A stretch of 64,000 bases of DNA from the NCBI GenBank assembly GCA_001767455.1, contig MELC01000030.1, positions 160,491-224,490 on the forward strand. The letters are read 5' to 3'. This stretch comes from Acidobacteria bacterium RIFCSPLOWO2_12_FULL_66_21. GTDB lineage: Bacteria > Acidobacteriota > Vicinamibacteria > Vicinamibacterales > 2-12-FULL-66-21. The position numbers were made by a program, and so were the translations under genes. Shown here piece after piece: positions 1 through 64,000 of the stretch; position 1 is the stretch's first letter; every line of letters begins with the position of its first letter. The notes below the pieces were generated by a model, which searched no databases, was not told the DNA's origin, and was given only the letters and a program-made list of their open reading frames with translations.

Positions 1-280
1 GCGGGGGCCCCTTGCCCCGCTCCGCTCCCCTTTTGACTGGCGGGGACCCCTGCACCTCGCCAAGCTCGATGATCGCGTGCGTGCAATGGAGCAACGAGGA
101 TGCCGCACGGCGGATCCGGGGATTTCGGGCTGATTCTTGTGGCGGCGCGTTGCATCCCGGCGTACCGTACCGGGAAATCGGCACGGCATACGCCTGACCT
201 GGTTCGAGGGTCCGTGCCGCTTTTCCGGCATCGAAACGGGCGCGCGAGAGGAAACCTCCGGATTTATGCTGGTACCGGGG
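1..280. other. Non-coding leader region with GC-rich repeat remnant
   Basis: No convincing gene lies here. Bases 1-57 look like the edge of the GC-rich repeat family also found at 10275-10440 and 42323-42600 (runs such as GGGGACCCCTG). A TTCCGGCATCG match at 223-233 resembles the upstream element seen near other sigma-54 promoters. Short open frames across the region lack ribosome binding sites and family resemblance. Confidence 0.35.
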
Positions 281-296
281 CAGCACGGACGTTGCT
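281..296 (+). promoter_or_regulatory. Possible sigma-54 promoter of the Cys-rich membrane protein
   Basis: CAGCACGGACGTTGCT matches the -24/-12 consensus TGGCAC-N5-TTGC except for A instead of the first invariant G. Transcription would start near 307, giving a 15-base leader that contains the GGGAGAG ribosome binding site before ATG 322. The imperfect -24 box lowers confidence. Confidence 0.4.
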
Positions 297-321
297 TCCA
301 CCAACCCCAGGGAGAGCCGCA

Positions 322-888
322 ATGAACAACCAGACGTTCATCGTTCTGCTGCTGGCGCTGGTGCTTGCCATTTACGTGGTGATGGCCGTGGTGGCCTACA
401 TCCGGATGCGCGGCACGCGCGTCATCGTCTGCCCGGAGAATCAGGAGTCAGCGGCAGTGAACGTCGACGCCAGCCATGCCGCGATGACGGCCGTGTGGGA
501 TGCAGAGGACATCCGCCTGCGTTCGTGCTCGCGGTGGCCGGAACGGGAGGACTGCGATCAGGCCTGCACGGGGCAGATCGCCGTCGCCCCGCAGGAAACG
601 CGCGCCTTCGAGATGCTGCGGAAATGGTACGCCGACAAGAAGTGCGCGATCTGCCGCCGTACGATCCCGCCCCTGCATGCGGTGGGGCCCAAGCCCGGCA
701 TGCTGAATCTGGCGTCCCCGTCGCACGAGACGATCAGCTGGGAGGAGATCCCGGCCGAACACCTGCCGGTGGTGTTCGCCACGCATCTGCCGGTCTGCCC
801 GCAGTGCCAGGTCGCCGAGGCCTTCCGCCGCGAATTCCCCGACCTCATCGTGGACCGCAACAGCCGCAACGCGGGGAACGTTCACTAG
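322..888 (+). CDS. Membrane-anchored cysteine-rich protein, unknown
   Basis: A 188-residue protein with one N-terminal membrane helix (about residues 6-27) followed by a soluble domain. The domain carries two CxxC pairs (Cys108/111 and Cys159/162), a CxxxC (78/82) and further Cys at 37 and 69, so it may bind zinc or another metal. I do not recognise the family. The start at 322 is chosen because GGGAGAG lies 6 bases upstream; an in-frame ATG at 100 has no such site and adds a low-complexity leader. It stands alone, followed by a heptad repeat array beginning at its stop codon, and may be driven by the imperfect sigma-54 promoter at 281-296. Confidence 0.7.
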   Translation: MNNQTFIVLLLALVLAIYVVMAVVAYIRMRGTRVIVCPENQESAAVNVDASHAAMTAVWDAEDIRLRSCSRWPEREDCDQACTGQIAVAPQETRAFEMLRKWYADKKCAICRRTIPPLHAVGPKPGMLNLASPSHETISWEEIPAEHLPVVFATHLPVCPQCQVAEAFRREFPDLIVDRNSRNAGNVH

Positions 889-972
889 CTCTCAGCTTTC
901 AGCTTTCAGCTTACAGCTTTCAGCGGTTGTCAGCTGATGGCTGATGGCTGATAGCTGATGGCTGACGGCTTC
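887..972. repeat. Heptad repeat array, two arms
   Basis: Arm one (about 889-930) repeats TCAGCTT with a 7-base period. Arm two (about 936-967) repeats GATGGCT with a 7-base period. The array begins at the stop codon of the upstream gene and runs to the 3' end of narK, which is convergent. The arms are only partly complementary. Confidence 0.85.
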
Positions 973-977
973 AGATA

Positions 978-2441
978 TCAAGCCTCGATCCTCGTATCGT
1001 GAGACATCCGCTGGATGACGATGTGCATCCATGCGAGGCAGGCGACGGCCAGGGCCGCGAAGAACATCCAGCAGGTCGTCCACAGGCCGGTGTGCTGGAG
1101 CAGCGCACCGAAGAGAATCGGGCAGACGAAACCCCCGACGCCGCCGATCACCCCGACGATTCCGCCGACCACGCCGACTTCGCCCGGAAAGTAGTCCGGG
1201 ATGTGCTTGAACACGGCGCCCATGCCGAGCCCCATCGTGAAGCCGACGAGCAGCAGGAGCGCGGAGAAGATCGCCACGTTCGCCTGGAAGTAGATGTGCG
1301 TCACGCCCCGCGCGAGAAGCTGGCGCTTCGTCACGCGGTCGCCAGACTTTACCGCCGGCTCCTGCCAGAACGCTTTCGACGGCAGGACCAGCGTGCCCTC
1401 GTCGCGCCGCGCGAGCCAGTGGCTCGGGATCGGCTGGAGCGGGTATCGATCCGCGCCCACCACGATCGCGCCCGGCTCGATGGCGGTGACGACGCCCGCG
1501 CGCCGCGCCATGACGCCGCGGCCGGGCGACTGCACGTCCATGCGCGGCACGCTCAACAATGCGCACCCGATGGCGCACAGTGACAGCACGACGTACATCA
1601 CGCGCCGCGCGCCGTACCGGTCGGACAGCCATCCGCCCAGCGCACGCACCAGGCTGGACGGCAGGCTGAAACTCGACGCCATCAGGCCGGCCATGGTGAC
1701 CGTCATGCCGTAGACGTTCACGTAGTACGGCATCAGCCACTGCGACAGACCGACGAAGCCGCCGAACACCAGGAAGTAGTAGAGGCCGAAGCGCCACACG
1801 CGAGGCCTGGAGAGCGGCGCCAGCCGGCGCGAGAGCGGGAGCGCCGCCATCGATCTCCGCGACTGGGTGACGAGCGCAAAGGCGACCGCCGTCACGACGA
1901 GTGCCGCGGCGTACAGCCGCGGAAGCATGCGCCAGCGTTCGAGGTCCGCGCCTCCGGCGGTGAGACGGATGAGGAGGGTCGGCGCAATCAGTGTCGTCAG
2001 CGCCGCACCCGCGTTGCCGATCCCGAAGAGTCCGAGCGCCGTGCCCTGCCGCTCGCGGGAGAAGAACAGCGACGTGTAGGCGACGCCGACGGCGAACGAC
2101 GCGCCCGTCAAGCCAAAGCCCAGAGAGGACAACGCGAAGGTGCGGTAGGAACCCGCGAGCGACAACGTGTAGAGCGGAACCGCGCTCGCGAGCATGAGCG
2201 CCGCGAACACCCAGCGGCCGCCGAAGCGATCGGTGAGGAGCCCGAGCGGCAGCCGCATGATCGAGCCGGTCAGGATCGGCAGCCCGATGAGCCACCCCAC
2301 CTGCGTGTCAGACCACTGGAAGACGCCCTGGTCCACCAGGAAAGTGACGAGCACACCGTTCATCGTCCACGCCGCAAAGCACACGGCGAAGGCGACCGTG
2401 TTCATCAGCAGGACGAGCTGCGGCCGAGCTTCTCGATTCAT
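978..2441 (-). CDS. narK: Nitrate/nitrite transporter, NarK/NasA type (MFS, NNP family)
   Basis: A 487-residue major facilitator protein. Glycine-rich NNP signatures are visible (LGLFGIGNAG near residue 137 and GVVGGIVGVIGGVGG near 440), which mark nitrate/nitrite porters acting in the cytoplasmic membrane. Between two late helices there is a soluble insertion of roughly 85 residues (about 297-382 region) not present in E. coli NarK. The gene is divergent from the cytochrome b-like gene and the nitrate reductase operon, supporting nitrate import for the neighbouring enzyme. ATG 2441 is chosen; a GTG at 2450 would add MSE. A TATAGT box at 2449-2454 would place the transcript start at the ATG, so the message may be leaderless. 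Confidence 0.88.
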   Translation of the reverse strand: MNREARPQLVLLMNTVAFAVCFAAWTMNGVLVTFLVDQGVFQWSDTQVGWLIGLPILTGSIMRLPLGLLTDRFGGRWVFAALMLASAVPLYTLSLAGSYRTFALSSLGFGLTGASFAVGVAYTSLFFSRERQGTALGLFGIGNAGAALTTLIAPTLLIRLTAGGADLERWRMLPRLYAAALVVTAVAFALVTQSRRSMAALPLSRRLAPLSRPRVWRFGLYYFLVFGGFVGLSQWLMPYYVNVYGMTVTMAGLMASSFSLPSSLVRALGGWLSDRYGARRVMYVVLSLCAIGCALLSVPRMDVQSPGRGVMARRAGVVTAIEPGAIVVGADRYPLQPIPSHWLARRDEGTLVLPSKAFWQEPAVKSGDRVTKRQLLARGVTHIYFQANVAIFSALLLLVGFTMGLGMGAVFKHIPDYFPGEVGVVGGIVGVIGGVGGFVCPILFGALLQHTGLWTTCWMFFAALAVACLAWMHIVIQRMSHDTRIEA

Positions 2442-2448
2442 CTCAGAC

Positions 2449-2456
2449 ACTATACT
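2449..2456. promoter_or_regulatory. Overlapping bidirectional -10 boxes between narK and the nitrate operon
   Basis: The segment holds TATACT on the + strand (2451-2456) and TATAGT on the - strand (2449-2454). With only 26 bases between the two start codons, both transcripts would have almost no leader. No good -35 box is visible on either side. Confidence 0.4.
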
Positions 2457-2467
2457 GAGGGTTGACG

Positions 2468-3571
2468 ATGTCTCGCGTCACTGAGGGCCGCAACCCCGCG
2501 GTCGTGTCGGGCTCGCACGTCGCGCACGCCCTCTTCTGGGGGCTGCTCGCCTCGGCACTGGTGATCGCGGGCATCGTCGTCGGCAGCCGTGGCTTCCGCG
2601 ATTTCGATCCGGCGCTCGTGTCGTACGCGGGCGCGACCGTCTTCTCGGCGTTCGGGCTGGGTTACCGGTACGCGATGTGGCTCCGCCGCCCGCCGACGCG
2701 CCTCTACTGGCGGCGCGGATGGGAGATCTTCCTGGCGCCGCGGCGGCTGCCGCGGCACCTCTTCGAGCTGGGCCGGCTGTTCGTCGACAGCGTCGTGGCG
2801 CAGCGGTTCATCGAGCATCGATCGCGCACGCGGTGGATCGCGCACTGGTTCATCGCGTGGGGCTGCCTGCTTGCGGCGGCGGTGACCTTCCCGCTGTCGT
2901 TCGGCTGGGTCCGGTTCGAATCCGCGGCCGACTCCCAGGCTGTCTACCGCGCCTTCGTCTTCGGCGTCCACGTGTTCACGTTTCCACTCGACAGCTGGCT
3001 GGCGCCGCTCGTGTTCAACGTGCTCGATATCGCGGCGGTCATGGTCCTCACCGGGTTGTTCTTCGCGTTCTACCGCCGGGGCCGCGATCGCGGCGCGCTC
3101 GCCGTCCAGCAGTTCGCCAGCGACATGCTGCCGCTTGCCCTGCTGTTCGCGGTGTCCATCACGGGGCTGTTCCTCACGGCTTCGACACACCTGTTGCGGG
3201 GCCTTCAGTACGGGTTCCTGTCGCAGCTCCACGCGGTGACGGTGATTTTCACGCTGTTGTACCTGCCGTTCGGGAAGTTCTTCCACATCTTCCAGCGGCC
3301 GGCGCAGATGGGGGTCGCCTTCTACAGGCGCGCAGGCGCCGAGGGGGAGCAGGCGGCGTGCATCCGATGCGGCGAGCCGTTCGGATCGCGGCTCCACGTG
3401 GACGATCTGAAGCGGGTGGAAACCGCGTTGGGGATTCGATACGAGCTCGCGGGCGGCGGACACTACCAGGATGTCTGCCCCGGCTGCCGCCGGCGCACGC
3501 TGGCCCTGGCGCAGGACACCGCCTGGCGCGACGCCGGCGGGCACAACGCAGAAACCAGGCGCGATGGCTAA
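2468..3571 (+). CDS. Cytochrome b-like membrane protein of the nitrate module
   Basis: A 367-residue protein with about six or seven membrane helices. Near residue 256-276 a helix carries His, then PFGK and His (LHAV...[10 protein letters not shown]), the pattern of diheme b subunits such as NarI, DsrM and HdrE. The C-terminal tail has CIRCG and CPGC pairs, likely a zinc ribbon. I infer quinol-linked electron transfer to the following molybdoenzyme. ATG 2468 follows GAGGG by seven bases; a TTG at 2462 is possible. The 3' end overlaps the next start codon by 8 bases, so the two are translated together. It could have lost heme binding; only the His pattern supports it. Confidence 0.7.
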
Positions 3572-5783
3572 GCTTCCGCAGTCGATTCCGGAACTCGTCG
3601 CTCGGTTCGGACCGCACCTCAACCGCACGCCGTCCGGCGGGTGGACGGCAATTGGCGAACCCGACCGGCTCGTCAAGACCCATTGCTGCTTCTGCGGACA
3701 GCAGTGCGGCATCCAGCTCAAGGTGAAGGACAACCGCGTGGTCGGCTTCGAGCCGTGGGAGGAGTTTCCGTTCAACCGCGGAAAGTTGTGCCCGAAGGGG
3801 GTCAAGCGGTACTTGCAGGACGAGCATCCCGATCGCCTTCTCTCCGCGCTCGAGCGGACCGAGGCGGGCTTCGTGCCGGTGGCTTACGGCAAGGCGATGG
3901 ACCGGGTGGCGCGCGAACTCACGCGCGTGCAGGAGCAGTACGGCCGCGACGCGGTGGCGGTGCTGGGCGGCGCATCGTTCACCAACGAGCGCGCCTACCT
4001 GCTCGGCAAGTTCGCCCGGGTCGCCCTCCGGACCGCGAACATCGACTACAACGGCCGGCTCTGCATGGTTTCGGCCGCGGCGGCCTCGAAGAAGATCTTC
4101 GGCATCGACCGCAGCGCGAACCCCTGGAGCGACATTCCGAAGGCGGACGTCCTGCTGCTGGCGGGGTCCAACCTGGCGGAATGCTCGCCGATCACGACGG
4201 ACTATTTCTGGCAGGCGCGCGAGAACGGCGCACGCATCATCGTCCTCGATCCGCGCATGACCCCGATCGGGCGGACGGCGGACCTCTTCATCCCCGTGCG
4301 GCCCGGCGGCGACATCGGCGTCTTCAACGGCATGCTCCACGTGATGATCGAGCGCGGGTGGATCGACCGCGATTTCATCGCCGCGTGCACGACCGGATGG
4401 GACGAGCTGGAACGGACCGTCCACAACTACCCGCCGGAGCGCGGCGCGCAGATTGCCGGCGTGCCCGCGTCGATGATCGTGCGCGCCGCCGAAATGTGGG
4501 GGCCCGCGCGTACCAGCTTCCTGCTGCACGCCCGGGGCATCGAGCACCACAGCAAGGGGGTCGAGAACTGCATGGCGGCGATCAACCTCGTGGCCGCCAC
4601 CGGGCGGATCGGCCGCGAGGGCTGCGGCTACGCGATGATCACCGGGCAGGGCAACGGGCAGGGGGGACGCGAGCAGGGTCAGAAGTGCGACCAGTTGCCC
4701 GGCGCGCGCGACATCGAGAATCCCGCGCACCGGCAGTACATCGCGGGCGTCTGGGGCGTGCCGGAGGCGTCGATCCCGCACAAGGGCCTGTCGGCCGTTC
4801 CGATCTTCGAGGCGATCCGCGACGGGAAGATCAAGGCCCTGCTGTCCTTCTGCTTCAACCCGGCGGTGTCGCTGCCCGACGGCCATTTCGTGCGCGCGGC
4901 GCTCGAGCAGCTCAAGTTCTACGCGAACGTCGACTTCTTCATGTCCGAGACGTCGCGCTACGCCGACATCGTGCTGCCCGCCGCGCTGATGGAGGAGGAC
5001 GAGGGGACGACGACCAACGTCGAGGGTCGCGTCATCCATCACCGCAAGGCGGTCGACCCGCCTGGCGACGCGCGCGAAGACTGGAAGATCGTCTGCGATC
5101 TGGCGGGCCGGCTCGGCGCCGGAGACAGGTTTCCGTTTCAGTCGTCACGTGAGATTTTCGACGAGCTCCGCCTCGCTTCTCGCGGCGGCGTCGCCGACTA
5201 CTACGGGATCACGTGGGAGCGGATCGATCGCGAGTTCGGCGTGTTCTGGCCGTGCCCGTCGGAGGACCATCCGGGCACCCCGCGGCTCTACGAGGGCCAC
5301 CGCTTCGGCCATGCCGACGGCAAGGCGCACTTCCAGCCCGTGGACTGGCGGCCCGCGGCCGAAGAACCGGACGTCGATTTCCCGATCGTCCTGACGACCG
5401 GGCGGGTCGTGTCGCAATACCTGTCCGGCACGCAGACTCGGCGCATCGGCGGGCTCGTCGATCAGCACCCGCAGCCGCGCTGCGAGATGCACCCTCGACT
5501 GGCCACGGAGCTCGGTGTGGCCGACGGCGATTTCGTGCGTGTCGAGAGCCGCCGCGGCTCGGTGACCGTCCGCGCGTCTGTCGTCCGCACGATTCGGCCC
5601 GACACGGTTTTCGTTCCATATCACTGGCCGCACGACCGGTCCGCGAACAACTGCACCGCGCACGCGATCGATCCCGTGTCGCATATCCCCGAGTACAAGA
5701 TCTGCGCCGTCCGCGTCACCCGGGTACCGGCTCCCACCGACGCGCTCGCGTCGCTCGAACCCGAGGCCGGGGGTGTGAGGTGA
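3564..5783 (+). CDS. Molybdopterin oxidoreductase, NarB/NapA-type nitrate reductase catalytic subunit
   Basis: A 739-residue enzyme of the bis-MGD family. The N-terminal [4Fe-4S] motif is Cys41-x2-Cys44-x3-Cys48-x27-Cys76. The segment NGRLCMVSA places a cysteine ligand to molybdenum at residue 167, as in assimilatory NarB/NasC and periplasmic NapA rather than Asp-ligated NarG. No Tat signal is present, so the protein should be cytoplasmic. It sits between a b-type membrane subunit and a ferredoxin plus Rieske protein, downstream of divergent narK; this context makes nitrate the likely substrate. The stop overlaps the next start by 4 bases (GTGA). Another oxyanion substrate cannot be excluded from sequence alone. 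Confidence 0.85.
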
Positions 5784-6421
5784 GCGCGGAGCGGAGCGAT
5801 GGGAGCCAACTCGCCTTCTTCATCGACTACTCGCGGTGCATCGGGTGCCAGGCCTGCGTGCAGGCGTGCGAGGAGTGCGATACCCACCGCGGCGTGTCGA
5901 TGATCCACCTCGAGACGATCCGGCGCCCCGACAGCGTCCAGACGGCGCCGCAGGTCTGCATGCACTGCGAGAACCCGATTTGCGCGCAAGTCTGCCCCGC
6001 CGACGCGATCAAGAAGACCCCGGACGGGGTCGTCCAGAGCTCGCTGAAGCCGCGATGCATCGGCTGCTCGAACTGCGTGCTCGCCTGCCCGTTCGGCGTG
6101 CCGAAGTACGACGCGCACATCGACCAGATGATGAAGTGCGACATGTGCTACGACCGCACGAGCACGGGGAGGCGGCCGATGTGCGCGACGGTCTGCCCCT
6201 CCCAGGCGCTGGCCTTCACGACCCGCGAGGAGATCGAACGCACCCGCCAGGGCACCGCGGTGAACGTCTGGCGTTTCGGCGCCGAGGTGGTACGCACCAA
6301 GGTCTACGTGATGATGCCGGCGCAGGGACCCGCCATCCACATCGACACGATCCGCAAGGGAGGCCCGGCGGTCGCCGGCCCCGGCCGGGAGGATGTGGCA
6401 TCGCTGCTCGACGGACTGTGA
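5780..6421 (+). CDS. Ferredoxin-type electron transfer subunit with four [4Fe-4S] sites
   Basis: A 213-residue protein of the DmsB/NrfC/HybA type. Four Cys motifs are seen in order: [41 protein letters not shown] and CDMC...CATVCP, enough for four [4Fe-4S] clusters. It should wire the molybdoenzyme to the membrane or Rieske partner. GTG 5780 is chosen because it overlaps the upstream TGA in the usual translational-coupling arrangement and the Cys-rich fold starts about 20 residues later. An upstream in-frame extension reads through the molybdoenzyme and is rejected. Confidence 0.85.
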
Positions 6422-6428
6422 GGGAGAC

Positions 6429-6926
6429 GTGGCTGACGGAGTCGACAACTCGGAGCAGTGGCGCGAGGACTTTCCCGTCCGGTGGGACGTCGATCACTAT
6501 CTGACCCGCCGGGAACTCGCGAAGTTCCTGACGCTCGGCTCGGCCCTGCTCGTCGGCGCCACCGGCGCGATCGCGGCGATCGGCCGCTTCGGGTTCCAGG
6601 AAATCCGGGCGCGCCAGTGGATCGCCTCGGCCGCGGCACTGCAGCCGAGCGGTTCCCTGCTCTTTCGGTATCCGACGTCCGACGACCCGTGCATTCTGGT
6701 CCGGACGGCCGCCGGCGAGTTGAAGGCCTACTCGCAGGTCTGCACGCACCTTTCGTGCGCGGTGCGGCACGTTCCCGACAAGGACGAGTTCTTCTGTCCC
6801 TGCCACCGGGGATTCTTCGCGGTCGCCGACGGGCGGCCGCTGGCGGGGCCGCCCACGCGGCGCCTCCCGCGCATTCTGCTCGAGGAGCGCGACGGGGACG
6901 TCTATGCCGTCGGCGTGGAGGTGTGA
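6429..6926 (+). CDS. Rieske [2Fe-2S] protein
   Basis: A 165-residue protein with one membrane anchor (about residues 34-52) and a C-terminal Rieske domain. Ligands are Cys105-x-His107 and Cys123-x2-His126, with the extra Cys110 and Cys125 that form the disulfide of bc1-type Rieske proteins. GTG 6429 follows AGGGAGA by five bases. Its place in the nitrate operon suggests quinol oxidation feeding the ferredoxin and molybdoenzyme, or an alternative route to another acceptor. The anchor starts after about 30 residues, and there is no obvious twin-arginine motif, so its topology is open. Confidence 0.85.
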   Translation: MADGVDNSEQWREDFPVRWDVDHYLTRRELAKFLTLGSALLVGATGAIAAIGRFGFQEIRARQWIASAAALQPSGSLLFRYPTSDDPCILVRTAAGELKAYSQVCTHLSCAVRHVPDKDEFFCPCHRGFFAVADGRPLAGPPTRRLPRILLEERDGDVYAVGVEV

Positions 6927-6929
6927 GCG

Positions 6930-7175
6930 ATGGAGACGCGCCAGCAGGGTGCGGTGCTCTTCTCCGGCATCCTGGTGCTGATCGGCACGCTCGTCATCAT
7001 CCAGCTCTGGCTGCTCACGGCGGCGCTGGAGGCGCTGCTCGCGCGGGACGCGGGCGTCCTGCTGCCGGCGACCCTGTCGTCGCTCGTGCTGTTCCTGATC
7101 AACGCGGGATTGCTGTGGTATGTCGTCTCGTTCGACCGCCGCGTCCGTCGCGATGAAGGCCGCGGCGTCGAATAG
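6930..7175 (+). CDS. Small two-helix membrane protein of the nitrate module
   Basis: An 81-residue protein with two membrane helices (about residues 10-32 and 44-65) and a short charged tail (FDRRVRRDEG). It lies three bases after the Rieske stop, so it is almost surely co-transcribed. No catalytic residues are visible. A role as a small assembly or anchor subunit is inference from context. I do not recognise the family securely. Confidence 0.65.
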   Translation: METRQQGAVLFSGILVLIGTLVIIQLWLLTAALEALLARDAGVLLPATLSSLVLFLINAGLLWYVVSFDRRVRRDEGRGVE

Positions 7176-7179
7176 GCCG

Positions 7180-7473
7180 CTACTGCACGTCGAGCTCGAC
7201 TCCACCGCCAATGCGCGCCGCGACGTTGTACAGCGCGGCCCCGATCGCCCCTCCGATCAACCCCATGACGCCGTAGAGGATTGGAAGGAACACGATCGCG
7301 CCGACCCCGAACACCGGCCCCGCCCACGACGGCATGTCGCTGTTCGACGCGGCCAGGCTGCCGCCAACAACCGAGATCAGCGCGAACACCAGGCCGATGC
7401 AGAGCCCGATCCCGCCGCAGATGACCGCGTAGATCCGCGCGACCGACCATACGCCGATGTGCTTCACGATCAT
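7180..7473 (-). CDS. Small Gly/Ala-rich membrane protein
   Basis: A 97-residue protein with about three membrane helices; the last is glycine-rich (MGLIGGAIGAALYN), typical of small helix-packing membrane proteins. ATG 7473 is preceded by GGAGGGCTCCCC, a strong ribosome binding site, so the longer open frame is not used. It is convergent with the nitrate operon, with only four bases between the stops. The function is unknown. Confidence 0.65.
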   Translation of the reverse strand: MIVKHIGVWSVARIYAVICGGIGLCIGLVFALISVVGGSLAASNSDMPSWAGPVFGVGAIVFLPILYGVMGLIGGAIGAALYNVAARIGGGVELDVQ

Positions 7474-7481
7474 GGGGAGCC

Positions 7482-7680
7482 CTCCAATTGCCGATTGCCG
7501 ATTGGCGATTGCCGATTGACGGATTGAGGATTGACGAATGTCGATCGACGGACTGTCGACTGCCGATTCTACCCGCGCCGGGGCAGAAATCTTCACAAAT
7601 CAGTAATCGTCAATGCGTCGATCGCCAATCGGCAATCGTCAATCCGGAAGTCGGCAATCTTCAATCGCCAATCGGCACTG
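7482..7680. repeat. Heptad repeat array, two facing arms
   Basis: Arm one (about 7485-7548) repeats CGATTGC with a 7-base period, drifting to GATTGAC. Arm two (about 7598-7678) carries the complementary CAATCGG/CAATCGC units. The two could pair over several tens of bases. The array sits upstream of the small membrane protein and downstream of the NosL-like gene, so its hairpin could end the NosL-like transcript. Confidence 0.88.
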
Positions 7681-7687
7681 ACAGAGG

Positions 7688-8116
7688 CTACAGAGTGGCC
7701 TTTGCCAGGACTTCGTCCCATTTCATGGGGTTCGTCTTCTCGCGGGCGGCCGCGTCCTTCGCTCCTTCGTTCAGCGCGTAGGCCGTGTAGTCCAGGGCGC
7801 GCTCGGGCCCCTCGCCCATCATCGTCGGCACGAAGATCGCGCCCGATGCCTTTACCAGACGCGAGGTTGGATAGTCCACGACGAAGACGTGGGCGCCTTC
7901 CAGCGGATGCTCCTTGAGCCACTTCGCCATGCAGCCAGCCGTCCGGAACTTGAAGGCGTGGCCGTCCGCGTCCACGACCTCGCCGGCGACCCGCAGATCG
8001 GAAATAGGTCTGCGGCATCGGGTGCACTTGTCGCCTGATTGAATCGGCACCGTATTCGCGCCGGAACATGCGGCAAGCAGTAGGCTCGCTACTATCACTA
8101 TCGCCCGCGGTTTCAT
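7688..8116 (-). CDS. NosL-like lipoprotein
   Basis: A 142-residue lipoprotein: lipobox LLAAC with Cys17, then Cys31-x2-Cys34 and a GCM motif at Cys62 followed by KWL. This matches the NosL family of copper-binding accessory lipoproteins for nitrous oxide reductase. No nosZ is in the window, and the gene is coupled to feoA by a 4-base overlap. A role in metal handling linked to ferrous iron uptake is therefore as likely as a denitrification role. It is the last gene of the feoB-feoA unit. Confidence 0.75.
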   Translation of the reverse strand: MKPRAIVIVASLLLAACSGANTVPIQSGDKCTRCRRPISDLRVAGEVVDADGHAFKFRTAGCMAKWLKEHPLEGAHVFVVDYPTSRLVKASGAIFVPTMMGEGPERALDYTAYALNEGAKDAAAREKTNPMKWDEVLAKATL

Positions 8117-8409
8117 GTGACCTCCCAGGCGGAGCTATTGTCCGCCACTTGGACCATGATCGCCCTCGCCACCGCACGTTCGACGGCGAGCTCGGTCTGA
8201 TCGCACTCGAACACGATCCCCGGAAAAGTCTGCAGCACGCGGATCGCGGCCCCCGCGCTGATTCCGAGCGCGGCAAGGCGCTCGGCGCGGCCGGTCAGAT
8301 CGCGCGTGATCCTGACGACGCGCCCCGACGTACCGGGAGCGAGCGACGCCAGCGTCCGCAGCTCCGGCTCCGGCTTGGCGGGCCGTGTCTGCGGCTTAGA
8401 ACGTGACAT
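8113..8409 (-). CDS. feoA: Ferrous iron transport protein A
   Basis: A 98-residue protein with the FeoA SH3-like core (LAPGTSGRVVRI... AERLAALGISAGAAIRVLQ), preceded by a short proline-rich extension. FeoA is the cytoplasmic partner of FeoB. The gene overlaps the feoB stop by 14 bases and the NosL-like start by 4, showing a tight operon. The family is usually 75-85 residues, so about 15 N-terminal residues are extra. Confidence 0.85.
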   Translation of the reverse strand: MSRSKPQTRPAKPEPELRTLASLAPGTSGRVVRITRDLTGRAERLAALGISAGAAIRVLQTFPGIVFECDQTELAVERAVARAIMVQVADNSSAWEVT

Positions 8410-10180
8410 GGAGCACCCTCAGAATGGTATTCAGCACCGTACCGGTGCTGATTGCAACAATGGTGACGAAGGTCAGGATCGCGACGCCGACTCGAAGGCC
8501 CCGCTCCTTGATGATCATGAGCAGGTTGGCGACGCACGGGACGAAGAGCGTCATCACCGTCAGCGCGACCACCGCTTGCAGGCCCGTCAGCGATCCGTCG
8601 TGCGCCATCGTGAACAGCCCGGCCGCGCCGTAGTCGCGGCGGAGGAAGCCCATGACGAACACCTGCGCCGCGTCGGACGGCAGCCCGAGCGCTCCGGTGA
8701 CGATGGGCCGCGCGGCGGACGTCAGCCAGGCGAGCGCCCCCAGGCGATCCATGAGGAAGAGGAGCGCGGTGCCGATCAGGAACAGCGGGACGGCCTCGCC
8801 GAGATACCACTTCACGCGCAGCCCCGTCTTCGTCAGCAGGTTGCGCAGCCTCGGCATGCGGATCGGCGGCAGCTCGAGAATGAAATCCGACCGGTCGCCG
8901 GGCAGCGCCCGCGCCGCGAGAAACCCCACGATCACCATCTGCATGAGGACGACGGCAAACAGCGTGAGGAGCGCCCACACGGAGATGCCGCCGAGAATGC
9001 CCATGATCGTCGCGAGCTGCGCGGAGCATGGGACACCCAGCGCGATCAGCGTGATCGCGATCAAACGCTCCTTCGGCGTCCCCAGGATGCGTGTCGTCAT
9101 CGTCGCCATCGTATCGCAGCCGAGTCCGAGCACCATCGGCAGCACCGCCTTGCCGTTCAGGCCCATCGAGCGGAACAGGCGATCGGCGAAGATGGCCAGC
9201 CGCGGAATGTAGCCGCTGTCCTCGAAGAACCCGAACACGAGGAAGAACGTGGTGACGACCGGAAGAACGATCGCGATCGAGTAGGTGAGGCCCATCGTGA
9301 TGAGCCCGTACTGGCCGGTGAGAAAGTCGCGCGCGACCGCGATGGGGATGTGCGCGGTCAGGGCCGTCGCCGCGGGATTGATGTAACCGCCGAACACGAC
9401 GTTCTCGAGCGCGCCGACCAGCGTTTGCGCGCCAAGCACGCCGACGAAGAGGTACGTCACGTACAGGACGAGAGCGAGAATCGGCAGCCCGGTCAACGGC
9501 TGGCGGACGGCGCGACCAAGCCACTCCTGGAACCTCCCCAGGGTGACCGTGCCGATCGTGCGGAACCGCGCGGCGGTGCCGTCGGCCCAGTGGAGGTGGT
9601 CTATGCCGGCGTCGCGCGCGGCCCTCGGAATGGCGGCCACCGGCAGCGCCGCCCGCAGCTCGCTCATCCCCCGCCCTTCAGTGGCAACCGCCTCGATGAC
9701 GGGTATGCCCAGGCACTCGGCGAGCGCCTCGCTGTCGATGTCGACGCCGCGCGCGCGCGCTTCGTCGAGCATGTTGAGCACGAGGATCATCGGGCGTTTG
9801 AAATCGGCGAGCTGCGAGGTGAGCAGCAGCGCGCGGCGCAGGTTCCGCGCGTCGGCGATCTGCACCACCATCTCCGCGCCGCCGTCGACCAGCATCTCGC
9901 GCGTGATCCGTTCGTCCTCGCTGAGGACACCCTCGAGCGCGTTCACCCCTGGAGTGTCGATGACGTCGCACATCTCGGCGCCGACCATGGCGCGGCCCTT
10001 GGTAATGGTCACGGTGGTGCCGGGATAGTTCGAAACGGTCGCATAGCGGCCGGTCAGGCGGCCGAAAACCACGCTCTTCCCTACGTTCGGATTGCCAATG
10101 AGGGCAATGCGGAGCGGATGCGCCCGGAGCCGAAGCAGGGGTGTCGCTTTCAAATCAGGGATCGCATGCGGACAGGGCAT
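8396..10180 (-). CDS. feoB: Ferrous iron transporter B
   Basis: A 594-residue inner membrane Fe(II) transporter with an N-terminal G domain: GNPNVGKS at residues 29-36, NYPGTT, DTPG and NMLDE. Two Gate regions and about ten helices follow, including FGFFEDSGYIPR and LGCDTMATMTTR. It is shorter than E. coli FeoB (773), mainly through a short cytosolic linker. ATG 10180 lies only 14 bases after the -12 element of a sigma-54 promoter, so the message may be leaderless. First gene of feoB-feoA-NosL-like. Confidence 0.92.
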   Translation of the reverse strand: MPCPHAIPDLKATPLLRLRAHPLRIALIGNPNVGKSVVFGRLTGRYATVSNYPGTTVTITKGRAMVGAEMCDVIDTPGVNALEGVLSEDERITREMLVDGGAEMVVQIADARNLRRALLLTSQLADFKRPMILVLNMLDEARARGVDIDSEALAECLGIPVIEAVATEGRGMSELRAALPVAAIPRAARDAGIDHLHWADGTAARFRTIGTVTLGRFQEWLGRAVRQPLTGLPILALVLYVTYLFVGVLGAQTLVGALENVVFGGYINPAATALTAHIPIAVARDFLTGQYGLITMGLTYSIAIVLPVVTTFFLVFGFFEDSGYIPRLAIFADRLFRSMGLNGKAVLPMVLGLGCDTMATMTTRILGTPKERLIAITLIALGVPCSAQLATIMGILGGISVWALLTLFAVVLMQMVIVGFLAARALPGDRSDFILELPPIRMPRLRNLLTKTGLRVKWYLGEAVPLFLIGTALLFLMDRLGALAWLTSAARPIVTGALGLPSDAAQVFVMGFLRRDYGAAGLFTMAHDGSLTGLQAVVALTVMTLFVPCVANLLMIIKERGLRVGVAILTFVTIVAISTGTVLNTILRVLHVTF

Positions 10181-10193
10181 TGGTGGTTGTCAG

Positions 10194-10209
10194 CGCAAAG
10201 GCGATGCCC
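10194..10209 (-). promoter_or_regulatory. Sigma-54 promoter of feoB
   Basis: GGGCATCGCCTTTGCG on the - strand keeps the invariant GG-N10-GC spacing. Transcription would begin near 10183, three bases before the feoB ATG. A TGCCGGGAATCC element lies 54 bases upstream at 10263-10274. Confidence 0.6.
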
Positions 10210-10262
10210 GTCGCTGACGGCCGTATTCTCGGGTGTTTCCGATTGTCACAGCAGTGGGTGAC

Positions 10263-10274
10263 GGATTCCCGGCA
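10263..10274 (-). promoter_or_regulatory. Upstream element TGCCGGGAATCC for feoB
   Basis: A full match to the recurring TGCCGGNAATCC element, 54 bases upstream of the feoB -24 box, a usual distance for an enhancer-binding protein site. Confidence 0.5.
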
Positions 10275-10440
10275 GGCGAGACCGATCAGAGCGAACGAGC
10301 GCAGCGAAGTGAGCCTCACGAGCGGAGCGCGGCACGGGGCCCCCGCGAGCGAGTGAGTAGGGGGGTCCCGGGGGGCGAAGCCCCCCGGATGGGGAACAGG
10401 CGCCCGGCTCTTCCGCATCGTGACTGCCGGGACAGCAGCC
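10275..10440. repeat. GC-rich dispersed repeat with hairpin
   Basis: The segment contains a 9-base-pair hairpin (CCGGGGGGC-GAA-GCCCCCCGG at 10368-10388) next to GCGAGCGAGTGAG and AGCGAACGAGCGC runs. Reversed, the same words occur at 42323-42600, and a remnant lies at 1-57. No coding sequence is supported. The stretch 10181-10640 holds only the feoB promoter, this repeat and the array below. Confidence 0.6.
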
Positions 10441-10479
10441 GCGAAGGGAGGAAGGCGAAAGAACCGGACGCACACCTAC

Positions 10480-10552
10480 AAAGTCGCTAGTCGCTAGTCG
10501 TCGGTCGAGCGGTTGGGAGTCGTAGCTTATGACGACTCCCAGCCCCCCTCCG
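10480..10552. repeat. Heptad repeat array (GTCGCTA)
   Basis: A 7-base-period run of GTCGCTA/GTCGTCG units (about 10484-10507) is followed by a short inverted pair, GGGAGTCGT and ACGACTCCC. It lies just beyond the 3' end of the MtrB-like gene and could act in its termination. Confidence 0.65.
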
Positions 10553-10640
10553 TTTACAGGCCCCTTCAGCTATTCGACACCGTTTTTCCGTCGGCGGAGC
10601 CTTCTACGTTCTGACTTCTACCTTCGACGTTTCTTCCCGT

Positions 10641-12896
10641 CTACCAGAGGTACGTCACCCGCAGGAACCCGGTGTTGGCCGTGTAGTTGCGGTAGAGATA
10701 TCCCGAGTAGATGGTGCTCGCGAAGACGCCCGTCAAGCCATTCGCCGGATTGAGCTGGTTGATGGCCGAACTGTCCAACGCGAAGTCGTTCACGGTGTAC
10801 TTCTCGTACCAGTAAGCCGCGCCAATCGCGATGTTCGGCCGCACGAAGTGCTGGACGTCGATCCGGCCGTCGGTCAGCTTGTTGTTCAACCGCGGAAGCT
10901 GCACGAGCGGAGTGGTCGTGAAGACCGTCTGATTCGCCGGCTGCCCGTAGACGTAGGTGGCGTTCCCATCGCTGATGTCGTAGCTCAGACGGATATCCGT
11001 CTTCGGGAGCGCCTTGAGGAGGTCAAGGTTGGCGCTGAACGTCTTCACCTTGTCGCTCTGATCGTCCCACCAGTCCCGCGTGGGATCGAGGAACGTCGTG
11101 TTGGTCGGACTCAGCGGGTTCGCCGTGCGCGAATAGCTCATCGCCGTGTACTTTTCGAACCCGTAGTTGAGGCCGAAGGTGACGAACTCGGACGGCGCCA
11201 CGTCGAACCCGACGCTCCACGTGTTGTTCTTGTTGTCGCGCAGGCCGAACCCGGAGTTGTAGTAGTTGTCCTTCCCGGTGCTGACCGACGCGTTCACGTC
11301 GAACATCGCCACCGGTGTGACCGTGAAGACGAGCGTCGCGCGATCGCGTTTGCGATCCGCAATGTCGTAGTGCTGCATCGTCGGCTGTTCGCCGACTTCA
11401 TCGAGGATCGCTTCCTCGAACCCGGAGCCCGTCCGCTTGGAATGCTCGAACTTGGCTCGCAGGCTCACGTACTGGTTGCCGGTGCTGTCGAACGACACGC
11501 GGTACGTGTTCTCGGCCGTCTTCTCCCAGATGCGGTGGGTGCGGTCGCCGTCTTCGCGCGTGAGGCCGACATTCACGCCCACGTACTCGTGCGGCGTGAA
11601 CGACGCGTCGAGATCGAGCGTGTGGCGCTTCATGCCGAACGGCTCGTTCTCCCATGTGGCCGCCGTGGCGGGGTTGTACGACCAGTCGCCGATGAGCGCC
11701 TTCTGATCGAAGACCGGCGTCTTGTTGGCGTAATCGTAGTAGCGGTACTTCGCGTTGAGCCAGACGATGTCGGTCGGCCGCGACGTGAAGCTGTAGACCA
11801 TCGACACGATGTCGGCCTTCGCCTCGGCGCTGGCGCGCTCGAGCGGGGGCGCCACGAGCGCCGTGTTCACGGTCGGAGCGACGAGCTTCTCGTCCTGGTT
11901 CCAGCGGCCGATCGAGATGGCCGCGCTCGCGCGGCTGCGGGCCGGCAGCTTGTACGACCCGTTCACGTTGAACGAGAACGAGTTGTTGCTGGGCCACAGC
12001 ACGGCGAGGCCGGACGACGTGCCGCCGGAGATGTCCACTGCGCGCAGCGGGTTGTCGAACCGCACGAACGGCGTGTTGTTGTCGTACCAGGAGCCGGTGT
12101 ACCCCACGCTGAGCAGGCCGTTCGCGTTCGCGAACTCGAGCAGGCCCTTCAGGTCGGTCGTCCGGTCATCCACCGGCACGCCGATCTCGACCGCGGGGTT
12201 GAGGCCCGGCGACGTGCCGAACCCGAACGCCTGCAGGTTGTGCCCGTTCCGCGTGGTGTTTTTCAGGTTGAACTTGAAGTCCACGTCGCGGTTGAACGAG
12301 TACACGGCGTCGAAGCTGCCGATGTGCCGATCGCTGCGCAGGTCGTACTGCCGCGCGCCGGCGAGCGCGCCGCTGATCGCCGCGTCGCGCGCCCCGGTGC
12401 TGATGAGCGCCGCATCCTGGATCGACTGCTGGATGGCGTTGTCGATGTCGAGGATGCCGTTGCCGCGGTCCGTGTACAGGGACCGCGTGTCGGCGCTGAT
12501 GAACAGCGGGATCTGGTTCCAGTCAAAGGTCACTTTCAGCTTGCCGAAGCTGCGAACCTCGCCGCCGAACCGCTGATCCCTGTAGCCGAGGTTGTTCGCC
12601 GTCGCCCGGAACGACCAGGTCTCGGTTTCCTTGTCGAGCCTGAACCGGTCGACGTAGGCCCCCTGGCCCAGGTCGCGGAACCGGCTATAGCGCGCGCGAT
12701 CGCCGCTGACGTCGCTGGCGCGGAACCCGAAGTCGATCTGGCCGATCTTCGGTGTAAGCGTGGGTGTCGGTGCGGTAGCCGGCTGCGTGGCCTGCGCGGT
12801 CTGCTGCGCGGCTGCCGGCTGCTCCTGCTGTGCCTGGGCAACGCCCGTGAAGACCAGCAGAAGCGCTCCAATCAGACTGTATGTTCTGGTGCGCAT
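10641..12896 (-). CDS. MtrB/PioB-type outer membrane beta-barrel, decaheme-associated
   Basis: A 751-residue protein with a signal peptide (about residues 1-22), a proline/alanine-rich linker, then alternating beta strands and a terminal aromatic (VTYLW), typical of outer membrane barrels. The sequence matches the MtrB/PioB family that sheathes a periplasmic multiheme cytochrome and lets electrons cross the outer membrane. No cysteine is present, so it lacks the CxxC of Shewanella MtrB. The gene lies 19 bases downstream of the decaheme cytochrome on the same strand, forming an MtrAB pair. No outer-surface MtrC/OmcA cytochrome is next to it. Confidence 0.85.
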   Translation of the reverse strand: MRTRTYSLIGALLLVFTGVAQAQQEQPAAAQQTAQATQPATAPTPTLTPKIGQIDFGFRASDVSGDRARYSRFRDLGQGAYVDRFRLDKETETWSFRATANNLGYRDQRFGGEVRSFGKLKVTFDWNQIPLFISADTRSLYTDRGNGILDIDNAIQQSIQDAALISTGARDAAISGALAGARQYDLRSDRHIGSFDAVYSFNRDVDFKFNLKNTTRNGHNLQAFGFGTSPGLNPAVEIGVPVDDRTTDLKGLLEFANANGLLSVGYTGSWYDNNTPFVRFDNPLRAVDISGGTSSGLAVLWPSNNSFSFNVNGSYKLPARSRASAAISIGRWNQDEKLVAPTVNTALVAPPLERASAEAKADIVSMVYSFTSRPTDIVWLNAKYRYYDYANKTPVFDQKALIGDWSYNPATAATWENEPFGMKRHTLDLDASFTPHEYVGVNVGLTREDGDRTHRIWEKTAENTYRVSFDSTGNQYVSLRAKFEHSKRTGSGFEEAILDEVGEQPTMQHYDIADRKRDRATLVFTVTPVAMFDVNASVSTGKDNYYNSGFGLRDNKNNTWSVGFDVAPSEFVTFGLNYGFEKYTAMSYSRTANPLSPTNTTFLDPTRDWWDDQSDKVKTFSANLDLLKALPKTDIRLSYDISDGNATYVYGQPANQTVFTTTPLVQLPRLNNKLTDGRIDVQHFVRPNIAIGAAYWYEKYTVNDFALDSSAINQLNPANGLTGVFASTIYSGYLYRNYTANTGFLRVTYLW

Positions 12897-12915
12897 CTTG
12901 AATTCTCCTCAGGCG

Positions 12916-13902
12916 TTACCGGACGAAGACCTTGCCCGACGTCGGGTGGTTCGACCCATGGATCTGCGAGTGGCAGTTGACGCAGCCGCGTCCGACGATC
13001 CGGTTGTTCTTCTGCAGCAGGGTCGTCGCGTCGTAGATCGTGGCCGGATGACGCGAATGCACGTGGCACCGCTGGCAGAGCATCGGCACCTTGGCGACGA
13101 GCATCCGCTCGTTGTTCGTGCCGTGCGGGTCGTGGCAGGTCGTGCAGCCCTCGCGGACCGCGGCGTGCTCCCACAGGAACGGCCCGCGCTTCTCGGTGTG
13201 GCAGCTCGTGCAGGCTTCCACGATCGAGTTGCCTTCACGCAGCATCTTGACGTTCTGCGATCCGTGCGGGTTGTGGCAGGTCGTGCACTCGAGCTTGCCC
13301 TCGCGGACCGGCATGTGCGACGACTTGTGCACCTTGTTGACTTCCTTGCGGTGACACTGCACGCAGGTTTCCTGCACCGTCTCGGTCTTCAGGTGCGCCT
13401 TCTCGGACTTCGCCGCATGCACGCTGTGGCAGGTGGTGCACGTCAGGTTGCGCGAGTCGTGCTTGCCGCCGGCCCAGTTGTCGTGGCTGCTGCGGTTGTG
13501 GCACGTCGTGCAGGTGGCGCTGACATCGCGCGGCGCCATGCTCTTCGGGTTCTTGATCTTCGTCTTGTCGCCGCCGCCATCGACGTGGGCCTGACCGGGT
13601 CCGTGGCAGCTTTCGCAGCCCCTGTTCGCCGCCGGCGAACGCGGATCCTTGGCACGCCCGTGCGGGCTCTCCTGGTACGACTGCTTCTGGTCCTCATGGC
13701 ACGTCAAACAGGTCTCTTCTCCGACGTAGCCGCTGGCGGGCGCCGCGGCCTGCGCCGCCTGCGCAGGAGCGGGCTTGGCACTGGCAGGGGCGCTCTGACG
13801 CGGTGAAGCCGTGGCTCCCACCGTGACCATGACGACCAGCCAGATCGCCAGCGCTCCGGCGATAGTGACCATTGGGCCAAGGGTGCGCGTGAAGCGACCC
13901 AT
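12916..13902 (-). CDS. Decaheme c-type cytochrome, MtrA/DmsE family
   Basis: A 328-residue protein with an N-terminal signal or anchor (about residues 10-33) and exactly ten CxxCH heme motifs (CLTCH, CESCH, CTTCH, CTTCH, CVQCH, CTTCH, CTSCH, CTTCH, CQRCH, CVNCH). This fits MtrA/DmsE cytochromes that insert into an MtrB barrel. ATG 13902 follows AGGAGG by six bases; upstream in-frame codons are rejected. A sigma-54 promoter lies about 105 bases upstream. With the barrel it forms a conduit from periplasm to cell surface; the direction of electron flow cannot be read from sequence. Confidence 0.9.
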   Translation of the reverse strand: MGRFTRTLGPMVTIAGALAIWLVVMVTVGATASPRQSAPASAKPAPAQAAQAAAPASGYVGEETCLTCHEDQKQSYQESPHGRAKDPRSPAANRGCESCHGPGQAHVDGGGDKTKIKNPKSMAPRDVSATCTTCHNRSSHDNWAGGKHDSRNLTCTTCHSVHAAKSEKAHLKTETVQETCVQCHRKEVNKVHKSSHMPVREGKLECTTCHNPHGSQNVKMLREGNSIVEACTSCHTEKRGPFLWEHAAVREGCTTCHDPHGTNNERMLVAKVPMLCQRCHVHSRHPATIYDATTLLQKNNRIVGRGCVNCHSQIHGSNHPTSGKVFVR

Positions 13903-14005
13903 GTGTGTCCTCCTCGGCTTCGGGACGCAGCCCCCTCTCATAACAGAACGAAAGCAATGATGCCTTTGGACCGGACGCTCTCCCGGAAGCGCCGCTCCGC
14001 TCTTG

Positions 14006-14021
14006 AGCAAAGGGTGTGCCC
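14006..14021 (-). promoter_or_regulatory. Sigma-54 promoter of the decaheme/porin operon
   Basis: GGGCACACCCTTTGCT on the - strand keeps GG-N10-GC, with transcription expected near 13996 and a leader of about 94 bases. A TGCCGGAAACCC element lies 97 bases upstream at 14118-14129. The gap 13903-14235 holds only these signals. Confidence 0.68.
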
Positions 14022-14117
14022 TGCACTAAGTTACTGAAAGTAAATGCTTTGATGTGCAACCCCGGGGGTGAATCGACGGAAATTCGGCGATGAGGCCCCC
14101 TCCCGGACCTCTCTCTT

Positions 14118-14129
14118 TGCCGGAAACCC
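14118..14129 (+). promoter_or_regulatory. Upstream element TGCCGGAAACCC
   Basis: One mismatch from TGCCGGNAATCC. It lies between the decaheme operon promoter and the Crp/Fnr gene, so it could serve either; distance and the sigma-54 box favour the cytochrome operon. Confidence 0.4.
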
Positions 14130-14235
14130 GCCGACAAATGCAGAGAAAATTGACAAATTCGCGGCGGAGTCTCGGCGCCCCTGCCCATTTCTGCCGTTCA
14201 GTCCAGCGGAGACCCGGCACTCAATCGAAGTTGTT

Positions 14236-14952
14236 ATGATCGACCCCAACCTCATGACCACATCTCCGGAGAATGTCGAAGCGCTGCTGCGCGTCACGCC
14301 CGGCTTCCGCAAGCTCGCTCCCGAAGATCGCCGGACGATCGCGAAGGCCGCGACCATCGAGCGGTACGGCAAAGGGGAGACGATCTTCGAGCAGGGCACG
14401 CCATCCGACGCGTTCTATACGATCGCCTCTGGCCGCGTGAAGATCTTCAAGATGATGCCGAGCGGCAAGGACCTGATCCTCGAGGTCTTCGGCCCCGGCG
14501 ATCCGCTCGGCGCCGTGGCCGCCTACGACGGGCGGCCCTTTCCCGCGAGCGCCGTCGCGCTCGAGGACACCACGTGCCTCGTCATCCCCCGGACGGTCTT
14601 TTTTGCGCTGCTCGAGCAACATCCCTCCCTCGTCCGCGGTCTAATGCTCGGGCTGACGATTCGGCTGGTCGAACTGACCAACCGCCTCGCGGAATTGAGC
14701 GGCGGCCGCATCGAGCCGCGCTTCGCGCGGTTGTTCCTCAAACTGGCCGCCGAAATGGGACGGCCGGAGCGTGGCGGCACGTTCGTCCCGCTGCCGCTCT
14801 CCCGGCAGGAGCTGGCGGACATGACCGGCACCACCATCGAAACGTGCATCCGGATCATGAGCCGCTGGGGCAAGCAGGACATCGTGCGCACCGAGAAGGA
14901 CGGTTTCGTGGTGATCGACCGGAAGGCGCTCGACGCGATGGCGATGGATTAG
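14236..14952 (+). CDS. Crp/Fnr-family transcription regulator
   Basis: A 238-residue regulator with an N-terminal cyclic-nucleotide-binding fold (GETIFEQGTPSDAFYTIASG, then GRVKIF) and a C-terminal winged HTH (PLSRQELADMTGTTIETCIRIMSRW). It lacks the N-terminal Cys cluster of Fnr, so it does not sense oxygen by [4Fe-4S]; a Dnr/HcpR-like NO or heme response is possible. ATG 14236 is chosen; a second ATG at 14254 is an alternative. It is divergent from the decaheme operon and just ahead of a hemerythrin-like gene, from which it is separated by a perfect inverted repeat. Confidence 0.82.
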   Translation: MIDPNLMTTSPENVEALLRVTPGFRKLAPEDRRTIAKAATIERYGKGETIFEQGTPSDAFYTIASGRVKIFKMMPSGKDLILEVFGPGDPLGAVAAYDGRPFPASAVALEDTTCLVIPRTVFFALLEQHPSLVRGLMLGLTIRLVELTNRLAELSGGRIEPRFARLFLKLAAEMGRPERGGTFVPLPLSRQELADMTGTTIETCIRIMSRWGKQDIVRTEKDGFVVIDRKALDAMAMD

Positions 14953-14969
14953 TATGACCCCCGTCATAC
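14952..14969. promoter_or_regulatory. Perfect inverted repeat GTATGAC-cccc-GTCATAC
   Basis: Seven-base arms with a 4-base spacer sit at the stop codon of the Crp/Fnr gene and about 35 bases before the hemerythrin-like ATG. Size and spacing suit a Crp/Fnr-type operator, most simply for the regulator encoded upstream. Confidence 0.5.
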
Positions 14970-15001
14970 CCTGCGCGCGACCGCTCTCGTATGCTCCTTG
15001 C

Positions 15002-15376
15002 ATGACGACCACCGCCTCGCGCGCAATTGCCGAACTACTGGAGCTGCAGCGCCGCCTCGCGGAACGCACGCGGGAGGTGTCAGGCGACGCCGTCGCCGTC
15101 CTGCGGACGGGACGCGACGTCCTGGCGTTCGCGGAACGTGAGGAGGCGGCGTTCTTTCCGCTGCTCCCGCTGCTCGATCCGGCCGCCCTCGCCGAACTCG
15201 GCGGCGAGCACCGGCAGCTCGCGGAGGATCTCGACCTGCTCGAATCGCTCGTGACCACCACGCCGGACTCACCCGACGTCGCCGCCCTGGCCGGCGCGCT
15301 CGCGCGACGGATCCACGAGCATGTCGCGCGGGACGGCCGCCTGCTGGCGCAAGCCGCGCGCATGGCCATCCGATGA
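15002..15376 (+). CDS. Hemerythrin HHE-like protein
   Basis: A 124-residue helical protein. The order EREEAAFFP (about residue 42-50), GEHRQL (His about 71) and HEHVARDGRLL (about 101-111) follows the HHE cation-binding fold that carries a non-heme diiron site. The usual first histidine (ELLxxHxxL) reads as Gln (ELLELQRRL), so one ligand seems to be missing. It overlaps the next start by 4 bases. Upstream lies a palindromic operator candidate and a Crp/Fnr regulator, consistent with NO or oxygen response; this is inference. Confidence 0.65.
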   Translation: MTTTASRAIAELLELQRRLAERTREVSGDAVAVLRTGRDVLAFAEREEAAFFPLLPLLDPAALAELGGEHRQLAEDLDLLESLVTTTPDSPDVAALAGALARRIHEHVARDGRLLAQAARMAIR

Positions 15377-16134
15377 GCATTCCGCTCCAGGCGGGCCTCG
15401 TGTACGGCCCGGTGAAATCCCGAAGGCTCGGCGTCTCGCTCGGCGTCAATCTCGCGCCTGACGCCCGGAAGGTCTGTACCTTCAATTGCGCGTACTGCCA
15501 GTACGGCTGGACGCCGCCCGATCCGCTCGGCGCATCGGTCGTCGACGAGAACTGGCCCACGCCAGACAGCATCGCCGAGGCGGTTGACCAGGCGCTCGCG
15601 CGCACGAGCGGCATCGATCGCATTACGCTGGCCGGCAACGGCGAACCGACGCTGCACCCCGACTTCCACGATATCGTCGAGCGCCTGCGGCTCGTGCGCA
15701 ACCGCCGCGCCCGTTACGCGCGCCTCGCGATCCTCTCCAACGCGTCGACGCTCGCCGACGCCTCGGTCGCCGCCGCGCTCATGCGCCTCGACGAGCGGTA
15801 CATGAAGCTCGACGCGGGCGACGACGTCACCCTGCGCAAGCTGAACGGATGCGGGATGGGGATCGAGGCCATCGTGGAAGGGCTGCGACGCCTGCCGGAC
15901 GTGACGCTCCAGGCGCTGTTCACCCGCGACGCGCAGGGCAAAATCGACAATACGACTGAAGCGGCGATCGGCGCGTGGCTCACCGCGGTCGTACGCATCC
16001 GCCCCACCGCCGTGCACGTCTACACGATCGATCGGGACCCCGCGTGGAAGGAGCTCCAGAAGGTCCCGCGCGAAGAGCTGCAGCAGATCGCCGCGAAGGT
16101 AAAACAAGCAGGGATTCGGGCGGTGGTGTTCTGA
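15373..16134 (+). CDS. Radical SAM protein (COG0731-like)
   Basis: A 253-residue protein with the Cys35-x3-Cys39-x2-Cys42 cluster motif (CTFNCAYC) and the glycine-rich GNGEPTLHPDF loop for S-adenosylmethionine. It resembles the COG0731 group related to wyosine synthesis enzymes, but bacterial members have no settled substrate. Its start overlaps the hemerythrin-like stop (ATGA), so the two are co-translated. The C-terminus ends normally (IRAVVF) before a heptad array. Confidence 0.82.
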   Translation: MSIPLQAGLVYGPVKSRRLGVSLGVNLAPDARKVCTFNCAYCQYGWTPPDPLGASVVDENWPTPDSIAEAVDQALARTSGIDRITLAGNGEPTLHPDFHDIVERLRLVRNRRARYARLAILSNASTLADASVAAALMRLDERYMKLDAGDDVTLRKLNGCGMGIEAIVEGLRRLPDVTLQALFTRDAQGKIDNTTEAAIGAWLTAVVRIRPTAVHVYTIDRDPAWKELQKVPREELQQIAAKVKQAGIRAVVF

Positions 16135-16138
16135 GGTA

Positions 16139-16212
16139 GTTTCCAGTTGCCAGGTGCCAGCTTCCAGCCCGGAACTTTCAGAAGCTGGAAACTGGAAGCT
16201 GGAGACTGGTCA
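16139..16212. repeat. Heptad repeat array, two facing arms
   Basis: Arm one repeats CCAGTTG/CCAGCTT and arm two GAAGCTG/GAAACTG, both with a 7-base period and mutually complementary, about 28 bases each. It lies between the convergent radical SAM and GNAT-like genes, a position suited to a bidirectional terminator. Confidence 0.85.
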
Positions 16213-16689
16213 CTCGCCTATTGTCTTCTCAATCCAGCCGCCCGCGCAGCGCTCGTTCACGCCCACGTACCCGCGCCGTTCCAGGAAACCCATCGAGACG
16301 CGCGGCGGATTGACGATGACGCGCCGGCAGCCGCCGGCAATCGAGGCGAGCTCCACGGCGTCCAGCAGGGCATTGACGATGTCGCGTTCGCTGCACCGGC
16401 ACACGCCGCCGCAACAGGTGGGTGGCGGCGCGTCGATGCCGATGTCGGGCACCCGCATCTCCACTTCGGTCTTCTTGCACGTCGCGGCGGCGACGATCCG
16501 CCCGCCGAGCCGCACGACGACCCGCGGCCACTCACGCAGCCGATCGAGGCGCGGCTGGGTGAGCGAGCTGCCCGGGAACAGGCGCCGCAGATCCGCCTCC
16601 GACAGCACGTCGCATTCTGGACCTGTCACTCGCACGTCGAACGAGGCCAGATCGCTCGGCGGGGTCTCTGACGGGTAGGCGATCGCCAT
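16210..16689 (-). CDS. GNAT-like protein with Cys-rich loop
   Basis: A 159-residue protein. The C-terminal half (RRVIVNPPRVSMGFLERRGYVGV) looks like the end of a GNAT acetyltransferase fold, where a Tyr follows the acceptor helix. A loop with CCGGVCRC (about residues 92-99) is unusual and could bind metal. It lies six bases downstream of the sigma-54 activator gene and should share its transcript, so it may belong to the same response. The substrate is unknown. Confidence 0.6.
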   Translation of the reverse strand: MAIAYPSETPPSDLASFDVRVTGPECDVLSEADLRRLFPGSSLTQPRLDRLREWPRVVVRLGGRIVAAATCKKTEVEMRVPDIGIDAPPPTCCGGVCRCSERDIVNALLDAVELASIAGGCRRVIVNPPRVSMGFLERRGYVGVNERCAGGWIEKTIGE

Positions 16690-16695
16690 GGCGCT

Positions 16696-17751
<1,056 letters not shown>

Positions 17752-17766
17752 GGCGACTGCCCCTAC

Positions 17767-17782
17767 CGCAACGTCGGTGCCA
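17767..17782 (-). promoter_or_regulatory. Sigma-54 promoter of activator paralog 1
   Basis: TGGCACCGACGTTGCG on the - strand is an exact TGGCAC-N5-TTGC match. Transcription would start near 17756, about five bases before GTG 17751. A sigma-54 activator gene under a sigma-54 promoter suggests autoregulation. Confidence 0.8.
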
Positions 17783-17905
17783 GCCCCGGAATGGAGCTGA
17801 CCGCGGTGGTGGAGACCCCGGAATCGTGCGGAATTGCAAGGGCTTTTCGCACCCTCTGGTTTCCGCCAGAAGACGGTCCCGTATGGCCGACCATGACAGG
17901 GCGCC

Positions 17906-17983
17906 GGGAATCCGGCAGCGGGCACTCGGGGGCCTGCCACGCACCTTGGACTGCCCGGAAATACACCGGAATTCCGGCAATCC
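17906..17983. promoter_or_regulatory. Cluster of CCGG-centred upstream elements between activator 1 and hemN
   Basis: The segment holds TTCCGGCAATCC (17972-17983, +), the palindrome CCGGAATTCCGG (17966-17977), CCGGAAAT (17955-17962) and TGCCGGATTCCC (17906-17917, -). They sit between two divergent sigma-54 promoters and could serve both. Confidence 0.5.
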
Positions 17984-17999
17984 CGGGGCCCCCCGGTCA

Positions 18000-18015
18000 C
18001 GGCATGCTCTTTGTG
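18000..18015 (+). promoter_or_regulatory. Weak sigma-54-like promoter of hemN
   Basis: CGGCATGCTCTTTGTG keeps the GG and the spacing but has GT instead of the invariant GC at -12. Transcription near 18026 would be almost leaderless for GTG 18028. The position supports it; the -12 deviation weakens it. Confidence 0.35.
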
Positions 18016-18027
18016 ATTGGGGTGATC

Positions 18028-19413
18028 GTGACCACTTCCAACGTTGCGGCGCTGCTGCGGCAGTACGACCGCCCAGGCCCGCGGTATACGTCGTACCCGA
18101 CGGCGGTCGAGTTCAACGACTCGTTCGACGATGCGGCGTATCGCGGGCGCCTCGCGGCCGCGGCTGACGCCGAGGACGACCCGTTGTCGCTCTACGTGCA
18201 TCTTCCCTTCTGCGAGGTGCGGTGCGCGTACTGCGGCTGCATGGTGATCATCACGCAGAAGCGAGAGGTCGCCGCGCGGTACCTCGACTATCTCGAGCGC
18301 GAGATTGCCATGCTCGCGGCGCGGCTTGGAAAACGGCGGCGCCTGGTGCAGCACCACTGGGGCGGAGGCACGCCCACATATCTCGAGCCGGCCCAACTGC
18401 GCCGGCTGCATGCCATCGTCGGCAGCCATTTCGACTTCGATCCCGACGCGGAAGTGGCGATAGAGATCGACCCGCGCGTCACCACGCGCGAGCAGCTCGA
18501 TCTGCTGAAGACGCTTGGCTTCAACCGTCTGTCAATGGGCGTGCAGGATTTCACCCCGGAGGTCCAGGAAGCCATCGCACGGCGTCAATCGGAGCAGCAG
18601 ACGCGCGATCTGTACCAGTACGCCCGCAGCATCGGCTTCGATTCGATCAACGTGGATCTGATCTACGGACTGCCGAAGCAGAGGCTGGAGACGTTCCGGC
18701 GGACCCTCGATTCGGTAGTCGACATGAAGCCCGACCGCATTGCCGTGTACTCCTACGCGCACGTGCCGTGGCTGCGCCCGCACCAGAAGCAGATCGATAC
18801 GGCGACACTGCCGGATACCGGGTTGAAATTCGACCTGTTCGGTGCGGCCATCGAGACGTTCGTGGCGGGTGGCTACGAAGCGATCGGCATGGACCACTTC
18901 GCGCTGCCCGGCGACGATCTGGCGCAGGCGTCCGGCGAACGACGCCTCCACCGCAATTTCATGGGCTATACGACGCGTCCCGCGCCCGACATGCTGGGCG
19001 TCGGCGTCTCGGCCATCGGCGACGTGCGCGGCGCCTTCGCGCAGAACGTCAAGAAGCTGCCGGTCTACTACGCCGCGATCGACAGCGGCCGCTTTCCGAT
19101 CGAGCGCGGCTATGCGCTCAGCGCGGACGATCTCATTCGCCGGACGGTGATTACCGAGCTGATGTGCAACTTCCATGTCGATCGAGGCAGGGTCGAAGCG
19201 CGCTTCGGGATCGACTTTCAGAGTTACTTCGCGGGTGAGCTTGCGGCCTTGTCGGATACGAACGGGCCGGTGGCCGACGGATTCCTCACGATCGGCGGCG
19301 ACGGCCTGGACGTCACGCCGCGCGGCCGGCTGTTCGTACGGAACATCTGCATGGCCTTCGACCGTTACCTGCCGGCGCACGAGGGAAAGCCGGTGTTTTC
19401 GAGAACTATCTGA
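18028..19413 (+). CDS. hemN: Oxygen-independent coproporphyrinogen III oxidase
   Basis: A 461-residue radical SAM enzyme that converts coproporphyrinogen III to protoporphyrinogen IX without oxygen. The N-terminal GPRYTSYPTAVEF and the Cys62-x3-Cys66-x2-Cys69 motif followed by Gly-Cys71 are the HemN hallmarks, and GGGTPTYL follows. GTG 18028 gives an N-terminus that lines up with E. coli HemN; ATG 18004 is the alternative. It heads a heme synthesis group with hemH and hemG and is divergent from the sigma-54 activator. Confidence 0.92.
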   Translation: MTTSNVAALLRQYDRPGPRYTSYPTAVEFNDSFDDAAYRGRLAAAADAEDDPLSLYVHLPFCEVRCAYCGCMVIITQKREVAARYLDYLEREIAMLAARLGKRRRLVQHHWGGGTPTYLEPAQLRRLHAIVGSHFDFDPDAEVAIEIDPRVTTREQLDLLKTLGFNRLSMGVQDFTPEVQEAIARRQSEQQTRDLYQYARSIGFDSINVDLIYGLPKQRLETFRRTLDSVVDMKPDRIAVYSYAHVPWLRPHQKQIDTATLPDTGLKFDLFGAAIETFVAGGYEAIGMDHFALPGDDLAQASGERRLHRNFMGYTTRPAPDMLGVGVSAIGDVRGAFAQNVKKLPVYYAAIDSGRFPIERGYALSADDLIRRTVITELMCNFHVDRGRVEARFGIDFQSYFAGELAALSDTNGPVADGFLTIGGDGLDVTPRGRLFVRNICMAFDRYLPAHEGKPVFSRTI

Positions 19414-19419
19414 CGATGA

Positions 19420-19535
19420 AAGCAGGCAGCTGGCAGCACGCAGCTGGCAGTGGATCACACTGTCACGCTGATCAGGAATCAGCTCGACGGCTCGACTTAC
19501 TGCGTGCTGCCCGCTGCCTGCTGCCTGCTACAGTT
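19420..19535. repeat. Heptad repeat array, two facing arms
   Basis: Arm one (about 19421-19453) repeats GCAGCTG/GCAGCAC; arm two (about 19500-19533) repeats CTGCCTG/CTGCGTG. Both have a 7-base period and are complementary. It separates hemN from hemH on the same strand, so a hairpin here could attenuate hemH expression. Confidence 0.85.
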
Positions 19536-19555
19536 TCAACGACACAGACACCATC

Positions 19556-20596
19556 ATGATCTCTTCGACCGCTATCGTCCTCTTCAACCTCGGAGGCCCC
19601 GACGACCTCGCCGCCGTCGAGCCGTTCCTCGTCAACCTGTTCTCGGATCGCGAGATCATCGAGCTGCCGTTCGGCGCCGCGATGCAGCCCCTGATGGCGC
19701 GGCTCATCGCGAAAATGCGCGGGCCCTCGGTCCGGAGGAACTACCAGCGGATCGGCGGGGGATCGCCGCAACTGCCGATCACCCGCGCGCAGGCAGCCGC
19801 GCTCGAGGACGAGCTGAACGCAGGCGCATCCGCGGAGCGGCCGTATCGGGTGTTCATCGCGATGCGGTATTCGCGTCCGTCCTCGGCGGACGCGGTCGAG
19901 GCGATTCGGGCAACCGGCATCCGCCGAATCGTCACCGTGACGCTGTTTCCGCACTGGTCCAAGGCGACGACGGGATCGTCGCGCAACGAATTCGACCGGG
20001 CGCTGGCCGACCCGCGCTGGCGGTCCCACGGCTTCGAGGTGTCCCACATCGAGCACTATTTCGACCATCCGGCGTATCTCGACGCGATGACCGATCGGGT
20101 GCTGGCGGTCCTGGAGACCATTCCGGCCGCCCGGCGGCACCAGACGGTGATTCTGTTCAGCGCACACGGCCTGCCGCAGAAGTTCATCGATGAAGGGGAC
20201 CCCTATGTCGACCACATCCAGGCGACGCGCCTGGGGATTCTCCAGCGGCTCAACCTGCCTAATCGCCAGCTGCTCGCCTACCAGTCGCGCACCGGTCCGG
20301 TGAAGTGGCTCGGTCCCGGCACCGAGGAGGTCATCCGGGAGCTCGGACGCGAGGGGATCAAGGACCTGCTGGTCGTGCCGCTCTCGTTCGTCTCGGACCA
20401 CATCGAGACGCTGTACGAAGTCGACATGCTGTTCGCCGACGCGGCCCGCGAGGCGGGCATCGGGGGCTATTACCGGCCGGAGGCGCTCAACACCCACCCG
20501 CTGTTCATCAAGGCGCTGGCCGATCTCGTGCGTACGCATACCGGTGTGGAACCGGCGATCGACCGGACCGCCAGTCCCGCCGCTGCGGCCGTATGA
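19556..20596 (+). CDS. hemH: Ferrochelatase
   Basis: A 346-residue enzyme that inserts Fe(II) into protoporphyrin IX. Family signs are FNLGGPDDLAAVEPFL at the N-terminus, the catalytic-histidine segment FSAHGLPQK (about residue 200), YQSRTGPVKWLGP and the VPLSFVSDHIETLYE block near residue 280. It overlaps hemG by four bases. The last residues (SPAAAAV) lie beyond the conserved fold. Confidence 0.93.
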   Translation: MISSTAIVLFNLGGPDDLAAVEPFLVNLFSDREIIELPFGAAMQPLMARLIAKMRGPSVRRNYQRIGGGSPQLPITRAQAAALEDELNAGASAERPYRVFIAMRYSRPSSADAVEAIRATGIRRIVTVTLFPHWSKATTGSSRNEFDRALADPRWRSHGFEVSHIEHYFDHPAYLDAMTDRVLAVLETIPAARRHQTVILFSAHGLPQKFIDEGDPYVDHIQATRLGILQRLNLPNRQLLAYQSRTGPVKWLGPGTEEVIRELGREGIKDLLVVPLSFVSDHIETLYEVDMLFADAAREAGIGGYYRPEALNTHPLFIKALADLVRTHTGVEPAIDRTASPAAAAV

Positions 20597-22014
20597 CACG
20601 CATCGTCATCGCGGGGGCGGGGATCGCCGGACTCTCGATTGCGCACGCGATTCGAGAGCGCGACCCGGCGGTCGATCTCGTCGTTCTCGAGGGCGCCGAT
20701 CGGCCGGGCGGCAACGTGCGCACCGAAGTGCTCGACGGCTACACGTGCGAGTGGGGGCCGGACGGCTTTCTCGACAACGCGCCCGACACGCTGCGCCTCG
20801 CGCACGACGTCGGGCTCGACAGCCGGGTGCTGCCGAGCAACGACTCGGCGCGCCGGCGGTTCATCTTCCGCGCCGGCCGTCTTCACGAGGCGCCCCTCTC
20901 TCCCGTCGCCTTCCTCAGAAGCGGACTACTCTCGCCGCTCGGAAAGGCGAGGATTGCCTGGGAGCCCTTCGCGAGGCGCCGGCCGGAAATCGACGAGACC
21001 ATCCACGAGTTCGCCGAGCGGCGCATCGGCCGCGAGGCGGCGACGATCATGATCGACTCCATGGTGTCCGGGATCTTCGCCGGGGACGCACGCGCGCTCT
21101 CGCTTCGCGCCTGCTTTCCGAAGATGTGGCAGATGGAGAGCGACCATGGCGGCCTCTTTCGCGCCATGCTCGCGACCCGCAGACGGCGCGCCGCTGCGGT
21201 TCGGACCGAAGGCATGGGACAGCCCGCTGGGCGCCTGACGTCCTTCACAGCCGGCATGCGCGAACTCATCGACGGTGTCGCGGCCGCGGTCGGCGGCGCG
21301 TTGCGCGTCTCGACGCCCGTCATCGGCCTGCGCCCGGGCACCTCCGCCCTGGCGTTCCGCTCCGATCTGGCGCCGTCGGGCTTCACGGTGATCACGCCCC
21401 GCCGGACGCGCGACGCGGACGCGGTGGTGCTGACGGGCCCGTCATCGGACGCTGCGGGCCTCGTGCGGCCGTTCGACTCGACCCTGGCGTCGGTCCTGGC
21501 CGACATCGAGACCGCCCCGCTGGCCGTCGTCGCGATGGGGTTCGAGGCTGCCGGCCTCGCCGCGGATCGAGGTCCCCTCGACGGGTTCGGCTTCCTGGTG
21601 CCGCGCTGCGAGGGGATCCGGATATTGGGAGCCCTGTGGGAATCGAGCATCTACGCGGACCGCGCGCCCGAAGGCAAGGCCCTCATCCGCGTGATGATCG
21701 GCGGCGCCCGCGATCCCGGCGTCGTCGACGTGGACGATGACGAGCTGGTTGCGATCGTACGACGAGAATTGCGCCAGACGATGCGCCTGAACGTGGCGCC
21801 GGAATTCGTGCGCGTGATTCGTCACCGCCGCGGCATCCCGCAGTACACGCGCGGCCATGTCGCCCGGCTGCAGCGGATCGACACGCTGCTCCAGGCGCAC
21901 CGCGGGCTCTTTCTTGCGGGGAATTCCTACAGAGGCGTGTCGATCAATTCGTGCGTCGCGGAGGCTGGGCAGATCGCCGACAACGTTCTGCGGGTCGGCC
22001 GCGGTGAAATGTAG
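20593..22014 (+). CDS. hemG: Protoporphyrinogen oxidase, oxygen-dependent FAD type (HemY-like)
   Basis: A 473-residue flavoprotein with an N-terminal FAD-binding motif (IAGAGIAGLSIAH) and RPGGNVRTE. The C-terminal NSYRGVSINSCVAEAG segment is typical of protoporphyrinogen oxidase. It oxidises protoporphyrinogen IX before HemH. The ATG overlaps the hemH stop. Pairing this oxygen-using step with oxygen-independent HemN suggests heme synthesis under varying oxygen. The name follows common annotation; the enzyme is the HemY type, not the flavodoxin-like HemG of E. coli. Its stop codon TAG opens a repeat array. Confidence 0.9.
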   Translation: MTRIVIAGAGIAGLSIAHAIRERDPAVDLVVLEGADRPGGNVRTEVLDGYTCEWGPDGFLDNAPDTLRLAHDVGLDSRVLPSNDSARRRFIFRAGRLHEAPLSPVAFLRSGLLSPLGKARIAWEPFARRRPEIDETIHEFAERRIGREAATIMIDSMVSGIFAGDARALSLRACFPKMWQMESDHGGLFRAMLATRRRRAAAVRTEGMGQPAGRLTSFTAGMRELIDGVAAAVGGALRVSTPVIGLRPGTSALAFRSDLAPSGFTVITPRRTRDADAVVLTGPSSDAAGLVRPFDSTLASVLADIETAPLAVVAMGFEAAGLAADRGPLDGFGFLVPRCEGIRILGALWESSIYADRAPEGKALIRVMIGGARDPGVVDVDDDELVAIVRRELRQTMRLNVAPEFVRVIRHRRGIPQYTRGHVARLQRIDTLLQAHRGLFLAGNSYRGVSINSCVAEAGQIADNVLRVGRGEM

Positions 22015-22402
22015 AACGTAGAAAGTAGGTCTCTGTCCAGCGTGTTGAGAGGTCCAGCGGTCGTGTCCCGCTGCACGCGCCGACGGCTTTCAACGCACGA
22101 AGACCACGAAGCTCGCGAAGTTCACGAAGACTGCACCGAACAGCCCAGAGCAGGCGCGAGTCCTGATACGGCTGGACCGTCGAGCGCCGGCCGCTTTACG
22201 TCTGGGCCGGCGGGGCAGGACAGCCGCTGCACGACTGCCTTCGTGTCCTTCGTGTCCTTCGTGATCTTCCTGAAAAGCCGTGGCCCGTTTCAGCGTGGTT
22301 CCGGGAGAACCTCGCTACAAAGACGAATGTAGAACGTAGAATGCCTAGTCCTCGCTACTGCCCGTGATTCTGCATTCTCCGTTCTGCGTTCTACCTGCTA
22401 CA
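22012..22402. repeat. Nested repeat arrays (7-base and 9-base units) in a 405-base gap
   Basis: The outer pair uses GTAGAAC units (22012-22034 and 22326-22343) facing TTCTGCG/TTCTACC units (22369-22402), period 7. The inner pair uses CACGAAGAC units (about 22091-22133) facing CCTTCGTGT units (about 22240-22276), period 9. The first repeat unit includes the hemG stop codon. No gene is supported in 22015-22420. Confidence 0.82.
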
Positions 22403-22420
22403 TTTCGACCGCGCGCTCTC

Positions 22421-24721
<2,301 letters not shown>

Positions 24722-24748
24722 CACAAACCTCCGAAAAGCACTTGTTTT

Positions 24749-24764
24749 CGCAAACGAGGTGCCA
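24749..24764 (-). promoter_or_regulatory. Sigma-54 promoter of maeB
   Basis: TGGCACCTCGTTTGCG on the - strand is an exact consensus match. Transcription near 24738 gives a leader of about 16 bases containing GGAGG. Confidence 0.85.
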
Positions 24765-24865
24765 CGCGCCGACGGTCGATATCAGGCCGAACTTCGGCGG
24801 GTCTGCCGCAAATAGCGGCCGGTCGGCTGCCGGCCGGCGGGTTCCCGGCACCCGGCTTACATCTC

Positions 24866-24877
24866 TGCCGGCAATCC
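24866..24877 (+). promoter_or_regulatory. Upstream element TGCCGGCAATCC midway between two divergent sigma-54 promoters
   Basis: A full match to TGCCGGNAATCC, 101 bases from the maeB -24 box and 90 bases from the cytochrome -24 box. Its central position suggests one activator site for both. Confidence 0.55.
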
Positions 24878-24967
24878 GAGGAAGCGCGGCGCGGCACCGC
24901 CCGGCGTGTTTGGGTGAAGCCGCAGCGGCGAAAGAGGTTAACCCCCCGCGAGGCAGGTCTCGATTGG

Positions 24968-24983
24968 TGGCACTCGAATTGAC
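24968..24983 (+). promoter_or_regulatory. Sigma-54 promoter of the tetraheme cytochrome gene
   Basis: TGGCACTCGAATTGAC has a perfect -24 box; the -12 reads TTGA instead of TTGC. Transcription near 24994 would make the message almost leaderless for ATG 24996. Confidence 0.5.
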
Positions 24984-24995
24984 AGCACGAATGCC

Positions 24996-25472
24996 ATGCG
25001 CACTAAATCATCGACGGTCACGCTCGCACTTGCGGTCGCGGCGCTCGTCAGCCTCGGCGTGCTCGCGCGTGCGACTCCGCGGCAGGCCGCGCCGGGTGAG
25101 GGGTATGCCTGGGCCGATGCCTGCAAGCCCTGCCACGCGGACATATACGAGTCGTGGTCACACACCAAGCACGCCCGCGCGATCTCCCGGCTCAGTTCCG
25201 GCGACCAGCAGAAGGAATGCATCACCTGCCACGTCACGGGATCCGACGGCAAGATTGACAAGGACGGCAAGTTCGTCAACGGCGGCATCCAGTGCGAGGC
25301 GTGCCACGGGGCGGCGGCGGCCCATGCGGCGGATCCGGCTTTTAGGACGGGACTGGTGCGAAAAGCGGCACGAGAGGTCTGTGAGAAGTGCCACAGCGCG
25401 AAGAGCCCGCATTTCAGGGGGTTCTACTACGAGGGGATGCTCGCCCTCTCGCACCCGCTTCCGAAGAAATAG
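24996..25472 (+). CDS. Tetraheme c-type cytochrome
   Basis: A 158-residue secreted protein: signal peptide to about residue 27, then four CxxCH motifs (CKPCH, CITCH, CEACH, CEKCH). This is the heme count of cytochrome c554-like and related periplasmic carriers. It is a plausible partner for the decaheme conduit encoded 11 kb away, an inference from shared sigma-54 control and heme content. The last 59 bases overlap the 3' end of the convergent sigma factor gene. Confidence 0.85.
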   Translation: MRTKSSTVTLALAVAALVSLGVLARATPRQAAPGEGYAWADACKPCHADIYESWSHTKHARAISRLSSGDQQKECITCHVTGSDGKIDKDGKFVNGGIQCEACHGAAAAHAADPAFRTGLVRKAAREVCEKCHSAKSPHFRGFYYEGMLALSHPLPKK

Positions 25473-26058
25473 GCGGCAGGTCGGGCGCGTCCGCCCCGAG
25501 CTGACGGCGCAGCTCGCGGTGCGCCCGGTGCAGGCGCACCTTGACGTTCGCCTCCGAGATGCCGAGGACGCGCGACACTTCGCGCGTCGACAGGCCTTCG
25601 AGATCGCGCAGGAACACGATCTCCCGCTGCGACGGTGGCAGCGTCGCGAGCACGCCGCGGATCCGGTCGCGATCCTCGGCCGTCGCCAGGATCGCGTCCG
25701 CTGACGGTCCACGGTCGGCGGGCTCCTCCGCTCCTTCCGCGTCGAGCGACGATGCGTTCTTCTCGAAACCCTTGCGCCGCCGTCCGACCAGGCAGGCGTT
25801 CTTGACGGTCCTGTAGAGCCACGATCGGAACGCCTGCGGCTCTCGAATGCGGCTCGCATTCGTGAAGGTCTGCAGCAGCGCCTCCTGCATCGCGTCGTCG
25901 CTGTCCGGCGCGCGCCCGCACACCGCCTGGCTGTAGCGCCGCGCGATCTGCTGCGCCTGCATCAGCAGATCGTTGATGGCCGCCGGTTCGCCGCGGCGCA
26001 CGCGCTCGAGCATCGGAGCGTAGTCGTCTGGAGAAGACGAGCGTTTGCGGAGGGTCAC
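25414..26058 (-). CDS. ECF-family RNA polymerase sigma factor
   Basis: A 214-residue sigma-70-family factor with region 2 (DDAMQEALLQTFTNASRI... SWLYRTVKNACL) and region 4 (PPSQREIVFLRDLEGLSTREVSRVLGIS followed by VKVRLHRAHRELR). GTG 26058 is chosen; ATG 26013 within MLERV is an alternative. No anti-sigma gene is adjacent. The C-terminal tail (about 25 residues, Arg/Pro-rich) is encoded over the end of the convergent cytochrome gene. Confidence 0.82.
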   Translation of the reverse strand: MTLRKRSSSPDDYAPMLERVRRGEPAAINDLLMQAQQIARRYSQAVCGRAPDSDDAMQEALLQTFTNASRIREPQAFRSWLYRTVKNACLVGRRRKGFEKNASSLDAEGAEEPADRGPSADAILATAEDRDRIRGVLATLPPSQREIVFLRDLEGLSTREVSRVLGISEANVKVRLHRAHRELRRQLGADAPDLPPISSEAGARGRASPRSRTP

Positions 26059-26112
26059 GATGTCCCAGTGTAACCAATCCGCCCGCTGCTGAATCCTGTC
26101 TTTCTGTAGACG

Positions 26113-27453
26113 ATGCGACGCGTGATGCTTCTGCTCATTCTGGCGATGCCCGCCGCGGCGGCGGCCCAGGGCCCGGCGCCTTTGACGCTGGACGAGGCCG
26201 TTCGGCTCGCGCTGGAGCGCAACCCGTCGATGCACGCGGCGCGGGCGGCCTCTGACGAAGCGGCGGCGCGTGTCACCCAGGCGCGGGCGGGATATCTGCC
26301 GCGCGTCGACGTGATGGAGGGCTGGCAGCGCAGCAACCAGCCCGTCTTCGTCTTCGGATCGCTCCTCGGGCAGCGGCGGTTCACGGCGGCGGACTTTGCG
26401 CTGGGCGCGCTGAATCATCCCTCGGCGCTCTCCAACCACCGCACCGCGATATTCGTCGAGCAGCCGCTCTTCGACGGCGGGCGGACGAAGGCCGCGACGC
26501 GCGCGGCCCGGCTCGGCGCGGGCGCGGCGGATCTCGATGAGACGATCGCCGCGGCGAATCTCCGCCTCGAGGTCGTCACGGCATTCGGCCGTGTCGCCGC
26601 CTCGCGCGCGACGCGCGCGGCGGCGGAGGCCGGGGTCGACACGGCCCGTGAGGACCTGCGGACGGCGGAAGCGCGGCGCGACGCCGGCACGGAAACCGAA
26701 GCGAACGTGCTCGCGTTCCGCGTGCGGCTGGCGGAGGCGGAAGCGCGGATCGTCCGGGCCGGGCAGGACGCGTCGGTGGCCCGCGCCACGCTCAATGCCA
26801 CCATCGGCGCCCCGCTCGACGAGGAGAGGCCGGTTGCCGATTCGGGCGTCGCGGCGCCGCGGGAGGTGGATGCGGCGGCGCTCGAAGCGAAGGCGGTCGC
26901 CTCGCGTCCGGAGCTCGCGCAGGCCGCGGCACGACGCGATCAGTCGCGCGCTGCGCAGATGGCCGCGCGCAGCGGGCTGCTGCCGCAGGTCGCGGTACAG
27001 GCCGGAGCCGAAACGAACAGCGACACGGTCTGGAACGGCGCGTCCTCCTGGTCGGCTGGGGTGCAGGTCCGCTGGAACCTGTTCGCGGGAGGGGGCAACA
27101 TGGCACGCGTGCGTGAGGCAGCCGCCGCGGCACGGCGGAGGGACGCGGAGTACGAAGGGCTCGAAACGGCGCTTCGCCTCGAAGTGCGAACTGCCACCGC
27201 CGCGTACAGGTCAGCCCTCGCGCGGGAAGCCGCGGAGCGCCGCATCGTGGAACAGGCGCGCGAGAGCCAGCGCATGGTTCGCGATCGATACGAGGCCGGG
27301 CTCTCCCAGGCCGCCGACGTGCTGCGCGCCGCGGAGCTCGTGGCGCAGGCCGAAGCCGCGCGAACGGCGGCCCTCATGGATCTCCAGGTCACGGCAGCCG
27401 CGCTGGATCGCGCGGTTGGCAGCAGGCAGCAGGCTGCGGGCAGCAAGCAGTGA
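26113..27453 (+). CDS. TolC-family outer membrane efflux protein
   Basis: A 446-residue protein with signal peptide (about residues 1-19) and the duplicated helical-hairpin and strand pattern of TolC. It is the outer membrane channel for the adaptor and RND pump encoded next. The last dozen residues (GSRQQAAGSKQ) are translated from a heptad repeat array, so the array has replaced or extended the native C-terminus. Confidence 0.85.
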   Translation: MRRVMLLLILAMPAAAAAQGPAPLTLDEAVRLALERNPSMHAARAASDEAAARVTQARAGYLPRVDVMEGWQRSNQPVFVFGSLLGQRRFTAADFALGALNHPSALSNHRTAIFVEQPLFDGGRTKAATRAARLGAGAADLDETIAAANLRLEVVTAFGRVAASRATRAAAEAGVDTAREDLRTAEARRDAGTETEANVLAFRVRLAEAEARIVRAGQDASVARATLNATIGAPLDEERPVADSGVAAPREVDAAALEAKAVASRPELAQAAARRDQSRAAQMAARSGLLPQVAVQAGAETNSDTVWNGASSWSAGVQVRWNLFAGGGNMARVREAAAAARRRDAEYEGLETALRLEVRTATAAYRSALAREAAERRIVEQARESQRMVRDRYEAGLSQAADVLRAAELVAQAEAARTAALMDLQVTAAALDRAVGSRQQAAGSKQ

Positions 27454-27534
27454 GTCGAGTCGAGCTGAACGCCCTTTGCACCGTGCAGCGGGACACACTG
27501 CCAGCCGCCAGCTGCGTGCTGCCAGCTACAGGCA
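27416..27534. repeat. Heptad repeat array, two facing arms, partly coding
   Basis: Arm one (27416-27455) repeats GGCAGCA and encodes the end of the TolC-like protein, including its TGA. Arm two (about 27498-27534) repeats GCCAGCT. Period 7, complementary. It interrupts the efflux operon between its first and second genes. Confidence 0.85.
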
Positions 27535-27538
27535 AGGG

Positions 27539-28701
27539 ATGATGAAGCATTCATTAGCGGTTCTCATCGGCGGGATATTCCTGATGTCGTGCGCGCGCGC
27601 GGAACACGACAAAGCGACGGAGACCGCGCCAGCCATCGCGGTGACCACGATCACGATCGCTCCGGCACCTCTCGCATCCACGTTCGACGCCGGCGGGGCG
27701 GTCCGGGCGCGCACCGTGGCGGTACTCTCGAGCCGCATCGTGTCGCCGATCGCGGAGATTATGGTCAAGCCCGGCGATCGGGTGCGGCGCGGTCAGGCCC
27801 TTGTCCGGCTCGACGCGCAGCAGCTCGACAGCGCGACGTACAGCGCGGAAGCGACGGCCGCCTCAGCGCTCCAGGCGGCGCGGTCGGCCGAGGCGGAAGA
27901 AGCGGCCGCGCAAGCGGCGCTGGCGCTCGCGAAAGTCACCCACGGGCGAATCGCCGGACTGCGCGAGCGGAACTCCGCCACCGAGGCCGAGCTCGACGCG
28001 GCGGTTGCGGGACTGCGCGCGGCCGAAGCCCGCCTCGACGCCGCTCGGGCGGGACGGGCGCAGGCGGCCGCTTCGATCGACGCGACGCGCGGCAATGCGC
28101 GCTCGGCGACGATCGGCGCGTCCTACGCGGTCATCTCGGCCCCTTTCGACGGGATCGTGACGGAAACTCCGGCCGAGCGAGGACAGATGGCGGCACCCGG
28201 GACCGCCCTCGTCACCGTTGAGGACACCCGGGGCTACCGACTCGAAGTGAGCGTCGACGCGGGGCGCGCGGGAGCGCTGGTTCCCGGGCTGCACGTACCG
28301 GTGCGGCTGACCGGCACCGCTCCACCGCTCGACGGCGTCATCGCGGAGGTCGTCGAGTCGGTCGACGCCGCATCGCATACCTTTGTCGTCAAGATCGATC
28401 TCCCTCGGCTCCCTGGCCTGCGCTCGGGCCTCTTCGGCACGGCCCGGCTGCCCGAGGCGCCGCGGCAGGCGCTCGCCGTGCCCGCCTCCGCAATCGTCCG
28501 GCACGGGCAGCTCGCCATGGTGTTCACGGAAGAACAGGGTGTGGCCCGCATGCGCGTGGTGCGTCCGGGCGACGAGTTCAACGGCCGCACGTCGATTCTC
28601 GCGGGTCTTGTCGAGGGCGATCGCGTCATCGTCGATCCGCCGGCATCGCTGGCCGACCTCGCGCGCGTGACAGCCTCGTCGAAGCCTGCCGCGAGGGACC
28701 G

Positions 28702-28705
<4 letters not shown>
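27539..28705 (+). CDS. RND periplasmic adaptor, lipoprotein
   Basis: A 388-residue membrane fusion protein. Lipobox-like FLMSC near residue 19 suggests a lipid anchor. A biotinyl-lipoyl half motif ([20 protein letters not shown]) precedes a long Ala-rich coiled hairpin (about 100-180), followed by the second lipoyl half and beta barrel. ATG 27539 is followed directly by a second ATG at 27542, which is better spaced from AAGGG. Its stop overlaps the pump gene start (ATGA). Confidence 0.88.
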
Positions 28706-31883
<3,178 letters not shown>

Positions 31884-31884
<1 letters not shown>

Positions 31885-32597
31885 TGTGGACATATCCTCC
31901 CCGGCGCATTCTCGTCGCCGTTGATTTCGGCCAGGCATCCGACCGGGCGCTGCGCGTCGCGGGCGAGCTCGCGCGCGCGTTCGACGCGGCCGTCAGCGTG
32001 GTCCACGCCGAGACGTTCGAGGCGCCGCCCTATTTCACGCGCGAGCAGGTTCGCGCCATCGAGCAGCAGCGGCGCGGCGCCCGCCGGCAGGGGTTACGCT
32101 ACCTCACCCGTCACGCCGCGGCGCTCGTCGGCGGAACCGTCGAGGCGCTCGTGTCCGACCTGCCGCCCGCGAACGCGATTCTGGACGCCAGCCGCGATCG
32201 CGACCTCATCGTGATGGGGACCCACGGCCGCCGCGGGCCAGCGCGATGGTGGGCCGGCTCGGTGGCCGAGCGCGTCGCGCGCGAGGCCAGAATCCCGGTC
32301 CTCGTCGTACGCGCCGGCGACGGCAGGCCGGAGGCGCTCTTCAGGTCGATTGCGGTCATTGCTAGACGCGGCACGTTCGACGGCGCCGCACGACGATATG
32401 CGAAAGGGCTCGCCGAGACATTCGGCGGCTCGTACTCACGTGAATCGGCAACGTCGCTGCAGGAGGCGCGCATGGAGGAGGCCACGCTGGTCGTCGTCGC
32501 ACAGCCGGGCACAGGGGCTTCCGCGTTGATGGCGAACGCCGCGGATCGCGCCGTGCGGTCGTGCGAGCGGCCCGTCCTGCTTGTGCCTTCGGTCTGA
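31884..32597 (+). CDS. Universal stress protein, UspA family, one and a half domains
   Basis: A 237-residue protein. The first UspA domain is complete, with ILVAVDF at the N-terminus and the ATP-binding GTHGRRG...GSVAERV block (about 110-130). The second half (about 150-237) looks like a degenerate UspA domain lacking the glycine loop. The start overlaps the pump stop by one base (TGATG), so it is translated from the efflux transcript. Confidence 0.85.
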
Positions 32598-32604
32598 GGT
32601 GCCA

Positions 32605-32656
32605 GCAGGTTCTAGGGTTCTAGGGTTCCGTGTAGCGCAGCCCTTCAGGGCTGCCT
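32605..32656. repeat. Octamer repeat plus short hairpin
   Basis: GGTTCTAG repeats with an 8-base period at about 32608-32629. A perfect hairpin (GCAGCCC-TTCA-GGGCTGC, 32637-32654) follows. The same hairpin type occurs at 40166-40182, so it is a dispersed element. The repeat word recurs in inverse at the end of the aldo/keto reductase gene (60646-60660). Confidence 0.6.
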
Positions 32657-32666
32657 TGGGAGTGAG

Positions 32667-32861
32667 ATGACTATTGAACGTGCGCTTCGGCTGATTGCGG
32701 GACTGTTCGTGACCGCATCGGTTCTTCTTGGCATGTACGTGCATCCGGGGTTCCTGTGGTTCTCCGTGTTCGTCGGCCTGAACCTGGTTCAGTCGGCTTT
32801 CACGAACTGGTGCCCGATGGTGGCGGTGCTCAGACGCGCCGGCCTGCCACACGCCGCCTGA
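32667..32861 (+). CDS. DUF2892 (YgaP-like) small membrane protein
   Basis: A 64-residue protein with two helices, matching the DUF2892 membrane domain (ERALRLIAGLF at the start, GLNLVQSAFTNWCPM in the second helix). In YgaP this domain is fused to a rhodanese; here it stands alone. ATG 32667 is preceded by GGGAGTGAG. Confidence 0.8.
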   Translation: MTIERALRLIAGLFVTASVLLGMYVHPGFLWFSVFVGLNLVQSAFTNWCPMVAVLRRAGLPHAA

Positions 32862-32954
32862 ACGCCGTCGGCGGACTTCCGGCGGACGTGCCGCAGTTCC
32901 GCAGCGGCGGCGGCGGCAGGCGCGAGAATTCGCGGCAATTCCCAGCACGGCCGG

Positions 32955-32970
32955 TGGCCCCGGCATTGCT
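32955..32970 (+). promoter_or_regulatory. Possible sigma-54 promoter upstream of the small RNA locus
   Basis: TGGCCCCGGCATTGCT keeps GG-N10-GC and a perfect -12. No reading frame starts within 400 bases downstream on this strand with a ribosome binding site, so it might make a longer leader RNA or be spurious. In 32862-33200 I see no gene. Confidence 0.35.
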
Positions 32971-33125
32971 GATCCTCGGAGTGTTCGGGGCGGCGCCTGT
33001 TCGGGTGGTCAGGACGACGGGTTCGAAGCCTTTGGTCGGAGGCACTCAGGGCCTTCAGCTTTCGACCGGCTATCAGGATTCGAGTCCGCGCACGCATGGG
33101 AGTCGCCCCGTCATGGCTCAGGTAG

Positions 33126-33183
33126 CGCCGGTATTCCGACCGGGTCATCGCATCGGCCGGTGATTTTTCAATCTCAGGCCTGA
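33126..33183 (+). promoter_or_regulatory. Upstream elements of the small RNA promoter
   Basis: CGCCGGTATTCC (33126-33137) resembles the TGCCGGNAATCC element. The palindrome TCAGGCCTGA (33174-33183) is followed by ATTTTCG and is shared with the dyad at 44000-44043. Confidence 0.45.
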
Positions 33184-33201
33184 ATTTTCGTGCGGCCGTT
33201 C

Positions 33202-33217
33202 TGGCACGGCGGCTGCA
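33202..33217 (+). promoter_or_regulatory. Sigma-54 promoter of a candidate small RNA
   Basis: TGGCACGGCGGCTGCA has a perfect -24 box and keeps GG-N10-GC; -12 reads CTGCA. Transcription would start near 33228. Confidence 0.6.
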
Positions 33218-33227
33218 CATGAAGCGG

Positions 33228-33345
33228 GTACGATTCGCGGCGGCGCCGGCACCAAAGGCTTCCTCCTTCGCCCTAATACTGGTGCTGCCGCGGATCGGCG
33301 TATTCTCTCAAGGGCGGCCTTTCGGCCGCCCTTGCTGTTTCTTTT
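33228..33345 (+). ncRNA. Candidate sigma-54-dependent small RNA with anti-Shine-Dalgarno loop
   Basis: About 118 bases run from a sigma-54 start to a strong terminator. A stem formed by GCACCA (33249-33254) and TGGTGC (33280-33285), extended by GCGG/CCGC pairing, presents a loop of about 25 bases containing TTCCTCCTTCG, which is the anti-Shine-Dalgarno word of 16S rRNA. Such CCUCC loops occur in small RNAs that block ribosome binding sites or titrate regulators. An ATG at 33219 precedes the expected transcript start, so a coding role is unlikely. No expression evidence is available here. Confidence 0.5.
33309..33345 (+). terminator. Intrinsic terminator of the small RNA
   Basis: An 11-base-pair perfect stem (CAAGGGCGGCC, loop TTTC, GGCCGCCCTTG) is followed by CTGTTTCTTTT. 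No coding gene ends nearby on this strand, which supports a short non-coding transcript. Confidence 0.75.
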
Positions 33346-33418
33346 GGCCAGGCGCGCGAGCATATCCGTCCGCCAGAGTCAGCCATCCACACCTGGCGAA
33401 CGTCTTGACGAATTCCTG

Positions 33419-33604
33419 ATGTCGGTGACGCCGGAGGAACTCCGTGCGGCGACGCTGTACCCGTGCTGCGTCGATCTGGTTCCGGTGTTCGAGTTCCTGC
33501 ACGATCAGGTCACGAGCGCCGGCCGCTCGTTCAAGGAGTCCCGCGCGAAGCGCACGGTTCAGAAGGCGCTGGGCGAGCTCCGCGTCATCGGGAAGAACAA
33601 CTAG
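33419..33604 (+). CDS. Small hypothetical protein
   Basis: A 61-residue open frame (MSVTPEELRAATLYPCCVDL... GELRVIGKNN) with alternating hydrophobic and charged residues that look coding. There is no clear ribosome binding site. Its TAG overlaps the stop of the convergent gene. It lies downstream of the small RNA terminator, so it needs its own promoter, which I do not see. Confidence 0.35.
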   Translation: MSVTPEELRAATLYPCCVDLVPVFEFLHDQVTSAGRSFKESRAKRTVQKALGELRVIGKNN

Positions 33605-33948
33605 TTCGCTCGTTCGATCCGCTCCACCTTCAGGATGTTTGTCTTCGCATACAGCACGCCCGTGACCTTCACGCGCTCGCCGGCGAATTTCGCGGGCGTT
33701 TCCTGATCGCTCAACGTGTACATCCCGTTTGCGTCGGCCAGCGCGTACTTGTAGGTCTTCCCGTCTCCCACGCAGTCGCGCACGCACTTCGCATCAGGCG
33801 TGACGTTCATCGCCTTGTGATCGCGGCCGCACATCGTGTCGGTGATGAAGCCGACGTAAGTCTGCGACCTGGGGGGCTGCGGCTTCTGCGCCTGCGCCAC
33901 GGGGGCGATGAACAACGCAATGAGAACGAACGCGAAGATGAATTTCAT
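33601..33948 (-). CDS. Secreted DUF5818-like protein
   Basis: A 115-residue protein with signal peptide (residues 1-20, ending AQA) and a small beta-rich domain (YVGFITDTMCGRDH, then KCVRDCVGDGKTYKYAL... AGERVKVTGVLY). It looks like the OB-fold-like DUF5818 group common in Acidobacteriota; the family name is from memory. Cys in TMCG and KCVRDC may form disulfides. ATG 33948 follows GGAGCGGAAG. No operon partner. Confidence 0.65.
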   Translation of the reverse strand: MKFIFAFVLIALFIAPVAQAQKPQPPRSQTYVGFITDTMCGRDHKAMNVTPDAKCVRDCVGDGKTYKYALADANGMYTLSDQETPAKFAGERVKVTGVLYAKTNILKVERIERAN

Positions 33949-34108
33949 GATGACTTCCGCTCCTATCTGACTTCCGCACCATTGACGATTCCTGCTGCAC
34001 ACGCAGCACGCCGCCGAGTCGTCCGACACTTACAGGAGGAGGAGAGAAGGGGAGGATCTGTGTCTCCTGTCCTCCCCTCCTCCTGTTGATTTCGTTGACA
34101 CAGTGTCC

Positions 34109-37100
34109 CTAACCAAGTGCGCTTCCGGTCGCTGTGCGCGCATTCGCAAGTTCTCTCTTCAACCCGAAGTGCCACTTCCAGATTTCATAGATCGCCGGAT
34201 AGACGACGAGCTCGAGAACGAATGACGTGAAGATGCCGCCGATCATGGGCGCGGCGATCCGTTTCATGACGTCGGCCCCGGATCCCGTCGACCACATGAT
34301 CGGCACGAGCCCCATGAACATCGTCGCCACCGTCATGAACTTCGGGCGGATGCGCCGGACGGCCCCGTGGAGGACGGCGGCCTGCAGGTCGCCGAGCGAG
34401 CGCAGCCGGCCCTCGCGCCGCGCCTCGTCGTACGCGAGATCCAGGTAGAGCAGCATGAAGACGCCTGTCTCCGCATCCACGCCGAGCAGTGCGATGAGCC
34501 CGACCCACACGCCGATGCTCATGTTGTAGCCGAGCAGGTACAGCAGCCAGATCGCGCCGACGGCTGAGAACGGGACCGCCAGCACGATGATTGACGTCTT
34601 CGCCAGCGACCGCGTGTTCAGATACAGGAGCATCAGCACCAGGAACAGCGTGACGGGGAGCACGATCTTCAGCCGCTCGCGCACGCGCTGCATGGCTTCG
34701 TACTGGCCGCTCCAGACGAGCGAGTACCCGGCCGGCAGCTTCACGTTGTCCGCGACCACGCGCTTGGCCTCGTTGACGTAGCCGCCGATATCTCGCCCGG
34801 CGACGTCGACATACACGTACCCGTTCAGCATGCCGTTCTCGTCGCGCAGCATCGCGGGGCCGCTGACGAGCTTCACGTCGGCGAGCTGGCCGACGAGGAT
34901 CTGCATGCGCCCGTCCATCGCGGGAACGACCACCCGGCGAAGCCGCTCGACGTCGCTGCGGTAGTCCCGGAAGTAGCGAACGTTGACCGAGTACCGTTCG
35001 CGTCCCTCGACGGTGGTCGTCACCGTGTCGCCGCCGACCGCCGACATGACGATCATCTGCGCGTCGTCGATCGACAGCCCGTAGCGCGCCAGCTCGTCGC
35101 GCTTCCAGTCGAAGTCGACGAAGTAGCCGCCGGAGGTGCGTTCGGCGAACGCGCTCCGCGTGCCGGTGACGCCCGGCAGCACCGATTCGATCTCTGTGCC
35201 GATGCGCTCGATCTCCTTGATGCTGGAGCCGTAGATCTTGATGCCCACGGGCGTGCGGACGCCGGTCGTCAGCATGTCGATGCGCCCCTTGATCGGCATC
35301 GTCCAGGCGTTTGTGGCCCCGGGCAGCTTCAGCGCCGCGTCCATCTGATCGACGAGCTCGTCGGTCGAGAGCCGGTCGCTGGTGATGCGGCGAAGGGCCG
35401 GCTTCAGCCATTCGGGCGCCCAGTCGGAATACCACCGCGCAGTGAACCGCCACTGGTCGCGTGGCTTCAGCGTGATGACCGTCTCCATCATCGACAGCGG
35501 GGCCGGATCCGTGGAGGTTTCCGCCCGCCCTGCCTTGCCGAATACGCGTTCGACTTCCGGGAACTGCTTGATGATCCGGTCCTGCGTCTGCAGCAGGCGC
35601 TGCGCTTCGGCGACCGAGATGCCGGGCAGTGTGGACGGCATGTACAACAGGCTTCCCTCGTCGAGCGGCGGCATGAACTCGGACCCGAGGCGTTGATAAG
35701 CCGGCACGGTCGCGACCACGATAGCCACCGCCCCCGCGAGCACAAGCCACTTCCAGCGAAGCGACCACGCGCAGACCGGTTCGTACAGCCGGATCAGGAT
35801 GCGGCTGATCGGATGTTTCTCCTCCGAATGGATCTTCCCGACGAGCACGGCGTTGGCCACGCGCGCGAGCCAGGCCGGCCTGAACGAGAAGTTCTTCATG
35901 TGGGTGAAGAGCAGCCGCATGGCCGGATCGAGTGTGATCGCCAGCACGGCGGCGATGATCATCGAGAAAGTCTTGGTGTAGGCGAGCGGACGGAACAGCC
36001 GACCTTCCTGCGCCTCGAGCGTGAGCACCGGCAGGAACGACACGGCGATCACGAGCAGCGCGAAGAAGCTCGGCCCGGCTACTTCTTTGACCGCGTCGAC
36101 GACGACCCGGTGGTAATCCTCTTTGCGCCCGGTGCGATCCCACAGCTCGAGCTTCTTGTGGGTCTGCTCGACGACCACGATGGCGGCGTCCACCATCGCG
36201 CCAACCGCGATCGCGATGCCGCCGAGCGACATGATGTTCGAGCTGACGCCCATCAGCCGCATCGGGATGAACGAGATCAGGACCGCGACAGGAATGGTGA
36301 CGATCGGAATGGCCGCGCTCGGGATGTGCCACAGGAAGATCAGGACGATGATCGAGACGATCAGCAGCTCTTCGAGCAGGGTGTGCTTCAGGTTCTCGAT
36401 CGATCGGAGGATCAGCTCGGATCGGTCGTATACCGTCACGACCCTGACGCCGGCCGGCAGCGTCGGCTCCAGCTCCTTCAGCTTTTCCTTGACGCGCTCG
36501 ATCACGTGCAGGGCGTTCTCCCCCTGCCGCATGACGATGATCCCCGCGACCGTGTCGCCTGTGCCGTCGAGGTCGGCGACCCCCCGGCGGAGATCGGGCC
36601 CGAGCGTCACGTCGCCGACGTCGCGCACGCGAACGGGCACCCCGTTCTCGTTGCGTGCCAGCACGATGTCGCCGATGTCGGCCGCCGATTTCGCGTAGCC
36701 GCGGCCTCGCACCATGTATTCCGCCCCGGCCATCTCGACGAGCCGGCCGCCGACGTCGTTGTTGCCGGCGCGGACCGCGTCGACAACTTTCGACATCGGG
36801 AGGTTGAACGCGCGGAGGCGATTGGGATCGACCTGGACCTGGTATTGGCGGACGAATCCGCCGATCGGCGCGACTTCGGCAACGCCTGGCACCGACTTCA
36901 GGTAGTAGCGGAGGTACCAGTCCTGGTACGTCCGCAGCTCGTCGAGGCTCTGCTGCCCGGTCGTATCGACGAGCGCGTACTGAAACACCCAGCCGACGCC
37001 GGTGGCGTCGGGCCCGAGCTCCGTCCGCACGCCTTGCGGCAGGCGCGGCAGGACGCCCGACAGGTATTCCTGCGTCCTCGATCGCGCCCAGTAGATGTCC

Positions 37101-37399
37101 GTGCCCTCCTCGAAGACGATGTAGACGTACGAGAAGCCGAAGTCGGAGAACCCGCGGATGTCCTTCACCTTCGGCGCGCCGAGCATCGCCGTCACGATCG
37201 GATAGGTGACCTGGTCCTCGATGATGTCGGGACTGCGATCCCAGCGTGAGTACACGATGACCTGCGTGTCGCTGAGATCGGGGATCGCGTCGAGCGGAAC
37301 CGCCTTCATCGAATACACGCCCGCCACCACCGCAACGGCCACCAGCACGAAGACGATGAACCGGTTCCTCGCCGAGAATTCGATGATGGCGTTAATCAC
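34109..37399 (-). CDS. CusA/CzcA-type heavy metal RND pump
   Basis: A 1096-residue inner membrane pump of the HME class. Family signs are YSRWDRSPDIIEDQVTYPIV near residue 50, GVGWVFQY, and the helix-4 segment GGIAIAVGAMVDAAIVVVEQ. The best parallel is Cu(I)/Ag(I)-exporting CusA, since the linked adaptor has a CusB-like heavy-metal-binding N-terminus. It overlaps the adaptor stop by 8 bases. Which metal is exported cannot be fixed by eye. Confidence 0.92.
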   Translation of the reverse strand: MINAIIEFSARNRFIVFVLVAVAVVAGVYSMKAVPLDAIPDLSDTQVIVYSRWDRSPDIIEDQVTYPIVTAMLGAPKVKDIRGFSDFGFSYVYIVFEEGTDIYWARSRTQEYLSGVLPRLPQGVRTELGPDATGVGWVFQYALVDTTGQQSLDELRTYQDWYLRYYLKSVPGVAEVAPIGGFVRQYQVQVDPNRLRAFNLPMSKVVDAVRAGNNDVGGRLVEMAGAEYMVRGRGYAKSAADIGDIVLARNENGVPVRVRDVGDVTLGPDLRRGVADLDGTGDTVAGIIVMRQGENALHVIERVKEKLKELEPTLPAGVRVVTVYDRSELILRSIENLKHTLLEELLIVSIIVLIFLWHIPSAAIPIVTIPVAVLISFIPMRLMGVSSNIMSLGGIAIAVGAMVDAAIVVVEQTHKKLELWDRTGRKEDYHRVVVDAVKEVAGPSFFALLVIAVSFLPVLTLEAQEGRLFRPLAYTKTFSMIIAAVLAITLDPAMRLLFTHMKNFSFRPAWLARVANAVLVGKIHSEEKHPISRILIRLYEPVCAWSLRWKWLVLAGAVAIVVATVPAYQRLGSEFMPPLDEGSLLYMPSTLPGISVAEAQRLLQTQDRIIKQFPEVERVFGKAGRAETSTDPAPLSMMETVITLKPRDQWRFTARWYSDWAPEWLKPALRRITSDRLSTDELVDQMDAALKLPGATNAWTMPIKGRIDMLTTGVRTPVGIKIYGSSIKEIERIGTEIESVLPGVTGTRSAFAERTSGGYFVDFDWKRDELARYGLSIDDAQMIVMSAVGGDTVTTTVEGRERYSVNVRYFRDYRSDVERLRRVVVPAMDGRMQILVGQLADVKLVSGPAMLRDENGMLNGYVYVDVAGRDIGGYVNEAKRVVADNVKLPAGYSLVWSGQYEAMQRVRERLKIVLPVTLFLVLMLLYLNTRSLAKTSIIVLAVPFSAVGAIWLLYLLGYNMSIGVWVGLIALLGVDAETGVFMLLYLDLAYDEARREGRLRSLGDLQAAVLHGAVRRIRPKFMTVATMFMGLVPIMWSTGSGADVMKRIAAPMIGGIFTSFVLELVVYPAIYEIWKWHFGLKRELANARTATGSALG

Positions 37400-38837
37400 G
37401 GGAGTGCCCTTCGTGCTTCGGCGCCTTGGCCGCCGGAGTCTCGGGAGTGGGTCCCGGTTGAGATTTCGGCGCGCCCATCCCTTTAGCCGCCGCCTTCAAC
37501 TGGCTCTCCGAATCGATCAGGAACGTGCCGGACGCCACGACGCGCTCGCCCGCTGACAGGCCGCTCTTGATCGCCACTCGATCGCCGAAGCGCTCGCCCG
37601 CGACAACCGCGCGCGGCTCGAGGTAGCCGTTGCCGAGGTCGACGAACACCGTCTGGCGGTCTCCCGTGTCGAGGAGCGCGTCAGCCGGGATCGTCACCTG
37701 CGGCGTCGTCGCCACGCCGAACTCCACGCTCACGAACATGTCCGGCTTCATCCGCATGGCCGGATTCACCGCCTCGAGGCGCACCTGGAGCGTCCGCGTC
37801 ATGGGATCCACCTGCGGCTGCACATACGTGACCCTCGCCACGATGGGTGGGGCGCTGCCGTTTGCGAACGTCACGTGTGCCACCTGGCCGCCCTTGATCG
37901 CCATGATGTCGGACTCGAACACGTCCGCCATGATCCAGACGCGGCTCAGGTCCGTGATCGTGTAGAGGTCGCTGTCCGGCGTGACCTTCTGGTTCGGATA
38001 CGCGTTCCGCTCGGTGATGAACCCGGACATCGGGGCGTGCACCGTGATGTTGCGGATCGGCTGACCGGTACGGAGCACCTGCTGGATCTGATCCTCGCTC
38101 AGGTCCCAGAGCTGCAGCCGGCGCTTGGCGGCCTCGAACAGGGAGTCGCCGTGCTGCGACGCCGAGGCGAGCGGGTTGGAGGCCATCAGATCGCGCGCGC
38201 GCTCCGCGAGCAACAGCTCCTGCTGCGACGCCAGCATCTCCGGGCTGTAGATCGTCAGCATCGGCTGCCCCTTCTGCACGACCGCGCCCGTGAAATCGAC
38301 GAACACTTTTTCGATCCAGCCGTCGATGCGCGTGTGGACGTGGCCGATGCGCGTCTCGTCGGCGGCCACCTTGCCGACCGTGCGGATGGCACGTGAGGCG
38401 CCGCCCGTCTCGACGGTCGCGAACGTCACCCCGATGAGCTGCTGGCGTTCTGGAGAGATCTTGATGGCCCCCGGCGGCAGGGAGGATGCGGCGGGCGTCG
38501 CGTAGACCGGCTCGAGCGTGTTGCCGGTTTCCGGATTCAGCCCGGGCTTGTCGGACTTGTAGTCCTGCTGCTGCGGGTCCCGGTAGTAGAGGACCTTTTG
38601 CGCGGCCGGCGCGGGCGCGGCGCCCTCGTCCGCGTACACCGGCTCGAGCTTCATCCCGCAGTCCGGCGCGATCCCGGGCTTGTCGGACTTGTAGGCCGGA
38701 TGCATCGGGTCGACGTAGTACAGAATCCGCCGGCCGCCGGCCTGCGCGTTGGCATGTCTGGTCGCGCGAAGCACGTAGCCGCCGGCAAACGTGACGGCAA
38801 GCAAAACGATGACGGCAAGGAGTTTCAACAGTTTCAT
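37392..38837 (-). CDS. CusB-type adaptor with duplicated heavy-metal-binding domain
   Basis: A 481-residue membrane fusion protein with one N-terminal helix. Two tandem heavy-metal-binding segments follow. The first keeps DPMHP and CGMKLEP; in the second DPMHP is DPQQQ and CGM is TGN, so the metal ligands are gone. Lipoyl, hairpin and barrel parts come next. A Gly/Pro/Lys-rich tail ends in HEGHSRD, which could bind metal. It is co-transcribed with the pump and the TolC-like channel. Confidence 0.9.
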   Translation of the reverse strand: MKLLKLLAVIVLLAVTFAGGYVLRATRHANAQAGGRRILYYVDPMHPAYKSDKPGIAPDCGMKLEPVYADEGAAPAPAAQKVLYYRDPQQQDYKSDKPGLNPETGNTLEPVYATPAASSLPPGAIKISPERQQLIGVTFATVETGGASRAIRTVGKVAADETRIGHVHTRIDGWIEKVFVDFTGAVVQKGQPMLTIYSPEMLASQQELLLAERARDLMASNPLASASQHGDSLFEAAKRRLQLWDLSEDQIQQVLRTGQPIRNITVHAPMSGFITERNAYPNQKVTPDSDLYTITDLSRVWIMADVFESDIMAIKGGQVAHVTFANGSAPPIVARVTYVQPQVDPMTRTLQVRLEAVNPAMRMKPDMFVSVEFGVATTPQVTIPADALLDTGDRQTVFVDLGNGYLEPRAVVAGERFGDRVAIKSGLSAGERVVASGTFLIDSESQLKAAAKGMGAPKSQPGPTPETPAAKAPKHEGHSRD

Positions 38838-38844
38838 GACACCC

Positions 38845-40116
38845 TCAATGCACGAACGGCGTGCCGGTCATCTCTTCGAGACGGCTGACGGCCGTGTAAT
38901 ACGAGGCGAGCTCGTCGAAATAGGTCATCTCGTATTCGAGAACCGTCCCGAAATTCGTCAGGACGGAAAGAAAATCCACTCCACCCGTCTGGTAACTCGA
39001 CATGGAGGATTCGAGCGCGAGGCGCGCCTGCGGCAGCACGGTCTCGCGATAGAGCCGCGCCAGCCGCACCGAGGTCGACGCCATCTGGAAGTCCCCCTGA
39101 AGGCGCCCCTGGAGATCGAGCCGGGAGCTGTCGTACGTGCTCCGCGCCTGCTCGACCGTGCTGAGCTGCTCGGCGACGGCCGCGGCCCGGCGCGCGCGCT
39201 GCAGCGGGATCGTGACGTCGAAGCGGACCTCGTACATCGGCGGCATCCTGCCCATGTAGTAGTAGCCGCCGCTCACGCCGAAGTCCGGCCTGTATTCCCT
39301 GCGCGCCGCATCGACGCCCAGGCGCGAGCGGTCGATCATGATCTGGTCGCGCCGCAGCATCGGCGCGTGCTCGTTCGCCGCGCTCAGGAGCGAGTCCAGC
39401 GAGAGATCGAACGGCGTGAGCTGGAGATCGTCCGGCCGGCCGACAGGCGCCGTCACCGGCCGCGCCAGCAAGGCGTTCAGTTCTCCTTCGCGTGTCGCCT
39501 GCTCCTGTCGCACGCGTTCGAGCTGGAGCTCGAGGATGGTGAGTTGAGTCTGCGCCTTGATGACGTCCTGCTGCGCCGCCTGTCCGACCGCGTATCGGTT
39601 CTCACTCACTTTCAGGAGCGTGTCCAGCAGATCGCGATTGCGCCTCAGAACATCGGAAACGGCGTAGGTGTAGGCGAGGCGGTAATACGCCTGCTTCACG
39701 CGGGACGTGACGCTCAGACGCGCGGCCTCGATCTGCTGAAAATCGGCGTCGGCCTCGCGCGAGGCGATCGACGCACGGAGGTCGCGCTTGCCGGGATACG
39801 GCAGCTCCTGCGTCACCATGAAGCCGATGTTTGCCGTCGGCTCCGTTCCCAGGCCGGCGCCGGGCCACGGCCTGCCACTCGAGTTGTACCCGGCCGAGAC
39901 CATCGGATCCGGCAGGCTCCGCTCCTGGACGGGACGCTGCCGCGCGGCGTCGTACCGCTTCTGCGCCGCGACGATCTCCGGGTTCTTCGCCACCGCTTCC
40001 GCGACGACGTCCGCGAGCGGCGTGCGCGCGGGCGTCTGCGCGCCGGCCGCGGTCGCGACGGCCAGAGACGACAGGATCAGGAGCGACGAACGGAAACGAA
40101 AAGTACGAGCGTGCAT
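38845..40116 (-). CDS. TolC/CusC-type outer membrane channel
   Basis: A 423-residue protein with signal peptide (about residues 1-26) and two TolC repeats. It is the first gene of the CusC-CusB-CusA-like unit, seven bases ahead of the adaptor. The motif PYPGKRDLRASIASREAD near residue 110 is typical of metal-efflux TolC relatives. Confidence 0.88.
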   Translation of the reverse strand: MHARTFRFRSSLLILSSLAVATAAGAQTPARTPLADVVAEAVAKNPEIVAAQKRYDAARQRPVQERSLPDPMVSAGYNSSGRPWPGAGLGTEPTANIGFMVTQELPYPGKRDLRASIASREADADFQQIEAARLSVTSRVKQAYYRLAYTYAVSDVLRRNRDLLDTLLKVSENRYAVGQAAQQDVIKAQTQLTILELQLERVRQEQATREGELNALLARPVTAPVGRPDDLQLTPFDLSLDSLLSAANEHAPMLRRDQIMIDRSRLGVDAARREYRPDFGVSGGYYYMGRMPPMYEVRFDVTIPLQRARRAAAVAEQLSTVEQARSTYDSSRLDLQGRLQGDFQMASTSVRLARLYRETVLPQARLALESSMSSYQTGGVDFLSVLTNFGTVLEYEMTYFDELASYYTAVSRLEEMTGTPFVH

Positions 40117-40165
40117 ATTCCCTCAACAGGCAGCCGTTCAGCAGCTGCGCTACGCGCCTCGACGG

Positions 40166-40182
40166 GCAGCCCCGAGGGCTGC
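40166..40182. repeat. Short dispersed hairpin GCAGCCC-CGA-GGGCTGC
   Basis: A perfect 7-base-pair hairpin of the same type as 32637-32654, here between the CusF-position gene and the CusC-like gene. Confidence 0.5.
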
Positions 40183-40205
40183 GTACGGGACACTTGATGA
40201 GGGAA

Positions 40206-40583
40206 TTAGCGACGGATGGCGGAGAGACGGTGGTACAGCGAATCGAACGGAGGAGGTCCGGTGTTCACCAGGCCGCCGAACGTCGGCAGCGAGACCGTCA
40301 GCGCGACAGGCACCGCCGCGGGCGCCGGACCCGCCGACAGCGACGGATCGGACGATCGCGGGGCGAGGGACGTCGCCAGCTGCGTGCGCTCGGGAACCTG
40401 CTGCCGCATCGCGCAGCAGTTCGGATCCATGGCCGGCGCCTCGCTCGCGTGGTGACAGCAGTCCATCGCCTCCACGCGGCCGAGCGGCGAGCCTTTGCAC
40501 TCCACGGCCGCGGCCGGTGCGAGAAACACCAGCAGGAGCAGCGCGCTCAGCGGACGAGCAAACCGGCGAATGGTGGAAACCAT
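40206..40583 (-). CDS. Secreted Cys/His-rich protein upstream of the metal efflux operon
   Basis: A 125-residue protein with signal peptide (about residues 1-26) and a metal-binding-looking stretch, MDCCHHASEAPAMDPNCCAM (about 39-58), rich in Cys, His and Met as in copper chaperones. The C-terminal half is Pro/Ala-rich. Position next to CusCBA-like genes suggests a periplasmic copper-binding role. I recognise no exact family. Confidence 0.55.
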   Translation of the reverse strand: MVSTIRRFARPLSALLLLVFLAPAAAVECKGSPLGRVEAMDCCHHASEAPAMDPNCCAMRQQVPERTQLATSLAPRSSDPSLSAGPAPAAVPVALTVSLPTFGGLVNTGPPPFDSLYHRLSAIRR

Positions 40584-40646
40584 GGGTGTTGCAACTTTCA
40601 GCGTAGCACGTCTTGTGCCCGCCTGCATTGGACGCTCGGAGCGATA

Positions 40647-40672
40647 TTCCGGTTCAATTCTGCCGGAAATCC
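40647..40672 (+). promoter_or_regulatory. Inverted-repeat upstream element TTCCGG-N10-CCGGAA
   Basis: TTCCGG (40647-40652) and CCGGAA (40663-40668) form an inverted pair, and TGCCGGAAATCC (40661-40672) is a full match to the TGCCGGNAATCC element, 44 bases before the -24 box. Confidence 0.55.
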
Positions 40673-40715
40673 GTCACTCGCGTTGAATTCCTCTCGAATC
40701 GACCCTGAATGCAGG

Positions 40716-40731
40716 TGGCACGTCCGTTGGT
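40716..40731 (+). promoter_or_regulatory. Sigma-54 promoter of the TPR protein gene
   Basis: TGGCACGTCCGTTGGT has a perfect -24 box; the -12 reads TTGG. Start near 40742 leaves a 15-base leader with GAGG before ATG 40757. Confidence 0.6.
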
Positions 40732-40756
40732 AAAGACGACTCCGAGGCCTCATTAG

Positions 40757-41350
40757 ATGCGCACACAGAATCAAAACACTTTTTCGGCGCTGAACGCGGT
40801 CACCGGTATAGCCGGGGTCCTGCTGGGCGTCATCGTCGGCTACATCATCGGTGTCGGCCAGGCAGCACCCGGTGCCGCGACCTCGGCGGCAGCCGTTGCG
40901 GCACCCGCCGCGGCTTCCACACCCGCGGTGTCAAGCGTGGTGAACGAGGCCGAGCTGCAGGCGTACCGCGATATCCTGGCGACCGACCCCAAGAACATCA
41001 AGGCCGCGACAGAACTGGGCAACAAGCTCTACGACGCCGGACGCTACGCCGAAGCCATCCCTTACTACCAGCAGGCGGCCGCACTCGACCCGAAGAACGT
41101 GAACGTGAGCACCGACCTCGGCACCGCGCTCTACTACGCGGGCCGGCCCGACGAGGCGCTGGCGCAACTGGAGAAGTCGGTGCAGGCCAATCCGGCGCAC
41201 GGGCAGACGCTCTACAACATCGGGATCATCAAGCGGGACGCGAAGAAGGATCCGAAGGGCGCGGTTGAAGCCTGGCAGCGACTGCTGCAGGTGAATCCCG
41301 ACTATCCCGAAGCCGCGCGCGTACGCACGCTCATCGCCGAAACGAAATAG
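40757..41350 (+). CDS. Membrane-anchored TPR protein
   Basis: A 197-residue protein with an N-terminal helix (about residues 14-35), an Ala/Pro linker and about three tetratricopeptide repeats (AATELGNKLYDAGRYAEAIPYYQQAAALDP and following). It resembles CcmH/NrfG-type TPR proteins in cytochrome c assembly, but short TPR proteins are hard to assign. A sigma-54 promoter and upstream element precede it. Confidence 0.75.
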   Translation: MRTQNQNTFSALNAVTGIAGVLLGVIVGYIIGVGQAAPGAATSAAAVAAPAAASTPAVSSVVNEAELQAYRDILATDPKNIKAATELGNKLYDAGRYAEAIPYYQQAAALDPKNVNVSTDLGTALYYAGRPDEALAQLEKSVQANPAHGQTLYNIGIIKRDAKKDPKGAVEAWQRLLQVNPDYPEAARVRTLIAETK

Positions 41351-41367
41351 AGGAACCCGTAGAACTT

Positions 41368-41778
41368 CTACCGTGAGTAGACGGAGGCCCTCGAGACCAT
41401 CGCGCCTATGGCGTCCTCGCGGGTGCGGTGGATCGCGCCTTCGGCGTACGCCGCCGGGGCGTGCACGGTGTAGAGCTTCAGATCCTCCCCGCCGGTGTTC
41501 CTGATGTTGTGGCGCGTGCCCGCGCGCACGAACACGACATCGTGCTTGCCAATCGGCCGCACGCGGCCCGCGACGATGGCGTCGCCCTCTCCATCGACAA
41601 TCACGAGAATCTGATCGCTCGTCTCGTGGACCTCGTCGCCGATTTCCCCGCCTGGAGGAACGGACATCAACACGAGCTGACTGAAACGGCCTGTGCACAC
41701 CACGTGGCGGAACCAGGTGTTGCGCTTGGCGCTTTTTCGAATGTCGTCCACGTAGACGGGATCGGGCGCTGCGGACAT
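41368..41778 (-). CDS. Small cupin-domain protein
   Basis: A 136-residue cupin. Segment PGGEIGDEVHETSDQILVIVDGEG carries the first cupin motif with Glu/His ligands, and VRAGTRHNIRN the second His. It fits single-domain cupins annotated near sugar or redox genes; the substrate is unknown. ATG 41778 follows GGAGG at a spacing of about six. A sigma-54 promoter lies 90 bases upstream. Confidence 0.8.
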   Translation of the reverse strand: MSAAPDPVYVDDIRKSAKRNTWFRHVVCTGRFSQLVLMSVPPGGEIGDEVHETSDQILVIVDGEGDAIVAGRVRPIGKHDVVFVRAGTRHNIRNTGGEDLKLYTVHAPAAYAEGAIHRTREDAIGAMVSRASVYSR

Positions 41779-41867
41779 GAATTGCCTCCGGTAGCCTGCC
41801 TCGCCGAAGCTGCACCCCGCGGTGCCCGTGGTGCGGCGGCGGCGGGCCTTCGGACGACATCGTGGGT

Positions 41868-41883
41868 CGCAATGCGCGTGCCC
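41868..41883 (-). promoter_or_regulatory. Sigma-54 promoter of the cupin gene
   Basis: GGGCACGCGCATTGCG on the - strand keeps GG-N10-GC with perfect -12. Start near 41857, leader about 80 bases. CGGAAATCCGC lies just upstream at 41894-41904. Confidence 0.6.
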
Positions 41884-41910
41884 GGGTGTTGCGCGGAAAT
41901 CCGCCAGTGA

Positions 41911-41993
41911 AAGAAGGGGGACAGGCACGCTTATCCGCAAAAAAGGGGGACAGGCACACTTCCGGGCGGATAAGTGTGCCTGTCCCCCTTTTT
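41911..41993. repeat. REP-like palindrome with GGGGGACAGGCAC core
   Basis: A 22-base-pair perfect inverted repeat (41940-41961 with 41972-41993, loop about 10) reads A5 then G5 and ACAGGCACACTT. A single extra copy of the core (41911-41938) precedes it. The AT-rich ends and G5ACAGGCAC core are typical of REP elements moved by REP-associated transposases; no such gene is in the window. Confidence 0.75.
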
Positions 41994-42030
41994 CAGCGAC
42001 AGTGACGAAGCGCCGTCAACGTCCACGGAG

Positions 42031-42042
42031 TACCGGCGTTCC
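42031..42042 (+). promoter_or_regulatory. Degenerate upstream element TACCGGCGTTCC
   Basis: A weak match to the TGCCGGNAATCC element, 58 bases before the sigma-54 promoter at 42100. Listed for position more than for sequence. Confidence 0.25.
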
Positions 42043-42099
42043 GCCGCCCACGGGCGCCCGCAAAGCCATGGAAACACGCGGGGATCCCACCCCGAGCGG

Positions 42100-42115
42100 T
42101 GGCACTGCACTTGCC
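42100..42115 (+). promoter_or_regulatory. Sigma-54 promoter with no intact downstream gene
   Basis: TGGCACTGCACTTGCC is an exact TGGCAC-N5-TTGC match. Expected start 42126. The only frame behind it is the short one at 42163 that runs into GC-rich repeats. Confidence 0.68.
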
Positions 42116-42162
42116 CCCGAACGGTCCATCGTAGACGCCCGACGCGACAGAGACCGACGCTC

Positions 42163-42507
42163 ATGGTGAGCGTTGACGCGTGGGTGGAAAGCGAGGCTGA
42201 AGCCGGGCGGCACGGGCCGCGCCCGGCGGACCAGAGTGATTCCAACTACCGTGACGCCGTAGGGGAGACCGTTGGGATCGGCTGGCCTCAGGGCCGGCCG
42301 GTCCCACGCTCATCATTACCCGGGGCTCTGCCCCGGACCCCGGCTCGGTCGCTCGCGGGGACCCCTACGCCCCGCGCCGCTCCCTCGCAGGCGCGCCGTG
42401 CGCGCCTAGCGTCAGGCACCGGGCTCTGCCCCGGACCCCGGCTCGGTCGCTCGCGGGGACCCCTACGCCCCGCGCCGCTCCCTCGCAGGCGCGCCGTGCG
42501 CGCCTAG
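42163..42507 (+). pseudogene. Possible gene start overrun by GC-rich repeats
   Basis: From ATG 42163 about 52 codons (MVSVDAWVESEAEAGRHG...) have a mixed, coding-like composition. From about 42320 the frame reads into the 98-base tandem repeats and becomes Arg/Pro-rich. It lies 37 bases after a strong sigma-54 start. I read it as a truncated gene or a leader now without a product. A weak ribosome binding site (AGAGA) and no family match keep confidence low. Confidence 0.25.
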
Positions 42508-42600
42508 CGTCAGGCACCGGGCTCTGCCCCGAACCCCGGCTCGGTCGCTCGCGGGGACCGCACGATCCCCCCCGCTCGCGTGGCTCACTCGCTGCGTTCG
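42323..42600. repeat. 98-base GC-rich tandem repeat, about 2.4 copies, plus related tail
   Basis: Units start at 42323, 42421 and 42519 with GGGCTCTGCCCCG; the first two appear identical over 98 bases and the third diverges after GCGGGGACC. The tail (CGTGGCTCACTCGCTGCG) matches the reverse of words at 10285-10320. The region 41779-42611 holds only promoters, the REP-like palindrome, the short frame at 42163 and these repeats. Confidence 0.85.
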
Positions 42601-42611
42601 TTCGCTGGTTC

Positions 42612-43643
<1,032 letters not shown>

Positions 43644-43677
43644 TTGTGTTGGGCCTTCGCTCGAAAACGAGCACCAC

Positions 43678-43697
43678 GCCCGGCCTCGAGGCCGGGC
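43678..43697. repeat. Perfect 20-base palindrome between NifU-like and activator genes
   Basis: GCCCGGCCTCGAGGCCGGGC can form a hairpin in the intercistronic gap and could lower activator expression relative to the NifU-like gene, or be a REP-type element related to 45524-45594. Confidence 0.6.
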
Positions 43698-43709
43698 CAA
43701 CCATCCGGG

Positions 43710-43934
43710 TCAGACGACCTGGAGCTCCTCGAATTCCTTGATCTCTTCGCGGAGGGCCATCTCGACCCCCATGTAGAGCGTCATGTGGGCGCTTGGACAT
43801 CCGGAACACATGCCGGTCAGCCGCACGCGCGCGCTGTTGCCGTGCACCTCAATCAACTCGATGTCCCCGCCGTCGGCCTGCATCAGCGGCCGGATACGGT
43901 CGAGGACTGACTCCACGCGCTCTCGGGACAACAT
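43710..43934 (-). CDS. NifU C-terminal-domain protein (Fe-S scaffold)
   Basis: A 74-residue protein equal to the NifU/NfuA C-terminal domain: VLDRIRPLMQADGGDIELIEV, then the CSGCPSA cysteine pair that holds a [4Fe-4S] cluster for transfer to targets. ATG 43934 follows AGGAG. The gene has the best sigma-54 promoter in the window and precedes an activator gene. This fits an Fe-S assembly role within the iron/redox set. Confidence 0.9.
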   Translation of the reverse strand: MLSRERVESVLDRIRPLMQADGGDIELIEVHGNSARVRLTGMCSGCPSAHMTLYMGVEMALREEIKEFEELQVV

Positions 43935-43985
43935 AGAAGACTCCTGAAGGATGGCCCTGATTGTATGATGACGGAATATCGGCAG

Positions 43986-44001
43986 AGCAACAGGCGTGCC
44001 A
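43986..44001 (-). promoter_or_regulatory. Sigma-54 promoter of the NifU-like gene
   Basis: TGGCACGCCTGTTGCT on the - strand is a full consensus match including the T after TTGC. Start near 43975, leader about 41 bases. Confidence 0.9.
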
Positions 44002-44043
44002 CGAAAACACGCCAATTCAGGCCTGAATTACGCTGTTTTCGTG
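44000..44043. promoter_or_regulatory. 44-base dyad between divergent sigma-54 promoters
   Basis: The dyad consists of CACGAAAACA (44000-44009), a 4-base spacer, the palindrome AATTCAGGCCTGAATT (44014-44029), a 4-base spacer and TGTTTTCGTG (44034-44043). Its two ends abut the -24 boxes of two divergent sigma-54 promoters. Confidence 0.7.
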
Positions 44044-44045
44044 AG

Positions 44046-44061
44046 CGGCACGGTCGTTGCT
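44046..44061 (+). promoter_or_regulatory. Sigma-54 promoter reading toward the 3' end of the NtrC-like gene
   Basis: CGGCACGGTCGTTGCT matches except for the first T. Start near 44072 would give RNA antisense to the NtrC-like gene that ends at 44101. No + strand gene follows. Confidence 0.6.
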
Positions 44062-44100
44062 GAGGGGGGGCGGGGGAATTTCCCGCTGACGGCTGCGGGA

Positions 44101-45474
44101 TTATTCCCGCTCGCCTGGCTTTTCCAACCCGAATTTTTCGACCCGGTACCGGATCTGGTCGCGGTTCAGCCCGAGGAGCGCGGCGGCCTTGGTGTGGTTC
44201 CAGCCGGTCCGGGTCAGCGCCTGGATGACCAGGTTGCGCTCCATCGTCTCGAGATTCAGCCCCTGGTCGGGGAGCTCCACGGGCCCGCCCGCACCCGCCT
44301 GGCGCGACAGGTTAATAGGGAAGTGATCCGGTGTGAGCCACTCTCCATCGACGAGCAGCATGGCCCGCTCGACGGCGTTTCGCAGCTCGCGGATGTTCCC
44401 GGGCCACCGGTACGTGCGCAGCAAGGTCATCGCGTCATCCGTCGCGCCGCGGACCTGCTTCCGGAATTCCCGGTTGAAGATGTCCAGGTAGAAACTCACG
44501 AGCAGCGGAATGTCCGACGGATGCTCGCGCAAGGGCGGCAGCCGGATCTGCAGGACGTTCAGCCGGTAATACAGGTCCTCGCGAAACTTCCCCTGCCGCA
44601 CCGCTTCCTCGAGATCGCGGTTCGTCGCGGCAATCACGCGCACGTCGACGCGCAGATCCGACGTGCCGCCGATCCGCTTGAACATCTTCTCCTCGAGAAA
44701 GCGCAGCAGCTTGGCCTGCAGCGCCGGCACCATCTCGCCGATCTCGTCGAGGAACACCGTGCCGCCGTCCGCCGATTCGAGCAGCCCCATCTTCTGCGTC
44801 CGCGCGTCGGTGAACGCGCCGCGCTCGTGCCCGAACAGCTCGCTCTCGAGCAGCGTGTCCGGCAGCGCCGAGCACGTGATGTTCATGAACGGTTTCGGCG
44901 CGCGATCGCTGTTGTAGTGGATGACCTTCGCCGCGAGATCCTTCCCCGTGCCGCTTTCGCCCACGAGGAGCACCGTGGAGGCCGGGCTGGACGCCACGCG
45001 CTCCAGCATCGTCTTCAGCGCGATCATCGGCGGCGACTCGCCGACGATCCGCGACAACGCATACGGCTCGGACCTCGACGCCCGCAGCGCCCGCACCTCG
45101 CGCCGCAGCGCCGTCGTCTCGAGCGCCTTCTGCACCACGAGCGCGAGCTCGTCGAGGTTGAACGGTTTGTTGGCGTAGTGATACGCCCCCTGCTTCATGG
45201 CTTCCACCGCGGTCTCCACGGTGGATACGGCCGTCAGCAGGATTACCGGAATGTCCGGCTCGCTGGCCTTGAAGAGTTTCAGCACCCGCAGGCCGTCGGA
45301 GTCGGGCAGCCGGAAGTCGAGCAGCACCAGGTCGATTTCGGGGCCGAAGCCCGCGATCGCTTCCTTGGCGGTCCCGGCCTCGACGACCGTATAGCCTTCT
45401 TGCGTCAGCCGCTCGTTGAGCGACCAGCGGATCAGCCGCTCGTCGTCGACGACAAGGATCCTCGCGCCAGCCAT
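44101..45474 (-). CDS. NtrC-family response regulator with GAFTDA loop
   Basis: A 457-residue regulator: receiver domain with Asp53 and Lys103, AAA+ domain with Walker A GESGTGKD (172-179), and a Fis-type HTH (NHTKAAALLGLNRDQIRYRV). The sigma-54 contact loop reads GAFTDA (219-224) where GAFTGA is canonical; this variant is known in some family members and may change sigma-54 use. Its likely partner is the histidine kinase at 46109. A TATAAT box at 45484-45489 suggests sigma-70 expression, with almost no leader. Confidence 0.9.
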   Translation of the reverse strand: MAGARILVVDDERLIRWSLNERLTQEGYTVVEAGTAKEAIAGFGPEIDLVLLDFRLPDSDGLRVLKLFKASEPDIPVILLTAVSTVETAVEAMKQGAYHYANKPFNLDELALVVQKALETTALRREVRALRASRSEPYALSRIVGESPPMIALKTMLERVASSPASTVLLVGESGTGKDLAAKVIHYNSDRAPKPFMNITCSALPDTLLESELFGHERGAFTDARTQKMGLLESADGGTVFLDEIGEMVPALQAKLLRFLEEKMFKRIGGTSDLRVDVRVIAATNRDLEEAVRQGKFREDLYYRLNVLQIRLPPLREHPSDIPLLVSFYLDIFNREFRKQVRGATDDAMTLLRTYRWPGNIRELRNAVERAMLLVDGEWLTPDHFPINLSRQAGAGGPVELPDQGLNLETMERNLVIQALTRTGWNHTKAAALLGLNRDQIRYRVEKFGLEKPGERE

Positions 45475-45483
45475 CAGGCCCCG

Positions 45484-45489
45484 ATTATA
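45484..45489 (-). promoter_or_regulatory. TATAAT -10 box of the NtrC-like gene
   Basis: A perfect -10 hexamer ten bases ahead of the ATG; no convincing -35 box. Confidence 0.4.
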
Positions 45490-45523
45490 GCTGTCGGCGC
45501 TGGTGCACGCCGGACCTGGTGTC

Positions 45524-45594
45524 CGCCCGACCTGAAGGTCGGGCCTGCGCGGCGGCGCGGTGTCATACCGCAGGCCCGACCTTCAGGTCGGGCG
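45524..45594. repeat. Perfect 26-base inverted repeat of CCCGACCTTCAGGTCGGGC
   Basis: Arms at 45524-45549 and 45569-45594 are exact reverse complements over 26 bases, and each arm contains its own inner palindrome (CCCGACCT-GA-AGGTCGGG). It lies between the NtrC-like gene and the receiver protein gene. It looks like a BIME/REP-type element. Confidence 0.8.
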
Positions 45595-45604
45595 TCAACA
45601 AGGG

Positions 45605-45973
45605 TTACGCGGCGGCGAGGGCGTCGTGGACGAGACCGACGACGCGGGTGATGTCGAAGGGCTTTCCGAGGACGCCGAACGCGCCGGCACGCACGGCTTC
45701 TTCCAGCACATCCGGCGTGCCGTGCGCGGTCATCAGGATGACCCGGCACTCGGGGGCAATCTGGCGAATGCGCCTGAGCAGCCCGAGGTCGCTTGAATCG
45801 GGCAGCTTGAGATCGAGCACGACGACGGAGACCGGCGCGCCTCCCGACTGCAACCGGTCGAGCGCCTCGCGCGCGCTCGCCGCCTCCAGAACCTGGTAGC
45901 CGGCCCCTTCGAGCCCTTCGGCGACAAACCAGCGGATCAGGTTCTCGTCGTCAACGATAAGTACGGCGGCCAT
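45605..45973 (-). CDS. Single-domain response regulator (receiver only)
   Basis: A 122-residue CheY-like protein with VDDE at residues 7-10, phospho-acceptor Asp54 (VVLDLKLPDS) and LGKPF with the conserved Lys near 105. It has no output domain. Divergent from the kinase at 46109, upstream of the NtrC-like gene, so the three probably form one phosphorelay. ATG 45973 is chosen; MEYSA from 45988 is an alternative. Confidence 0.8.
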   Translation of the reverse strand: MAAVLIVDDENLIRWFVAEGLEGAGYQVLEAASAREALDRLQSGGAPVSVVVLDLKLPDSSDLGLLRRIRQIAPECRVILMTAHGTPDVLEEAVRAGAFGVLGKPFDITRVVGLVHDALAAA

Positions 45974-46108
45974 TGCGGAATATTCCATGGAACACGGGGA
46001 AATTCCCGCGCGGCGGAATACCGGTAAACTCGCGGAACATTGCGGTTTTTCCGTCCGGCGCGATAGCATCGAGTCTTCACGGACCTGAGTATCAAACCTC
46101 GATCCACC

Positions 46109-47503
46109 ATGCCGATGACGACCGCGCCGACCGCCCGCTGGAACGACCGGCGGCTGCTGCTCACCGCCGTGCTGGGGTCGGTCGCGGTTTTCGCGTTCGA
46201 CGTCCAGCTTCCGCTGGGCATCGCCGTGACGGCGCTCTACGGCCTCGTCGTCCTGCTCGGGCTGTTCGTCCGGTGGCCGAAGTACCCGCTGTGGGCCTCG
46301 ATCGCCGTAACGCTGCTGACGGTCGCCGGCGCGCTGATTTCTCCGGAAGGGGGCGACACGAGGCTCGGCTTCGAGAACCGCGCGTTGACGCTGGTGGGCG
46401 TGTGGGTGACCGCCTGGCTCGTCGCGGGGTACGCGCGCGTCGGACGCGCGCTCGATCGGTCGGTCAAGGATCTCGCCGACACCAATTTCGCGCTCGACCA
46501 GGCGGCGATTGTCGCCGTCACCGACGTCAAAGGACGGATCAACTATGTCAACGACAAGTTCGTCGAGATCTCGAAGTACTCGCGCGGGGAACTCCTCGGC
46601 CGCGATCACCGGCTGATCAACTCCGGCTATCACTCGAAGGAATTCATCCGGAACCTGTGGCAGACGATCGGCGGCGGCCGGATCTGGCGCGGCGAGATCC
46701 GCAACCGCGCGAAGGACGGCACCTATTACTGGGTGGACACCACCATCGTCCCGTTCCTCGACGAGCGCGGGCAGCCGTACCAATACATGGCGATCCGCTA
46801 CGACATCACCGAGCGCAAGCTCTCGGAGGAGCGGCTGCGCGAGCAGGCGGCGCTCGCGCGCCTCGGCGAGATGGCCGCGGTCGTCGCGCACGAGGTCAAG
46901 AACCCGCTCGCCGGGATCCGCGGCGCGCTGCAGGTGATCGGAGGGCGGCTGCCCGCCGCGTCACGCGACCGCGCGATCGTCGGCGACATCGTGGCCCGGC
47001 TCGATTCGCTGAACGAGATCGTGCACGACCTGCTCGTGTTCGCGCGGCCGCGCGAGCCGAAGCTCGCGCCGCTTCCGCTGGCGACGCTCCTCGAGGACAC
47101 GGCCGCGCTGCTGAAGAAAGATCCGGAGCACGCGGGCGTCAGTGTCACGATAGAGGGGGACCGCCCCGTGATCCAGGCGGACGCGGAGCAATTGCAGACC
47201 GTGTTCCTCAACCTGTTCCTGAACGCGGCGCAAGCCTCGGGGACGTCGAGCGACGTGCGCGTGGCGATCGCGAAGGAGGACGGCGTCTGCCGCGTGGCCA
47301 TCACGGACCGTGGACCCGGCATTCCCGCCGACATGCGCGATCGGATCTTCGAGCCGTTCTTCACGACCAAGCACCGCGGCACCGGCCTCGGCCTCCCCAC
47401 CGCCAGGCGCGTCATCGAGCGCCACCACGGGACGATCGAGTTTGCTTGTCCGCCGGGAGGAGGCACGACGGTGACGGTCACGTTGCCTGTGAATGCGAAG
47501 TAG
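46109..47503 (+). CDS. Membrane histidine kinase with PAS domain, NtrB-like
   Basis: A 464-residue kinase with three or four N-terminal helices (about 15-110), a PAS domain (about 125-240, FALDQAAIVAVTDVKGRINYVND... YDITERK), a His-box AHEVKNPLAGIRG (about residue 258) and an HATPase domain with N box, DRGPGIP and GTGLGLPTAR. It should phosphorylate the receivers encoded divergently at 45605 and 44101. The PAS lacks an obvious cofactor-binding Cys or His, so the signal is unknown. Confidence 0.9.
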   Translation: MPMTTAPTARWNDRRLLLTAVLGSVAVFAFDVQLPLGIAVTALYGLVVLLGLFVRWPKYPLWASIAVTLLTVAGALISPEGGDTRLGFENRALTLVGVWVTAWLVAGYARVGRALDRSVKDLADTNFALDQAAIVAVTDVKGRINYVNDKFVEISKYSRGELLGRDHRLINSGYHSKEFIRNLWQTIGGGRIWRGEIRNRAKDGTYYWVDTTIVPFLDERGQPYQYMAIRYDITERKLSEERLREQAALARLGEMAAVVAHEVKNPLAGIRGALQVIGGRLPAASRDRAIVGDIVARLDSLNEIVHDLLVFARPREPKLAPLPLATLLEDTAALLKKDPEHAGVSVTIEGDRPVIQADAEQLQTVFLNLFLNAAQASGTSSDVRVAIAKEDGVCRVAITDRGPGIPADMRDRIFEPFFTTKHRGTGLGLPTARRVIERHHGTIEFACPPGGGTTVTVTLPVNAK

Positions 47504-47541
47504 AACAGTACGGTGGAAGTCGTTTTGCCGCCGGTTTCCGC

Positions 47542-47557
47542 GGGCACCCCGTTTGCA
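47542..47557 (+). promoter_or_regulatory. Sigma-54 promoter of a universal stress protein gene
   Basis: GGGCACCCCGTTTGCA keeps GG-N10-GC with perfect -12. Start near 47568, leader about 18 bases with GGGAGG. CGCCGGTTTCC lies just upstream at 47530. Confidence 0.72.
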
Positions 47558-47585
47558 CTTTGTTCAGGCATACCGGGAGGCAGCC

Positions 47586-48050
47586 ATGATCGTTCTGAAG
47601 AAGATTCTGGTCCCGACCGATTTCAGCGACTGTTCGGCGGCGGCGGTCGCCTACGGCCGCGGCATGGCGTCCGTGTTTGGCGCGGAACTGCACCTGCTGC
47701 ATGTCGTACAGGACCCCTACACGCAGCCCTGGGCGGCAGAGGCCTTTCCCGCTCCGCTCGGCGATCTGCTCGAGCAGTGGGAACAGCAGGCGGAGGCAAG
47801 GCTGAGGTCGCTGATTCCTGACGCGGAGGGTGGCAGCGCCGTCATCGCGACCCTGATCGGGTCTCCCTTTTACGAGATCATTCGCTACGCCGGCGAGCAG
47901 AAGATCGATCTGATCGTGATCGGCACGCACGGTCGGGGACCGCTCGGGCACATGCTGCTCGGCAGCGTCGCCGAAAAGGTGGTCCGGAAGGCGCCGTGCC
48001 CCGTGCTGACCGTGCGGCAATCGGATCCGGCCGCTACCGCGACTGCCTAG
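47586..48050 (+). CDS. Universal stress protein, single UspA domain
   Basis: A 154-residue UspA protein: LKKILVPTDFSDCS at the start and the ATP-binding GTHGRGPLGHMLLGSVAEKVVRKAPCPVLTV block at the end. ATG 47586 is well placed after GGGAGG. Sigma-54 control suggests it responds to the same signal as the redox genes. It follows the kinase gene but has its own promoter. Confidence 0.9.
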   Translation: MIVLKKILVPTDFSDCSAAAVAYGRGMASVFGAELHLLHVVQDPYTQPWAAEAFPAPLGDLLEQWEQQAEARLRSLIPDAEGGSAVIATLIGSPFYEIIRYAGEQKIDLIVIGTHGRGPLGHMLLGSVAEKVVRKAPCPVLTVRQSDPAATATA

Positions 48051-48064
48051 ACGGGGGCCGCGCG

Positions 48065-48099
48065 ACAACTCCAGTTTGGAGTTTGGAGTTTGTAGTTGT
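48065..48099. repeat. Short heptad array (GTTTGGA)
   Basis: GTTTGGA/GTTTGTA units with a 7-base period, flanked by ACAACT and AGTTGT, which are complementary. It lies between the convergent stress protein and Pat-like genes. Confidence 0.7.
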
Positions 48100-48110
48100 C
48101 GGCGATAGCG

Positions 48111-50789
48111 TCAGTACGAGATCCGTCGTCCAGGAGGCCCGGAGGCCCTCGGTCCGACCCGGATGCGCGCGTCGGCGGCGACCGCGCCGTGCGGCAGCAC
48201 CATCACCGGATTCAGGTCCATTTCCTGGATCTCCGGACACGCGTCCACGAGCTGCGAGGCGGCGAGCAGCACGCCGCGGAACGCGGCTTCGTCGACGGGT
48301 GGCGCTCCCCGGTAGCCGCGCAGCAGCACGCGCCCCTTCATTTCATCGACCATCTCGACGGACTCCGCTTCGCTGAGGGGGCACATGCGGAACACGGTGT
48401 CCCCGACCAGCTCGACGAAGATCCCGCCCGTACCGGCCATCACGAGCGGGCCAAACGACGGATCGTTCATTCCGCCGACCACCATCTCGACCCCGCCGTT
48501 CACCATCTGCTGGACGAGCACGGCCTCCAGCCGATCGCCGAGCCTTCCGGAGAATTCCGCGTAGGCCTCGCGCACCGAGTCTTCGTCCGGCAGCGCCAGC
48601 TTCACGCCGCCCGCCTCTGTCTTGTGCACGAGCGTCGCGCCGACGGCCTTCAGCGCCACCGGGAATCCGATGTCCGCGGCGGCACGCGCCGCTTCGTCAG
48701 CCGTGCGGACCACGCGCGCCGCGGCCACGTCGATGCCGCAGCTCTTCAGCAGCGCCTGCGCGTCGTCGGCGCTCAGCCATCCGCCGAGGGTGGCCAGCCC
48801 GGCGCTGACGATGGCGCGCGCGCGATCGCGGTCGAAGCGCGGGAGCTGTACCGTGGCGCCAGACGGTTTTCGCCTCCATTCGCCATAGTGCGTCACGCGC
48901 GCCAGGGCGACGGCGGCGGACTCCGGGAACAGGTACGACGGCACGGATGACAGCGGCAGCGGCCCCTGCACGCCCATGAACGTCGCAAGCACCGGCTTGT
49001 GCGAGCCGTCGCCGATCGCCTCCTTGATCGATGCGGCGACGTCCTCTGCGAGGGTGGCGAGCGGAGGGATGAAAATCACGAGCAGGCTGTCGACGTTCGG
49101 ATCCGCCAGCACCAGCTCGATCGCGCGCCGGTATTGCCCGGGAGAGGCGGAGGCGATCATGTCGACCGGGTTCGCGACGCTGGCGGCGGGCGGCAGGAAC
49201 GATCGCAGCCCGGCGACGGTCTGCGGCGCCAGCGTCGGCAGCTCCAGGCCGTTCGCCTCGCAGGCGTCGGCCGCGAGGATCGCGGGACCGCCGGCGTTGG
49301 TGATGATCGCGACACGGCGTCCGTCGGGCACCGGCTGGTGCGCGAGCAGCGACGCCACGTCGAAGAGCTCCTCCAGCGTGTGGGTGCGGATGACGCCCGC
49401 CTGACGCAGGAGCGTGTCGACCAGCGCGTCGCTCGTCGCGCGCGCGCCGGTGTGGGATGAGGCCGCGCGCGCGCCCGCGGTGGAACGCCCCGCCTTCACC
49501 GCGACAATCGGTTTCCTGCGGCCGACCCGCCGCGCGATCTCGCCGAACTTCTTCGGGTTGCCGAAGCTCTCGAGGTACAGCAGGATCACGTCCGTACGGT
49601 CGTCCTCCGCCCAGTACTGGATCAGGTCGTTGCCCGAGACGTCCGCTTTGTTCCCGATCGACGCGAACGTCGAAATACCGAGGTTCAGCTTCTTGACGTA
49701 GTCGAGGATCGCGAGACCGAGCGCGCCGCTCTGCGTCGAGAAGGCCACCCGGCCGCGCGGCGGATACACGGGCGAGAACGTCGCGTTCAGTCGGAACGCC
49801 GGATCGGTGTTGATGATCCCCATGCAGTTGGGGCCGATCATCCTGATGCCCGCGGCCCGGATCTTCTCCACGAGCTCCGCTTCGAGCACGTGCCCCGAGC
49901 CGCCCGTTTCGCCGAAGCCCGCGCTGATGACGACGACCGCCTTCACCCCTTTGGCGATGCAGTCGTCGACGACGGCCGCGACGCGCGCGGCCGGGACGAC
50001 AATCACGGCGAGATCGACCGGTTCGGGGATCGCCGACACCGACGGGTACGCGCGCAGACCGTCGATCTCATCCACGTCCGGATGCACGGGGACGAGCGTG
50101 CCGGTGAACCCGGTCTCGCGGAGGTTCCGCAGCGTCTCCGATCCGATGCGCCCGCGCTCGCGGTTGGCGCCGACGACCGCGACCACCTTCGGCTCGAAGA
50201 ACGGGCGCATGGAGGCCGACGCGGCTTTCTGCGAACGCTCCGCCGATCGCTCCTCGAACTGTACCGTCGGCTCGAGCAGCAGCGAGACGTGAAACACGCC
50301 GTGGTCGAGCCGCTGCGTCACCTCGAACCCGGACTCGAGGAAGACCGTCATCATGCGGCGGTTGTCGCCAAGCACGTACGCGTCGAACGCGCGGAGCCCG
50401 CGCTCGCGCCCGATCTCGGCGAGACGCTCCAGCATCCGCGTGCCGATTCCGCGCCCCTGAAGCGCATCGGGAATCGAGAAGGCGACCTCGGCGCGGTCGA
50501 GCGCGTGCTCGCTCCAGTAGTAACCCGCGACGGCCGCCAGCGGCCCGCCGCATTCCCCCACAATCACAAACTGGCGGTCGTAGTCGATGTGCGACCACTC
50601 GGCGGCTTTCTCGGGGCTCAGCCGCTGCACGCTCATGAACCGGTAGTACAGACTCTCGTCGGACATCCGCTGGAAGAGGTCCAGCAGTTTCGAATCATCG
50701 TCGGGCCGGATTGGACGAAGGTGAAGGGTCGTGCCGTCGCGAAGGACGACGTCGGTGGCATATTCGGCGAAAAACGCGGACGAAGACAT
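48111..50789 (-). CDS. Pat-like fusion: GNAT acetyltransferase plus NDP-forming acyl-CoA synthetase
   Basis: An 892-residue protein. Residues about 15-170 form a GNAT domain (DALQGRGIGTRMLERLAE). Then come a CoA-binding domain (FFEPKVVAVVGANRERGRIG), a succinyl-CoA-synthetase-like domain (FSTQSGALG, SHTGA) and an ATP-grasp domain. Salmonella Pat has GNAT at the C-terminus; here it is N-terminal, a layout seen in many other bacteria. The likely role is lysine acylation control of enzymes such as acyl-CoA synthetases; the ATP-grasp half may still make acyl-CoA. ATG 50789 follows a GGGGGC site. Confidence 0.88.
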   Translation of the reverse strand: MSSSAFFAEYATDVVLRDGTTLHLRPIRPDDDSKLLDLFQRMSDESLYYRFMSVQRLSPEKAAEWSHIDYDRQFVIVGECGGPLAAVAGYYWSEHALDRAEVAFSIPDALQGRGIGTRMLERLAEIGRERGLRAFDAYVLGDNRRMMTVFLESGFEVTQRLDHGVFHVSLLLEPTVQFEERSAERSQKAASASMRPFFEPKVVAVVGANRERGRIGSETLRNLRETGFTGTLVPVHPDVDEIDGLRAYPSVSAIPEPVDLAVIVVPAARVAAVVDDCIAKGVKAVVVISAGFGETGGSGHVLEAELVEKIRAAGIRMIGPNCMGIINTDPAFRLNATFSPVYPPRGRVAFSTQSGALGLAILDYVKKLNLGISTFASIGNKADVSGNDLIQYWAEDDRTDVILLYLESFGNPKKFGEIARRVGRRKPIVAVKAGRSTAGARAASSHTGARATSDALVDTLLRQAGVIRTHTLEELFDVASLLAHQPVPDGRRVAIITNAGGPAILAADACEANGLELPTLAPQTVAGLRSFLPPAASVANPVDMIASASPGQYRRAIELVLADPNVDSLLVIFIPPLATLAEDVAASIKEAIGDGSHKPVLATFMGVQGPLPLSSVPSYLFPESAAVALARVTHYGEWRRKPSGATVQLPRFDRDRARAIVSAGLATLGGWLSADDAQALLKSCGIDVAAARVVRTADEAARAAADIGFPVALKAVGATLVHKTEAGGVKLALPDEDSVREAYAEFSGRLGDRLEAVLVQQMVNGGVEMVVGGMNDPSFGPLVMAGTGGIFVELVGDTVFRMCPLSEAESVEMVDEMKGRVLLRGYRGAPPVDEAAFRGVLLAASQLVDACPEIQEMDLNPVMVLPHGAVAADARIRVGPRASGPPGRRISY

Positions 50790-50800
50790 GCCCCCGAGGG

Positions 50801-50816
50801 AGCACGGACCGGGCCA
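50801..50816 (-). promoter_or_regulatory. Weak sigma-54-like promoter of the Pat-like gene
   Basis: TGGCCCGGTCCGTGCT keeps GG-N10-GC only. It would put the start within two bases of ATG 50789, so either the message is leaderless or the match is chance. Confidence 0.3.
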
Positions 50817-50840
50817 CCGTTCGCTGTCCCGATTTGCAGG

Positions 50841-50871
50841 GGATTGCCGCGACTCCCGCGACGATTGCCGG
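50841..50871 (-). promoter_or_regulatory. Two CGGCAATC elements between divergent promoters
   Basis: GCGGCAATCC (50841-50850) and CCGGCAATC (50863-50871), both on the - strand, match the core of TGCCGGNAATCC. They lie between the sigma-54 boxes at 50801 and 50953. Confidence 0.4.
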
Positions 50872-50952
50872 TTTTTCGGCACTGCTGACGCGTGGTCGGC
50901 GAATATGAATGCCTGACCCCAGCGCGAATTCTCCGGCTGGGGACAGGGCCTA

Positions 50953-50968
50953 TGGCATCGCACTTGCG
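50953..50968 (+). promoter_or_regulatory. Sigma-54 promoter upstream of the dehydrogenase gene
   Basis: TGGCATCGCACTTGCG keeps GG-N10-GC with perfect -12. The start near 50979 leaves a 175-base leader that includes the repeat array at 51020-51142. Confidence 0.68.
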
Positions 50969-51019
50969 ACACCTGCCGCCGCGCGAGCCGAACCTCATGG
51001 CTGGCGCCAAACAAAATCG

Positions 51020-51142
51020 GTGAATTGGTGAATTATCACAGGGGCGGTTCGCAGCATCCGGATGGCTGGAGCAAGTTCCGGAGGCCTGTAAGCAGCTGGG
51101 AAACAATTCACTAATTCACTAATTCACCAATTCACCAATTCG
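51020..51142. repeat. Octamer repeat array, two facing arms, in a 5' leader
   Basis: GTGAATTG (about 51020-51038) faces AATTCACT/AATTCACC units (51104-51142) with an 8-base period. Unlike most arrays here it lies upstream of a gene, between a sigma-54 promoter and ATG 51155, so a hairpin could gate expression. Confidence 0.8.
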
Positions 51143-51154
51143 TCGGGGGGCCTG

Positions 51155-52108
51155 ATGAGTCTCATGAAAGCCGTGGTGTTCCGCGGTCCGAACCGAATCG
51201 CGCTGCAGGAGCGACCGAAGCCGTCGCCGCGCGCGCGCGAAGCGGTGATCAAGATCACGATGACCACCATCTCGGACGGCGATGTCCGCGTCATCAAAGG
51301 GGAGCAAGAGGTACAGCCCGGCGCGATTCTCGGCCGCGCGGCGGTCGGCGTGATTGACGCGCTCGGCGACGGGCTCCATGGCGAGTACGCGATCGGCGAT
51401 CGCGTACTCGTCGCCAACATGATTGACGGCGCCTGGGCCGAGTATCTGTGCGTGCCGGATGCACGCGTCAACCTGGCGCCGGTTGCGCGTGAGCTCACCG
51501 ACGAGGACGTGCTGCTCGTCAGCGACGCCTTTTCCGCCGGCATCGCCGCTGCGGAGAACGGCGACGTGCGGACCGGCGACAGCGTCGCGGTCTTCGGGCA
51601 GGGTCCGGCTGGACTGTGCGCGACGCTCGGCGCGAAGCTCCGCGGCGCCGGGTTGATCGTCGCCGTCGACGACCGTGACGATCGCCTCGAGCTGGCGCTG
51701 CGGCTCGGCGCCAACGTGGCGGTGAACGTCCGCACGGAAGATGCGGTGGCCGTCACCGCGTCCCTCGCGGGCGGCCACGGCGTCGATGTCGCCATCGAAA
51801 CCGTCGGAGAGCCCGACTCAGTGCGCCGCGCGCACAGTTCCGTCCGCGCGGGCGGTACCGTGTCTTCGATCGGCGCGACGAACCGCCCCGGAGGGAAGGA
51901 GCGGATGCAGCGGTTGATGTCGCTCATCTCGCATCACCGGGTGGATCTCTGCACGCTCGTGACGCACCACTTCGCGCTCGATGATATCCAACAGGCGTAC
52001 GAGCTCTTCGCCGCCGGGCGCGACGGCGTGATCGCCGTCGCGATGACGCCCGATCTCGAGGTTTCACGAAGGCGGTACGCGGACCTGGTGACGGACACAG
52101 AATGTTGA
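51155..52108 (+). CDS. Zinc-type dehydrogenase homolog lacking zinc ligands
   Basis: A 317-residue medium-chain dehydrogenase with GroES-like N-terminus and NAD(P)-binding fold (AVFGQGPAGLCATLGAKLRGAG). Compared with secondary alcohol dehydrogenases the catalytic Cys is in TISDGD instead of SPCTSD, and GHE reads GRA; only the third ligand Asp (VSDAFSAG) remains. It is also about 35 residues shorter. It likely works without zinc or has changed function. A sigma-54 promoter lies 190 bases upstream. ATG 51155 is used; a second ATG three codons on is possible. Confidence 0.82.
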   Translation: MSLMKAVVFRGPNRIALQERPKPSPRAREAVIKITMTTISDGDVRVIKGEQEVQPGAILGRAAVGVIDALGDGLHGEYAIGDRVLVANMIDGAWAEYLCVPDARVNLAPVARELTDEDVLLVSDAFSAGIAAAENGDVRTGDSVAVFGQGPAGLCATLGAKLRGAGLIVAVDDRDDRLELALRLGANVAVNVRTEDAVAVTASLAGGHGVDVAIETVGEPDSVRRAHSSVRAGGTVSSIGATNRPGGKERMQRLMSLISHHRVDLCTLVTHHFALDDIQQAYELFAAGRDGVIAVAMTPDLEVSRRRYADLVTDTEC

Positions 52109-52113
52109 AATGA

Positions 52114-53142
52114 CTACATTTCCAACTTCTTCTTGACCTCCAGCAGGTTCTTCCCCAGCCCCTCGCGGCCGCGGCGGGAGGCGATCGAGCGGATGACGCC
52201 GGCGAGCGGACCGTGCAGCCCCTCCACGCGGGTGCGATTCAAATAGGTCACGTACCCGTCGGTCGTCCCCGGCACCGGGATGAACAGCGACATGCCCAGC
52301 GAGGCGTCGAAGTAGTGGCTCGTGTACACCTGCTTCGAGGCGAACGCGACCACGCCGTCCTCGCGCCGCAGGATCGCGGAGTGCGTGACGTTGACGACCG
52401 GCTTCAGGCCGAACTTCTCGCGCGACCAGTAGAGGAAGCCCTCAATCCCCGCGTCGTCCACGGTCGGGAAGCCGTCCAGGTAGGCCGCCAGCCTGGGCTG
52501 GAACTCCGCCTGGAACGGCGACTGGCGGAGCAGCCCGTGGAACGCGGCCGCGCGCATCAGCGCGGTCGATGGCCGATCGCGGTAGTCGGCCAGGGCCGAG
52601 ATGCCCTGCGTCCAGTAGGTGCGCGCCTCGTCGGCGAGGAACGCGCGCATGACGGCGTCGGCGGCCCCCGCCGCGCCGGCCGAGTTCCATGCGACTTCCG
52701 TTCTGAACCTGTCAATCGCCGCCGCTGGCAGCCGCAGCGCGCAGGAGCCGATTCGGCAGGCGCGCAACGCGGCCCGATCTTCGTCGTCGAGCGTGAGCGC
52801 CTCGACATCGGCGACGACCGGCGCCGGTGAGAACCGGCCGATCTGGAGGACGTACTCCCCCGCCTTGAACCGCTCGATGTCGCGCACGCGTGTGATGTAT
52901 GTGTCGCTCGTGCAGCGCACGCGGATCGCGCCGATCGTGGATACTTCGCGCCCATCCCGCGACTCCAGCGTGCGCGTCACGGCCTCGCCGCGATCGAGCC
53001 GTTTCAGCTCGGCGTCCGACGCGCGGATGTAGGCACGCATGAATGTGGGGACCGCGGCTGTGTCGCCGGATCCGGCCGGCCGTGGCGCGCAGAGGGAGAA
53101 GCCGAGGGCGACGAGCGCACTGAGCGGCCAGAATCGCCGCAT
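52114..53142 (-). CDS. Secreted protein of unknown function
   Basis: A 342-residue protein with a signal peptide (about residues 1-26). The middle and C-terminal parts are mixed alpha/beta without motifs I recognise; segments such as YTSHYFDASLGMSLFIPVPG and GVIRSIASRRGREGLGKNLLEVKKKLE suggest a lipid- or polyketide-handling fold, but this is only a guess. It starts four bases after the HTH-sensor gene and should be co-transcribed with it. Confidence 0.6.
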   Translation of the reverse strand: MRRFWPLSALVALGFSLCAPRPAGSGDTAAVPTFMRAYIRASDAELKRLDRGEAVTRTLESRDGREVSTIGAIRVRCTSDTYITRVRDIERFKAGEYVLQIGRFSPAPVVADVEALTLDDEDRAALRACRIGSCALRLPAAAIDRFRTEVAWNSAGAAGAADAVMRAFLADEARTYWTQGISALADYRDRPSTALMRAAAFHGLLRQSPFQAEFQPRLAAYLDGFPTVDDAGIEGFLYWSREKFGLKPVVNVTHSAILRREDGVVAFASKQVYTSHYFDASLGMSLFIPVPGTTDGYVTYLNRTRVEGLHGPLAGVIRSIASRRGREGLGKNLLEVKKKLEM

Positions 53143-53146
53143 GACA

Positions 53147-54457
53147 TCACCAGCTCTTGACGATCTGCGCATGCCAGCCGGTCGCCGGGTCGAACCAGCG
53201 CACCGGCAGGCCCTCCCGTTCCGGGCATCGCTCGACCGGATGGTCGATCCGACCCTCGGACGTGAGGCGTTTGTGCCAGTCCCAGTAGGTGTCGCTGACT
53301 TGGGCCCGCACCGGCTCCCACGTCGAGGAGAATTCGTAGATCGCGTCGGCGGACTGGATTTCTGCCTCCGCTTGAACGAGGTGAACGCTCATGCCACCGC
53401 CGGGCAGCATGGCAACGTCCGGCCTGATCAGCCGGTTTCTCAGCGCCGCGTTGACTTCGAGCCGCGGCATGACGAAATACCGCCTGGGCCCGCCGCTGCC
53501 GCACGTCGTGCATTGGAAACGGGAGCCCGGCTCCTCGGGTGAGGACCCCGTGATGCTCGATGAATCGAACACGGCCAGCGCGTAGGCGTCGCTTGCGTTT
53601 GTCACACCGCCGGTCACAACGGTCTTTCCGTCCACCGACGCGTTGACCGCCAGCAGCCATCCCGAGTTGACGAACCGGCTGACCTGCCGGCCTCGCGTAT
53701 CCAGGATGGTGAGCAGCGACGGCCACCACGTGTGGTGATGCTGTATCCACGCGATCCGCGTCTCGCCGTTCACCTGGAAGGGCACCATTTCGACTGTGTT
53801 CCAGGGAGGCGCATACGCGCCGGACGCGAAGCCGATGGTGTCGGACGGCTGGCGGGTCCAGAGCCTGCGTCCGTCGCTCGAAAACCCGTACAGCGTTTCC
53901 GACGGATGTCCCTGCGGGTCTTCGTGATGCTGGACGGCGACAACGACGTCACGGGTGCCGTCGCCGTCGAGATGCGTCAGGACGTCCCAGCCCCTCCTCA
54001 GTTGCTGGTCGGTGACCGCTTCGTCGAAGTGCTGCCGCCACTTGACGTGGCCGCGTGAGTCGAGCGCGCTCAGCTCGCCCTCGTTGAACGCCAGGCGGGT
54101 GATGTCGGATTTCGCGGTGACGTAGGTGACGGCGATGATGCCGGTCAACAGGAGAACGAAAACCACGGCGACGACGGCCACGGTCGTCCGCCGCGACGCC
54201 GGAGTCGCGGCGTCGGGCATGGACGGCGGGGCAGGCGAAGATTCAGCGATCTCTCCGTTCGCTTCGGCGGGCGCCGACAGCAGCCACCGATCGAGCTCCC
54301 CCGTGTAGGCAAAGACGGACCGGCCGCGGCCGCCGGGCACACGTCGAATCGGCAGACCGCGTTCCTTCTCCCACCGTTCCAGGGTGCGGACGTTCCGGTC
54401 CAGATATTCGGATATTTCCTTCCACGAGTTCAACCGCTCGCCGAGCCCGTCACCCAT
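53147..54457 (-). CDS. HTH regulator with membrane helix and beta-propeller-like sensor
   Basis: A 436-residue protein. The N-terminus is a MerR-like winged HTH ([29 protein letters not shown]) used in many Acidobacteriota membrane regulators. One helix (about 118-140) follows, then a periplasmic repeat domain with FG-GAP-like motifs ([14 protein letters not shown]). It should bind DNA from the membrane in CadC style. The ligand is unknown. ATG 54457 is chosen; the longer frame upstream lacks a binding site. The divergent neighbour is the YVTN/collagen-like gene, a likely target. Confidence 0.8.
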
Positions 54458-54582
54458 GGGGTCGTTTCTCCGGCCGATCGCAAAAAGCCGCGAAATGTCG
54501 GTGATTGTCGATTGCGAGTGTACGACGGCCACCGCATCCTCGCAACCGTTGAAACCCACCGGTTGTTTCGGACGCGGCGGGC

Positions 54583-54598
54583 GGGGCGACCGATTGCT
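54583..54598 (+). promoter_or_regulatory. Very weak sigma-54-like box before the YVTN/collagen-like gene
   Basis: GGGGCGACCGATTGCT keeps GG-N10-GC and TTGCT but not GGCAC. Position (29 bases from the -12 C to ATG) equals that of better promoters here; sequence support is poor. Confidence 0.2.
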
Positions 54599-54625
54599 CC
54601 GCCCGCGGCAGCGACGGAGGAATCC

Positions 54626-56311
54626 ATGACACAGCAGGTCTCAGGGAAGGGGTCCAGGATGAATCGCGCCAGATACCGCGCCGCCCACATCACGGCGTGT
54701 GCGCTCCTGGTCGGGTTGATTGGCGTGGGGGTGGCGCCAGCCAGCGCGCAGGTCACAGCCATCCCGATGTCGGGAAACCCGAACGGCGTCGCCGTCAATC
54801 CGCTCACGAATCGGGCATACGTCACCTGCGGGAACGGCGCGAACGTCACGGTGGTCGACACCGTGAGCCACACCGTGGTTGCCGTGATTCCCGTCAACGC
54901 CGCCCCCGTCGGCGTGGCCGTCGCGACCGGCACTAATACCGTCTACGTGTCGCATAACTCGCCAGGTGGCGGTGTCACGGTCATTGACGGCCTCACCAAT
55001 TCCGTCGCGACCTGGATTGGCACGGGCGGCTCGTACGAGTCCGATCTGGCGTTGAACACGGCGACAAACAGGTTGTATGTGCCCAACGAGGGCAGTCAGA
55101 CGGTCAGTGTCATCGACACGGCGACGAACACGGTCGTCAAGACGATTACCGGCCCGTTCAACCATCCGTCCTTTGCGGCGGTGAATCCGAACACGGGCAG
55201 AATCTACGTGACCAACTACTACAGCGCGAGCGTGACCGTCATCGACGGCGCGTCCAACACCGTGCTCCATACGGTCGGCGTCGGCGCCGGGCCTCGTGGC
55301 GTGGCCGTCAACCCGACGACGAACCGGATCTACGTGGCCAACTACGACGCCGGCTCCACGAGCGTGCTGGACGGCGCGACCGATACGGTCGTCAAGACAG
55401 TGACTTCGCCGTCAGGTGGTGGCCTTTGGGAGCTCGCCGTGGACGAGATCGCAAACAGGGTGTACGAGACGAGCGTCAAAGCGACTGCGGTCACCGTCTT
55501 CGACACCATCAGCGACACCATCGTCCGAACGATTGATGTCGGAATCCCCGTGATCTACGTGAACTTCGGCGTCGCGGTGGACCCGATGACGCACAAGGTG
55601 TACGTGACCAGCAGCAGCGCCAACACGCTGTCCATCTTCGACGGCGATGCAGCGGTCTTGTCGGCGAACGCCGGCGACGACGCGTCGCTGGTTTCGGACC
55701 TGTACGGGTTCGCCGCGTTCAACCGGACGGGTTCGACCAGCGGGGGGATCGGGCCGTACACGTACGAGTGGCAGGACAACGGTGTCCCGATCGCTTCGAC
55801 CCAGACGCTGAACGTCAGCCTGAGCGTTGGGTACCACGCCTTGACCTTCACGGTGACCGATTCGCAGATGCATACCGCATCCGACACCGCACAGATCAGC
55901 GTCGCGCTGCCGACGATCGCCGGACCACCGGGGCCAAAGGGCGACAAGGGGGACCAGGGCATTCAGGGGATTCAGGGCATCCAAGGCCTGCAAGGCGACA
56001 AGGGAGACAAGGGGGATCAGGGCGTCCAGGGACCCACGGGGGATAAGGGAGACAAAGGCGACCAGGGGATCCAAGGCATCCAGGGTCTGCAAGGCGACAA
56101 GGGAGACACCGGCGCCACGGGCGCGACGGGTGCACAGGGGCCGATCGGGCCGCAGGGTCCGCCGCCGCCGTGGCCCGTCGGCACCGTGCTGTTGCTGACG
56201 CCGGGATCGACGGCGCCGGCCGGCTTCGTCCGGGTTGGCAGCTACACGCAACCGGTTCGCGGTGCGGGACCCGCGACAGTCATGACGATCGAAGTGTGGC
56301 GTAGGCAGTAG
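54626..56311 (+). CDS. Secreted YVTN beta-propeller protein with collagen-like tail
   Basis: A 561-residue protein with signal peptide (to about residue 42). Six or seven YVTN-type repeats follow ([27 protein letters not shown]). A PKD/Ig-like segment comes next (about 340-425, [14 protein letters not shown]). Residues 433-513 are 27 uninterrupted Gly-X-Y triplets rich in GDK, GDQ and GIQ, expected to form a triple helix. A short C-terminal domain closes it. It is probably a trimeric surface or extracellular protein. ATG 54626 is five bases after GGAGG. Confidence 0.88.
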
Positions 56312-56320
56312 GCGGGTGGG

Positions 56321-56369
56321 AAGGTGGAGTGCCGGCGCGCGCAGCGTGAAGGCACTCCGCCTTCTTTTC
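56321..56369 (+). terminator. Intrinsic terminator of the YVTN/collagen-like gene
   Basis: A 13-base-pair stem pairs AAGGTGGAGTGCC (56321-56333) with GGCACTCCGCCTT (56351-56363), one G-T pair included, followed by CTTTTCG. It starts 10 bases after the stop. Confidence 0.7.
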
Positions 56370-56503
56370 GTACTTCGTTTCTACGTTCCACTCTCGTATT
56401 CATTTTGGCGGGTCGCGCGACCGGGCCACATCAGGGCCGCCGCGCCTCGGCCGGACGCGCGGAAAACGCGCACCTCCGGCGCGTGCCTGACGGTGCCGCT
56501 TCC

Positions 56504-56570
56504 GCCTCCGCCAAGGCTACGGCGAGACCACGCCGTAGCTCAGAGTCAATCACGCTGAGCGAAGGCGGGC
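56504..56570. repeat. Degenerate palindromic repeat
   Basis: An inner hairpin GCTACGGCG/CGCCGTAGC and outer GCCTCCGCC/GGCGGGC words give a nested palindrome. No gene is seen in 56312-56686; the rest of the gap is unremarkable GC-rich DNA. Confidence 0.45.
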
Positions 56571-56686
56571 CGGCTGGGGTGATTCGAAGGCCGGTAAAGA
56601 ATCGCTTGGCCAACGCGGTCATCCGAACACCAGGGGCGAAAGGGCGCCTTCGTGCAATACGAGCCGTCGGCGCGTGCGCCTCACGC

Positions 56687-57436
56687 CTACATTCCCAATG
56701 CCGCGGTGATCCAGAGCATCACGACGAGTCCGAGCATGAAGGCCCAGGCGGTCTGCTCGCGCGAACAGCGCTCGAGGCTTTCGGGGAGCAGCTCGAAGGC
56801 GACGAGGAAGATCATCGCGCCGCCGGCGAATCCCAGGCCGAGGGGCAGCAGCGGCTTGAAGACCGAGACGAGCAGGAACGAGGGCACGGCCGCGATCGGC
56901 TGCGGCAAGCTCGTGAGGATCGCATAGGCGGCGCATTTCGGGACCGAGATGCCGCGGGCGCGCAGCGGCAGCGAGACAGCCACGCCTTCGGGGATGTTGT
57001 GAATGGCGATGGCGGTGGCGAGCAGGAGTCCGAAGCCCAGCTCGCCGCTCGCGTACCCAACCCCGACGGCCACGCCTTCGGGAATGCTATGGATGAACAT
57101 CGCGGCGAGCACGAGGACGCCTTGCCGCGACTCGGCGGCGCTGAGCGCGCCCAGTCTCCACTCGAAGCGGTGGACGAGGCGGGCCGTCACGGAAAAGAAC
57201 GCGGCGCCGGCCAGCAGCCCGCCGAGCACTTGCCACAGCGCGCCGTCGTGCATCCCTTGATCGGTCAACGCGAAGACAGACGCGGACAGCATCATGCCGG
57301 CTGCGGCGGAGGTCATCATGCCCTGCCACGCGGCCGAGGGTTGACGCACGAAGGCGAATGGCAGCGCGCCGAGACCGGTCGCCAGGTCGGTCGCCAGCGC
57401 CACCCAGAAGACGCGCCAGACCGTCGCGTCGGTCAT
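56687..57436 (-). CDS. ZIP-family divalent metal transporter
   Basis: A 249-residue protein with about eight helices and the two ZIP metal-site motifs HSIPEG (about residue 117) and HNIPEG (about 146). ZIP proteins bring zinc or iron into the cytoplasm. ATG 57436 is chosen; a 16-residue longer form is possible. It lies downstream of glnN on the same strand, 132 bases away, with no clear shared control. Confidence 0.88.
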   Translation of the reverse strand: MTDATVWRVFWVALATDLATGLGALPFAFVRQPSAAWQGMMTSAAAGMMLSASVFALTDQGMHDGALWQVLGGLLAGAAFFSVTARLVHRFEWRLGALSAAESRQGVLVLAAMFIHSIPEGVAVGVGYASGELGFGLLLATAIAIHNIPEGVAVSLPLRARGISVPKCAAYAILTSLPQPIAAVPSFLLVSVFKPLLPLGLGFAGGAMIFLVAFELLPESLERCSREQTAWAFMLGLVVMLWITAALGM

Positions 57437-57568
57437 GGGCCTGAGGCGCAGCAACCGGTATTCCGCGCGGGAATTGCGCCTCAAACCGCGGATCGGCCGG
57501 ACCTCGGCCGGACCCGCTGTCGGGATCCCGCCGTCCGGGGACCCCTTTCACCGACGTCGTCCCCGTTC

Positions 57569-59755
57569 TTATTTCACGAACAGCATTTCTCTGTACGTAG
57601 GGAGCGGCCAGAGATCCTGCGGGATCAGGCACTCGAGGCTGTCGCCGGACTCCCGGAGAGCGGCCATGGCCGGCACCACCTTGTCGCGGAAGTACTTCGC
57701 GTGCGCCTCGGCGTCTTCGACCTCGTTGTGTTCGAGGAGCGCCTGGAGGGCATCGACGCGGGTTTTGCACTGGTCGGTCAACCGGCAGACCGTGTCGAGC
57801 GTCTTCTTGGTCTCCTTCGACGTGCAACCGCCCGCCTTCACCGCGGCGACGGCCTCGCCGAGCTCGCGTTGATACCGGAAAGTCGCCGGAAGGATGTAGC
57901 GGTTGCCCATGAGCACCATCAACTGCGCCTCGATGTTGATGCTCTTGTTGTACTGCTCGACGGCCACGTCGTAGCGCGCCTTCAGCTCGCGCTCCGTGAG
58001 AATCCCGTACTTCTCGAACGCGGCGACGACATCCTTCTTCATCGCCTCGCCGAAGGCATCGACCGAGGTCCGGTGGTTCAGGAGGCCCCGTCTGGCGGCC
58101 TCTTTCTGCCACTCCTCCGAGTAGCCGTTGCCGTTGAAGATGATCCGCTTGTTGTCCTTCACCAGCTTCACCAGCAGCGCCTTCACCGCGGCGTGGAGCT
58201 TCTTGCCTTCCTTGAGGTTCTTCTCGAGCTCGGTGGCGCAGTAGTCGAGCGAGTCGGCCACGGCCACGTTCAGCCCGACGATCGGCAGCGCGATGCTCTG
58301 GTTCGCCGACACGGCGCGGAACTCGAACTTGTTGCCGGTGAACGCGAACGGGCTCGTGCGGTTGCGGTCCCCCGCGTCGCGCGGCAGCTTCGGGAGCACC
58401 GAGACCCCGATGTCGAGAATGCCGCCCGACTTCGTCGTCTTCGCGCTGCCGGCGCGCTCGATCTGCTGGAAGATGTCGGTGAGCATGTCGCCCAGGAAGA
58501 TCGAGATGATCGCCGGCGGCGCTTCGTTCGCCCCGAGGCGGTGATCGTTGCCGGCGCTCGCGATGGTGAAGCGCAGCAGCCCCTGGAACTTGTTGACGGC
58601 GCGGACCACCGCCGCGCAGAACACCAGGAACTGGATGTTGTCGTGGGGCGTGTCGCCCGGGTTCAGCAGGTTGCTCCCGGCGTCGTCGCTGATGCTCCAG
58701 TTGACGTGCTTGCCCGACCCGTTCACGCCGGCGAACGGCTTCTCGTGCAGCAGGCACGCGAGGCCGAACTTCGGCGCGATCCGCCGCAGCATCTCCATCG
58801 TCATCATCTGGTGATCGGTGGCGACGTTGGCGTTCTCGAAGATCGGCGCGACCTCGTACTGGCTCGGCGCGACCTCGTTGTGCCGTGTCTTGACGGGCAC
58901 GCCCACCTTGTAGAGCTCCCGCTCCACTTCCATCATGAACGCGAGCACGCGGTCCGGGATGGACCCGAAGTAGTGGTCCTCCATCTCCTGGCCCTTCGGC
59001 GGCTTCGCGCCGAAGAGCGTGCGCCCCGCGTTGATCAGGTCCGGCCGGTTGAAGAAGAACTGCCGGTCGATGAGGAAGTACTCCTGCTCGGGGCCGCACG
59101 TGGCGAACACGTGGTGGGCCTTCGACCCGAACAGGCGCAGCACGCGGATCGCCTGCTTGGAGAGCGCGTCCATCGAGCGCAGCAGCGGCGTCTTCTTGTC
59201 GAGCGCCTCGCCCGTCCAGCTCACGAACGCGGTGGGGATCACCAGCGTGGTGCCGTTGGACGTGACGAGCAGCCACGGCGGGCTCGTCGGATCCCAGGCC
59301 GTGTAGCCGCGCGCCTCGAAGGTGGAGCGCATGCCGCCCGACGGGAAGCTCGAGGCGTCGGGCTCGCCGCGCACCAGCTCCTTGCCGCTGAACTCCGCGA
59401 CGGCGCGGCCGTCGCCGGTGGGATTGAGAAACGCGTCGTGCTTCTCGGCGGTGATGCCGGTCATCGGCTGGAACCAGTGCGTGTAGTGCGTCGCGCCGTG
59501 CTCGACGGCCCAGTCCTTCAGCGCGCTGGCGACGATATTGGCGACCGCGGCGTCGATCGGCTCGCTCTGCGCGATGGATCGGCGCAGGGCGCGGAAGACA
59601 TCCTTGGGCAGGCGCGCGCGCTGCACTTCCTCGTTGAAGGTGAGCGATCCGAACTCCTCGATGACCTTGCGCGTCGCGCTCGCCTGCGGCGTGCGCGTCG
59701 CGCTGCTCCACGCGTTGATGCTGCGAATGGCTTCACCCGATGCTGCCGAGCCCAT
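57569..59755 (-). CDS. glnN: Glutamine synthetase type III
   Basis: A 728-residue GSIII enzyme that makes glutamine from glutamate, ammonia and ATP. Marks are [10 protein letters not shown] (about residue 222), [20 protein letters not shown], the catalytic [12 protein letters not shown] and the long C-terminal region special to type III. Length matches the family (about 720-730). ATG 59755 is used. A possible sigma-70 promoter (TTGCCG, 18 bases, CATAAT) lies upstream. It is adjacent to a PadR-type regulator, transcribed divergently. Confidence 0.93.
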
Positions 59756-59880
59756 GGCGTGCGTCCTTTCTCGAAGTGATGGCGTCCCGGGGCGGGAAGT
59801 GCGTGCGGCCTCAAGGGCACATTATGGGCCGGGCGCGCCGGCCTCGGCAAGCGCAAAAATGGCGAATCTCATGTTATATA

Positions 59881-59899
59881 CTTCACAATGTGAGTGAAA
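59881..59899. promoter_or_regulatory. Possible operator over the PadR start codon
   Basis: CTTCACAATGTGAGTGAA contains TTCACAATGTGA, an inverted repeat that overlaps the GTG start and could be a self-regulatory site of the PadR-type protein. TTATAT at 59873 may be its -10 box. Confidence 0.35.
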
Positions 59900-60246
59900 T
59901 CTGGTGGGACGATTCCGCGCTGCTCGGCGAGTTCGAGCAGCTCGTGCTCCTCGCGCTGTTGAGGCTGGGCAGCGGCGCCTACGGCGCGGCGATCCGCCGC
60001 GAAATCGAGGCGAGGGCCGGCCGCCGGCTGTCGACCAGCATGGCGTATGTCACGCTGCAGCGGCTCGAGGCCAAAGGGCTCGTCTGCTCGTACGTCGGCG
60101 ATCCCACGCGGTCGCGCGGCGGCCGCCGGCGCAAGCATTACCTCATGCATGACGCCGGCCGGCGCGCGCTCGTCCGCGCCTGCCGCACCTTCACGGCGAT
60201 GGCGGAGGGGCTGGAGCCGGAACTGACCGGGGCGCACGACGCCTAA
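59890..60246 (+). CDS. PadR-family transcription regulator
   Basis: A 118-residue winged-helix protein: LGEFEQLVLLALLRLGSGAYGAAIRREIE, then the wing with YVTLQRLEAKGLV and GRRRKHYLMHDAGRRAL, as in PadR proteins often next to transporters. GTG 59890 is chosen because no ATG is in frame. There is no ribosome binding site, so the message may be leaderless. It is divergent from glnN; the target is unknown. Confidence 0.85.
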   Translation: MSEIWWDDSALLGEFEQLVLLALLRLGSGAYGAAIRREIEARAGRRLSTSMAYVTLQRLEAKGLVCSYVGDPTRSRGGRRRKHYLMHDAGRRALVRACRTFTAMAEGLEPELTGAHDA

Positions 60247-60361
60247 ACTGTCAACTCCCAACTCCCAACTCCCAACCCCCAACTTCCAACTTCCAAGGAC
60301 CCTCAGTCCACGGTTTGGGCGTTGGGCTTGGGCGTTGGGAGTTGGGCGTTGGGAGTTGGCG
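60246..60361. repeat. Heptad repeat array, two facing arms
   Basis: CAACTCC units (60252-60296) face GCGTTGG/GAGTTGG units (60311-60361), period 7 and complementary over about 45 bases. It begins right after the PadR stop codon. Confidence 0.88.
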
Positions 60362-60407
60362 TCCGCCCGGCTTGACTCGTCGCTCGCGCAAGAGCCAGCC
60401 TGCCAAC

Positions 60408-60600
60408 GTGGCCGACTCCCACGACGCCGTCACCATCGCCGCGAAACGGCAGCTCCAGGAGAGTGAGGAGCGCTTCCGGCTGCTCGTCGAGAGCGTGCGC
60501 GACTACGCCATCTACCTGCTCGAGCCGGATGAACGACGATTTCCTGGCGATCGTCTCGCACGAGCTGCGCACGCCGCTGAACGTCATCGTCGGGCCAGGC
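60408..60600 (+). pseudogene. PAS/histidine kinase remnant with internal deletion
   Basis: From GTG 60408, about 42 codons match the start of a PAS kinase (QESEERFRLLVESVRDYAIYLLEPD). Then, one base out of frame, come codons for NDDFLAIVSHELRTPLNVIVG, the HisKA phospho-acceptor box. The several hundred residues expected between the two are missing, and nothing follows. This is a deletion remnant of a hybrid or PAS-type kinase, ending near the convergent aldo/keto reductase. It is the only content of 60362-60645. Confidence 0.75.
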
Positions 60601-60645
60601 GGCGATGCGAGGCGGAGCCTCTCGACGGTCTCAGGCGGAGCCTCG

Positions 60646-61623
60646 CTAGAACCCTAGAACCCGGTGAGGCTCGTACGGCTCCTCGAGCCGCCGCAACTCG
60701 TCCTCGGTCAGCGTGATCTCGAGCGCCGCGACCGACTGATCGAGCTGCTCGATCTTCGAGGCGCCGATGATCGGCGCGGTCACGGCCGGCTGCCGGAGGA
60801 TCCAGGCCAGGGCCACCTGCACCGGCAGGACGCCGCGTGCCGACGCGACTTCGACCGCGCGGTCGACGATGCGGAAATCCGATTCCGTGTAATAGAGCTT
60901 GTGCGCGAAGTCGTCGGCCTTCGCGCGCTCCGTGTCTCCTTTGTCGGCCCCGCGCCTGTTTCCCGCGAGGAGCCCCCGCGCGAGCGGGCTCCACGGAATC
61001 ACGCCAATCCCTTCTTCCCGGCAGAGCGGCAGCATTTCGCGCTCTTCCTCGCGATAGACGAGGTTGTAGTGCGGCTGCATCGACACGAAGCGCGTCCAGC
61101 CATGTTTGTCCGCGACGTGAAGCGCCTTGGCGAACTGCCACGCGGCCATGCTCGACGCCCCGATGTAGCGCGCCTTTCCGGCGCGGACGATGTCGTGAAG
61201 CGCCTCGAGGGTCTCCTCGATGGGCGTCTCGTCGTCCCACCGGTGAATCTGGTATAGATCGACATAATCCATGTTCAGCCGGCCGAGCGACCTGTCGATG
61301 GCCGACATCAGGTGCTTCCGCGACAACCCGCGATCGTTCACGTCGTCGCTCATCGGAAAATATGCCTTCGTGGCGACGACGACGGCGTCGCGCGCGGCGA
61401 AATCGCGCAGCGCGCGGCCGAGCACCTGCTCCGATGCGCCGCGGGAGTACATGTCGGCCGTGTCGAAGAAGTTGATGCCGTGTTCGAGCGCGCGCTTGAT
61501 GAAGGTCCGCCCCGCGTCCTCCGGCAGGACCCACGACTGCCACGCCGGATCGCCGTAGGTCATCGTGCCCAGGCAGAGTCTCGAGACTTTCAGGCCGGTC
61601 CGGCCGAGGTTGACGTACTGCAT
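60646..61623 (-). CDS. Aldo/keto reductase
   Basis: A 325-residue TIM-barrel oxidoreductase: LGRTGLKVSRLCLGTMTYG at the start, FFDTADMYSRGASE with the catalytic Asp/Tyr, IHRWDDETPIEETL and IIGASKIEQLDQ for NADPH. It acts on small carbonyl compounds; the substrate is unknown. The last codons (VLGF-stop) are read from a GGTTCTAG repeat also seen at 32608. ATG 61623 is used; a longer frame runs into an intergenic repeat. Confidence 0.9.
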   Translation of the reverse strand: MQYVNLGRTGLKVSRLCLGTMTYGDPAWQSWVLPEDAGRTFIKRALEHGINFFDTADMYSRGASEQVLGRALRDFAARDAVVVATKAYFPMSDDVNDRGLSRKHLMSAIDRSLGRLNMDYVDLYQIHRWDDETPIEETLEALHDIVRAGKARYIGASSMAAWQFAKALHVADKHGWTRFVSMQPHYNLVYREEEREMLPLCREEGIGVIPWSPLARGLLAGNRRGADKGDTERAKADDFAHKLYYTESDFRIVDRAVEVASARGVLPVQVALAWILRQPAVTAPIIGASKIEQLDQSVAALEITLTEDELRRLEEPYEPHRVLGF

Positions 61624-61635
61624 AGCCTTCAGATG

Positions 61636-61750
61636 GTAGTGCAGTTGTGAATTGCGAATCGTGAATTGCCCGGCAGCCCGCTGAAATTGTCCGACCGGAC
61701 GACTGGAACGCCGGCGCCTATAATTCACAAGTCGCAACTCGCAATTCAGT
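61636..61750. repeat. Heptad repeat array, two facing arms
   Basis: GTGAATT/GCGAATC units (about 61643-61666) face TTCACAA/CTCGCAA units (61720-61750), period 7. It separates the divergent aldo/keto reductase and dinB genes, and the second arm overlaps the dinB -10 region. Confidence 0.75.
61719..61724 (+). promoter_or_regulatory. TATAAT -10 box of dinB
   Basis: A perfect -10 hexamer 39 bases before ATG 61763; no good -35 box and no recognisable LexA site. Confidence 0.35.
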
Positions 61751-61762
61751 CGAGAATCGAGC

Positions 61763-62860
61763 ATGCGCCGCATCCTCCACATCGACATGGACGCGTTCTA
61801 CGCGTCGGTCGAGCAGCGCGACAACCCGAAACTGCGGGGCGTGCCCGTCGCGGTGGGGGGCAGCCCGCAGCAGCGCGGCGTCGTCGCCGCGGCCAGCTAT
61901 GAGGCGCGCGCGTTCGGGGTCAGGTCCGCGATCCCGATGTCGCGCGCCGTACGTCTCTGTCCGTCCCTCGTGATCGTGCGTCCGGACTTCTCGAAGTACA
62001 AGGCGGTGTCGCACACGGTGTTCTCGATCTTCCGATCCGTCACTCCGCTCGTGGAGCCGCTGTCGCTCGACGAGGCGTACCTCGACGTCACCGAGAATGC
62101 GTGGGGAGAGATGCTGGGCCAGGCGGTCGCGGTGCGGCTGAAACGTGAGATCCACGCGGCGACCGGCCTCACCGCGTCGGCGGGCGTCGCGCCGAACAAG
62201 TTCCTCGCGAAGATTGCGTCCGCCTGGAAGAAGCCGGATGGCCTCACGGTGATTGCGCCGGAGCGCGTCGAGGGATTTCTCCGGAAGCTGCCGGTGGATG
62301 CGCTGTGGGGCGTTGGGCCGGTGACGGCGCAGCGGCTGCGCGACCGCGGCATCGAGCGGCTGGTTGACCTGCGGACCGCGTCAGACGCAGTGCTGCGCGA
62401 CGCGGTCGGCAGCAACGCCGACTGGCTGCGGCAGCTCGCCGACGGCATCGACGACCGGCCGGTCGAGCCGGAGCACGACGCGAAGTCATCCGGCACGGAA
62501 AACACCTTCGCGGAGGACCTCACCGACCTCGCGCAGATCCGCAGCGAGATTGACCAGATGGCGCGCGACGGCGCGGCGTGGCTCGAACGGAGCGAGTTGC
62601 TGTGCCGCACGGTGACCATCAAGGTGCGGTACTCGGACTTCGTCACGATCACGCGCAGTCATACGGCGCCCCCCACGCGCGACGCCGATCAGATCGCGGC
62701 GCGAGCCGTCGCGCTGCTCGATCGGACCGACGCGGGACGCCGTCCGGTGCGGCTGCTCGGCGCGAGCGTGCACAATCTCATCGATCCCGACGATCCCCAC
62801 GACCGCGTGGAGCTGCCGCTGTTCGATGGGGGCGACGGTCACGAGGGGGGAAATTCGTGA
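61763..62860 (+). CDS. dinB: DNA polymerase IV
   Basis: A 365-residue Y-family polymerase for translesion synthesis: HIDMDAFYASVE with catalytic Asp residues, EPLSLDEAYLDV with the SLDE motif, and the thumb HhH (LWGVGPVTAQRL). The little-finger domain is present. The C-terminus ends with GGNS and a TGA that is itself the first unit of a repeat array; it has no clear beta-clamp motif apart from ELPLFD near the end, which fits a clamp-binding QLPLF-type peptide. Confidence 0.92.
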   Translation: MRRILHIDMDAFYASVEQRDNPKLRGVPVAVGGSPQQRGVVAAASYEARAFGVRSAIPMSRAVRLCPSLVIVRPDFSKYKAVSHTVFSIFRSVTPLVEPLSLDEAYLDVTENAWGEMLGQAVAVRLKREIHAATGLTASAGVAPNKFLAKIASAWKKPDGLTVIAPERVEGFLRKLPVDALWGVGPVTAQRLRDRGIERLVDLRTASDAVLRDAVGSNADWLRQLADGIDDRPVEPEHDAKSSGTENTFAEDLTDLAQIRSEIDQMARDGAAWLERSELLCRTVTIKVRYSDFVTITRSHTAPPTRDADQIAARAVALLDRTDAGRRPVRLLGASVHNLIDPDDPHDRVELPLFDGGDGHEGGNS

Positions 62861-63027
62861 ATTCGTGAATTCGTGAATTGGTGAATTAGGTGAATTAAGA
62901 TTAGGTGAATTAGGTGAGTTGGCGAATTTACGACCGGGCTCAATTCACCACCTCACCGATTCCCTAATTCACCACCCCACCAATTCCCTAATTCACCACC
63001 TCACTAATTCACTAATTCACCAACTGC
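62850..63027. repeat. Octamer repeat array, two facing arms
   Basis: AATTCGTG/AATTGGTG units (62852-62935) face AATTCACC/AATTCACT units (62939-63026), mostly 8-base period. The dinB stop codon is the TGA of the first unit. The array ends at the promoter of the next gene. Confidence 0.88.
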
Positions 63028-63028
63028 A

Positions 63029-63034
63029 TATAAT
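63029..63034 (+). promoter_or_regulatory. TATAAT -10 box of the GIY-YIG gene
   Basis: A perfect -10 hexamer with seven bases to GTG 63041, which would make the message leaderless. Confidence 0.45.
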
Positions 63035-63040
63035 TGCCCC

Positions 63041-63292
63041 GTGCACTTCGTGTACATCGTGCGGTGCGCGGATGGGACGTTGTATACGGGGTACGCGCTC
63101 GATCCCGACGAGCGCGTGAAGGTCCACAACAGCGGCCGCGGCGCGCATTACACCGCGGGCCGCCGGCCGGTCTGTCTTGTCTACAGTGAGTCCTTCGCCA
63201 CGAAGTCAGCGGCGCTCAGGCGGGAGCACCGGTTGAAGCGCTGCACGCGTGCTCAGAAGCAGGCCTTGATTAGCACGGCGGGTCGGGACTAG
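63041..63292 (+). CDS. GIY-YIG domain protein, YhbQ/UPF0213-like
   Basis: An 83-residue single-domain protein: FVYIVRCADGTLYTGYA contains the GIY-YIG-type VYI...YTG pair, followed by the conserved Arg and the KSAALRREHRLKR helix. YhbQ relatives are small nuclease-like proteins linked to DNA damage response; the neighbour is dinB. GTG start, probably leaderless. Confidence 0.85.
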   Translation: MHFVYIVRCADGTLYTGYALDPDERVKVHNSGRGAHYTAGRRPVCLVYSESFATKSAALRREHRLKRCTRAQKQALISTAGRD

Positions 63293-63336
63293 CGACTATC
63301 GACTGTCGACTACCGACTACCGACTATCGACTACTC
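63289..63336. repeat. Heptad repeat array (GACTATC)
   Basis: Seven GACTATC/GACTACC units with a 7-base period. It begins at the TAG stop of the GIY-YIG gene and runs to the stop of the convergent OST-HTH gene. A single arm only. Confidence 0.85.
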
Positions 63337-64000
63337 AGCCGCAGGCTCCTTCTTCGCGCGCGAGCGGCCGCGCGTCCTCGGCGGAGCGCCGGCGGTCCTG
63401 CGGGCGCGAGGCGCGCCGCCTTCCGCCTGCTTGCGTCCGCGTCGGGCGGAGGCCGGCTTGGCCTCCCCCTCGACCGCCTCGGGCGCAGGCGCCTTGGGCT
63501 GACGCCGCCCGCGGCCGCGGCCCTTCGACGGGACCGCCTGCGGTCCGCCGGCCGTTTCAGGGGCGGCGGCGACGTCCACGAGAACCGGAGACTCGACTTC
63601 CCGGACCACGGCGCCGTCGACGACTTCTGATTCCGCGGACGGCTCCGCGGCGGGCGCCCACTCGGGCTCTGGCACCTCTTCGGCGGCGAGCACCGGTGCC
63701 GCCACGTTGCCGCGGTTGTCCTCGTCCACGTCGCCCGCCACCGGCTGCATGATGTTCCCGGGGAACAGCCGCATCACCCCCTGGCGATCCCGCTCGATGC
63801 GGAACAGCCCTTCACGCTGGCAGGCCCGCAGCAGATCCACGAGGCTCGCGAAGCCGAACTTCCGTTCGTCGAAGGTCGCGTCGATGTTGCGCAGGAACTG
63901 CTTCGCCTGGCGGATGTACATCGGCCAGCGCGGCGGGTTCGGGGCGGCCTGGAACAACCGCCGCACCTCGCGGATGCCGTCGGCCATGCGCGGCTCCGGC
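63331..64000 (-). CDS. OST-HTH/LOTUS domain protein with basic AT-hook-like tail (5' end outside window)
   Basis: At least 222 residues; the frame stays open to the window edge, so the N-terminus is missing. The segment PPRWPMYIRQAKQFLRNIDATFDERKFGFASLVDLL... is an OST-HTH/LOTUS domain. In bacteria such domains usually follow an NYN (LabA-type) nuclease domain, which I expect beyond 64000. The C-terminal 120 residues are acidic, then Lys/Arg/Pro/Gly-rich with RGRGRR and RGRSR, able to contact nucleic acid. ATG 63987 is an internal candidate start, not necessarily the real one. Confidence 0.75.
   Translation of the reverse strand, partial: PEPRMADGIREVRRLFQAAPNPPRWPMYIRQAKQFLRNIDATFDERKFGFASLVDLLRACQREGLFRIERDRQGVMRLFPGNIMQPVAGDVDEDNRGNVAAPVLAAEEVPEPEWAPAAEPSAESEVVDGAVVREVESPVLVDVAAAPETAGGPQAVPSKGRGRGRRQPKAPAPEAVEGEAKPASARRGRKQAEGGAPRARRTAGAPPRTRGRSRAKKEPAAE

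Follow-up and report, generated by a model that had tools for sequence, protein, structure and literature searches.

Genomic context and promoter elements

The 64,000-nucleotide stretch of DNA analysed here (hereafter the window) contains, on its forward strand, a sigma-54 (-24/-12) promoter box followed by a long predicted hairpin and an intrinsic terminator. On the reverse strand lies an operon composed of a nfu gene, encoding a NifU C-terminal-domain protein, and the gene of a sigma-54 activator without a receiver domain (Table 1). Judged by its gene content, the DNA may come from a Vicinamibacteria-like acidobacterium.

Table 1. Features of the predicted small RNA locus, of the associated sigma-54 promoters and of the hairpin family in relatives
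Feature	Position	Strand	Evidence or remark
Sigma-54 box TGGCACCTCGTTTGCG, with GCCTGATATC upstream	24749..24764	-	Precedes malic enzyme-phosphotransacetylase gene
Upstream activator site TCAATCTCAGGCCTGAATTTT, palindrome core TCAGGCCTGA at 33174-33183	33168..33188	+	13 bases identical to the site between boxes 44001 and 44046
Sigma-54 (-24/-12) promoter box TGGCACGGCGGCTGCA	33202..33217	+	1 mismatch to TGGCACGN4TTGCW
Predicted small RNA, ~115 nt	33228..33342	+	+1 inferred from box; fold -65.1 kcal/mol, z -6.7
Long 5' hairpin, ~21 bp, beginning at +1	33228..33299	+	Predicted fold
Apical loop of 29 nt, CACCAAAGGCTTCCTCCTTCGCCCTAATA, exposed TTCCTCCTT at 33260-33268	33250..33278	+	Unpaired probability at least 0.98
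Intrinsic terminator, 11 bp, tail CTGTTTCTTTT	33309..33334	+	Hairpin and T-rich tail
Sigma-54 activator without receiver domain, AAA+ domain with GAFTGA, Fis-type HTH	42612..43700	-	Pfam; proposed activator of the RNA
NifU C-terminal-domain protein (nfu), ahead of activator gene	43710..43934	-	PF01106, E 4e-24
Sigma-54 box TGGCACGCCTGTTGCT of nfu-activator operon	43986..44001	-	Strict box match
Common palindrome AATTCAGGCCTGAATT	44013..44030		Also at the promoter of the RNA
GATGGGGGCC-loop hairpin copies in relatives	L213-L222, L224, L225, L227-L231, L293		Alignment A4

The box at 33202 carries GG at -25/-24 and GC at -13/-12 in the correct spacing, which would place the transcription start (+1) at 33228. 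Its strict form, TGGCACGNNNNYTGCW, occurs at two sites in the 6.47-Mb genome, 33202 and 44001 (-), both within the window, the latter standing before nfu and the receiver-less activator gene. The reversed control pattern was commoner (12 occurrences versus 2), so that the rarity of the box is no proof on its own; what raises the box at 33202 above chance is the palindrome TCAGGCCTGAATT just 5' of both strict boxes. The gap between the end of TCAGGCCTGA and the box downstream of it is 18 bp at 33202, where the site reads AATCTCAGGCCTGAATT, and 15 bp at 44001, where it reads AATTCAGGCCTGAATT; TCAGGCCTGA is present at four places in the genome, two of them preceding the strict boxes and the remaining two with no box after them. 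A combined pattern of GCCTGAW and the box gave four matches in the same genome, three of which fall inside the window (the third being the promoter of the malic enzyme-phosphotransacetylase gene), and none for its reversed control. The activator site is thus common to other sigma-54 promoters, with activator genes nearby at 42612 and 44101, and no sigma-70 promoter was found for the RNA. Orthologues of the activator at 42612-43700 could be found in about 20 of 60 genomes, at 63-73% identity.

Two further sigma-54 elements were observed. A second activator (16696-18429, -) shares 69% identity with the nfu-linked protein in its AAA+ part, and a sigma-54-like box of its own, TGGCACCGACGTTGCG, lies at 17782 (-). 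A third box, CGGCACGGTCGTTGCT at 44046-44061 (+), faces away from the nfu promoter on the other side of the palindrome there; transcription from it would cover GC-rich hairpins and run toward the 3' end of a response-regulator gene encoded on the opposite strand.

Predicted transcript and its exposed loop

None of 200 shuffles of the whole predicted RNA folded as well as the native sequence. The 75-nt hairpin by itself gave a fold z of -4.7, a stability matched by approximately 1.5% of the 75-nt segments of the window, which is GC-rich; the beginning of the hairpin coincides with the predicted +1, which would lend independent support to the start site. The terminator tail CTGTTTCTTT is present on the plus strand only. 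Open reading frames across the hairpin fail the codon-position test, that at 33219 begins before +1, and no credible gene lies inside 33228-33342; the predicted RNA is short, non-coding and ended by an intrinsic terminator. A preliminary description of this DNA had placed a sigma-54 box, an internal hairpin and an 11-bp terminator here, without a credible gene, and all of them were found in place; its proposal of a sigma-54-dependent small RNA appears well supported by the box, the shared activator site, the hairpin at +1, the terminator and the lack of a gene. The hairpin itself differs from what had been described in having a stem of about 21 bp and, in the predicted fold, a 3-bp GGC/GCC mini-stem within the loop.

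The loop exposes UUCCUCCUU, which includes CCTCCTT, the anti-Shine-Dalgarno sequence of the 16S type. CCTCCTT is contained in 0.07% of 29-mers drawn at random from the window; when this pyrimidine-rich loop is shuffled, CCTCCTT turns up in 0.7% of the resulting sequences and the shorter CCTCC in 14%. The computed duplex between the loop and AAGGAGGAA amounts to -12.5 kcal/mol, compared with -14.0 for the standard 16S tail with its Shine-Dalgarno sequence. The exposure claimed in the preliminary description is borne out by the computed unpaired probability, and an anti-Shine-Dalgarno role of the loop, which may repress translation, is plausible. A scan of ribosome sites within the window, which had been proposed as a check, covered 56 genes; about six of them exceeded the 5% control level, a signal not strong enough for any target to be named. 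RNAs titrating CsrA/RsmA display GGA in their loops; the sole GGA of the predicted RNA is paired in the stem, so that the suggested link with these proteins does not fit. The Rfam scan of the window returned no family at gathering thresholds.

Two other folded elements were noted in the window. The strongest fold overall is a near-perfect inverted repeat at 45524-45594 (GCCCGACCTGAAGGTCGGGCCTGCG..., z -10.3). A 17-bp hairpin of GGAGGAGG/CCTCCTCC repeats at 34028-34086, between cusA and the DUF5818 gene and 0.7 kb from the RNA, offers or hides a Shine-Dalgarno-like sequence on either strand.

Distribution in relatives

Conservation, also put forward earlier as a check, was not seen at the sequence level in the searches below, with a single architectural analogue being recovered. 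The relatives compared all came from outside the genus of the window. A DNA search of 40 relatives gave no credible homologue of the RNA, and its one 36-bp match lies inside a coding gene and was set aside as chance. A single-sequence covariance model run over 162 genomes likewise found no homologue: most matches, among those shown as alignments, cover little beyond a common terminator of the AAGGGCGGCC...GGCCGCCCTT type, and the best one (L076) proved on checking to be the end of a gene. G007, which belongs to the same family as the window, has kept the nfu-activator operon and also possesses the cusA-DUF5818 genes that neighbour the RNA. The RNA itself is absent from the syntenic site, where DUF5818 is followed by another gene, which we take from its protein to be DUF411-like. 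This absence, both among the relatives and at the G007 site, indicates that the RNA could be young, fast-changing or species-specific.

Another site in G007 (L130, box at 1270 (-), G007:C22:156754-156769) resembled a homologue at first, since its sigma-54 box is followed by CCTCC at +31 and, at +87, by a terminator hairpin of 12 bp; its fold is weak (z -2.0) and its CCTCC is predicted to be largely paired. Across the order, the pattern of box plus CCTCC showed no excess over its reversed form, and lone pattern matches were consequently not trusted without folding. Over about 85,000 species genomes, a set from which the records closest to the window's genome may be missing, the combination of activator site, box and TCCTCC gave 30 matches in scattered phyla, none with such a hairpin, indicating that the design is rare.

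The analogue comes from G028, in another family of the order, where a 23-bp hairpin (z -5.4) begins at the +1 given by a box TGGCACAAGGGTTGCT, which has GCCTGAATT on its upstream side; the loop of this hairpin, AACAGCCCCCACACCUCCUCC, contains CCUCCUCC. Its stems are unrelated in sequence to those of the window RNA, and on this sequence comparison it is an analogue that supports the architecture and does not amount to conservation; it is a single example, met after inspecting about 75 boxes in 18 genomes, and a pattern for its layout had no match in G015, of the same genus.

A family of hairpins with another loop

Inspection of relatives also yielded a distinct family of hairpins with a GATGGGGGCC loop. 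Model R2, built from L012 and L183, together with one extra pattern match in G071, gave 18 credible hairpins. Each of the five genomes of family f5 and of the seven of family f12, both distinct from the window's family but of the same order, has at least one. The loop is invariant in every copy (18/18), compensatory changes occur in 18 of the 26 stem pairs, and a sigma-54 box precedes 17 of the 18 hairpins, which start at +6 to +13. Neither of the two copies scanned matched Rfam; at a permissive threshold on five loci, matches were far below gathering scores, mostly to microRNA-precursor families, and were discarded. Like the window RNA, these RNAs have a sigma-54 box, a long hairpin starting no more than about 13 nt from +1 and, in many copies, a GGCCTGA-type site. 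Unlike it, they carry their own invariant loop and no CCUCC loop; the f5 hairpins are directly followed by a T-rich tract, whereas the window RNA has a second, terminator hairpin; and they were not found in the window's own family, R2 having no match in the window or in its genome. Judged by sequence, the window RNA thus shares the plan of a sigma-54 promoter, an activator-site core and a hairpin at the start, and is not a member of this family. A sigma-54 promoter followed immediately by a long hairpin is a recurring output in the order.

Four of the f12 hairpins (L220, L221, L222 and L224) are closely followed by a conserved small gene that has no Pfam family (MIDREKVLAVLHKRFPG...; L305 10525-10773), and these copies may be leaders. 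The small gene recurs in the vicinity of the activator orthologue in L055, L056, L061 and L064. The CCUCC loop of G028 also contains GCCCCCA, the exact complement of UGGGGGC in the GATGGGGGCC-loop class, the duplex amounting to -17.9 kcal/mol.

Interpretation and alternative explanations

We consider it very probable that this locus specifies a short, activator-controlled regulatory RNA. For its function we tentatively prefer, with confidence falling slightly short of even, a free-standing non-coding RNA of about 115 nt, driven by a sigma-54 activator, whose loop would pair with Shine-Dalgarno sites to lower translation. The promoter, common activator site, hairpin, exposed loop and terminator can be read from the sequence, while transcription, the identity of the activator, pairing in trans and the targets are inferred from them. 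The palindrome at about -49 would be bound by a sigma-54 activator of the Fis type, the likeliest being that encoded next to nfu (42612-43700), which would open the promoter, so that the RNA would be co-produced with the nfu-activator operon and probably also with the malic enzyme-phosphotransacetylase gene. The 5' hairpin could shield the RNA and present UUCCUCCUU in single-stranded form, and, as long as the regulon is active, pairing of the loop with Shine-Dalgarno sequences of the AAGGAGG type could reduce the translation of a group of mRNAs.

The strongest competitor, although we regard it as unlikely, accepts a real sigma-54-driven small RNA and takes its CCUCC loop as incidental, the molecule being, for example, a protein-binding or RNA-sponge hairpin like those of the GATGGGGGCC-loop class. 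Among such hairpin RNAs, the best conserved indeed have another loop: the 18 hairpins share the layout, and often the activator-site core, yet keep a different invariant one, and the complementarity between this loop class and the CCUCC loop of G028 points in the same direction. Nevertheless, the genome of the window has no member of that class and its RNA does not match R2, and a 16S-type anti-Shine-Dalgarno sequence in a loop of 29 nt is, by the frequencies given above, rare by chance.

Improbable, in our estimate, is a cis-acting leader, with the hairpin and terminator attenuating expression of the short gene at 33419-33604, which lies just downstream in the same direction and has coding-like codon-position GC; several f12 hairpins of the GATGGGGGCC class also directly precede a small gene. 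Those f12 cases, though, have no intervening terminator, whereas the terminator here is perfect over its 11 bp and the predicted fold shows no competing antiterminator helix, and the 33419-33604 frame has neither a family match nor a relative in the loci compared. Just as improbable is that no transcript is made, a chance box standing beside a chance hairpin and the terminator serving something else. The outnumbering of the strict box by its reversed control, the share of window pieces as stable as the hairpin and the lack of conservation in the 40-relative and 162-genome searches would all agree with this; however, the palindrome at both strict boxes, the hairpin at +1, the strand and place of the terminator and the recurrence of the layout in relatives make a joint coincidence very unlikely.

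At the scale of the order, it is conceivable, though we would sooner doubt it than rely on it, that a regulon under a sigma-54 activator has time and again produced short hairpin RNAs with freely varying stems, the loop being the functional part. Two loop types would then exist, GATGGGGGCC in f5 and f12 and the anti-Shine-Dalgarno CCUCC in the window species and G028; in G028, where both occur and are complementary, they could bind and silence each other.

To our knowledge, small RNAs are almost uncharted beyond a few well-studied phyla. If the preferred reading of a ribosome-site-binding RNA is true, an activator co-producing it with metabolic genes would make translation respond to a metabolic switch. 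Tracing the regulon also brought up a sigma-54-linked RNA family that is supported by covariation, has an invariant loop, is Rfam-negative in the copies scanned and is directly testable.

Comparison with known systems

Small RNAs driven by sigma-54 and an activator include Qrr, GlmY and CrcZ (PMC10162802, PMC7073468, PMC6296734). The predicted window RNA resembles them in its -24/-12 promoter, its site for an enhancer-binding protein and its end at a terminator, but differs in sequence and fold, is non-homologous by Rfam and has an activator site unusually close to the start (~-49).

The alpha-r14/NfeR1 RNAs of alpha-rhizobia carry anti-Shine-Dalgarno motifs in unpaired hairpin regions, with greatly divergent stems, and mask the ribosome site of mRNAs, which are thereby silenced; NfeR1 itself has three hairpins, each with CCUCCUCCC, has LsrB as its activator and NtrC as its repressor, and is not sigma-54 driven (PMC10746234). 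The likeness lies in the unpaired motif and in a circuit with a sigma-54 activator system (NtrBC in NfeR1), whereas the window RNA has, instead of three CCUCCUCCC hairpins, one internal hairpin with UUCCUCCUU and a terminator, and the window gave no match to any Rfam family model.

CJnc230 (FlmE) of Campylobacter jejuni, which is about 98 nt long and arises by processing of the flgE mRNA, is RpoN-dependent and has a putative anti-Shine-Dalgarno stretch (PMC11187230). Its motif, CCUU, lies single-stranded between two stem-loops, whereas that of the window RNA would be presented in the loop of the hairpin that begins at +1.
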